Below are positions 1 through 41,409 of a stretch of 41,409 nt of DNA, piece by piece (the first letter of the stretch is position 1; each line of letters opens with the position of its first letter). The stretch comes from Candidatus Levyibacteriota bacterium (lineage in GTDB: Bacteria > Patescibacteriota > Microgenomatia > Levybacterales > UBA12049). Where the stretch lies: contig JACPAR010000006.1 of assembly GCA_016180725.1 (NCBI GenBank), forward strand, positions 1 through 41,409. The letters are read 5' to 3'. The notes under the pieces were generated by a model, which saw only the letters and a list, made by a program, of their open reading frames with translations, was not told the origin of the DNA and made no database searches. The translations under genes and the position numbers were made by a program.

Positions 1-360
1 AAGATTTATGAGCTCTTCTCTTTTTTCCCATTTTTGAAACTCTAAAATTATATCCGATCCTACAACCCAATAGATTTGTGCTTGGGCAAGTTTTTTTAGT
101 TCTCTGATTGTATCTATAGTATAGCTTATGCCTTTTCTATCTATTTCTATTTTAGATATTTCTGTTTTTTCCTGGAGTAAAGATTTTGTCATAGTTAGGC
201 GGTTTTCTATGCTGGCAAAACTTGGTTTCCATTGGTGTTGGAAAGCTGGAACCAGTAAAATTTTGCCTATATCGTTTCGTAGGTCCAAAATTTGTCTTAT
301 GACTAAGTAGTGACCTATGTGCGGAGGGTCAAAACTGCCTCCTAAAACTGCGATTTTCAT
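1..360 (-). CDS. nadD: Nicotinate-nucleotide adenylyltransferase (NadD), 3' end outside window
   Basis: Reverse-strand reading from ATG at 360 gives MKIAVLGGSFDPPHIGHYLVIRQIL..., the nucleotidyltransferase GGSFDPPHxGH motif; open to the window edge. Not in the supplied ORF track. Confidence 0.88.
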   Translation of the reverse strand, partial: MKIAVLGGSFDPPHIGHYLVIRQILDLRNDIGKILLVPAFQHQWKPSFASIENRLTMTKSLLQEKTEISKIEIDRKGISYTIDTIRELKKLAQAQIYWVVGSDIILEFQKWEKREELINL

Positions 361-515
361 AGTTCAATGCGGCAGAGACATAACTCAACGGCAACGATCT
401 CGCGGATAAAATGCATCTGCGTAATCTAAAGTAAAGCCTTTAAGGATTTACACGGATAAAAATCCGTGAGATCTAATTTAGATAAAGTTCGGCCGGCTGC
501 GGTTATTATACCAGA

Positions 516-544
516 TTGCCAAATTTTAAACTTTAGCGTATAAT
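516..544 (+). promoter_or_regulatory. Sigma70-like promoter, TTGCCA-N17-TATAAT
   Basis: -35 at 516-521, -10 at 539-544; GTG start at 551 coincides with expected TSS. Confidence 0.6.
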
Positions 545-550
545 GCAGGC

Positions 551-1168
551 GTGTTTGATACTCTGAATAGAACAAGCCTCATAGTTGGGATTATTACTGT
601 AATAGTTGCAGTTGTTATTGCCTTGGGTGTTTACAAATATGTGTTTAAGGGCAGTGTTAGGCAGCTTTTTACTCCTAAGACAGGAACAAAAATTACTCCA
701 ACAGGTTCTCCTAAGTCTTTGTTACCAACAAGTAAGCCTGGACAGCAAGGACAAGCAGTCGATAAAATAAAGCTATTTTTTGTTTCCTTAGATGATAATG
801 GAAAATCAGGCAAAAAAATTGGCTGCGGGGACAGTATTGTTGCAGTTGATAAAAAAATTATCCCAACCCAAGAGCCTTTAAAAGCTGCATTAGAAGAGTT
901 GTTTTCGTTTAACAATCAACAAGCTTATAATAAAACTAATTTAAATAATGCGTTAAATCAATCAGATCTTAGGCTTCAGGACGTTTCTATTAATAAGGGT
1001 GGTATAGCAACTGTAAATTTATTAGGTACGCAGGCAATTTCCGGCGCTTGCGAGGATCCAAGAATTATTGCTCAAATCAGAGAAACAGTATTACAGTTCT
1101 CATCAGTGACAGATGTAAAAATGTTTATCAACGGCTACCCAATTGAACAACTACTTCCAGGAAAATAA
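551..1168 (+). CDS. Membrane-anchored GerMN-domain-like protein
   Basis: N-terminal TM helix; C-terminal VTDVKMFINGYPIEQL typical of GerMN domains; GTG start. Confidence 0.6.
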   Translation: MFDTLNRTSLIVGIITVIVAVVIALGVYKYVFKGSVRQLFTPKTGTKITPTGSPKSLLPTSKPGQQGQAVDKIKLFFVSLDDNGKSGKKIGCGDSIVAVDKKIIPTQEPLKAALEELFSFNNQQAYNKTNLNNALNQSDLRLQDVSINKGGIATVNLLGTQAISGACEDPRIIAQIRETVLQFSSVTDVKMFINGYPIEQLLPGK

Positions 1169-1176
1169 ATTGACTC

Positions 1177-1205
1177 TTGACGAGATATAAAAAATATTGT
1201 ATAGT
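1177..1205 (+). promoter_or_regulatory. tuf promoter, TTGACG-N17-TATAGT
   Basis: Near-consensus -35/-10 with 17-nt spacing upstream of tuf. Confidence 0.65.
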
Positions 1206-1252
1206 TTCCTTAACCTTAAAACAATTAGGGTGTTTATTTTTTTTACTAAATT

Positions 1253-2440
1253 ATGGCAGACGCAAAAAAATTTGAAAGAACAAAACCACATGTAAATATT
1301 GGTACCATTGGTCACGTTGACCATGGTAAGACCACTCTTACAGCCGCTATCGCAACAGTTCTCTCTAAAAAAGGAATGGCCCAAGCTAAAAAATACGAAG
1401 ACATAGACAATGCCCCAGAAGAAAAAGCAAGAGGAGTTACAATTAATATTACCCACATAGAATACGAAACAGAAAAAAGACATTATGCTCACATAGATGC
1501 TCCAGGACACGCAGATTACATTAAAAACATGATTACAGGCGCCGCACAAATGGATGGCGCCATTTTAGTTGTTTCTGCTCCAGACGGGCCTATGCCGCAA
1601 ACACGAGAACATATTTTACTAGCTCACCAGGTAGGAGTTCCATCAATTGTAGTTTTCTTAAACAAAACAGATATGGTGCAAGACGCAGAGCTTTTGGATT
1701 TAGTCGAAATGGAAGTTAGAGAGCTTCTTACAAAATACCAATATCCGGGTAACGATATACCAATTATTAGAGGATCAGCTCTTAAGGCATTAGAAGGTGA
1801 CGGCGAAGCAGAAAAACAAATCACAACCCTTATGGATACGGTTGACAGCTATATTCCTACCCCAAAAAGAGACATTGAAAAACCCTTCATGATGGCTGTT
1901 GAAGACGTTTTCTCAATCAAAGGACGAGGAACAGTAGTTACAGGAAGAGTAGAAAGAGGTAAGGTTAAAGTTAACGAAACAGTCGAAATTGTTGGAATTA
2001 GAGACACAAAATCAACTGTTGTAACAGGCGTTGAGATGTTTAGAAAGCAACTTGACGAGGCTCAAGCAGGAGATAATGTTGGACTACTTCTTCGCGGAGT
2101 TGAAAAAGACGATGTAGAAAGAGGACAAGTTATTGCAAAACCAGGCAGCATTACTCCACACAAAGAATTTGAAGCAGAAGTTTATATTCTTGCCAAAGAA
2201 GAAGGCGGTCGCCACACGCCATTTTTTACAGGCTACAGACCACAATTTTACATTAGAACCACAGATGTAACAGCAGAAGTTGCGCTTCCACAGGGCGTAG
2301 AAATGGTTATGCCTGGAGACAGCACAAAAATGACAGTAAAACTTATTGTACCGGTTGCTTTGGAAGAAGGGTTAAGATTTGCTATCAGAGAAGGCGGAAA
2401 GACAGTTGGAGCCGGAGTCATCACTAAGATTATTGCTTAA
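1253..2440 (+). CDS. tuf: Elongation factor Tu
   Basis: [47 protein letters not shown] motifs; full length. Confidence 0.98.
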
Positions 2441-2463
2441 TACTTTAGAAAAGATTATAATAG

Positions 2464-2486
2464 ATGACCGAAAGGTCATTTTTTTT
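2464..2486 (+). terminator. Intrinsic terminator after tuf
   Basis: ATGACC-GAAA-GGTCAT stem-loop followed by T tract. Confidence 0.8.
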
Positions 2487-2548
2487 GTTCAAAGTTGCCC
2501 TTTAATAGAGAGATCCTTCACTTCGTTTAGGATGACAGAGAGGAAATT

Positions 2549-2857
2549 ATGCCAAGAGGAAGAATTAGAGTTCGTTTAAAAAGTTATGATGCAAGAGTTA
2601 TAGACTCTTGTTGCCAGCAAATTTTAGATACGGCGATAAGAACCGGCGCCAAGGTTGTTGGTCCAATCCCCTTACCTACAGACAGAAGCGTTTACGCAGT
2701 TAATAAATCTCCATTTATAGACAAAGACGCCAGAGATCACTTTGAAATGCGAGTTCATAAAAGATTAATTGATATTATTTCCCCAACCGATAAAACCATA
2801 GACAGCTTAACCCATTTAGAGCTTCCAGCAGGCATCGATATCGAGATAAAAATGTAG
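2549..2857 (+). CDS. rpsJ: 30S ribosomal protein S10
   Basis: [21 protein letters not shown]...GPIPLPT. Confidence 0.97.
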
Positions 2858-2875
2858 GTTTATAAATAGTTAAGT

Positions 2876-3196
2876 ATGAGTGAAGTACCTCGTCCACAAG
2901 ATCCTATTTTAGTAGCAATGATAAGCGGAGCTAAAAGTCCCGTTAGTGGTACTCTTATAGAAGCAGCAGCTGTAACAGATGGGTGGTTAGATCCAAAAAA
3001 AGTGCAAGCAATCATTCATAATAGAGCAGCTAGTATTGGTGAATATACTCGTGTCCTTCTTGAAGTAGTTATGCAAGAAGCAGATGGATTAACGATAGCA
3101 GGAGTTTTAGAAAGAGATAATGACCGTTATCGCTTAGCATCTGAAGCACGAAAACATCTACCGGCCTTTGAAGATGCTAGAAACACTTCTAGGTAA
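2876..3196 (+). CDS. Hypothetical protein, possible winged-helix
   Basis: 106-aa ORF between rpsJ and rplC; C-terminal GVLERDNDRYRLASEARKHL resembles a wHTH wing; no firm family. Confidence 0.6.
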   Translation: MSEVPRPQDPILVAMISGAKSPVSGTLIEAAAVTDGWLDPKKVQAIIHNRAASIGEYTRVLLEVVMQEADGLTIAGVLERDNDRYRLASEARKHLPAFEDARNTSR

Positions 3197-3254
3197 ATCT
3201 TCCAAACTCTTCAAAATTTATTTTTTTATCAGTAGAAAGCTTATATAAATGTAG

Positions 3255-3283
3255 TTGCATTTCTAGCCTGCGCATTATATAAT
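3255..3283 (+). promoter_or_regulatory. Promoter upstream of rplC, TTGCAT-N17-TATAAT
   Basis: -35 3255-3260, -10 3278-3283. Confidence 0.6.
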
Positions 3284-3302
3284 TACTGAGTATACTCAAA
3301 TC

Positions 3303-3338
3303 ATGATTAAGAGATTGGAGGTATATTTGACTACATAG
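3303..3338 (+). other. Putative leader ORF MIKRLEVYLTT*
   Basis: ATG ATT AAG AGA TTG GAG GTA TAT TTG ACT ACA TAG between promoter and terminator-like hairpin. Confidence 0.35.
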
Positions 3339-3368
3339 CGTATAAGTTTTAAGGGTTTTCCTTAGGGC

Positions 3369-3396
3369 AAAGCGACTGTGTGTAGTCGCTTTTTTT
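3369..3396 (+). terminator. Intrinsic terminator/attenuator before rplC
   Basis: AAAGCGACT-gtgtgt-AGTCGCTTT stem with 7-T tract, 8 nt before the rplC ATG. Confidence 0.7.
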
Positions 3397-3404
3397 GTTG
3401 TTTT

Positions 3405-4193
3405 ATGATTAACGCAATTATTGGGAAAAAGCAAAGTCAGTCACAAAGATTTTTAGAAGATGGAACAAGAATTCCGGTAACAGAGGTTTATGTTCCAGCT
3501 ACACCCGTTGTCCTTATTAAAAATATTGATAAGGATGGCTATATTGCACTTCAACTTGCACATGGCACAAAAAAGCATCCAAGCAAAGCATTACTGGGAC
3601 ACATTCGGGGGGCAAACATAAAAGTAGCCCCTCGCTTTTTAAGAGAAGTACGTTTGGATAGTGATTCAGATTTAGAGACTTTACCTAAGGTTGGGGACAT
3701 TCTTAAAGCAAGCGATGTTTTAAAACCGGGAGATATTGTTGATGTTGTCGGCGTATCAAAAGGAAAAGGATACGCAGGTGTTGTAAAAAGACATCATTTT
3801 AAAGGCGGTCCGAGAACTCACGGGCAATCAGACAGAGAAAGAGCGCCCGGATCAATTGGCCAAACTACAACCCCGGGAAGAGTTTATAAAGGAAAAAGAA
3901 TGGCAGGAAGAATGGGTCAGGAAAGAGTGAGCGTTAGAAATCTTAAAATAGTTGATGTTTTAGACGAAAAGGTTGTTGTTAAAGGTTTAATTCCGGGATC
4001 AGTTAACAGCTTAGTAATGATTACAAAAATGGGAGAAGATAAGAAATTTGTTCCACTGTATAAAGAGGCAAAAATAGAAGAGACCGCGTCAAACGCGGCT
4101 GATGCAAAAGGGGCAAAGGAAGATCAATCAGATAAGGTAGAGAAAGTAGACGAAGTAGAAAAAGCAGGTGAAGGAAAGGAGAATATTAAATAG
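3405..4193 (+). CDS. rplC: 50S ribosomal protein L3, charged C-terminal tail
   Basis: GKGYAGVVKRHHFKGGPRTHGQSDRERAPGSIGQTTTPGRVYKGKRMAGRMG; start moved from 3378 to 3405. Confidence 0.96.
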   Translation: MINAIIGKKQSQSQRFLEDGTRIPVTEVYVPATPVVLIKNIDKDGYIALQLAHGTKKHPSKALLGHIRGANIKVAPRFLREVRLDSDSDLETLPKVGDILKASDVLKPGDIVDVVGVSKGKGYAGVVKRHHFKGGPRTHGQSDRERAPGSIGQTTTPGRVYKGKRMAGRMGQERVSVRNLKIVDVLDEKVVVKGLIPGSVNSLVMITKMGEDKKFVPLYKEAKIEETASNAADAKGAKEDQSDKVEKVDEVEKAGEGKENIK

Positions 4194-4271
4194 TAAATTT
4201 CAAATAGTAAATATACATATAAAATTTTAAATTTACAATGTGTATTTGCAATTTACTATTTTAAGTTTAAA
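4194..4271. repeat. Spacer inverted repeat (AAATAGTAAAT / ATTTACTATTT)
   Basis: 11-bp perfect arms within the rplC-rplD spacer. Confidence 0.65.
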
Positions 4272-5069
4272 ATGGCAGTTAAAAAAATCAAAACCCAAAA
4301 GGTAAAAACTGAAGCTAAAAAGACATTAAAGACAACAAAAAAAGCTTCAACAAAAAAACTTAATGCAACCGTAAGCACATCATCTATCAAAGTCTCCCCT
4401 AGAAAGAGTACCAAAGGTTTGACTCTTGATGTTTATGATACAAAAGGAAAAGTTGCGGGAAGTATCCATTTACCAAAAGATATTTTTGGCGCAAAAATTA
4501 ATAACCAGCTTATGGCGCAAGCTGTAAGAGTTTATTTGGCAAATCAAAGAAGCGGAACAGCTTCGGTAAAAACACGGGGAGAAGTAAGAGGGTCAACCAG
4601 AAAAATTTATCGCCAAAAAGGTACGGGAAGAGCAAGACACGGCGCAATCAGAGCGCCAATTTTTGTCCATGGAGGTATTGCTTTTGGTCCAAGACCAAGA
4701 GATTACTCTTTAGAATTACCTAAAAAAATGAAAAAGGCGGCTCTTTTTTCCGCGCTTTCTTCAAAGCTTAATGACGGAGCAATTAAAGTTGTTACCGGTC
4801 TTGAGAAAATAGAACCAAAGACAAAACAAATGGCAAACATAATTCAAAACTTAGAACTAGACGGAAAAAATAGAAATATTTTGCTGGTTTTATCTGATGC
4901 AGCAGAAAAGCAGGTTAAAAATGTTTACATTGCGGCAAGAAATCTTGAGGGGGTAGATATACTTCCGGTAAAACAGTTAAATACATACGAAGTGCTTAGA
5001 AGCGATAAGATGTTGATGATGCAGGCATCTGTAGATATAATGCAAAAACACTTTATAAAAGAAGGCTAA
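4272..5069 (+). CDS. rplD: 50S ribosomal protein L4 with Lys-rich N-terminal extension
   Basis: [48 protein letters not shown]. Confidence 0.96.
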
Positions 5070-5072
5070 TTT

Positions 5073-5366
5073 ATGAAAAAAACAGACGTTATTATAAGAC
5101 CATTAATTACAGAAAAATCAATGAGCGATGTGCAGGCAGGAAAATTTACCTTTCAGGTTGCGAAGTTTTGTAATAAATACGACATAAAAAAAGCAATCGA
5201 AAATACTTTTAAGGTAAAAGTTGTGTCAATTTCAACCGGAATAATAAAGGGAAGAAAAAGGAGATCTGGCACAAGAAGAGTTGAGGTTGTAAAGTCGCCT
5301 TTTAAAAAGGCAGTAGTTAAATTAGCAGAGGGGCAAAAAATAGACATGTTTGAGGCGGGAGCATAA
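5073..5366 (+). CDS. rplW: 50S ribosomal protein L23
   Basis: IIRPLITEKSM...FKVKVVSISTGIIKGRKRRSG; position in operon. Confidence 0.95.
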   Translation: MKKTDVIIRPLITEKSMSDVQAGKFTFQVAKFCNKYDIKKAIENTFKVKVVSISTGIIKGRKRRSGTRRVEVVKSPFKKAVVKLAEGQKIDMFEAGA

Positions 5367-5370
5367 TTTT

Positions 5371-6111
5371 ATGAAAAGATTAAAAGTTATCAGAAAAAAA
5401 CATTCAGGCCGTGATTCAAGCGGTAAGGTTGTAGTAAGGCATCAGGGCGGAGAACATAAGCGCTTTTTAAGAGTTATTGATTTTAAAAGGGATAAAATAG
5501 GTGTTTCCGGAAAAGTTGTAGCAATTGAATATGATCCGAATAGAAATTGCGAAGTTGCTTTAGTGCAATATACCGATGGAGAAAAGCGATATATTTTATG
5601 CCCGCACGATTTACAACTAAATGATGTTATAATATCAGGTGAAAACGTAGACATAAAGGTTGGTAACGCTCTGCCTCTTTTTGCAATACCTATTGGTACA
5701 GTTGTACATAACGTTGAGTTAACGCCTGGGCGTGGTGGTCAGTTAGCAAGAAGCGCCGGAACAGCTGCTGTAGTTGCAGCAAAAGAAGATACGTTGGTTC
5801 ATTTAAAACTTCCGTCAGGAGAAATAAGAAAGATTAGAAATAAGGGTAATGCAACAGTTGGCCAACTTGGAAACGTTGAATGGAAAAACAGAATAATCGG
5901 AAAAGCGGGCCGAAAAATAAACATGGGTATAAGACCAACGGTTAGAGGTGTTGCTCAAAATCCGCGTTCCCATCCTCACGGAGGAGGAGAGGGAAGAAGC
6001 GGTATCGGTATGACAACGCCTAAAACTTATGCCGGAAGATCAGCAGTTGGAAAACGTAGAAAGAAACATAAATATTCAAATAAATATATATTACAAAGGA
6101 GAAAGAAATAA
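5371..6111 (+). CDS. rplB: 50S ribosomal protein L2, shortened N-terminus
   Basis: [52 protein letters not shown]. Confidence 0.97.
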
Positions 6112-6395
6112 TGGGAAGAAGTACAAAAAAGGGTCCATATATTGACCAAAAATTATTACAAAAAGTAATTAAACAAAAACAAAGCGGTGATAGATCGGCT
6201 ATTAAAACATGGGCAAGAGCCAGCCAGATTCCACCGGAATTTGTTGGACACACGTTTGCTGTACATAACGGTAAGGCATTTATTAATGTTTTTGTTGTTG
6301 AAGCAATGGTTGGTTACAGACTAGGTGAGTTTTCTCCAACCAGAACATTTAGAAGTCATGGAAGAGTAGTAGCAAGGGAGATATCTAAGACATAG
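6111..6395 (+). CDS. rpsS: 30S ribosomal protein S19
   Basis: [12 protein letters not shown]...[17 protein letters not shown]. Confidence 0.96.
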
Positions 6396-6512
6396 CGTCT
6401 AGAAATTAGCGTTCAGCGTCTAGTTAGGAAAAAAAAATAACTGAACGCTAGACGCCACGTCAAACGTGGCAGTCGCGTTTGACCCGACGCTAGTAACTAA
6501 ACGCTGAAAATT
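6396..6512. repeat. TAGCGT-family composite inverted repeat with inner CCACGTCAAACGTGG module
   Basis: GCGTCTAG/TAGCGTTCAG units and their reverse complements; near-copy at 19609-19721. Confidence 0.8.
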
Positions 6513-6863
6513 ATGGAAGTAAGAGCAGAGAGTAAATCAGTTAGAATAAGTCCAAGAAAAGCGCGCTTAGTTGCTGGTGTGATTAAACAAAATACTTTGG
6601 CAACAGACGCGCTTGTAACGCTTTCGTTAATGGGAAGAAGGGCTGCTATAACAATTAAAAAAACTTTAGAGAGCGCTATTGCCAATGCTGTTAATAACGC
6701 AAAGTTAAAAAAAGAAGATCTTATTGTTAAGCGCGTTGAAATTCTTGATGGGACACCTCTTAAAAGGTATAGTCCGTCAACCAGGGGAAGAACTCATCCT
6801 TACAAAAAGAGAAGCAGTCATATAAGAATAATTTTGGAGGATAAATATGGGACAAAAAGTTAA
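6513..6863 (+). CDS. rplV: 50S ribosomal protein L22
   Basis: VRISPRKARLVAGVI...PYKKRSSHIRIILE. Confidence 0.95.
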   Translation: MEVRAESKSVRISPRKARLVAGVIKQNTLATDALVTLSLMGRRAAITIKKTLESAIANAVNNAKLKKEDLIVKRVEILDGTPLKRYSPSTRGRTHPYKKRSSHIRIILEDKYGTKS

Positions 6864-7491
6864 TCCGCAATTATTAAGAATAGGAAGTATGTACGATTGG
6901 AATAGTCGCTGGTTTGAGAAAAAGCGATATAAAGACGTGCTTTTGGAAGATTATAAATTAAGAAAAGCCTTTATGGATAGGTTAAAACCTGCCGGCGTAT
7001 CTAAAATAGAAATAGAACGTTCGATTAACAGCTTAAAAATTATTGCATTTGTATCCCGTCCGGGTATTGTTATTGGTAGAGCAGGAACAGGACTGGAAGA
7101 ACTTAAAAAGTTTTTACAAGCACAGTTGCCAAAAGGCACAAGCGTAAAAAACGCGCCAAAACTTGATATTAGAGTAGAGCCTGTAAAAGAGCCAAATCTT
7201 GACTCGTTTTTAGTTGCCAGAAATATTGCAGACCAGTTGGTAAAACGCCTTCCTCATAAAAGGGTTTTGGCTCAAGCAGCAAATAGGGCGATGGAATCGG
7301 GTGCAAAAGGGGTAAGAATTGTTTTATCAGGAAGAATTGGCGGAGCAGAAATAGGAAGAAGAGAAAAAATTCAGCTTGGAACAGTGCCTTTGTCAACGAT
7401 TAGAGAAAAGGTTCATTTTTCAAGCGTGCCATCTTTGACAAAAAAAGGATATATAGGCGTTAAGGTTTGGATAAACAAGCCAGATAAATAA
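6847..7491 (+). CDS. rpsC: 30S ribosomal protein S3
   Basis: MGQKVNPQLLRIG, GRIGGAEIGRREKIQLGTVPLSTIRE. Confidence 0.97.
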   Translation: MGQKVNPQLLRIGSMYDWNSRWFEKKRYKDVLLEDYKLRKAFMDRLKPAGVSKIEIERSINSLKIIAFVSRPGIVIGRAGTGLEELKKFLQAQLPKGTSVKNAPKLDIRVEPVKEPNLDSFLVARNIADQLVKRLPHKRVLAQAANRAMESGAKGVRIVLSGRIGGAEIGRREKIQLGTVPLSTIREKVHFSSVPSLTKKGYIGVKVWINKPDK

Positions 7492-7662
7492 GTTAAAAGT
7501 TCAAAGTGCTCGCCTCGCGGCGAAGCGGGCAAAGTTCAAAGTAAAGGAAGGATTTATATATAAAATAAAGTACCTTCACTTTTAATACTTCGACTTCGCT
7601 CAGTATTATCCTGAGTACAATCGAAGGATAATTTTTAATTTTGAATTTTAAATTAATTTACT
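7492..7662. repeat. Composite spacer repeat (AAAGTTC units, GCTCGCCTCGCGGCGAAGCGGGC, CTTCGACTTCGCTCAG hairpins)
   Basis: Tandem hairpins 7584-7607 and 7608-7629; arms AAAGTTCAAAGT and AATTTTGAATTTT. Confidence 0.75.
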
Positions 7663-8067
7663 ATGTTAGTACCAAGAAGAGCAAAGTACAGAAAACAATT
7701 TAGAGGCAGAATGAAAGGAAACGCGCATAGCGGAACAAATGTTTCTTTTGGCGAATACGGATTGGTATCAGAAGAGCAGGCGTGGGTTACAAGCAGACAA
7801 ATAGAAGCAGCCAGACGCGCAATAACCCATTTTACCCAAAGAGGAGGAAGAGTTTGGATACGAATTTTTCCGGATAAGCCAATTACCAAAAAGCCGGCAG
7901 AAACCAGGATGGGAAGCGGAAAAGGAGACGTTTACGAATACGTTGCGGTTGTTAAGCCGGGCCGCGTGCTTTTTGAAATGGGAGGAGTAAGCAAAGAAAT
8001 TGCTCTTTCAGCGCTTCGCTTGGCTTCTCATAAGTTGTCTGTAAAAACAAAAGTTTTGGAGAAATAA
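7663..8067 (+). CDS. rplP: 50S ribosomal protein L16
   Basis: [19 protein letters not shown]...[27 protein letters not shown]. Confidence 0.97.
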
Positions 8068-8071
8068 AACT

Positions 8072-8275
8072 ATGAAAACAAAAGTAAAAAAGGAATTACA
8101 TACAAAAACAATAGAAGAATTAAAAAGTTTGGTAAATCAAACAAGAGAAGAATTATCTAATTTAAAGCTTGAAAAGGTTAGAAAAAAGCTAAAGAATACA
8201 AGCTCTATTTTGCAAAAAAGAAAAGATATGGCAAGAATACTTACTATTTTAAACGAAAAGGAGGCAGAAAAATGA
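8072..8275 (+). CDS. rpmC: 50S ribosomal protein L29
   Basis: ELKSLVNQTREELSNLKLEK; operon position. Confidence 0.88.
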   Translation: MKTKVKKELHTKTIEELKSLVNQTREELSNLKLEKVRKKLKNTSSILQKRKDMARILTILNEKEAEK

Positions 8276-8637
8276 AAGCATTTGAAGGTGTTATTACGGC
8301 AAATAAAATGCAAAAAACAGTGGTTGTTGAAGTAAGCAGAAGATTGGAACATCCGTTGTATAAAAAAATTCTTAGAAGAAGCAAAAAATATAAAGCAGAC
8401 ACGGGAAGTTTTGAAGTTGCCTTTGGAGATAAGGTTAAGATTGCGCAAACGAGGCCGCTTTCTAAAGGAAAGTATTTTAAAGTGGTAGAAATAATTGGTA
8501 AAGGTTCTGTAATTGCTATACCTGAAATAATTGTGGAAGCAAAGAAAGAAAATGTGGCAGAGAAAACCGGCAGTCCTGTTAAAAAAGTCAGAAGAGTTAA
8601 GAAGACAGAAGTTCAAGTGGAGGAAAATAAAAAATGA
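8272..8637 (+). CDS. rpsQ: 30S ribosomal protein S17 with C-terminal extension
   Basis: [40 protein letters not shown]. Confidence 0.95.
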
Positions 8638-9008
8638 TTCAACATAGAAGTATTTTAAAAGCAGCAGACAATTCTGGTGCAAAAACACTTATGGTTACTC
8701 ATATTTTTGGCGGATCAAAGAGAAAATTTGGCTATATAGGCGAGGTATTAAATTGCGTTGTAAAGGAAGCTTCTCCAACCGGTCAGGTTAAAGACGGTGA
8801 AGTTGTTAAAGCAGTTTTGGTTCGTGCCAGAAAAGAACATAAGCGAAGGGACGGTTCATACGTTCGGTTTTCTGATAATGCTGCGGTTGTAATCGATAAT
8901 CCAAAAGATAAAAACCCAAGAGGAACCAGAATTTTTGGACCAATTGCCAGAGAAGTAAAAGATAAAGGATTTGCAAAAATTGCCAGTATGGCAATAGAAG
9001 TCGTATAA
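8634..9008 (+). CDS. rplN: 50S ribosomal protein L14
   Basis: [27 protein letters not shown]...[11 protein letters not shown]. Confidence 0.97.
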
Positions 9009-9049
9009 AAATATTAAATAGCAAATAGTAAATATAGAAAGAGTTTATT

Positions 9050-9355
9050 ATGAAATTAAAAAAAGGAGATGAAATCAAAGTTACAAGAGGAAAAGATAGA
9101 GGGAAAACAGGGAAGGTTGAAGAAGTTTTACCTAAAGATAATAAGATTTTGGTAACAGGTGTTAATCAATATAAAAGACACCTTAAAGCAAGGTCTCAAG
9201 GGCAAAAGTCAGAGATAGTAACTATTACAAAGCCATTACCAGTTTCTAACGTGCAACTTGTTTGTCCTAAATGCCACTTGCCAACCCGGGTAAAGTTTTC
9301 TTTACAAAATGACAACAAGCTAAGAGCTTGTAAAAAGTGTGATCAAATTATATGA
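9050..9355 (+). CDS. rplX: 50S ribosomal protein L24
   Basis: MKLKKGDEIKVTRGKDRGKTGKVEEVLP. Confidence 0.95.
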   Translation: MKLKKGDEIKVTRGKDRGKTGKVEEVLPKDNKILVTGVNQYKRHLKARSQGQKSEIVTITKPLPVSNVQLVCPKCHLPTRVKFSLQNDNKLRACKKCDQII

Positions 9356-9900
9356 GTAGTTTACAAAATAAATTTACAACAGAAATTATGGCAAATCTTA
9401 AAAAAGAGTTAGGAATTAAAAATTCCATGGCTGTTCCAAAGCTTTCTAGAATTGCAGTAAATATTGGTGTTAAGGGAGCACTTGTTGACTCAAAAAATAT
9501 AGAAAAGGCAAGCGCTGCTTTAGCCCAAATTACCGGTCAAAAACCAAAGGTAACAAGAGCAAAAAAATCAATTGCCTCTTTTAAACTAAGAGAAGACGAT
9601 GCGGTTGGAGTAATGGTAACACTTAGAGGTAAGAGAATGTATGACTTTCTTGAAAAGATTACATCAATAGTATTGCCAAGGCTAAGAGATTTTCATGGTG
9701 TAGACATTAACCAATTTGACAGCAGGGGCAATTATACATTGGGGTTTAAAGAATATACTGTTTTCCCCGAGATTGATCCGGGAAAAATTGATAAAATACA
9801 GGGACTGGAAATGACTGTTGTTACAACGGCAAAAGATAAAAAGGAGGGTATTGCGCTGCTTAAGGCACTCGGAATGCCTTTTAAGATAGTTCAAAGTTAA
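9352..9900 (+). CDS. rplE: 50S ribosomal protein L5
   Basis: GQKPKVTRAKKSIASFKLRE...FDSRGNYTLGFKEYTVFPEI. Confidence 0.96.
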   Translation: MSSLQNKFTTEIMANLKKELGIKNSMAVPKLSRIAVNIGVKGALVDSKNIEKASAALAQITGQKPKVTRAKKSIASFKLREDDAVGVMVTLRGKRMYDFLEKITSIVLPRLRDFHGVDINQFDSRGNYTLGFKEYTVFPEIDPGKIDKIQGLEMTVVTTAKDKKEGIALLKALGMPFKIVQS

Positions 9901-9989
9901 AAATTCAAAGTGAAGGTACTTTATTTTAGAATAAAAATTCCTTAATTTTGCATTTTTAATTTTGAATTTTGAATTGAAGCAAAGCGATT
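9901..9989. repeat. AAATTCAAAGT...TTTTGAATTTTGAATT spacer repeat
   Basis: Imperfect inverted arms; 22-nt exact inverted match to 7561-7582. Confidence 0.65.
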
Positions 9990-10175
9990 ATGGCAAAAAA
10001 ATCTGATATAGTTAAATTTAAAAAAAAGCAGAAGTATCAAGTGAGAGCAAGAAACAGATGCAATATCTGCGGAAGAGCTCGCGCTTACATGCGCCGGTTT
10101 GGTTTGTGCCGTATGTGTTTTAGGGAATTAGCAGCAAAAGGTGAATTGCCAGGAGTAGTTAAAGCAAGCTGGTAA
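9990..10175 (+). CDS. rpsZ: 30S ribosomal protein S14 type Z (zinc-binding)
   Basis: [28 protein letters not shown], two CxxC pairs. Confidence 0.95.
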
Positions 10176-10183
10176 ATAATATT

Positions 10184-10576
10184 ATGAATTATCAAGTTGC
10201 AGATTTTGTTATAAGAATAAAGAATGCTTCTTTAGCAAGAAGAAGAAGGGTTAACATGCCCTTTTCAAATATTTCTAAAGCTATTGGTAAATTACTTGTT
10301 AAGGAAGGATTTTTAGAAGATATAAAAGAAGAAACAGCTGAAGGCAGAAAAATTTTAACAGCAAAAATAAAATATGAAAAAAGAAGTCCTGTAATGACAG
10401 ATGTAAAAGTAATTTCTAAGCCTTCTTTAAGAATTTATGCAAAAGCCGTAGATACCGCAAAAAAGAAAAAAAGAGGTTTTGGAACAACTGTTTTGTCGAC
10501 AAGCCAGGGACTTTTGACACAAAAAGATGCCAGGAAAAAAGGTATTGGTGGAGAGGTGTTATTTAGAATTTCATAG
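10184..10576 (+). CDS. rpsH: 30S ribosomal protein S8
   Basis: DFVIRIKNASLARRRRVNMPFSNISKAIGKLLVKEGF; STSQGLLTQKDARKKGIGGEVLFRI. Confidence 0.95.
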   Translation: MNYQVADFVIRIKNASLARRRRVNMPFSNISKAIGKLLVKEGFLEDIKEETAEGRKILTAKIKYEKRSPVMTDVKVISKPSLRIYAKAVDTAKKKKRGFGTTVLSTSQGLLTQKDARKKGIGGEVLFRIS

Positions 10577-10578
10577 TT

Positions 10579-11130
10579 ATGTCAAAGATTGGGAAAATGC
10601 CAGTTACAATACCAGAGGGAGTTACGGTAAGCGTTGAAAGAAACGTAGTTTCAACTAGTGGTTCTAAAGGCAATCTTACTTTTACTATTCCTCAAAGCGT
10701 TGAGGTAAAAATGGCGGAGGGAAAAGTAATAGTATCGCAAAAAGAGGAAAATGAAAAATCTGATAAAGCGTTGTTTGGTTTAACCAGAGCAACAATTGCG
10801 AATATGGTCAAAGGAGTTTCGCAGGGATTTGAAAAAAAGCTTGAGTTATCGGGTGTTGGCTACAGAGCGCAAGTTTCCGGAAGCGATCTTGTTTTATCGG
10901 TTGGTTTTTCGCATCCGGTTAAGATTAATAAAGCCGAAGGATTAAGCTTTTCGGTTGCAGAAAACGTTATTACAATAGCCGGGTCAGACAAAACCTTAGT
11001 AGGAGATATGGCAGCTAGGATAAGAAAAATTCGTCCACCAGAACCTTATAAAGGTAAAGGAATACGCTATGTTGGCGAAAGAATAAGAAGAAAAGCGGGT
11101 AAAGCTGCAAAAGCAGTAGGAACAAAATAG
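10579..11130 (+). CDS. rplF: 50S ribosomal protein L6
   Basis: MSKIGKMPVTIPEGV...RIRKIRPPEPYKGKGIRYVGE. Confidence 0.97.
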   Translation: MSKIGKMPVTIPEGVTVSVERNVVSTSGSKGNLTFTIPQSVEVKMAEGKVIVSQKEENEKSDKALFGLTRATIANMVKGVSQGFEKKLELSGVGYRAQVSGSDLVLSVGFSHPVKINKAEGLSFSVAENVITIAGSDKTLVGDMAARIRKIRPPEPYKGKGIRYVGERIRRKAGKAAKAVGTK

Positions 11131-11134
11131 AATT

Positions 11135-11479
11135 ATGAATAAGAAAGATAAAAAATTAAGAAGACAAAAAAGTGTCAGAAAAAAGATTAAAGGAACAAAA
11201 GTCAGACCAAGACTTTCTGTCTTTAGGTCAAATCGTTTAATTTATGCTCAAATTATTGATGATCAAAAGGGAGAAACAATAATTGGAGTTTCTGAAAAAG
11301 GTGTTGGTAAAGATGCAAAGCAAAAGAAAGAGCAAGCTTATGCACTTGGTGTGCTTTTGGCAAAAAAAGCTCTTGATAAAAAAATTAAAAAAGTAGTCTT
11401 TGACAGAGGAAGCTATGCTTATCATGGAAGAGTAGAAGCTTTAGCTTTGGGAGCAAGGGAAGGAGGATTGGAATTTTAA
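11135..11479 (+). CDS. rplR: 50S ribosomal protein L18
   Basis: KIKGTKVRPRLSVFRSNRLIYAQIIDD; FDRGSYAYHGRVEALALGAREGGL. Confidence 0.95.
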   Translation: MNKKDKKLRRQKSVRKKIKGTKVRPRLSVFRSNRLIYAQIIDDQKGETIIGVSEKGVGKDAKQKKEQAYALGVLLAKKALDKKIKKVVFDRGSYAYHGRVEALALGAREGGLEF

Positions 11480-11967
11480 TGAGAAGTTTTAATCAACAGG
11501 AAAGAAACCCGGAAGGTTTTGAAGAAAAAATTGTTCAGGTAAACCGCGTATCCAAAAAAACAAAAGGCGGAAACAAAATAGGATTTTCTGTTTTGGTTGT
11601 AGTTGGAGATAAAAACGGAAGAGTTGGGGTGGGTTTGGGTAAAGCACCGGATGTTTCTGCGGCAATTAAAAAAGGCGTATCTGTGGCAAGAAAGCATCTG
11701 ATAAAAGTTCCTATTATTAGAGATACCATACCATTTGAAATTTTAATTAAAGAAGGCGCAGCAAAGGTTTTGTTAAAACCGGCACCGCTTGGAAGCGGAG
11801 TTATTGCCGGAGGAGCAGTAAGAAGCGTAGTTGAGGCAGCGGGAATACACAATATTTCTTCAAAAGTATTGGGTACAGACAATCAAGCTTCTAATGTTTA
11901 TGCGACAATGAAAGCCTTAAAACAATTAGCAAATAGATATTACAGGTTTAAAGGTGGAGAAGTTTAA
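11479..11967 (+). CDS. rpsE: 30S ribosomal protein S5
   Basis: EEKIVQVNRVSKKTKGGNKIGFSVLVVVGDKNGRVGVGLGKA. Confidence 0.97.
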   Translation: MRSFNQQERNPEGFEEKIVQVNRVSKKTKGGNKIGFSVLVVVGDKNGRVGVGLGKAPDVSAAIKKGVSVARKHLIKVPIIRDTIPFEILIKEGAAKVLLKPAPLGSGVIAGGAVRSVVEAAGIHNISSKVLGTDNQASNVYATMKALKQLANRYYRFKGGEV

Positions 11968-11974
11968 ATAAAAA

Positions 11975-12415
11975 ATGAAACTACACAACAGTCCAAAAAT
12001 TACAACTAAAAGAAACCGCCGTCTTGGCCAGGGCCATGGGTCTGGTCGTGTTAAAACATCAGGTAGAGGAACAAAAGGTCAAAACGCAAGAAGCTCAAGG
12101 TCACTTTTATTTGAAGGAGGAGCTCTTTCTTTGATTAAGCGTCTTCCTTTTAGAAGAGGCAGAGGCAAAAATAAGGTTTTTAGAAAAAAACCATTGGTTA
12201 TTAATATAAAAGTACTGAACTTATTGCCAAAAAATAGTATAGTTAGTATAGAAACGCTTATAAAAAGTCATCTTGTTGATGACAAAGATGCAAAAGCATA
12301 CGGAGTAAAAATTCTTGGAGATGGGGCGCTTAACGTACCTTTAACCATTAAGCTTCCTGTTTCCAAAAGTGCAAGAGAAAAAATAGAAAAAGCGGGTGGA
12401 AAAATAGAATTGTAA
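11975..12415 (+). CDS. rplO: 50S ribosomal protein L15
   Basis: RRLGQGHGSGRVKTSGRGTKGQNAR; directly follows rpsE with no rpmD. Confidence 0.95.
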   Translation: MKLHNSPKITTKRNRRLGQGHGSGRVKTSGRGTKGQNARSSRSLLFEGGALSLIKRLPFRRGRGKNKVFRKKPLVINIKVLNLLPKNSIVSIETLIKSHLVDDKDAKAYGVKILGDGALNVPLTIKLPVSKSAREKIEKAGGKIEL

Positions 12416-12431
12416 ATTATAGTTTTATTAG

Positions 12432-13718
12432 ATGGAAAATTATCTCGCAATTTTTAGAAATAGCATAAAATCACCGGATATCCGCCGCAAGATTTTGTTT
12501 ACCGCATTTATCTTTTTAATATTTAGAATTTTCGCTCACATTCCTGTTGCCGGAGTAAACGTGGCCAGTTTAAAAAATCTTTTTGCTCAAAACCAATTTT
12601 TAGGGCTTTTAGATATTTTTTCCGGCGGAACTTTAGCAAACTTTTCGGTTATGGCGCTTGGACTTAACCCGTATATTAATGCTTCGATTATTTTACAGCT
12701 TTTAACACTTGTTTTTCCAAAACTAGAAGAATTATCAAAAGAAGGAGAATCAGGTAGGCAGAAAATTAACCAATACACGAGAATAATTACAGTGCCTTTG
12801 GCTTGTCTTCAGGCAATCGGAATGTATGCACTTTTAAGAAGTCAAAATATTATTGGTCTTCTTCCGCCTATTTACCTAATCTCTTTTATAATAACAATGA
12901 CGGCAGGCACGATGTTGCTCGTTTGGCTTGGAGAACTTATTTCCGAGAAAGGGATTGGTAACGGGATATCAATTCTTATTTTTGCGGGTATAGTTGGCAG
13001 AGTTCCTGTTGTACTTGGTCAAACAGCTTCAACCACGACCGGTGAAAATCTTATGAGTGTTTTAGTATTTGTTGTGATGGGGCTTTTGGTGGTTGCCTCA
13101 ATTGTGCTTATGAATGAAGCTACAAGACAAATAACAGTTTATTACGCAAAAAGAGTCAGAGGGAATAAAATGTACGGCGGACAATCTACTCATTTACCAC
13201 TAAGATTAAATCAGGCAGGAGTAATTCCAATAATCTTTGCCGTATCGCTTGTTTTACTTCCTTCTCTTATTGCGAATTATTTAAGCGCATCAAAGAATGT
13301 TTTTTTACATAACATGGCATTGTCTATTTCTTCCTGGTTTAATCCTTCCGGAATGTTTTATAATGTTTTGTATTTTCTTTTGGTAGTTGGGTTCACATAT
13401 TTTTATACGGCAGTTATTTTTAATCCTAAAAAAATTGCTGAGGAAATACAAAAATATGGAGGATTTATTCCGGGTATTAGGCCGGGAACGCCGACCGCTC
13501 AATACCTTAACTATATTTTAACCAGAATAACTTTGGCCGGAGCAATATTTTTAGGCATTATTGCGATTTTTCCAACAATTGCCAGGGGTATAACAGGTGT
13601 TCAAACGCTTTTACTAGGAGGAACAGGAATTTTAATTGTTGTGTCGGTAGTACTTGAAAGTGTTAGGGCAATCGAAGCACAGCTTGTAATGAGAAGTTAC
13701 GACAAATATACCCAATAA
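12432..13718 (+). CDS. secY: Preprotein translocase subunit SecY
   Basis: [66 protein letters not shown]. Confidence 0.97.
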
Positions 13719-13721
13719 TTT

Positions 13722-14285
13722 ATGAAAATTATTCTAATTGGTATACAGGGAGCCGGAAAATCAACGCAGGGAAACCTGCTTTCCGAAAAACTCAAAGTCC
13801 CCTATCTCTCAACCGGGCATATTTTTAGGGAAATGGCAAAAGAGCACACGCCTAATGGACGATACATAAAAGAAGTTATGAATGCAGGATATCTTATACC
13901 AGATGAAAAAACACTAGAGATTGTTAGTGAGTATTTAACCCGGCCCGAATATGAAAAAGGTTATATTCTTGATGGATTTCCCAGAACAATTGTTCAGGTA
14001 GAAGCATTTAAAAACGGTATAGATTACGTTATATACTTAAAGGTTTCTGACAAAGAAGCTCTATGGCGACTTTCCGATAGAACTGGAGAAAACAGAGAAG
14101 ATGATACTCTTGTAGCAATCAGAAAGCGTATTGATCTTTTTCACAGGTTTACGGAGCCCGTTTTGGACTACTACCATAAAAAAGGGATTCTAATTGAAGT
14201 TGATGGCGAAAAACCAATAGAAGAAATACACAAAGAAATAATGGAAAAAATACAAAGTAAATCAGAAGGAACAACAGTAAAGTGA
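13722..14285 (+). CDS. adk: Adenylate kinase, short LID form
   Basis: GIQGAGKSTQGNLLSEKLKVPYLSTGHIFRE; GYILDGFPRT; short RLSDRTGENREDDT in place of a long LID. Confidence 0.9.
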   Translation: MKIILIGIQGAGKSTQGNLLSEKLKVPYLSTGHIFREMAKEHTPNGRYIKEVMNAGYLIPDEKTLEIVSEYLTRPEYEKGYILDGFPRTIVQVEAFKNGIDYVIYLKVSDKEALWRLSDRTGENREDDTLVAIRKRIDLFHRFTEPVLDYYHKKGILIEVDGEKPIEEIHKEIMEKIQSKSEGTTVK

Positions 14286-14860
14286 AAGAAGAATCTTCGC
14301 AAAAGTTAATTTTAACTTTTGTTGGTATGCCAGGTGCCGGAAAAACGCAAGCTGCGACTTATCTTGTGCAGAAAAATATTCCATTTGTAAGATTTGGAGA
14401 GGTAACGGATGAGGGATTAAGAGATCTGGGTTTGCCCTATACACCGGAAAACGAAAGAATGTATAGGGAAAAAATACGCCAAGAGCTTGGTATGGCAGCA
14501 TATGCAATAAGATCAAAGTCCAAAATAGAGAATTTGTTAAAGGAAAATAATGTTATCGCAATTGATGGTCTTTACTCTTGGGAAGAATATGTATTTTTAA
14601 AAAAGGAATTCCCAAATCTTACTTTAATCCATATTTTTGCAGAACCAAAGATAAGATATCAACGGCTTGCAGCTCGGAGAATCCGTCCGGTATCGGTAGA
14701 AAAAGGCTACGATAGGGATGTAACGGAAATAGAAAATCTCAATAAAGGCGGACCGATTGCAATAGCAGATTTTTGCATCATTAACAACGGAGATATTTTT
14801 GATAATCTTTATAAACAAATAGATGAGGTTTTATTTAAACTGGGAGTAAATAAATCATGA
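14282..14860 (+). CDS. P-loop kinase, UPF0200/dephospho-CoA kinase-like
   Basis: GTG start; VGMPGAGKTQAA Walker A; IDGLYSWEEYVFLKKEFP; RYQRLAARR. Confidence 0.7.
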   Translation: MKEESSQKLILTFVGMPGAGKTQAATYLVQKNIPFVRFGEVTDEGLRDLGLPYTPENERMYREKIRQELGMAAYAIRSKSKIENLLKENNVIAIDGLYSWEEYVFLKKEFPNLTLIHIFAEPKIRYQRLAARRIRPVSVEKGYDRDVTEIENLNKGGPIAIADFCIINNGDIFDNLYKQIDEVLFKLGVNKS

Positions 14861-15678
14861 TTAATATTAAAACAAAAGATCAGATAGAAAAGATGAAAAT
14901 AGGCGGACATATTTTGGCAGAGGTTTTATTTGAAGTGATGGCAAATATAAAACCGGGAGTATCAGAATTGGAGTTGGATCAACTGGCCGAGAAATTAATT
15001 TTAGAAAAAGGCGGAGAGCCGGGGTTTAAAAAAGTTGCGGGATATAAATATACAATTTGCGTTTCTACAAATAACGTTGTTGTTCACGGGATACCAACTG
15101 GATATAAGTTTAAAGAAGGAGATGTTGTTGGTGTTGACTGTGGAGTTTATTATAAAGGTTTTCATACAGATATGGCGGAAACGCTTTGCGTTTCAACTCA
15201 AAACTCAAAACTCCCGCTTCGCCCGCCTAGACTCGGCGAGGCTGGCAGCGAGGCGAGCAAAGTTCAAAGTTCAGATGAAATTGATAAGTTTTTGAAGATA
15301 GGGAAAAAGGCGCTTGAAGAAGGGATAAAAGTAGCAAAAGTAGGTAATCGGGTGGGAAATATCTCAAAAACCATTCAAGACATTGTAGAAGGCTCCGGTT
15401 ACTCAATTGTAAGAAGTTTAGTCGGGCATGGAGTAGGAAAATATCTTCACGAAGAGCCGGAGGTGCCAGGATTCTTAATTGAACCTATGTCTCAAACACC
15501 TAAGCTTATTGAGGGTATGACTATTGCTATCGAGGTAATTTATAATTTGGGAGGAAAAGAAGTTGTATATTCAAACGACGATGGCTGGACAATTAGCACG
15601 GCAGATGGGAGCACATCTGGACTATTTGAAAGAACAGTTGAAATCACCGATAATGTCCCAGCTGTTCTAACAAAATAA
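14857..15678 (+). CDS. map: Type I methionine aminopeptidase with repeat-derived insert
   Basis: VGVDCGVYYKGFHTDMAET, GHGVGKYLHEEPEVP, AIEVIYNLG. Confidence 0.95.
   Translation: MINIKTKDQIEKMKIGGHILAEVLFEVMANIKPGVSELELDQLAEKLILEKGGEPGFKKVAGYKYTICVSTNNVVVHGIPTGYKFKEGDVVGVDCGVYYKGFHTDMAETLCVSTQNSKLPLRPPRLGEAGSEASKVQSSDEIDKFLKIGKKALEEGIKVAKVGNRVGNISKTIQDIVEGSGYSIVRSLVGHGVGKYLHEEPEVPGFLIEPMSQTPKLIEGMTIAIEVIYNLGGKEVVYSNDDGWTISTADGSTSGLFERTVEITDNVPAVLTK
15195..15272 (+). repeat. Spacer-type repeat inside map CDS
   Basis: AACTCAAAACTC...CCCGCTTCGCC...GCGAGGCGAGCAAAGTTCAAAGTTC shares words with spacer 7492-7545. Confidence 0.75.
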
Positions 15679-15797
15679 TCTTGCTCTTTATAGGATAATT
15701 TGTTATAATACTTTAAGTTAAAAGTTTAAAGTGAAAAGTTCAAAATTACAGTAAGAAATTCAAAGTTTATTTATAATTTTGAATTTTTAATTTTTTT
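15679..15797. repeat. AAAGTTTAAAGT...TTTTGAATTTTTAATT spacer repeat before infA
   Basis: Inverted arms ending at infA ATG. Confidence 0.6.
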
Positions 15798-16016
15798 ATG
15801 GCTCATCAGGGATCTGTAGAGATTAAGGGAGTAGTAAAGGAATCTCTTCCTAATACGCTTTTTCGTGTAGAGATAGAGCCGGGAAGAGTAATTTTGTGTC
15901 ATCTTTCGGGTAAAATGAGAATGCATTTTATTAAAATTTTGCCGGGAGACAGGGTTGTTGTTGAAATGACGCCGTACGATAAAAGCAAGGGCAGAATTAT
16001 TTACAGGGAGAAATAA
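15798..16016 (+). CDS. infA: Translation initiation factor IF-1
   Basis: [62 protein letters not shown]. Confidence 0.97.
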
Positions 16017-16018
16017 AA

Positions 16019-16132
16019 ATGAAAGTTCAAGCAAGCATTAAAAAAAGATGTGTAAAGTGCAAAATTATAAAAAGGAAAGGTGTTCTTCGCATTGTCTGCG
16101 AAAACCCAAGACACAAACAAAGACAAGGCTGA
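16019..16132 (+). CDS. rpmJ: 50S ribosomal protein L36
   Basis: [37 protein letters not shown] (37 aa, below ORF-track cutoff). Confidence 0.95.
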
Positions 16133-16189
16133 TAAGCGTCTAGCAACTAGCAACTAGCGTTCAGTTTTCTTAACTAAACGCTAAATAAT
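16133..16189. repeat. TAGCGT-family inverted repeat before rpsM
   Basis: GCGTCTAGCAACTAGCAACTAGCGTTCAGTTTTCTTAACTAAACGCTAAATAATATG. Confidence 0.8.
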
Positions 16190-16615
16190 ATGAGGATTGC
16201 GGGTTTTAATATACCAGATGAAAAAAGAATCGATATTGCTTTAACATATCTTTATGGTATTGGCAGGAGCAATGTTGTTGGCGTTTTAAAAAAAGCGTCT
16301 GTTGACGCTGCAAAAAGAGTCAAAACACTTTCTGAAGATGAACAAAAAAGACTGCAAAAAGCACTGGAGCAATACAAAATAGAAGGAGACCTTCGGGCGG
16401 AAGTAACAGGGAATATTAAGAGATTAAGAGAAATAGGAGCTTATAGAGGTACAAGGCATAGTAAAGGCCTTCCAGTTAGAGGACAAAGAACCCGTTCTAA
16501 TGCAAGAACAAAACGAGGCAAGAGAATGACAATTGGAGCAATTAAGAAAGAATTGGCTGCAAAAATGGGAATTGGTGCCAAAGAAGAGAAGCCGGCAGGA
16601 GCAAGTTCTAAATAA
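16190..16615 (+). CDS. rpsM: 30S ribosomal protein S13
   Basis: RIAGFNIPDEKRIDIALTYLYGIGRSN; YRGTRHSKGLPVRGQRTRSNARTKRG. Confidence 0.97.
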   Translation: MRIAGFNIPDEKRIDIALTYLYGIGRSNVVGVLKKASVDAAKRVKTLSEDEQKRLQKALEQYKIEGDLRAEVTGNIKRLREIGAYRGTRHSKGLPVRGQRTRSNARTKRGKRMTIGAIKKELAAKMGIGAKEEKPAGASSK

Positions 16616-16618
16616 CAT

Positions 16619-17032
16619 ATGAAAGAAGTTAAAGACAAAAAGCAGACAGACAAACAGTCTGCAAAAAAGAAAACAGGAGTAAAAGTTTCTCAAAGTGGAA
16701 AAGCTTATATTACTGCGACGTTTAACAATACTTTAGTTACCATTACTAATGATAAGGGTGAGACTATTTCTTGGAGCAGCGCCGGAGCCAGAGGGTTTAA
16801 AGGCACCAGAAAATCAACTCCATATGCTGCAACTGTTGCAGTTGAGGATGCGGCAAAAAAAGCGGTGGAAAAAGGCTTAAAAAGCGTTGAGGTTTACGTA
16901 AAAGGTCCAGGTTCAGGCAGAGACTCTGCTCTTAGAGCGATTAAGGCGGCTGGAATTTCGATTTCTTTAATCGGTGATGTAACACCAATTCCGCATAACG
17001 GGCCAAGAGCAAAGAAAAAAAGGAGAGTCTAA
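16619..17032 (+). CDS. rpsK: 30S ribosomal protein S11
   Basis: [42 protein letters not shown]. Confidence 0.97.
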
Positions 17033-17039
17033 AACAACT

Positions 17040-17642
17040 ATGGCTAGATATACAGGACCAAAACATAGATTAGCACGAAGAGAAGGAATAAATCTCTTAG
17101 ACAAAACGTCTGCATCGTTACAAAGGCGTTTGAATATTCCTCCCGGTATTCATGGAAGAAAGAGAAAAAGAGCCTTGTCTGAATTTGGTCAACAGTTGCG
17201 CGAAAAACAAAAAGCAAAAGTAATATACGGAGTTTTGGAAAAACAATTTAAACGATTGGTAAACACAGTACGAGAAAGCAGAGGAGAAACAGGAGAAATG
17301 TTAATATCTCTTTTAGAAACAAGACTGGACAATGTTGTATACAGACTTGGTTTTGCTAAAAGCAGATTTCAGGCAAGACAGTTAGTTACACACGGACATA
17401 TTCTAGTCAACGGGAAGAAATTAACCATCCCATCTTATCAGGTAAAAGTAGGAGATATTGTTTCTCCTTCAGAAAAAATAAAAAAGAATCTAGCCTTAAA
17501 AAGCGTATTTGATGAGAAAACTAACATACTTGCTTTTATTGAAAGAAAAGGTCTTTTGGGTAAGCTTGCAAGAATGCCAAAACGGGCTGATTTGGAGGTC
17601 CCTTTTAATACACAATTGATTATTGAATATTATTCGAGATAA
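17040..17642 (+). CDS. rpsD: 30S ribosomal protein S4
   Basis: MARYTGPKHRLARREG...RLDNVVYRLGFAKSRFQARQLVTHGHILVNG. Confidence 0.97.
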   Translation: MARYTGPKHRLARREGINLLDKTSASLQRRLNIPPGIHGRKRKRALSEFGQQLREKQKAKVIYGVLEKQFKRLVNTVRESRGETGEMLISLLETRLDNVVYRLGFAKSRFQARQLVTHGHILVNGKKLTIPSYQVKVGDIVSPSEKIKKNLALKSVFDEKTNILAFIERKGLLGKLARMPKRADLEVPFNTQLIIEYYSR

Positions 17643-17732
17643 TGGTATACTATATCTAGTTTATAGTTACATAGCTGCATGGCTATATAGTTAACCATTG
17701 AACAATCAGACCATGTAGCTATTTTACTTTCT
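17643..17732. repeat. TAGTTACATAGCTGCATGGCTATATAGTT spacer repeat before rpoA
   Basis: Self-complementary AGCTgcatGGCTATATAGTTAACC / ATGTAGCT units; ends near rpoA ATG. Confidence 0.55.
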
Positions 17733-18659
17733 ATGATAGAGCCAATATTTAAAGTTAAAGAAGAAAAAGTTACAGATACTTACGGAGAATTTATTATTGA
17801 GCCTTTAGAGCCGGGATATGGTCATACTATTGGTAATGCGCTTCGTAGAATTCTTCTTGGATCAATCCCCGGGGCAGCAGTAACAACCGTAAAGATTGCA
17901 GGAGTTAAGCATAAGTTTTCAACACTGCCGGGGCTTAAGGAAAATATAGTTGATTTCTTACTTAATCTAAAGGGAATAAACTTTCGTCTTTCTGATTCCA
18001 AAACAAACGCAGTTGTTAGGCTTTCGGTAAAAGGACCAGCAGAAGTAAAAGCAGGCGATTTAGAATTAACAGACGGCGTAGAAGTCGTTAACAAAGATCA
18101 TTATTTGGGTTCACTTTCTGATAAAAAGTCAAAGTTGGAAATGGAGTTAACCATAGAAAAAGGTTATGGTTATTCGTTGGCCGAAGAAAGAAAGATCAGC
18201 ACATTGGGAGTAATTCCATCTGATGCAATATTTTCACCGGTTAGAAGAGTAAACTACAGCGTTGAAGCAACCAGGGTTGGAAGACAAACAAATTTAGATA
18301 AGCTAGTTTTAAATATTTGGACAAATGGAACGATAGCACCCAAAGAAGCGCTAACAGAAGCATCTAAAATTTTGGCTTCTTACTTCTTGCAGATTTATGA
18401 ACCAAAAACTTCCTCTTTGCCTATAGAAGGAATTGCAATAAATCCAGCAGTTTCCGAAGATCTTCTTAAACTAACTATTGACGAGCTTGATCTTCCTACA
18501 AGAATTTATAATTCTCTTCGAAACGGGGGCATAGAAACATTAGGACAATTACTTGGAACGTCAAAGAAAGATTTAATGACCATGCGAAACATGGGCGGTA
18601 AATCAATTTCAATAATTGAAGAAAAACTTCGAGAAAAAGGAATATCCTTAAGCGTTTAA
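17733..18659 (+). CDS. rpoA: DNA-directed RNA polymerase subunit alpha
   Basis: EPLEPGYGHTIGNALRRILLGSIPGAAV; C-terminal LRNGGIETLGQLLG...MGGKSISIIEEKL. Confidence 0.97.
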   Translation: MIEPIFKVKEEKVTDTYGEFIIEPLEPGYGHTIGNALRRILLGSIPGAAVTTVKIAGVKHKFSTLPGLKENIVDFLLNLKGINFRLSDSKTNAVVRLSVKGPAEVKAGDLELTDGVEVVNKDHYLGSLSDKKSKLEMELTIEKGYGYSLAEERKISTLGVIPSDAIFSPVRRVNYSVEATRVGRQTNLDKLVLNIWTNGTIAPKEALTEASKILASYFLQIYEPKTSSLPIEGIAINPAVSEDLLKLTIDELDLPTRIYNSLRNGGIETLGQLLGTSKKDLMTMRNMGGKSISIIEEKLREKGISLSV

Positions 18660-18751
18660 ATACGAATTTATACGAATGTAAATAGTGCGAATGCATCCGA
18701 AAAATTTGGAAAAATTCGTATTTATAATTCGGATATATTCGTATTTTTTCT
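18660..18751. repeat. TACGAATTTATACGAAT / ATTCGTATTTATAATTCGGATATATTCGTAT inverted repeat before rplQ
   Basis: Direct and inverted copies of ATACGAAT flanking rplQ ATG. Confidence 0.7.
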
Positions 18752-19198
18752 ATGAGAAAGAATGTTTTTGGAAGAAGATTTAAAAGAGACAAAAACGAAA
18801 GAAAGGCTCTTTTTAAGAGTCTTATAACTGCGTTGGTTTTAAGTGATAAAATTGAAACAACAGAAGAGAAAGCAAAATCAATTAAGGGGACAATAGATAA
18901 GCTTATCAATAAAGTTAAGAAAAATCATGTGCAGGTAAATAAGGTAACAGCAAGGTATCTTGCGCCGATTGCAGTTGATGCATTTGTTAATCAGGTTGTT
19001 CCCAGTTTTACTACAAGAACCAGCGGTTATACCAGAATTATAAAAAAAGGGAGAAGACTTACAGATAAAGCTAAGATGGTTGTGATGGAATGGGTGGAAA
19101 GGGAAGAGCCAGTTAAGGTAGAAAAAGAAAAAAAAGAGAAGCAGCCAGAAAAGAAAGAAGAGCCAGCTAAGAAAGTTGCTAAGAAAGCAAAAAAATAA
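18752..19198 (+). CDS. rplQ: 50S ribosomal protein L17 with K/E-rich tail
   Basis: RRFKRDKNERKALFKSLITALVLSDKIETTEEKAKSI. Confidence 0.95.
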   Translation: MRKNVFGRRFKRDKNERKALFKSLITALVLSDKIETTEEKAKSIKGTIDKLINKVKKNHVQVNKVTARYLAPIAVDAFVNQVVPSFTTRTSGYTRIIKKGRRLTDKAKMVVMEWVEREEPVKVEKEKKEKQPEKKEEPAKKVAKKAKK

Positions 19199-19199
19199 T

Positions 19200-19619
19200 A
19201 TGACAGATTCAACAAAACAATCAGATATTAAACATGTTTGGCATCTGGTAGATTTAAAAGGAAAAACATTGGGAAGAGTATCTAGCGAAATTGCCAAGCT
19301 TTTAATGGGAAAGGCAAAGCCGTATTTTGTAAGAAATATTGATTGTGGTGATTATGTTGTTGTAATTAATGCAAAAGATGTTGTGGTAACAGGAAAAAAA
19401 GAAGAGCAAAAAAAATATTACAGATATTCCGGTTATCCTGGAGGATTACATGCAGAAACGCTTGGGGCTTTGAGAAAAAGAAAGCCCTTTGAAGTAGTAA
19501 ATCATGCAGTTAAAGGTATGCTGCCTCAAAATAAATTACGTGATAAAATGTTAAAGAGATTATTTGTGTTTGCAGGAGAAGAACACTCTTATAAAGATAA
19601 ATTTAAAGCAAGCGTCTAG
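19200..19619 (+). CDS. rplM: 50S ribosomal protein L13
   Basis: HLVDLKGKTLGRVSSEIAKLLMGKAKPYFVRNIDCGDYVVVINAKDVVVTGKK. Confidence 0.96.
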   Translation: MTDSTKQSDIKHVWHLVDLKGKTLGRVSSEIAKLLMGKAKPYFVRNIDCGDYVVVINAKDVVVTGKKEEQKKYYRYSGYPGGLHAETLGALRKRKPFEVVNHAVKGMLPQNKLRDKMLKRLFVFAGEEHSYKDKFKASV

Positions 19620-19721
19620 CAGCTAGCGTTTAGCGTTCAGTTTTCTTAACTAGACGCTAGTCGCCACGTCAAACGTGGCAGTCGCGTTTGACGCGACGCT
19701 GATAACTAAACGTTAAATAAT
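19609..19721. repeat. TAGCGT-family composite inverted repeat with inner CCACGTCAAACGTGG module
   Basis: Shares CGCCACGTCAAACGTGGCAGTCGCGTTTGAC exactly with 6396-6512; its left end supplies the rplM stop region. Confidence 0.85.
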
Positions 19722-20210
19722 ATGGCAGAAGAAAATATAAAAGAAGAAAAAGAACAAGTTCAGGCAAAAAAGGTTTCTAAAAAAGACTACGTTCACGCTA
19801 TAGGAAGAAGAAGAGAAGCTACTGCACGTGTTAGACTGTATACAAATGGTAAAGAAGTTAGTTGGGGAGATCAGGTTGTAAAAAAGGGAGAAATTTTTGT
19901 AAATGAAAAACCAATTGAGCAGTATTTTTCGGGTGAAGTTGCAAAATCCGTTTACATAGAGCCTTTTAGAACAACAAATACGATTTCTAAATTTACAGTA
20001 ACCGCAAAAGTAGAAGGCGGAGGAAAGCACGGACAACTCCAAGCGTTTGTTCATGCAATTTCGAGGGCACTTTCGGAGTTTAATACAGAAAAATTCCGTC
20101 CTGTTCTTAAGAAAAAAGGGTTATTAACAAGAGATGCAAGAGCAAGACAGCGCCGAAAAGTTGGAATGGGTGGAAAATCAAGACGAAAAAAACAATCACC
20201 AAAGCGGTAA
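19722..20210 (+). CDS. rpsI: 30S ribosomal protein S9
   Basis: YVHAIGRRREATARVRLY; RDARARQRRKVGMGGKSRRKKQSPKR. Confidence 0.97.
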   Translation: MAEENIKEEKEQVQAKKVSKKDYVHAIGRRREATARVRLYTNGKEVSWGDQVVKKGEIFVNEKPIEQYFSGEVAKSVYIEPFRTTNTISKFTVTAKVEGGGKHGQLQAFVHAISRALSEFNTEKFRPVLKKKGLLTRDARARQRRKVGMGGKSRRKKQSPKR

Positions 20211-20250
20211 TATTCTCCAGATAGCTTCTGTTTGTGATACACTCAGTGTT

Positions 20251-20943
20251 ATGAATCAGGGAATGTTTACGCTTTTATTAGGGTTACTACTTGGAATTAA
20301 GCATGCTTTTGAAGCAGACCATATTATTGCCGTTTCTACAATTCTTACAGAACAACGTAATTCTTATAAATCAGCCCTAGTTGGAACATTTTGGGGAATC
20401 GGACATACAGCAACACTTTTTATTGTTGGCATTATAATTTTGCTTGCGAAAGTATCAATTCCTGCCAGGATTAGTAATATTTTGGAATTTGGTGTTGGTA
20501 TCATGCTTGTGTTTCTTGGGATTAGAAACTTTATGCAGGGACGGATTTTAATACATCAACACGAACATAAACACAACAATACAAACCATAAGCATAAACA
20601 CTACCATAAAGGAGAGACAAATCTTCATGCTCATCATAAGTCATTTTTTATAGGTAGTGTTCATGGGTTGGCAGGAAGCGGAGCATTAATGATTTTAGTA
20701 TTGTCAACAATTAATTCAGTTACACAGGGATTGTATTATATAATACTTTTTGGTATTGGTTCAATTTTTGGAATGACTGCAATGAGCTTTATTATTGGAT
20801 TACCGTTTACTTATGGGGTTAATAAATCTCCGAATATAGAAAAATATATTCGCGTTGTTGCAGGAACCTTAAGTATTATTTTTGGTTTATATGTTATATA
20901 TCAAATAGGAATTGTAGAAAAGTTTTCAGGTCATCCATCATGA
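20251..20943 (+). CDS. NicO/UreH-like nickel/cobalt transporter with His-rich loop
   Basis: LLGIKHAFEADHIIAVS, His-rich QHEHKHNNTNHKHKHYHKGETNLHAHHK, multiple TM; start trimmed from 20134. Confidence 0.8.
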   Translation: MNQGMFTLLLGLLLGIKHAFEADHIIAVSTILTEQRNSYKSALVGTFWGIGHTATLFIVGIIILLAKVSIPARISNILEFGVGIMLVFLGIRNFMQGRILIHQHEHKHNNTNHKHKHYHKGETNLHAHHKSFFIGSVHGLAGSGALMILVLSTINSVTQGLYYIILFGIGSIFGMTAMSFIIGLPFTYGVNKSPNIEKYIRVVAGTLSIIFGLYVIYQIGIVEKFSGHPS

Positions 20944-21989
20944 GCAGTAAATCCACTTTTGGGAAATTAATTATTTTTGGTTCCGGAGAAACATCCGAAA
21001 CCGCGAAAAAAGTTCACCGCAAAGTTTTTAAAGGTGAACCTTCCCTGCAACGTGTCGCAGTCTTTGAAACTCCTGCGGGATTTCAACCTAACTCACAACT
21101 TGTTGCGAAGGAAGTAGCAGAACACTTCCGTTTTTCTTTGCCAGAATTTATCGAGAATATTAATGTAATTTCCGCGCGAAAAAAGAACACGTCTTTTAGT
21201 CCCGACAATGCATCTGTTCTTTCTCCTGTAGAAAATGCGACGTTTCTTTTTCTTGGCCCCGGCAGCCCAACTTACGCTAGAGCGCAGTTTGAAAATTCGC
21301 TAGCTCTTCAGCTTATTGTTAAAAGATGGCGAAACGGAGCAATACTTTCGCTTTCAAGCGCTGCGGCAATATCATTTGGCGAGTTTGTTTTGCCGGTTTA
21401 TGAGATATATAAAGCAGGAGCTGATTTATATTGGGAAGAAGGACTTAATGTGTTTCAAGAAGTCGGATTACCTATCACGATTGTCACCCATTGGAATAAT
21501 AATGAAGGAGGAGAAAAGCTCGATACATCCCGTTGTTTTATGGGAAAAAACAGATTTGAAAAACTTCTCAAGCTGCTTCCAAAGGATATTTTTATTTTGG
21601 GAATAGATGAAAATACTGCTACTATTTTTGATTTCCAAAACAACATATTCAGCATCGAAGGAAAAGGAGATGCGTTTCTTTTAAGAAACGGCGAGGAGGT
21701 TGTCTTTGAAAATAAAAAAAGCTTTGCCATTGAATCAATAAAAAGTGGAAAGAAAAAAGAAGTCCAGCCGCCAAGTAATCAAGTACTTATTCATAAGCCT
21801 CCGTCTGGAGAAAAACAAAAAATAGAAAAAAATCAATTATCCCAACAACTTCAAAAGCTCCTCAATGAGAGAGAAAAGGCAAAAGAAGCAAAAGACTTTA
21901 AAAGAGCCGACGAGATCCGCAGCATTTTTCGGGATCAGGGGTTTGTGGTTGAGGATACGCAGAGTAGCCAGGAGGTTTACAAAAAATAG
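20940..21989 (+). CDS. Peptidase S51/cyanophycinase-like domain fused to CysRS C-terminal-like motif
   Basis: IIFGSGETSE, FLGPGSPTYA, ILSLSSAAAISFGEFVLP; C-terminal EREKAKEAKDFKRADEIRSIFRDQGFVVEDT. Confidence 0.65.
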   Translation: MSSKSTFGKLIIFGSGETSETAKKVHRKVFKGEPSLQRVAVFETPAGFQPNSQLVAKEVAEHFRFSLPEFIENINVISARKKNTSFSPDNASVLSPVENATFLFLGPGSPTYARAQFENSLALQLIVKRWRNGAILSLSSAAAISFGEFVLPVYEIYKAGADLYWEEGLNVFQEVGLPITIVTHWNNNEGGEKLDTSRCFMGKNRFEKLLKLLPKDIFILGIDENTATIFDFQNNIFSIEGKGDAFLLRNGEEVVFENKKSFAIESIKSGKKKEVQPPSNQVLIHKPPSGEKQKIEKNQLSQQLQKLLNEREKAKEAKDFKRADEIRSIFRDQGFVVEDTQSSQEVYKK

Positions 21990-21991
21990 TT

Positions 21992-22561
21992 TTAATATCC
22001 TGCTTCCGAGTAGCCTAACTTAGTTTTTATTACTTCAACAATTTCCGGAAAGTCTGGTTTGTAATAGTCTCCTCCAAAATGGCCTTTGTTTTTGTATTCA
22101 TAATATTCTGAGTTTATTTTTTTGTGTACAAAGCGGGGTTCTGCAATTGGAATATAAGGGTCATCTATAGAAGCAAATTACACAATCCACTTCTGATTTG
22201 ACTTTATGGCCTTCCAATCCCAATGTCTGTTAAAGTACCCGCTTAATTTTTCTTTTTCGTCTCCCAAATCTGTATAATATGTGCCAATAAGAATGGAACC
22301 AAGTAGCTTATTGCTTTCTGCAAACCGCATTGCGGCAATTGCGCCAGATGAGTGGCCAATTAAAATTGTATTTTCGTCTGCCTCTAATTCTATAAGGAAA
22401 GGAAGCCAGTATTTTTCTCTGGCAAGATCAGCATCGGGAAAGTTTTTCGCAATAACGTTTAAATTTAATTTTGTTAATTCTTTTTGCAAATAAGGAAACC
22501 AGTTGTCATTTACACTTTCCCCGCCATTACCGTGAAGAAAAATGACTTTTAGACTATTCAT
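21992..22561 (-). pseudogene. RBBP9/YdeN-like alpha/beta hydrolase interrupted by in-frame TAA
   Basis: FLHGNGGES, IGHSSGAIAAMRFAE; after TAA at 22178-22180 the same frame continues FASIDDPYIPIAEPRFVHKKINSEYYEYKNKGHFGGDYYKPDFPEIVEVIKTKLGYSEAGY*. Confidence 0.85.
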
Positions 22562-22578
22562 TCTGGTTGTAAAGAAGC

Positions 22579-22605
22579 GTAAATCTACTATAATAGTAGA
22601 TTTAC
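22579..22605. repeat. 27-nt perfect palindrome between hydrolase and RAYT
   Basis: GTAAATCTACTAT-A-ATAGTAGATTTAC. Confidence 0.9.
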
Positions 22606-22657
22606 ATAGGATTATATCAAATCAGAAGATACAATCAAAGAAAATATTAAAACTATT

Positions 22658-22690
22658 CACCTGGGGGGTGTACTAGCTTGACACGTAGGG
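22658..22690 (+). repeat. Left 33-bp inverted repeat of RAYT element
   Basis: CACCTGGGGGGTGTACTAGCTTGACACGTAGGG, 27/33 match to reverse complement of 23384-23416. Confidence 0.85.
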
Positions 22691-22706
22691 TAGAAAAAGA
22701 TATTAT
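22678..22706 (+). promoter_or_regulatory. RAYT promoter TTGACA-N17-TATTAT
   Basis: -35 lies inside left inverted repeat; ATG 6 nt after -10. Confidence 0.7.
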
Positions 22707-22712
22707 AAAATT

Positions 22713-23381
22713 ATGCCAGGAAGACTAACACCTTTAGTCAATGATGAAGTCTATCATATATTTAATAGGGGTATTAACAGGCAGCCTACTTTTACTACTC
22801 TGAGGGAATACCAAAGGGCTTTACTCTCAATAGAGTTTTATAGAATATCATCTCCTCCTATACGGTTGTCTAAATTTTTACAAGTAGATAAAGAGCGCCA
22901 GGCGCAAATTGCTGATATCATGGCTAAATCAGAGAAGCTAGTACAAATTATATGTTTTTGCTTAATGCCAAACCATTTCCATTTTTTACTAAAGCAGAAA
23001 AAAGAAAATGGAATTTCGAAATTTATAGCCAATTTTCAAAATAGTTATACTCGTTATTTTAACGTTAGAAATAATAGAGATGGTTCAATATTTTTAGACC
23101 AGTTCAAAGCCAAAAGAGTTGAAACGGATGAGCAATTGGTTCATGTCTCTAGATATATTCATCTAAATCCTTATACAGGATACGTGGTTAAGTCACTTCC
23201 TAAACTTGAAGAATATCCTTGGTCGTCTTTCCCCAAATACCTCAAAAGAGAAGACAATTTTACAGAACCTAGTTTAATTTTAGATTTTTTTAAGAATATT
23301 AATGAATATAAAAAATTTGTCTTCGATCAAGCTGATTACCAAAAGAAATTAAAAGAGATGGAACATCTTATTTTAGAATAA
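22713..23381 (+). CDS. REP-associated tyrosine transposase (Y1_Tnp)
   Basis: MPNHFHFLLKQ HUH motif, FIANFQNSYTRYFN Tyr motif, HLNPYTGYVVKSLPKLEEYPWSS. Confidence 0.9.
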   Translation: MPGRLTPLVNDEVYHIFNRGINRQPTFTTLREYQRALLSIEFYRISSPPIRLSKFLQVDKERQAQIADIMAKSEKLVQIICFCLMPNHFHFLLKQKKENGISKFIANFQNSYTRYFNVRNNRDGSIFLDQFKAKRVETDEQLVHVSRYIHLNPYTGYVVKSLPKLEEYPWSSFPKYLKREDNFTEPSLILDFFKNINEYKKFVFDQADYQKKLKEMEHLILE

Positions 23382-23383
23382 AT

Positions 23384-23416
23384 CCCTAGGTGTCAACGTA
23401 ATCCACCTCCCAGGTG
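23384..23416 (-). repeat. Right 33-bp inverted repeat of RAYT element
   Basis: Reverse complement CACCTGGGAGGTGGATTACGTTGACACCTAGGG. Confidence 0.85.
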
Positions 23417-24004
23417 TATATCTACATACCCGGGTTTACCATTTGGTTCAGGTTTTGCTCTTTCTCCAATATTTCTTTGAACTGCCTGAGTATTTTTAAA
23501 GGTTAAGCTTTTTGACTGGTAAATCCTGGTTTGCCTTAACCTGTAAAGATGGGTAACAGAAATCTTGCTGATGTTTACATACTCTAAATGGTCATAAACT
23601 AAATACTCCCTTTGGAGGATTGCTAAAGTAGCCGGTCCATTTAACCTGGAATGACCATTATCAGTTTTTACCAGCAGAGCAATATCCTGGACTGAATATT
23701 TAGTAGTAAATTTATGTCTTTGATATTCCCTTAAGAATAATTTACCTTCTAAATAACCAGCAATTAATCTGGTAATTTGGGCTGGCGAGTAACTGGTAAT
23801 CTTGCCAATATATTCCCTGACAATACCCCTTTCCTTTTTCTCAAGATGCCTAAAACTAACCCTGTTTAATACACCTTTAACCCAATCATATTTGGCCTTT
23901 TTACCTCCTCCACTAAATGCCAAACCCTTAGAGGCTCTTAAAAAATTATCCAGTTTGATACAATTATCAAAACCTGAGTCTATCATAGTGATGTTTGGAA
24001 GCAT
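23393..24004 (-). pseudogene. 3'-truncated integrase-type transposase
   Basis: HTH-type N-terminal region and NIGERAKPEPNGKPGYVDI, resembling the lead-in to an rve catalytic domain, then stop inside RAYT right repeat; DDE domain absent. Confidence 0.7.
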
Positions 24005-24035
24005 CCTGTGATTTTAACAAAGACTCAGGTTTTTT

Positions 24036-24095
24036 ATGCTCTTTTTGTATGAGAGCTTACCTTAATTTCATGCTCATCTTGTATGGGACAAGACT
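24036..24095. repeat. Direct repeats at IS end (ATGCTCTTTTTGTATGAGAG / ATGCTCATCTTGTATGGGAC)
   Basis: Two related 20-mers upstream of truncated transposase. Confidence 0.5.
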
Positions 24096-24100
24096 CTAAT

Positions 24101-24129
24101 TTGCAAAAGAGGAGTAAATAGCATATTAT
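24101..24129 (+). promoter_or_regulatory. Promoter TTGCAA-N17-TATTAT
   Basis: ATG at 24137, 7 nt after -10. Confidence 0.5.
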
Positions 24130-24136
24130 TTATTAA

Positions 24137-24823
24137 ATGAGTGAAACTGGGGATACAGATATAAGAAGTGAATCTCACCATGCTCGCGCAAAAGAATTTT
24201 TAAATGCACTTCCTGTAGGCGGAGTTATTCTTCATGGTACTGTTGCTCGAAATGCAGAAAATATTAAAAAGGAAGGACTAGGAAATACATCATCAGCAAG
24301 ATCAGCAAGAGTTGATTATTTTTCGTTTCAACCATCTCAAGATATCTCTCTGGGTAATCTATCAGCTAAAGAACTGAGAGAGACACGACAACGATTCGTT
24401 AAGTCGCTTGAAGAGAATATCTTCTGGAGTGAGGCACATGGTTCACTAAGACCATTTTATGACGATAGCTGGTCGGATTTCCCAGATGAGTTTAAAATGG
24501 ACAATCTCCCGGCAGTTGTTGTTGCAAAAAGACCAGATAATATTCTTGAGGTAGTTAAGAAAAACGATAAGACAGGTTTTGCTTGGGAAACATCTGGTCC
24601 AATTCCGCCTGAAGATATCCTTATGGTTGCGTCTTTATCCAAAGAGGAGTTTGATAAATTAAAAGCAACTATGAGTGGTTCAGTTCCCGATATATCCGGA
24701 TACGATGCCAATCCTGAAATACAAAAAAGGGTCGAGGCATTAAAAGATGAAGCTAGAAGCAAAATGGCTAGAATCCTTGCAGGAAAGATTTTGAGTCAGC
24801 TATTAACAATACAACGTCAATAA
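24137..24823 (+). CDS. Hypothetical, possible ADP-ribosyltransferase-fold protein
   Basis: GVILHGTVARNAENIKKEGLG resembles the LYHGT...SIxxxGL motif; SGPIPPEDILMVASL. Confidence 0.5.
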   Translation: MSETGDTDIRSESHHARAKEFLNALPVGGVILHGTVARNAENIKKEGLGNTSSARSARVDYFSFQPSQDISLGNLSAKELRETRQRFVKSLEENIFWSEAHGSLRPFYDDSWSDFPDEFKMDNLPAVVVAKRPDNILEVVKKNDKTGFAWETSGPIPPEDILMVASLSKEEFDKLKATMSGSVPDISGYDANPEIQKRVEALKDEARSKMARILAGKILSQLLTIQRQ

Positions 24824-24984
24824 ACCAGGTTTCAAATAATTTGGGTGGGCAGATAGGAATTTGTACCAGCGTATAGATACATACAATTAAAATATTTTTT
24901 CTGTTAAAATGGGAGAGATAAGTTTTCACGCTGGGTTGGGTGGGGTAAGAAAACATTTTGTGATTTGTGTTTCCTGTTTTACTT

Positions 24985-25001
24985 GTCCGCCACAGGCGGA
25001 C
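24985..25001. repeat. GTCCGCC-ACA-GGCGGAC hairpin
   Basis: 7-bp perfect GC-rich stem in AT-rich spacer. Confidence 0.7.
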
Positions 25002-25204
25002 TATAATATAAAAAATCGCGCGCATTTCTGTCTTTGCAAAAAATACATGCGAAGATTTGGCAATCTTCGGAAAAACTGTCGGCTCGAACTTCTTTTTAAC
25101 TGATCGGCGGCTTGTCCCGACCTTCAAAAGGGGCTTTGCAGAGCTCTGCGCGCCCCCACCCGCGCAGAAAAATTCCAGGCTCAATTTTGCGGATTCGCTT
25201 TCTG

Positions 25205-25275
25205 TCGGGGTGCTGAGAATCGAACTCAGACCAAACGGCCCCCAGCCGCTCATTCTACCACTAAACTACACCCCG
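25205..25275 (-). tRNA. tRNA-Pro (anticodon GGG)
   Basis: Reverse complement CGGGGTGTAGTTTAGTGGTAGAATGAGCGGCTGGGGGCCGTTTGGTCTGAGTTCGATTCTCAGCACCCCGA: acceptor CGGGGTG/CACCCCG, anticodon arm AGCGG-CTGGGGG-CCGTT, T arm CTGAG-TTCGATT-CTCAG. Confidence 0.88.
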
Positions 25276-25387
25276 TTCTGCAAAGCAGAATTCATTTCAA
25301 AGAAGAATTTAGAATCGAAAAAAATACAAATTTTCCTACTTGCATTTTATCACAAAAGTGTTAGTATATGCATGAAAGACATCATTT

Positions 25388-26482
25388 ATGGGACGACCAC
25401 CAAAAGGAAATTCAGAAGCAAAAACATCAAACGGCCCCGCAGACGGAACTTCAGCAAAACTTAACGTTATCCGCATGGCAATGGAGCAAATCGAAAAGCA
25501 ATATGGAAAAGGTTCTATTATGCGTTTTGGCGAAGCAGGTCAAAAGTTTGATATCTCTGTTATATCAACAGGTTGTTTGCCATTAGATATAGCGCTTGGT
25601 GTTGGAGGATTGCCTAGGGGAAGAATTATAGAAGTATTTGGCCCTGAAGCATCGGGAAAAACAACACTTTGTTTATCGGTTATCGCACAGGCACAAAAAC
25701 ATGGGGGTGTTGTAGCATTTATTGACGCAGAGCACGCTCTTGATCCAATATGGGCGCAAACAATCGGGGTAAAACTTGATGATCTTTTAATTTCTCAACC
25801 GGATACAGGAGAGCAGGCATTAGAAATTGCAGAAAGCCTTATTAGAAGCGGTGGAATAGATGTTTTGGTAATCGATTCGGTAGCAGCGCTTGTTCCGAGG
25901 GCAGAAATTGAAGGAGAGATGGGAGATGCGATGATTGGACTTCAGGCAAGGCTTATGTCTCAAGCACTTCGAAAACTTACGGGCGTTATTTCCAAAAGTA
26001 AAACAATTGCAATTTTTACCAATCAGCTGCGACAAAAAATTGGAATAATGTTTGGCAACCCGGAAACAACAACGGGTGGGTTGGCGTTAAAATTTTATGC
26101 ATCTGTTCGCATGGATGTTAGGAAAATAGAAACAATCAAAGACGGTGATAAAGCTATTGGTTCAAGGCATAGGGTTAAAATTGTAAAAAATAAAGTTTCA
26201 TCCCCATTTAGAATTGCCGAGTTTGACGTTTTGGGAGCAGATGGTATTTCGAGGGAGAGCGGTATTATAGATGTTGGTTTGGAGATGAATATTATTCAAA
26301 AATCCGGCGCATTTTATCGCTACGGCGAAACAATGATTGGTCAAGGAAAGCAAGCAACAATAGAATTTCTAAAAGAAAAACCGGAGATTGCAAAAAAGAT
26401 TGTTGAAGAAATACTTAAAACTAACAAAACATCCGGTACGCCTGTTAAGGTTGGCGTAGAAGAACAAGAGTTAACCGTTTAA
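25388..26482 (+). CDS. recA: Recombinase RecA
   Basis: [52 protein letters not shown]. Confidence 0.98.
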
Positions 26483-27007
26483 ATGGAAGCATCAGAAATT
26501 CTGTATAATAGAGCCCTTCGTTTTCTTGCATTTCGTCCCCGTTCAGAAAAAGAAGTAAGAGATAATCTCAAAAGATTCCAAAGTAGAACCCATTCGGCAA
26601 GCTCAGGGCGGGAAAGTAGTAAGAAGGTAGAAGAAGTAGATAGTGGGATTGTGGATCAGGTTATCAATAAATTAAAACAAAAAAATTTTATCAATGACGA
26701 AGAATTTGCGAGATGGTGGATTGAGCAAAGAACAACTTTTAGGCCTAGGGGGTTAAGACTTATCAAAATAGAATTGAGACAAAAAGGGATAGATCAGGAA
26801 ATTGTAGAAAAGATATTAAGAAATAAAGATATTAAAATATTAGGAAAAGATTTGATAAATAAGCTAATAGAAAAGAGATTGCCAAGATACAAAGGGTTGG
26901 AGAAAAGAGAAATTTATCAAAAACTTGGGCAATTTTTGGCAAGAAAAGGATTTGATTACGATACAATTAAAGAAGCTATTGACGAAGTATTTAAAAAAGG
27001 AGTATAA
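26483..27007 (+). CDS. recX: Regulatory protein RecX with insert
   Basis: ALRFLAFRPRSEKEVRDNLKRF...FINDEEFARWWIEQRTTFRPRGLRLIKIELRQKGI; immediately downstream of recA. Confidence 0.88.
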   Translation: MEASEILYNRALRFLAFRPRSEKEVRDNLKRFQSRTHSASSGRESSKKVEEVDSGIVDQVINKLKQKNFINDEEFARWWIEQRTTFRPRGLRLIKIELRQKGIDQEIVEKILRNKDIKILGKDLINKLIEKRLPRYKGLEKREIYQKLGQFLARKGFDYDTIKEAIDEVFKKGV

Positions 27008-27132
27008 TTTATATCGGATTGGCATCGGAGGATTAAGATGTGATCTTTATGAAAAGTAGAGTTTATAAAACCTCATCCACATCTTTGAAAGAGCGTTAAA
27101 AACGCTTTGTTCCCCCTTTGCCTATTATAAAT

Positions 27133-28398
27133 ATGTCAGTATCAGATCAGGATTTAATTTTACTTGAAAAAAAGCTCCTTGAAAGACAGGAGAAGCTTGA
27201 GCGTGAAAAAGAAGATTTAGAAAAGGAAAAACAAAAATTAGAAAGTAAAAAAGAAGAATACACGGAAAAACTTCAAAAAGCCTCCGGTCTCACAAAAGAA
27301 GAAGCAAAACAAAAACTCCTTGAGGAAACAGAACAAAAAGAAGCACAAGTAATTGCCAAAATTATTAAAGAAAGCGAAGAGGAAGCAAGAAGAACCGCAG
27401 ATAAAAAAGCCCGCGAAATTTTAATAGACAGCATGCGCCATGGTGCTTTAAATTATATTGCCGAGTATACTGTTTCAACCGTTAAAATCCCCGATGAAGA
27501 AATGAAGGGGAGAATTATTGGCAAAGAAGGCAGAAACATTCGGGCTTTTGAACAGGCAACAGGTGTTGATGTAGATTTAGACGAAGAAGGAATCGTCCGG
27601 CTTTCTTCTTTTGATCAGGTAAGGCGTGAAGTTGCAAGAAGAGCATTGGAAAAACTTCTTAAAGACACAAGGGTTCAGCCTTTTAGAATTGAAGAAATTG
27701 TTGAGCAGACTAAAAAAGAAGTTGAAAAAATAATGCTTGAAGAAGGGGAATGGTTGGCGCAAGAAGCAGGAGTTTTTAATGTCCCAGTTGAGCTTTTGTC
27801 AATTTTAGGAAGATTTAAGTTTAGAACATCTTATGGCCAAAACTTAATCGTTCACACCCTGGAGGAAACAAAAATTGGTGTGCATATAGCCCAAGAAGTT
27901 GGTGCGGATGCAAATATTGTAAGACTTGGATGTTTGTTTCATGATATAGGAAAAGTTGTTGAAGGAGATGGAAGTCACGTAAAACTTGGTGTTGAGTTAC
28001 TAAAACGATTCAACATACCAGAAGCAATTGTTAATTGTGTTGCCGAGCATCACGAGGATAAACCATTTTCATCGATAGAATCGGTTATTGTTTCTATTGC
28101 GGATGCGATATCGGGAGCAAGGCCAGGAGCAAGATACGAAGATTACGAGGAATATGCAAAAAGGCTTAAAGAAATGGAAACACTTGCCAAAAAATACGAA
28201 GGCGTTGAAGATGCTTATGCATTCGAAGCGGGTCGAGAACTTAGGGTCATCATCAACCCGGGTAAGCTGGACGATGCGCAAACAACTATTGTTGCCAATA
28301 AAATTAGAGAAGAAGTAAGCAGCAAGCTTGCAGTGCCAGGAGAAGTAAAAGTTACCGCAATCCGCGAATTTCGCGCAGTTTCTACTAGATCAGCCTAA
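27133..28398 (+). CDS. rny: Ribonuclease Y lacking N-terminal TM helix
   Basis: Coiled coil, KH (GRIIGKEGRNIRAFEQATGVDVDLDE), HD (LGCLFHDIGK). Confidence 0.95.
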   Translation: MSVSDQDLILLEKKLLERQEKLEREKEDLEKEKQKLESKKEEYTEKLQKASGLTKEEAKQKLLEETEQKEAQVIAKIIKESEEEARRTADKKAREILIDSMRHGALNYIAEYTVSTVKIPDEEMKGRIIGKEGRNIRAFEQATGVDVDLDEEGIVRLSSFDQVRREVARRALEKLLKDTRVQPFRIEEIVEQTKKEVEKIMLEEGEWLAQEAGVFNVPVELLSILGRFKFRTSYGQNLIVHTLEETKIGVHIAQEVGADANIVRLGCLFHDIGKVVEGDGSHVKLGVELLKRFNIPEAIVNCVAEHHEDKPFSSIESVIVSIADAISGARPGARYEDYEEYAKRLKEMETLAKKYEGVEDAYAFEAGRELRVIINPGKLDDAQTTIVANKIREEVSSKLAVPGEVKVTAIREFRAVSTRSA

Positions 28399-28454
28399 AA
28401 TTTATCTGACATCTTGACTTAAGATAAGATTGGGGTAATCTTAGAAAGATTGAT

Positions 28455-29115
28455 ATGATTTATCTTATTCCCGTTATTATTTTTCTTTTGCTCTTGAGTC
28501 TTAAGATTGTTCAGGAGTATGAACGAACGGGGAGTTATTTTTTTTCTAGGCCGTTGTACCGGAGTCCGTGGTCCTGGTCTTATTATTCTTATTCCTCTTT
28601 TTGAGCGGATGGCTAAAGTTGCTCTTCGTACAATTACCATGGAAATCCCTTCACAAAAAATTATAACTAAAGACAATGTCTCAATCGATATTGCCGCGGT
28701 TGCTTATTATCATATTGTTGATCCAAAAAAATCTGTTATTGCTGTTGAAGATGTATATTCTGCAGTTAATCAAATTAGCCAAACAACAGTTAGAAATGTT
28801 GTGGGTCAATTTATGCTCGATCAGTTATTGGCAAAAACAAGCGAAATTAACACAAAAATAAAAGATGTTATAGATTTACATACCGAGCCTTGGGGTGTTC
28901 AGGTAACAGCAGTAGAAATTAAAGACATTACACTTCCAGACAACATGCAAAGAGCAATGGCAAAAGAAGCAGAGGCCGAAAGGGAAAGAAGAGCTAAAAT
29001 TGTTGCTGCAGAAGGTGAGTTTCAGGCAGCGCAAAAATTAGGACAGGCAGCAGACATGATTTCCAAACACCCGGTTGCGGAAGCATTAAAAATGATTAAA
29101 GCTGATAATAAATAG
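28455..29115 (+). pseudogene. SPFH/Band-7 (slipin-type) protein with frameshift
   Basis: [24 protein letters not shown] in one frame continues as [29 protein letters not shown] in another after GAACGAAC duplication. Confidence 0.8.
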
Positions 29116-29125
29116 TTTTGATACC

Positions 29126-29154
29126 TTGACAACCTCTCGTTTACATTGTATTTT
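29126..29154 (+). promoter_or_regulatory. hup promoter TTGACA-N17-TATTTT
   Basis: Consensus -35 and 17-nt spacing. Confidence 0.65.
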
Positions 29155-29195
29155 TAATCTAATCAATTATTCTGCCCGGAAGGTGGTGAAATAAC

Positions 29196-29468
29196 TTGAC
29201 AAAAAAAGACCTCATAGAATTAGTTGGCAAGAAAGCAAATCTTACCAATAAAGCAGCCAGGGATGCAGTATCGTCTTTTCTTAATGCCGTTCGAGACTCA
29301 CTAAAGCGTGGAGAGAAAGTTGTTATAACCGGTTTTGGTACATTTTCTGTTAGAAGTAGAGCAACAAGATCTGGAAGAAATCCAAAAACAGGCGAAAAAA
29401 TAACAATTGCTGCAAGAAAAGCACCTGGTTTTACTCCGGGTAAAACTTTAAAGAAAGCAGTTAGATAA
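29196..29468 (+). CDS. hup: HU family DNA-binding protein
   Basis: TTG start with GGAAGGTGGTGA upstream; GEKVVITGFGTFSVRSRATRSGRNPKTGEKI. Confidence 0.95.
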   Translation: MTKKDLIELVGKKANLTNKAARDAVSSFLNAVRDSLKRGEKVVITGFGTFSVRSRATRSGRNPKTGEKITIAARKAPGFTPGKTLKKAVR

Positions 29469-29485
29469 CTTAAGCTTTACGTTAA

Positions 29486-29521
29486 AAGAAGTTCTCCGAT
29501 TAATTCGGAGGCTTCTTTTTT
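29486..29521 (+). terminator. Intrinsic terminator after hup
   Basis: AAGAAG-CTCCGA/TCGGAG-CTTCTT stem and T tract. Confidence 0.85.
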
Positions 29522-29531
29522 GGTATAATCG

Positions 29532-29644
29532 AAAAGAAAGTCAAAAGTCAAAAGTTAAAACTCAAAACTATAACTAAAAACTTAAAAGTTTTAAGATTTA
29601 CGTTTTGGATTTGCGATTTGAGTTTTGCGTTTTGAGATTTCATT
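29532..29644. repeat. AAAGTCAAAAGTTAAAACTC... / ...GAGTTTTGCGTTTTGAG spacer repeat
   Basis: Tandem 7-8-nt units with inverted right arm ending at the ABC ATPase ATG. Confidence 0.65.
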
Positions 29645-30628
29645 ATGTCTGTAATCTCTGTTTCTAATTTATCAAAATATTATCAGGTTCACGAGAAAGA
29701 GCCCGGACTATTAGGGTCGGTAAAATCATTATTTTACAGAAGATATTATGATGTTAAAGCTGTTGACGATATCTCTTTTGAAGTTGAAGAAGGGGAATTG
29801 GTAGGATTTATTGGACCAAATGGTGCGGGTAAAACGACAACTTTAAAATGTTTATCTGGTCTTCTTTATCCAACAAATGGTAAGGTATCAGTTCTTGGTT
29901 TTACCCCATATAAACGTGAGTATAAATTTCTTAAGCAAATATCTCTTGTAATGGGACAAAAAAATCAACTCTGGTGGGATTTACCGGCAATAGATTCATT
30001 TATTCTCAATAAAGAGATTTACGATATCGAAGATAAACAATTTAACCAAACACTTGAAGATTTATCTCTCCTTTTAGATATTAAAGATATATTACAAATA
30101 CAGGTTAAAAAGTTATCTTTGGGCCAGAGAATGAAGTGCGAGCTTATTGCAGCGCTTATTCATACTCCAAAAGTTCTATTTTTAGATGAGCCAACTATTG
30201 GTTTGGATGTTGTGATGCAAAAAAAACTTCGTGATTTTATTAAACAATATAACCAAAAGTATAAGGCTACAATATTACTTACCAGTCATTACATGAGGGA
30301 TGTTGAGCAGCTTTGTAAACGGATTATTGTTATAGATAAAGGGAAAATTTTATATGACGGTTTGCTTTCGGATATCGTAAAGCGATATTCAAGATATAAA
30401 TTACTTTCTGTTGAACTTTCAGAGCAAGTAGATCGTAAAGACTTAGAAAAATTAGGAGAAATTAAAGAATACAATTTTCCAACTGTTACCATAAGTGTTG
30501 TCCGTGAGAAATCAAGCAATATTGCAGCTAAACTTTTAGAAAATTTTCCAGTTGAGGATATAAATATTGAAGACCCCCAAATAGAAGATATTATTAGAAG
30601 AGTATTCTCAACAAAAGCAAACATATGA
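29645..30628 (+). CDS. ABC transporter ATP-binding protein
   Basis: GPNGAGKTTTLKCLSGL, LSLGQRMKCELIAALIHTPKVLFLDEPTIGLD. Confidence 0.95.
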   Translation: MSVISVSNLSKYYQVHEKEPGLLGSVKSLFYRRYYDVKAVDDISFEVEEGELVGFIGPNGAGKTTTLKCLSGLLYPTNGKVSVLGFTPYKREYKFLKQISLVMGQKNQLWWDLPAIDSFILNKEIYDIEDKQFNQTLEDLSLLLDIKDILQIQVKKLSLGQRMKCELIAALIHTPKVLFLDEPTIGLDVVMQKKLRDFIKQYNQKYKATILLTSHYMRDVEQLCKRIIVIDKGKILYDGLLSDIVKRYSRYKLLSVELSEQVDRKDLEKLGEIKEYNFPTVTISVVREKSSNIAAKLLENFPVEDINIEDPQIEDIIRRVFSTKANI

Positions 30629-31419
30629 AAAAATATTTTTTGGTTGCTAAAAATACCTGGGATGAAATGCTTACTTATAGATTAAATTTTACAATGTGGA
30701 GACTTAGAGGTATTATTTCTTTGGTTTCTATATATTTTTTATGGCTTGCTGTTATTCCAAATAATGGATCAGTATTTGGGTATAATCGTTCCCTTATACT
30801 TACTTATATCCTTGGCAGTTCTTTAGTAAATTCAATAATTGTTTCTTCAAGGTCATACATCATTGGTGATGAAATTAATCAGGGTAATCTTTCTAATTTT
30901 CTAATAAGACCAATAAATTATCTTATGTATTGGTTTGCTAAAGACTTAGGTGATAAGGCAATGAATATTTTGTTTTCAATTTTTGAGTTATTAATTTTAT
31001 TTTTGATACTGCGTCCCCCCTTTTTTTTACAAACAAATATTTCCTATCTTATTCCTTTTTTTATTTCAATTTTTTTAGCACTTTTTCTTAATTTCTTTTT
31101 TAATCTTTTACTTGGTTTTATTGGTTTTTGGAGTCCAGAAGTATGGGCGCCCAGATTTATATTTTTTATGATAGAAAGTTTTTTGGCTGGAGCATATTTT
31201 CCTTTGGATATATTACCTAAGCCAATTTTTGCAGTTTTTCAACTTTTACCATTTGGATACTCACTCTACTTCCCTTTAAAAGTTTATCTTGGCCAATTAT
31301 CATTGACTCAAATATACTTTGGACTTTTAATATCTATTGTTTGGGTTTTTGGCCTTTTATTAATTGCTCAATTTGTTTGGACGAAAGGATTAAAAGTTTA
31401 TACAGCATGGGGGAAATAG
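30625..31419 (+). CDS. ABC-2 family permease
   Basis: Six-TM hydrophobic profile, overlaps ATPase stop. Confidence 0.8.
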   Translation: MKKYFLVAKNTWDEMLTYRLNFTMWRLRGIISLVSIYFLWLAVIPNNGSVFGYNRSLILTYILGSSLVNSIIVSSRSYIIGDEINQGNLSNFLIRPINYLMYWFAKDLGDKAMNILFSIFELLILFLILRPPFFLQTNISYLIPFFISIFLALFLNFFFNLLLGFIGFWSPEVWAPRFIFFMIESFLAGAYFPLDILPKPIFAVFQLLPFGYSLYFPLKVYLGQLSLTQIYFGLLISIVWVFGLLLIAQFVWTKGLKVYTAWGK

Positions 31420-31420
31420 T

Positions 31421-32209
31421 ATGTCTATTAGCAAGTATCTAAAAGTTTGGAGCATCATGACTTTTTACACTGCTCAAATCGCGTTGCAGTCCCGGTTTGG
31501 CGCGGTGATGTTTATTATCGGCAAGTTGCTACGTTTCTCTTTCTTTTTGTTTTTCCTGTTGATTTTAGGATTTAAGACCAAAGCAATTGCCGGGTATAGT
31601 TTGTGGCAAATGATTTTCTTTTTTGCAACATTTAATTTAATTGATACATTAGCTCAATTCTTTTTGCGTGAAGTTTACAGATTTAGAACATATGTTGTTA
31701 ATGGTTTTTTAGATTTTATTTTAACTAAACCTTTCCCGCCTCTTCTGCGTTCTCTTTTTGGGGGAAGCGACATACTTGATGTTCCTCTTATTTTTATATC
31801 AATAGCATTTGTTATTATTGCAGCCTCTCATATTGGCCAGATTACTCTTTTTGGAATATTGATCTATAACTTATTAATTTTTAATGCCTTTTTTATTGCT
31901 TTGGCATTCCATATTTTTGTTTTATCGGTTGGTGTTTTAACAACAGAAATAGATAACACTTTGTTTCTATATAGAGATTTAACTCAAATGGGAAGAATTC
32001 CTGTTGATGTTTATCAGGAGCCTTTGCGTGGACTTATTACGTTTTTTATTCCTGTAGGTATTATGATAACGTTTCCCGCAAAAGCGTTAATGGGAGCATT
32101 ATCTTTGGAAGGCATTTTTATTTCATTTTTGATTGGGGGATTACTTTTTTACTTTAGTCTTAAACTTTGGCATTTTGCTCTTAAGCATTATGCTAGTGTG
32201 AGTAGCTAG
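31421..32209 (+). CDS. ABC-2 family permease
   Basis: Second ABC-2-like permease in the same operon. Confidence 0.8.
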   Translation: MSISKYLKVWSIMTFYTAQIALQSRFGAVMFIIGKLLRFSFFLFFLLILGFKTKAIAGYSLWQMIFFFATFNLIDTLAQFFLREVYRFRTYVVNGFLDFILTKPFPPLLRSLFGGSDILDVPLIFISIAFVIIAASHIGQITLFGILIYNLLIFNAFFIALAFHIFVLSVGVLTTEIDNTLFLYRDLTQMGRIPVDVYQEPLRGLITFFIPVGIMITFPAKALMGALSLEGIFISFLIGGLLFYFSLKLWHFALKHYASVSS

Positions 32210-32235
32210 GGCAAAAATGATATAATTTACTTGAT

Positions 32236-33255
32236 ATGCAGATAAGAGGTAAAACACTGTTTTTTCTATTTTTAGGAATTATCCTGCTTTGGTTTACTCA
32301 TGCTAATCGTGTGGTTTTTGCGCCTTTTGTTTTAGGTGCGGTTTTTGCCTATCTTGTAAATCCAATCGTCAATTTTTTTTCTCATAAAATTAAGCTCCCT
32401 AGAACATTAGCAATAGTAATAATTTATATTATTCTTATTGCTGCAATTATCTATTTGGGGGTATTTGTTGTAAAAAGGATAGCTGCAGAATCCGATGATA
32501 TTACTCGTTATGGCGTTAGTATACTAGAATCAGCAAGAACACAGGTAAACACTCTTCCAGATTGGTTGCAGCCAATAGCCAACGAAACTTTACTTTCTAT
32601 TCAACAATCAAGAATTTTATCTGCAACTTATCTGTTTACTTTATTTCCGCAAGCTATTTCCCGTATTGTAAGTTTTATTATTTTTGCCTTTTCTGGATTT
32701 TATTTTCTTAAAGATGGACATTTATTATTAAATAAATTAATAACTTGGTTACCAAATAAATATAAGAAAGACGCAGAAGTTCTACTTGAAAAAATTAATG
32801 GTGTATTAAGCGGATATTTAAGGGGACAGATGTTTTTAGTGTTTTTAATATCTATGATTTTATTCATAATCCTTACTATTTTTGGGGTTAAATTCTCTCT
32901 TGTTCTGGCTATTTTTTCTGGTTTTGCAGAAATTGTTCCGGTTATTGGCCCAATTGTTGCCGGAGCAGTAGCGGCATTTGTTATTTTAGTTACTGGTGCA
33001 ATAAATTTTTCTTTATCTCCTTTACAGGGAGCGCTTATTGTAGCACTTATTTATTTTGTTGTTAGACAAATCCAGGATTATTTTATTAATCCATACGTTA
33101 TGCATAAAATTACAAAATTGCACCCGCTTGTTGTTTTATTTGCGGCAATCTCTGGCCATCAATTGGCTGGAATCTTAGGTCTTATATTAGCGGTTCCAGC
33201 TGCGGCAACAATTAAGATTCTTTGGGATTTTTCCTTCAGTAAACTTAACGAATAA
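32236..33255 (+). CDS. AI-2E family transporter/permease
   Basis: VLGAVFAYLVNPIVNF, FAEIVPVIGPIVAGAVAA, QDYFINPYVMHKITKLHPLVVLFA. Confidence 0.9.
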   Translation: MQIRGKTLFFLFLGIILLWFTHANRVVFAPFVLGAVFAYLVNPIVNFFSHKIKLPRTLAIVIIYIILIAAIIYLGVFVVKRIAAESDDITRYGVSILESARTQVNTLPDWLQPIANETLLSIQQSRILSATYLFTLFPQAISRIVSFIIFAFSGFYFLKDGHLLLNKLITWLPNKYKKDAEVLLEKINGVLSGYLRGQMFLVFLISMILFIILTIFGVKFSLVLAIFSGFAEIVPVIGPIVAGAVAAFVILVTGAINFSLSPLQGALIVALIYFVVRQIQDYFINPYVMHKITKLHPLVVLFAAISGHQLAGILGLILAVPAAATIKILWDFSFSKLNE

Positions 33256-33261
33256 AAAATA

Positions 33262-33672
33262 TCCTAGGAAGAGAATAAGCCAGATTCTGTTTATCCTTCG
33301 ATTTCACTCAGGATAACCGCAATCTATCTAAGTTACGATATTTAGTCGTTACTTTCCGCCTCATCGGCGAAACGCCCTCAAACTTTGGTGCTCCCGTAAA
33401 GCAGGTACCCTTCGTCGCTTTCGCTCCTCAGGGCTATAGCGCACCGTTCGGAGGTTGCAGCGGGTAGGATTGCCCGTTTCACTCCCACTCGTCTCTGTTG
33501 CTCTCAAGTTCTGTTAATTCAGAACCTGCTTTAAGCTTCGCATGTGGGTAAAAAGCTTAAAGACCAGCTATTTCTAGTCGGAGCTTACGCTCCATCCCCG
33601 GCTTTACACCTGTCTGGACTTTCCTCCCTTCGTCGCTTTCGCTTCTCAGGGTAGCGATCCTTCTTCCTAGGA
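33262..33672 (-). ncRNA. rnpB: RNase P RNA (bacterial)
   Basis: Reverse complement contains GAGGAAAGTCCAGACAGG and ACAGAATCTGGCTTA; P1 arms CCTAGGAAGA/TCTTCCTAGG at both ends. Confidence 0.93.
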
Positions 33673-33718
33673 CAAGGTTATTATAGCAAAATGGTTAGTA
33701 GATAACAAGCATAATAGC

Positions 33719-33747
33719 TTGACATATTTATCCTATAGTAGTAAAAT
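33719..33747 (+). promoter_or_regulatory. Promoter TTGACA-N17-TAAAAT
   Basis: ATG at 33756, 8 nt after -10. Confidence 0.65.
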
Positions 33748-33755
33748 ATCAGGAT

Positions 33756-34220
33756 ATGCCTTTTCCAGAAAGTTTAGAAGTAAGACCGATACATACAATT
33801 ATTCCCTTTGGAAATAAAGGGGAATATATCCGTTTTGAGGGACAAAGATCTAACTATGATTGCGGTCAGACATGTCTTGATATGTTAAAGCAAGACGGTC
33901 ATAAATTTTTTCCAAAGGAACTCTCAGTTAAAGATGTTTTTGAGTTTATGGATATAGAAAAAGATAAAATTACTATTCTTGATGGTGAGGATAGTCAAGT
34001 TGCATACGACAGACCACAACTAGTTTTAATGAGAAAAGATAATAACCAAATGCATAAGTATCATTGGGTAATAAAATTAAGAGACTTAGTTATTTGTCCA
34101 TCTACTGGGGTTATGAACGCAGAGTCTTACCAAAAAATACACAATTTTATTCCAATATTGGCTTTTGAAGTGCCGTTTGGAGATTCTGCGAAGCGAACTC
34201 TTTTAAGAACAGCTGCCTAA
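33756..34220 (+). CDS. C39-like papain-fold protein
   Basis: NYDCGQTCLDMLKQ and YHWVIKLRDLVICPSTG resemble Cys and His regions of C39-like peptidases. Confidence 0.5.
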   Translation: MPFPESLEVRPIHTIIPFGNKGEYIRFEGQRSNYDCGQTCLDMLKQDGHKFFPKELSVKDVFEFMDIEKDKITILDGEDSQVAYDRPQLVLMRKDNNQMHKYHWVIKLRDLVICPSTGVMNAESYQKIHNFIPILAFEVPFGDSAKRTLLRTAA

Positions 34221-34221
34221 T

Positions 34222-37170
34222 TTATGCTGTTGTAGAGCAAAGCATTTTGTATTCACACTCGTGGCAAAATGTTGACTTGCTGCAGGCAAAATCGCTGGTT
34301 GAAATCTCTTGCACTTTTTGCATAATGTATTCTTTTACTTGTTTTAATTGTTCTTTAGTTCTGGTTGTAGTTAGTTTTTTATCATTACTTAAAAAATGAA
34401 GCGTTAGCAGTATTTCTTCGGGTTTTTTGTTAAAAATTTTGTCTTGAATTTGCGTTGCCGCCAGGGCGTAAATTGTTAACTGTAAATTTTTGGCAACTTC
34501 TTTTTCATCCGGAATATTATCGCTTGTTTTATAATCTATAATTTCAATTTTATTATCATTTGTTTTATCAACTCTATCTATTCTTCCGCCTATTTTTATT
34601 TTATTAACGTAAAAATTAAATGGTGTTTCTAAAGCAATTGGTTGGGATTTTAACTTTTTAGGGTCAAAATTATTTTTTACATATTCTGTTAAAATTTTCT
34701 TTGCGTGTTGTCTTGCTTCCTGCTCGTGGGTTTTACTTGTGTAACCTTCGTTTATCCAAACAGTGTCTAAGATTTGTAAAATAGTATCTGTTTTAGTTTT
34801 TTCATCATTTAAAAAATTGCGATAAAAATCACGCAGTGCATTATGTATGCTTATGCCAAAACTTTGTGCCGCTACTTGAGGGGTAGGAATTTTTAAAATA
34901 TATTTTAATTTATAATGCAATGGACAAATTTCAAATGTTTGAATTTGAGAATAGGAAATATAATTTAATTGGTATTTCGAAGTGTTGTTAATAGGGGTGA
35001 CTATACTTATTTCTTTTTTATTTTTTTCCTGCGCCCAATCCAAAAGAGAAGGCTGAATTATTATTTTTTTAATTTTTTGTTTATCAGTAATTTTTAATAC
35101 GTCTTGTTCTCCCAGTGTTTCATAAACAAAAGGAGAAATTTTACGTTCCCTTTTTCCTTCTCCATAAAAATTTGCAGCGGTTAAAAACAAGCTATCTCTT
35201 GCTCTTGTCATGCCAACATAAAAAAGTCTTCTTTCTTCCTGCAAGTGAAAATCACCAATAGGTAAAATTTCTTTAATAAGCTCTTGAGGAATTGGGATTT
35301 GTTCGTGTCTTTCTCTGGTTGGAAAACGCTGATTAACAAGATTAACAAGAAAAACTACAGGAAATTCAAGGCCCTTACTTGAGTGTATTGTTAAAATATT
35401 TACTGCGTTATTTTCGCTCCAATCCGTGTTTGCAGCTAACGGACTTTCTCCCATTTGCATTGATAAGTCTATCCAGTCAACAACTGCAAAAACATCTGCT
35501 TTTTCGTGTTCGGCTTCGTATGTTTTTAGCTTGTCAAAAAATTTCGCAATGTTTTGAAATTTTTTTTCATCTGTTTCCGATTTTGTTAAAAGCATTTTTT
35601 TTAACAGCCCGGAATCTTCTAAAAAATAATAAAGAATTTGTCCTGCAGTTTCTTTAGGGACGAGTTTAAGATGTTTTTTAATCATCTTTAATATGTTTTT
35701 TAGTTTTTCTTTTGCGTTATCTTTAAGAAAAATATTTTCGCTATTTTCAGGATTATCCAGTATTTCTAAGGCTTCAAAAAGAGTAAAATTTTTTCGTCTG
35801 GCAAAGTTTAAAAGCGCTGCAATCTCTAAAGCATCCAGCTCAAATATTTGTAAAGCCAAAACTCTGTAAAAAGAAGTTGAATCCTCAAAATTATAAAGTA
35901 CTTTAAGATAGGAAATTAAATCTTTAATTTCTTCCCGTTGAAAAAGTTGTCCGGGTCCTAAAAATTGGTAGGGAATATTAAAGCGTATAAGAGTTCTAAC
36001 AAAAGCCTGTGCATAATCATTAGCTCTTACTAGTATTGCAAAATCTTTATACTGATAGTTATTAGCTTTTAATTCCTGAATCTTTTTTACAACAGTTTCT
36101 GCTTCGTCTTCTACTCTCTCGGTAAAAATAAACTCAATTGGTTTACCTTTAATCTTTCGCATAGAGGTTAATTTTTTAATTACTTTTTCTTTGATTTCCA
36201 AACGGTCGGGGTTATTGTTTTGTATAAGAGCATAAGAACTATTTAATATTTCTTCTGTAGAGCGGTAATTTTTAGTAAGGGTTATGATTTTTACATTTGG
36301 GAAATGTTTTCTAAACTGAATCATATTAGAAATCGCAGCTCCCCGCCATCTGTAAATCGCCTGATCGTCATCTCCAACAACTGTAATATTTTGCTTTTGG
36401 CCGGCAAGAAGAATCGCCAAAGTATTTTGGGCAAAGTTAGTGTCTTGGAATTCATCAACCAATATATATTTGAATTGTTCTTGATAATTTTTTAGAATAT
36501 TTGTTCTCTCTCTAAAAAGTTTTAAAGTGTTAGAAATAAGGCCGGAAAAATCCATGAACCCTTCTTTAATTTTTAATTCTTCGTATGTTTTGTATGCATC
36601 TGCTAGCTCAAGATTTTTCCTGATTTCATCTTTATCAGCGTTTAGCGTATAGCGTTTAGCGTTCAGTTTTTTAGCATAGAGAAGATACTCATCGGGTGAT
36701 ACATCTTCGTCTTTTAATCTGCTAAAATGCTGAAGCATGCCCATAATAAATTTATTTGGATTACCAAGAGGTCTAAAATATTCAAGTTTAAATTTAAATA
36801 AATTCTGGCGCAAAAAGAGGACATTTTCTGCCTCGGTAAAAAGTTTATAAGAAGGGTTAAGGCCAATGTGAATTGCTTCGTTTCTTAAAATTCTATCGCA
36901 AAAAGCATGAAAAGTAGAAATCCACATTTGGGTGTATCCATAAGGCATTGTTTGGTCAATGCGTTCCTCCATTTCCTGGGCGGCTTTTTCGGTAAATGTG
37001 AGAGCTAAAATATTAATTGGAGAAATCTTTTTTTCAAGGATAAGGTATTTTATACGTTGTGTGACTACTGTCGTTTTCCCGGTTCCAGCCCCAGCGATAA
37101 TTAGAAGAGGGCCTTCTTCGTGCTTGACTGCCTCAAGTTGTTCGCTGTTGAGAATTCTTTCCTCTGACAT
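34222..37170 (-). CDS. UvrD/PcrA-like helicase fused to PD-(D/E)XK nuclease with Cys cluster
   Basis: AGAGTGKTTVVTQRI, VDEFQDTNFAQ, VGDDDQAIYRWRGA, GRIDRVD...IIDYKTS, C-x(n)-CHECEYKMLC. Confidence 0.93.
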   Translation of the reverse strand: MSEERILNSEQLEAVKHEEGPLLIIAGAGTGKTTVVTQRIKYLILEKKISPINILALTFTEKAAQEMEERIDQTMPYGYTQMWISTFHAFCDRILRNEAIHIGLNPSYKLFTEAENVLFLRQNLFKFKLEYFRPLGNPNKFIMGMLQHFSRLKDEDVSPDEYLLYAKKLNAKRYTLNADKDEIRKNLELADAYKTYEELKIKEGFMDFSGLISNTLKLFRERTNILKNYQEQFKYILVDEFQDTNFAQNTLAILLAGQKQNITVVGDDDQAIYRWRGAAISNMIQFRKHFPNVKIITLTKNYRSTEEILNSSYALIQNNNPDRLEIKEKVIKKLTSMRKIKGKPIEFIFTERVEDEAETVVKKIQELKANNYQYKDFAILVRANDYAQAFVRTLIRFNIPYQFLGPGQLFQREEIKDLISYLKVLYNFEDSTSFYRVLALQIFELDALEIAALLNFARRKNFTLFEALEILDNPENSENIFLKDNAKEKLKNILKMIKKHLKLVPKETAGQILYYFLEDSGLLKKMLLTKSETDEKKFQNIAKFFDKLKTYEAEHEKADVFAVVDWIDLSMQMGESPLAANTDWSENNAVNILTIHSSKGLEFPVVFLVNLVNQRFPTRERHEQIPIPQELIKEILPIGDFHLQEERRLFYVGMTRARDSLFLTAANFYGEGKRERKISPFVYETLGEQDVLKITDKQKIKKIIIQPSLLDWAQEKNKKEISIVTPINNTSKYQLNYISYSQIQTFEICPLHYKLKYILKIPTPQVAAQSFGISIHNALRDFYRNFLNDEKTKTDTILQILDTVWINEGYTSKTHEQEARQHAKKILTEYVKNNFDPKKLKSQPIALETPFNFYVNKIKIGGRIDRVDKTNDNKIEIIDYKTSDNIPDEKEVAKNLQLTIYALAATQIQDKIFNKKPEEILLTLHFLSNDKKLTTTRTKEQLKQVKEYIMQKVQEISTSDFACSKSTFCHECEYKMLCSTTA

Positions 37171-37231
37171 AGAGACAAAAGGTATTTTATCACAACCATA
37201 CTAAATATTGTTGAGTTTTAATTAAATAAAT

Positions 37232-37672
37232 TTATTGCTCAACTATTACTGTTCCAGTTTGGCTTGGGTTTAAATGATTATGATATTTAAGTGTTCCCGG
37301 TTTGTCAAAAACTAACTCCACAGATGCTCCATTACTTAACTCACCCAAGTTAAGAGGTGGGTAAAGGAGATGGGTTGGATGCAAGTCTGAATTGACAGTT
37401 ACTGTTTCTCCGCCTTTATTGGTCCATACAACTTTTGTCCCCGGCTTAATCTTAATTGTTTCCGGTGTAAAACCGGAGGTTGTTATAATTACGTTTGTAG
37501 TTTCTGTTGTTTTATTTAGTGATGGAGAAACTGTAGTTGGCTGTGCGTTGGTTACTTGTTTTGTTGGTGTTGACTGATTGGTTTTCGGTTGGCTAGTTAA
37601 TAAGAAAAGCGCTAAACCGGTAACCAGAACTACAGCTATAACTATTGTTAATTTAGTGTTTATAATAATCAC
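37232..37672 (-). CDS. Membrane-anchored cupredoxin-domain protein
   Basis: N-terminal TM, TSGFTPETIKIKPGTKVVWTNKGGETVTV...GTLKYHNHLNPSQTGTVIVEQ. Confidence 0.85.
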   Translation of the reverse strand: MIIINTKLTIVIAVVLVTGLALFLLTSQPKTNQSTPTKQVTNAQPTTVSPSLNKTTETTNVIITTSGFTPETIKIKPGTKVVWTNKGGETVTVNSDLHPTHLLYPPLNLGELSNGASVELVFDKPGTLKYHNHLNPSQTGTVIVEQ

Positions 37673-37760
37673 CTCCTTTTGGGCAAAATGAAGATTTAAT
37701 GAAAGATTATCACATCAGAGTTATTTGTGCAATATCTCTGCACCAAGCCTTACTATTTTC

Positions 37761-38552
37761 TTACCTAAATCTCAAGAATAATGCGTTAACTGTTAATAGA
37801 GAAAAAATTAGCGTGTCCGGTAATAAGTTAGCAACTAGAGGCGGAAAAATTATTATAAATGAAATTATCGCAACTAAAAAGCCAAATAACAATTGTCTAT
37901 TAGAATGATAGGGGGTAGTCATGGGTTCAGGAAGCATAACTGCTGCAAAGAATATAAAAGTTGGGTCAAATAATGATTCAGCAGCTTGATGCTGCATATA
38001 TTTAGCTACTATATTCATGATTAAAATAATCAAGATATTTGTTGCAAAAAAAGAAAGCTGATTAAAATAGCGGCGCATTCTAAAAGCAGAAATAAGAAAA
38101 GGCGAAAGAAGAACAATAAAAAAAATTATGGATAAAAAATTATTTGCAAAAATTTTTTGCCAAGATACAGCCCACCAGGAAATATTATGGCGAAAAATAA
38201 ACGCCTCTAAAAACAGTCCAAATCCTGCCGGGTTGAATATATGTTTTTGCTCAATTCTTATAAAGTTTTTAGAGAACATTGCTAACACGCCGGCTATTAT
38301 TGGCGCATAAGGCGGAAGGCTTGGTGCGGTTAAAAGCCCGATTATTAATCCGGATACAATTGCTGAGCTTAGTAAAAATGAAGGAAGTTTTCTGATTTTT
38401 ATAAAAATAAAGTCAGAAATTAAAGTTGAAGAAAGTGCAAGAAATAAATATAAAACTGTTTGCATAGAAGGGCTATGTATAACAGCGCTTAAATATATAA
38501 GAATAAGCGTAAAAGAAAGCTGGACTTTAGGAATAAGAATTAAGTTTTTCAT
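37761..38552 (-). CDS. RnfD/NqrB-like membrane protein
   Basis: SGLIIGLLTAPSLPPYAPIIAGVLAMFSKNFIRIEQKHIFNPAGFGL; FDPTFIFFAAVMLPEPMTTP. Confidence 0.7.
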   Translation of the reverse strand: MKNLILIPKVQLSFTLILIYLSAVIHSPSMQTVLYLFLALSSTLISDFIFIKIRKLPSFLLSSAIVSGLIIGLLTAPSLPPYAPIIAGVLAMFSKNFIRIEQKHIFNPAGFGLFLEAFIFRHNISWWAVSWQKIFANNFLSIIFFIVLLSPFLISAFRMRRYFNQLSFFATNILIILIMNIVAKYMQHQAAESLFDPTFIFFAAVMLPEPMTTPYHSNRQLLFGFLVAIISFIIIFPPLVANLLPDTLIFSLLTVNALFLRFR

Positions 38553-38558
38553 TTTTAC

Positions 38559-38580
38559 TTGATATAATTAAGTATATCAA
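38559..38580. promoter_or_regulatory. Inverted repeat TTGATATA-N6-TATATCAA in divergent promoter region
   Basis: 8-bp perfect arms between two divergent starts; overlaps TATAAT. Confidence 0.5.
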
Positions 38581-38591
38581 TATTACTATTT

Positions 38592-39323
38592 ATGGCAATG
38601 CCTAACATATTTCTATTTCCATTTATTAAAAAAGAAGAAATTGCAGAGGGCACATATGCATTCTTTTTTAAAAAAAGTGAGGAATTTAATTTTTTACCCG
38701 GTCAATATATCCGGATTATACTACCTCACCAAAATCCCGACAACAGGGGACAAACGCGTTTATTTTCGATTTCATCATCACCTCTCGAAAAAGATTACAT
38801 TAGGATTGTCACAAAAGTAATTAAAAGTTCTTTTAAAAAAGCTTTGTATAATTTAACGCCGGGAGCAAAAGTTCAATTTTCTCCACCAATGGGATCATTT
38901 ATTTTAAAAGAAGAAGACAAACAGGAACGTTTATTTTTAGCAGGCGGTATCGGAATTACCCCTTTTTTATGCATGTTGGAATATGCAAACGAAAAGAAAC
39001 TTTCAATTCCATTAACGCTTTTTGTTTCATTTTCAACGGTTGAAGAGGTTATTTATTATAAAAAGTTACAAGAGATTTCGCAGAATAATTTGTCAATAAA
39101 AATTATTTACACAGTGACTCATCCAGAAGATTCAAAAAAACCTTGGGTTGGAGAAACAGGAAGAATTTCTCAAAACTTAATTAAAAAATATGCTTTAGAT
39201 ATCTTAAAGCCTTTTTACTACATAGCCGGTCCGCCGGCAATGGTTGATGCCATGCGAAAATTAGTTGATTCTATGGGAGTTGCAAACGAAAAAATCCGTA
39301 CAGAAAATTTTACCGGATATTAA
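38592..39323 (+). CDS. FNR-like FAD/NAD(P)H oxidoreductase
   Basis: PGQYIRIILP, RLFSISSSP, FLAGGIGITPFLCMLEYA, YIAGPPAMVDAMRKL. Confidence 0.9.
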   Translation: MAMPNIFLFPFIKKEEIAEGTYAFFFKKSEEFNFLPGQYIRIILPHQNPDNRGQTRLFSISSSPLEKDYIRIVTKVIKSSFKKALYNLTPGAKVQFSPPMGSFILKEEDKQERLFLAGGIGITPFLCMLEYANEKKLSIPLTLFVSFSTVEEVIYYKKLQEISQNNLSIKIIYTVTHPEDSKKPWVGETGRISQNLIKKYALDILKPFYYIAGPPAMVDAMRKLVDSMGVANEKIRTENFTGY

Positions 39324-40324
39324 TTTTTTTCTTCCAGCATTTTTGTTGACTGAAGTTTTTGGCCAAACTTTGTAAAACCTATTGTTACATTGCTAAATTG
39401 CGAGGATGCATTATTAAGATGTTTTCCCAAAACGTCCAAGTTTTCTTCGACTTTACAATAATCAATTTGCAAAGCTCTTAATAATTTAAATATTTCCTTT
39501 GACCTTGATTCTATTCTTTTGCCCTCAAAAGCTAAGAGAATTGTTTGAAGATGAGCATACAAAGTGCTTGGAGAAACAATATAAACCCTTGCCCTTTTTG
39601 CATATTCCATAATTTCTGACTCATTAACTACTTCATAGTAAACAGACTCGCTTGGAACATACATAAGAGCAAAATCCATAGTTTGTTCATCCGGCAGAAT
39701 ATATTTTTTAGCAATATCATCAATATGTTTTTTAACGTCCCTAATAAATTCTTTTTGCATATGTAATTTTTCTGCTTCATTTTCTGCTTTTATTATTCTT
39801 TGGAAATTTTCCATCGGAAATTTTGAGTCAATCGGCAAAATTCCGGCATCTGTTTTTATTGCCGCATCAACTTTATTGCCTGATTTAAATTCGTATTGAA
39901 GATGAAAGCTTTGTTTTGGAAACATTTGTGTAATTAAATCTTTTAAAACATGTTCTCCAATATTTCCTCTTAGTTTTGGGCTTTTTAAAAATTCCTGGAG
40001 TTCTTTCATGCTTCTGCCAATTTCGCTCATTTGGCCTACTTCTTTACCAACGTCTTTAATAACAGCAGCGGCTTTATCAAGCCTTTCGTTTAATTGTTTG
40101 GAGTTTTCCTGCAGAGTTTTTACCATATCGCTGGAATTTGACCGCATTGCTTCGTTAAGCGTTTTATTTGTTGCATCAAGCGAAGTCTGCATTGTTTTAA
40201 GCCATTCAAAAAGCGAACCATCATCTTTTTTACTGTTTAAATCAGACAATTTTTTGTTCAAAACAAAGAGAATAACAATGAAACCAAAAAGAATAAGAGA
40301 AATTGTGAGCAGTTCCATTGACAT
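39320..40324 (-). CDS. rmuC: DNA recombination protein RmuC
   Basis: LRGNIGEHVLKDLITQMFPKQSFHLQYEFKSGNKVDAAI...LPIDSKFPMENFQRI; MYVPSESVYYEV. Confidence 0.93.
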   Translation of the reverse strand: MSMELLTISLILFGFIVILFVLNKKLSDLNSKKDDGSLFEWLKTMQTSLDATNKTLNEAMRSNSSDMVKTLQENSKQLNERLDKAAAVIKDVGKEVGQMSEIGRSMKELQEFLKSPKLRGNIGEHVLKDLITQMFPKQSFHLQYEFKSGNKVDAAIKTDAGILPIDSKFPMENFQRIIKAENEAEKLHMQKEFIRDVKKHIDDIAKKYILPDEQTMDFALMYVPSESVYYEVVNESEIMEYAKRARVYIVSPSTLYAHLQTILLAFEGKRIESRSKEIFKLLRALQIDYCKVEENLDVLGKHLNNASSQFSNVTIGFTKFGQKLQSTKMLEEKN

Positions 40325-40400
40325 GCCACCTATTGTAGCAGAAATAGAAGAGATTTTACAAAAAAACAGATTTTTAATAATTTTTTCAAGATCCAGGCTT

Positions 40401-40988
40401 TTAATGGGGAGAGGGGTGGTGAAAGACAGTTACAATTGTTTTTTTAACTGATTTCTCAGCTGCTTTTCTTACCTTTTTAATTCCATTGGCAACAGGATCA
40501 ATCTTATTGCTTAATACTAGTGTATTCATAGTGATAAACCAGGTTGTCCAAACAAAAGCAGTTGTTCCTAAACTTTCCATAATAAATGTATCATTTTCGG
40601 TTAATGCTGCTAACATATTAGCTACTGCACTGGGTGCTGATAATTCTAATAAGTTAATAAAATGTCCTCCAGAGGATCCAACAACAGAGTTTCCTGTTAA
40701 TCCGTATATTGTGCTTGCCACAGGACTGGCGCAATATTTTTTAAGCTCTAAAGCTTTTGCTTCTAAGACAACACTTAATAAACTTGCTGCCCCCAAAATA
40801 CCTATAACAAAATATTTTAAAAGCTCTGGATCTACTTCTCTTAAGACCTCGTGAGTTCCAAACGCGATTCCCGTTGCAATAGGACCTCCGATTACAGAAT
40901 ATATGGGTGAAATAGCTAAACTAGCAGCAAAACCATCTGGGTTAACTCTTTGGCGGGCAGCGGCAATTGCTTCTTTTAATCTAGACAT
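40401..40988 (-). CDS. Hypothetical multi-TM membrane protein
   Basis: Long ORF with several hydrophobic segments. Confidence 0.6.
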   Translation of the reverse strand: MSRLKEAIAAARQRVNPDGFAASLAISPIYSVIGGPIATGIAFGTHEVLREVDPELLKYFVIGILGAASLLSVVLEAKALELKKYCASPVASTIYGLTGNSVVGSSGGHFINLLELSAPSAVANMLAALTENDTFIMESLGTTAFVWTTWFITMNTLVLSNKIDPVANGIKKVRKAAEKSVKKTIVTVFHHPSPH

Positions 40989-41055
40989 TTCAACATTTTA
41001 AATTTTTACTCCAATTAAGTCAATTTTTCCAAAGCAAAATGTTTTTATAGGAGGA

Positions 41056-41409
41056 TTAAAATATCTTTTTTCTAAAGGCCCAGAGGCTAAGGCCTGCAGC
41101 CAATATAACTAAAACTATTCCGGCAATAATATTAAAGGTATTACTTTGAGCAAGAACTTGTTTTGGTGTTGGAGTTGAATTTTCTTGTGTACCTAAAACA
41201 TCTTTTGATTTAGGAGTTGGTGTGACAGTTGTTTCTTCACCATTTTCTGTTTTTGCACCCAGAACCTCTGGGGTAAGTCCGGCTGCCTCTGCGAGTTGCG
41301 TAAGGGCTCCCAACACCTGACCTTGTGTGGAAGAAGCGCCACCACCCGAACAATCATGAGACCCACAGCCTAATCCGTCTGACTTTCCATCCCCATTACT
41401 TCCTCCGCC
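41056..41409 (-). CDS. Surface-type protein C-terminus (5' end outside window)
   Basis: Frame stays open to the window edge: GGGSNGDGKSDGLGCGSHDCSGGGASSTQGQVLGALTQ...IIAGIVLVILAAGLSLWAFRKKIF*. Confidence 0.75.
   Translation of the reverse strand, partial: GGGSNGDGKSDGLGCGSHDCSGGGASSTQGQVLGALTQLAEAAGLTPEVLGAKTENGEETTVTPTPKSKDVLGTQENSTPTPKQVLAQSNTFNIIAGIVLVILAAGLSLWAFRKKIF

What the first reader, a model, noticed from the sequence alone, without database searches (positions are those of the whole stretch)
33262..33672. RNase P RNA variable helices contain near-identical repeat hairpins
Seen: CCCTTCGTCGCTTTCGCTCCTCAGGG (33408-33433) and CCCTTCGTCGCTTTCGCTTCTCAGGG (33626-33651) match 25/26 within one rnpB. 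A relative TTATCCTTCGATTTCACTCAGGATAA (33291-33316) lies near the 3' end. The same consensus (CCTTCGacTTCGCTCAGG) forms hairpins in spacers at 7584-7629 and 2513-2534. By position the rnpB copies fit peripheral helices (P3-like, P12-like, P19-like; inference). Suggests repeat-derived helices in an essential ribozyme.
Basis: partly seen in the sequence, partly recalled or inferred. Interest (0 to 1): 0.7.

Follow-up and report, generated by a model that had tools for sequence, protein, structure and literature searches.

The report
Repeat-built helices in RNase P RNA
In this small uncultured bacterium, three outer hairpins of the essential tRNA-trimming RNA (RNase P RNA) match, in part almost letter for letter, palindromic repeats scattered between its genes; relatives carry such repeats at various points of the same RNA, so repeat DNA seems to be re-used, again and again, as building material for a ribozyme.

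Summary
A class A RNase P RNA gene lies at 33260-33670 (minus); it scores 42 bits, below Rfam's cut-off of 100. The two 26-mers match 25/26; the third hairpin (33291-33316) is 24/26 identical to a spacer hairpin at 7606-7631. The helices are P3, an EXTRA helix inserted between P16 and P17 (not P12), and P19. All share one plan: stem, GA, G-loop-C, GA, stem. This hairpin family is dispersed in the genome (34 near-copies, none in the reversed control) and forms the heart of a ~120-bp inverted-repeat element. Of 56 sister rnpB genes, 8 carry a GA hairpin (shuffles 0.1) and 13 a CCGAT..ATCGG palindrome (0.05), at varied sites, in both orientations, some as inverted doublets. Their genomes hold more copies of the same repeat (p = 0.002-0.006; 0.003). 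tmRNA of sister genomes has none (0/29 against 19/56). P19 is absent in 38 of 66 related genes and a P16/P17 insert in 42 of 59: natural empty sites. Best reading: palindromic repeats inserted into, and became, peripheral helices. The mobilising enzyme is unknown; RAYT-like transposases present carry other hairpins. Repeat-bearing rnpB is known from cyanobacteria: a new variant of a known kind.

The parts
33260..33670 (-). RNase P RNA (class A, rnpB), diverged
   Evidence: RF00010 42 bits, E 1e-11, model 1-367; below gathering score
33626..33651 (-). P3 helix made of the large form of the GA hairpin: CCCT-GA-G-AA-GC-GAAA-GC-GA-C-GA-AGGG
   Evidence: its 22-nt core (CTGAGNAGCGAAAGCGACGAAG) is a dispersed repeat in several phyla
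33408..33433 (-). extra helix inserted between P16 and P17, 25/26 identical to the P3 hairpin
   Evidence: insertion in the Infernal alignment; 42 of 59 related genes lack any insert here; fold
33387..33445 (-). P16 (GGTGC 33441-33445 with GCACC 33387-33391) enclosing the inserted helix and P17 (CCTGCTTTACGGG, 33393-33405)
   Evidence: the P17 loop GCTTTA can pair with TAAAGC upstream (P6), by inspection
33291..33316 (-). P19 helix: TTATCCTGAGTGAAATCGAAGGATAA, small form of the GA hairpin
   Evidence: 24/26 identical to window 7606-7631, C27:9391 and C36:8839; 38 of 66 related genes have no P19
7583..7632 (.). spacer copy: two GA hairpins head to head (TAATACT.. / ATTATCCT..)
   Evidence: 6 such doublets in the genome
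7496..7660 (.). MITE-like dispersed element with outer inverted repeats (AAAGTTCAAAGT ... TTTTGAATTTTAAATT) around the doublet
   Evidence: alignment of six copies
2513..2534 (.). degenerate spacer copy of the TGTCATYCTGAG...CGAAGRATCT form
22713..23381 (+). RAYT-like Y1 transposase; its flanks hold other hairpins (CACCTGGGGGGTG / CACCTCCCAGGTG), not the GA hairpin
   Evidence: PF01797 E 5.5e-10, NF047646 E 3.9e-14 below its cut-off; flanks

Best explanation
Palindromic hairpin repeats that are dispersed in this genome and its relatives have inserted into rnpB at places where the folded RNA tolerates an extra or longer hairpin: the tip of P3, the P9 loop, the junction between P16 and P17, P18 and P19. 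Because the element folds on itself in the transcript, it becomes a ready-made peripheral helix and the catalytic core is undisturbed. In the window's rnpB three helices are such copies; the P3 and P16/P17 ones are near-identical, from one source repeat or from copying between the two sites. Shown: identity to dispersed repeats, empty sites in relatives, both orientations, inverted doublets inside rnpB, association with copy number. Inferred: that insertion (or conversion by the repeat) was the event, that the RNA still works, and that the helices are tolerated rather than selected.
For: 34 near-copies of the hairpin in the genome, 0 in the reversed control; 26 structural GA hairpins in 253 kb against 1-6 in Markov-shuffled sequence, 19 of 26 outside ORFs although ORFs cover 80%; P19 24/26 identical to three spacer copies; 22-nt core of the 26-mers recurs as a dispersed repeat in other phyla; empty sites at P19 (38/66) and P16/P17 (42/59); inverted doublet in the P9 loop of G058, where G000 reads the empty GACTAGAAATAGCT, a similar pair in the same loop of G045, and a doublet at another site in G010, which is of G058's genus; both orientations occur, so selection for the G.A motif in RNA cannot explain all of them; enrichment and association tests; tmRNA control 0/29 against 19/56, p = 0.0002.
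Against: The exact 26-mer exists nowhere else in the (80% complete) genome. rnpB holds only the 26-nt hairpin, not the whole ~120-bp element, and no target duplication was found. Association is only partly specific: CCGAT-bearing rnpBs also lie in genomes with more GA repeats (p = 0.016). Sister genera are far apart, so no fresh insertion is caught within one species. P19 GA copies share one orientation, which could mean that some descend from one event.
Confidence: 0.8

Rival explanations
1. Convergence: rnpB peripheral helices and spacer hairpins independently evolved the same stable motif (tandem G.A pairs, GNRA-type loop), because it is a good RNA (or ssDNA) structure.
For: The motif is an orderly helix with tandem G.A steps and a GAAA loop, and similar cores occur in several phyla.
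Against: Half of the GA-positive sister rnpBs (G010, G058, G026, G045) carry it in the opposite orientation, where the RNA would have U.C instead of G.A mismatches; the P19 stem and loop match dispersed copies 24/26; inverted doublets occur inside rnpB; tmRNA has none.
Confidence: 0.1
2. Internal duplication within rnpB: one hairpin (P3) was copied into the P16/P17 junction or the reverse, without any role of genome repeats at that step.
For: The two 26-mers match 25/26 and are the only exact copies in the genome.
Against: Near copies of the large form exist elsewhere in the genome (C9:13039, C36:1131) and the P19 helix is a third, differently stemmed member of the same repeat. It may explain the P3 and P16/P17 pair only, on top of the main explanation.
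Confidence: 0.3
3. rnpB is the donor: its hairpins spread from the ribozyme gene into spacers.
For: A hairpin in a conserved gene could in principle seed repeats.
Against: Spacer copies carry extra parts (outer inverted repeats, partner hairpin) that rnpB lacks, occur in genomes whose rnpB has none, and most relatives' rnpBs have empty sites.
Confidence: 0.03

Closest known systems
STRR repeats inside rnpB of heterocyst-forming cyanobacteria (Vioque 1997, known here only by its title in the reference list of PMC2858038)
   Same: genome-wide short repeats lie inside the RNase P RNA gene
   Different: those are short tandem repeats; here self-complementary hairpins, of several families, at several helices, with empty and filled sites among relatives
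Diverged RNase P RNAs of CPR bacteria (Lui et al. 2021, PMC8172020)
   Same: small genomes, rnpB below Rfam cut-offs, extended or missing helices
   Different: the passages read there describe lost or extended helices and do not mention repeats; here a source for the extra helices is given
REP / REPIN elements (PMC3116915)
   Same: dispersed palindromes, inverted doublets, single hairpins as remnants, in genomes with RAYT transposases
   Different: no RAYT found beside the GA hairpins, whose sequence differs from the RAYTs' own flanking hairpins; the doublet sits in a larger element with outer inverted repeats
Rickettsia palindromic elements (from memory)
   Same: palindromic repeats inserted into genes and tolerated in the product
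   Different: known mainly from protein genes

Membership tests
Bacterial RNase P RNA class A (RF00010) | full-length match to the covariance model with conserved core | tested here: met
   42 bits, E 1e-11, positions 1-367; but below the gathering score of 100
Bacterial RNase P RNA class A (RF00010) | catalytic activity on pre-tRNA | not testable with these tools
   needs transcription and a cleavage assay
REP / REPIN | short palindromes dispersed mainly between genes | tested here: met
   34 near-copies; 19 of 26 outside ORFs
REP / REPIN | inverted doublets as the repeated unit | tested here: met
   6 head-to-head doublets in the own genome
REP / REPIN | association with a RAYT gene flanked by the same REP | tested here: not met
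   8 RAYT-like genes, each flanked by other hairpins
MITE | terminal inverted repeats with sharp ends in several copies | tested here: met
   six copies aligned, ~120 bp, for the spacer element only; the rnpB copies hold just a hairpin
MITE | target site duplication and a matching transposase | tested here: inconclusive
   no duplication seen by eye; no matching transposase identified

The most novel reading that the evidence does not exclude
In this bacterial family the RNase P RNA gene is a recurrent landing place for several unrelated palindromic repeat families, and facultative helices such as P19 are repeatedly born from inserted repeat DNA, so that parts of a universal ribozyme are recycled selfish hairpins.
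Probability: 0.6. Interest if true: 0.65.

Novelty: new variant of a known kind. Interest (0 to 1): 0.52.

Why it matters
Where new helices of structured RNAs come from is an old question. Here the empty site, the filled site and the source repeat are all visible in sister genomes, so gain of a ribozyme helix by insertion of a self-folding element can be tested directly. It may also be one reason why rnpB in such small genomes is often missed by standard models.

Tried and rejected
P12 as the site of the second 26-mer: rejected by the Infernal alignment and the fold. RAYT mobilisation in cis: rejected, the RAYT genes' flanking hairpins differ. A class-wide pattern search for P19 insertions was too noisy to use: among its listed hits only the window's own fits rnpB clearly. 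A tree of rnpB is too weak to date the gains (it splits G010 from G058, which share a genus); GA-bearing P19s are scattered on it, with neighbours lacking them. Naming the organism: not reached; the 0.3-1.6 Mb genomes of the family and the diverged rnpB fit Patescibacteria (inference). Vioque 1997 itself is not held. A last fetch of sister stretches failed on a length limit and was not repeated.

Full report
Gene. The minus strand 33260-33670 is a class A RNase P RNA: RF00010, 42.0 bits, E 1e-11, model 1-367. It is under Rfam's gathering score, so the default scan does not list it. It lies between an AI-2E-type transporter gene (32236-33255) and a short unassigned ORF (33756-34220), then a UvrD-type helicase-nuclease (34222-37170). 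The genome is 768,608 bases in 44 contigs, 80.5% complete.

The hairpins. In rnpB sense: P3 CCCTGAGAAGCGAAAGCGACGAAGGG; between P16 and P17 CCCTGAGGAGCGAAAGCGACGAAGGG; P19 TTATCCTGAGTGAAATCGAAGGATAA. All have the plan stem-GA-G-loop-C-GA-stem, that is tandem G.A mismatches, twice in the large form (in P3 the inner step is A.A/A.G-like, GA changed to AA on one side). RNA folding gives the same kind of helix each time, z -3 to -4 against shuffles. The P17 loop GCTTTA can still pair with the upstream TAAAGC (P6); this is by inspection. Helix numbers follow the order of the Rfam model and my knowledge of class A RNAs.

Dispersed repeat. CCTTCGACTTCGCTCAGG has 34 matches with up to 3 mismatches in the genome, 0 for the reversed pattern. 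A structural scan of 253 kb finds 26 GA hairpins with stems of at least 5, against 1-6 in Markov-shuffled sequence, with many different stems; 19 of 26 are outside ORFs of 100 aa or more, although such ORFs cover 80%. A frequent form is a head-to-head doublet, six copies, inside a ~120-bp element with outer inverted repeats. The P19 helix is 24/26 identical to its second hairpin at window 7606-7631, C27:9391 and C36:8839. The 22-nt core CTGAGNAGCGAAAGCGACGAAG of the other two occurs, with other stems (mostly TGTCATYC../..GRATCT), in 70 stretches from Ruminococcus, Lachnospiraceae, Omnitrophota, Chloroflexi, Desulfurella, one Falkowbacteria record and others. In the window's own genome near copies with other loops lie at C9:13039 and C36:1131.

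Sister genes. I fetched rnpB from most of the genomes in which one search found it in the same family and order, and a few others. P19 is absent (7-9 nt linker) in 38 of 66 and otherwise mostly filled by hairpins of many sequences; the P16/P17 stretch is 24-35 nt in 42 of 59 and 41-79 nt in 17, one of which (G050, 79) looks misparsed. Of 56 same-family genes, 8 have a GA hairpin (shuffles: mean 0.105, maximum 2) and 13 a CCGAT-N3-5-ATCGG palindrome (mean 0.045, maximum 2). Sites differ: P9 loop (G058, G026, G045), P19 (G000, G017, G023, G054), P3 and P16/P17 (G000), another place in G010. G010 and G058 share a genus yet carry doublets at different sites. Four of the eight carry the opposite orientation, which RNA-level selection for G.A pairs does not predict.

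Association. Genomes whose rnpB has a GA hairpin hold more GA repeats outside rnpB (p = 0.0018 subtracting only rnpB copies that the count included; p = 0.0064 subtracting all). The same for the CCGAT palindrome, p = 0.003. Cross tests: GA-bearing rnpB against CCGAT copies p = 0.51; CCGAT-bearing rnpB against GA copies p = 0.016, so specificity is good one way and partial the other. These tests treat genomes as independent; most are of different genera. tmRNA from sister genomes: 0 of 29 with either motif (one of 30 loci was cut short), against 19 of 56 rnpB, p = 0.0002. Of these two structured RNAs, only rnpB was seen to collect the repeats; rRNA and SRP RNA were not tested.

Mechanism. Shown: identity, dispersal, empty sites, doublets inside rnpB. 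Inferred: insertion or conversion as the event, and tolerance because the element folds by itself. The mobiliser is unknown: the genome has 8 RAYT-like genes (one in the window, 22713-23381), each between its own, different hairpins. REPIN work regards single hairpins as remnants of doublets (PMC3116915), which fits P19 holding half of the doublet, but membership in REPINs fails on the RAYT link.

Known ground. STRR repeats in cyanobacterial rnpB (title only, via PMC2858038) and diverged CPR RNase P RNAs with extended or missing helices (PMC8172020). I found no report of dispersed palindromes as rnpB helices in small genomes of this kind, in a library that lacks most subscription papers. A text search for the repeat's letters found nothing relevant.

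Noticed in passing
window 6438-6519 and 19647-19728: Another palindromic repeat (CACGTCAAACGTGG ... CGCGTTTGACGCG) sits in spacers; the same palindrome (CGTCAAACG) stands in the P18 region of sister rnpB genes (G012, G016, G017, G050).
   Followed up: partly
window 6394, 16134, 19610, 36636: AGCGTCTAGC/AGCGTTCAGTT repeats of 32-50 nt, four copies, partly palindromic.
   Followed up: no
window 22713-23381: RAYT-like Y1 transposase, one of 8 in the genome; each is flanked by its own distinct palindromes.
   Followed up: partly
L225 (own contig C3), near C3:4318 and C3:13434: Copies of the doublet element in which a further palindrome is nested inside the second hairpin.
   Followed up: no
L123-L192 (Ruminococcus RUG10751 and others): The 22-nt GA-hairpin core is a high-copy repeat (TGTCATTCTGAGGAGCGAAAGCGACGAAGAATCTT) shared across distant phyla; its spread is unexplained.
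   Followed up: partly
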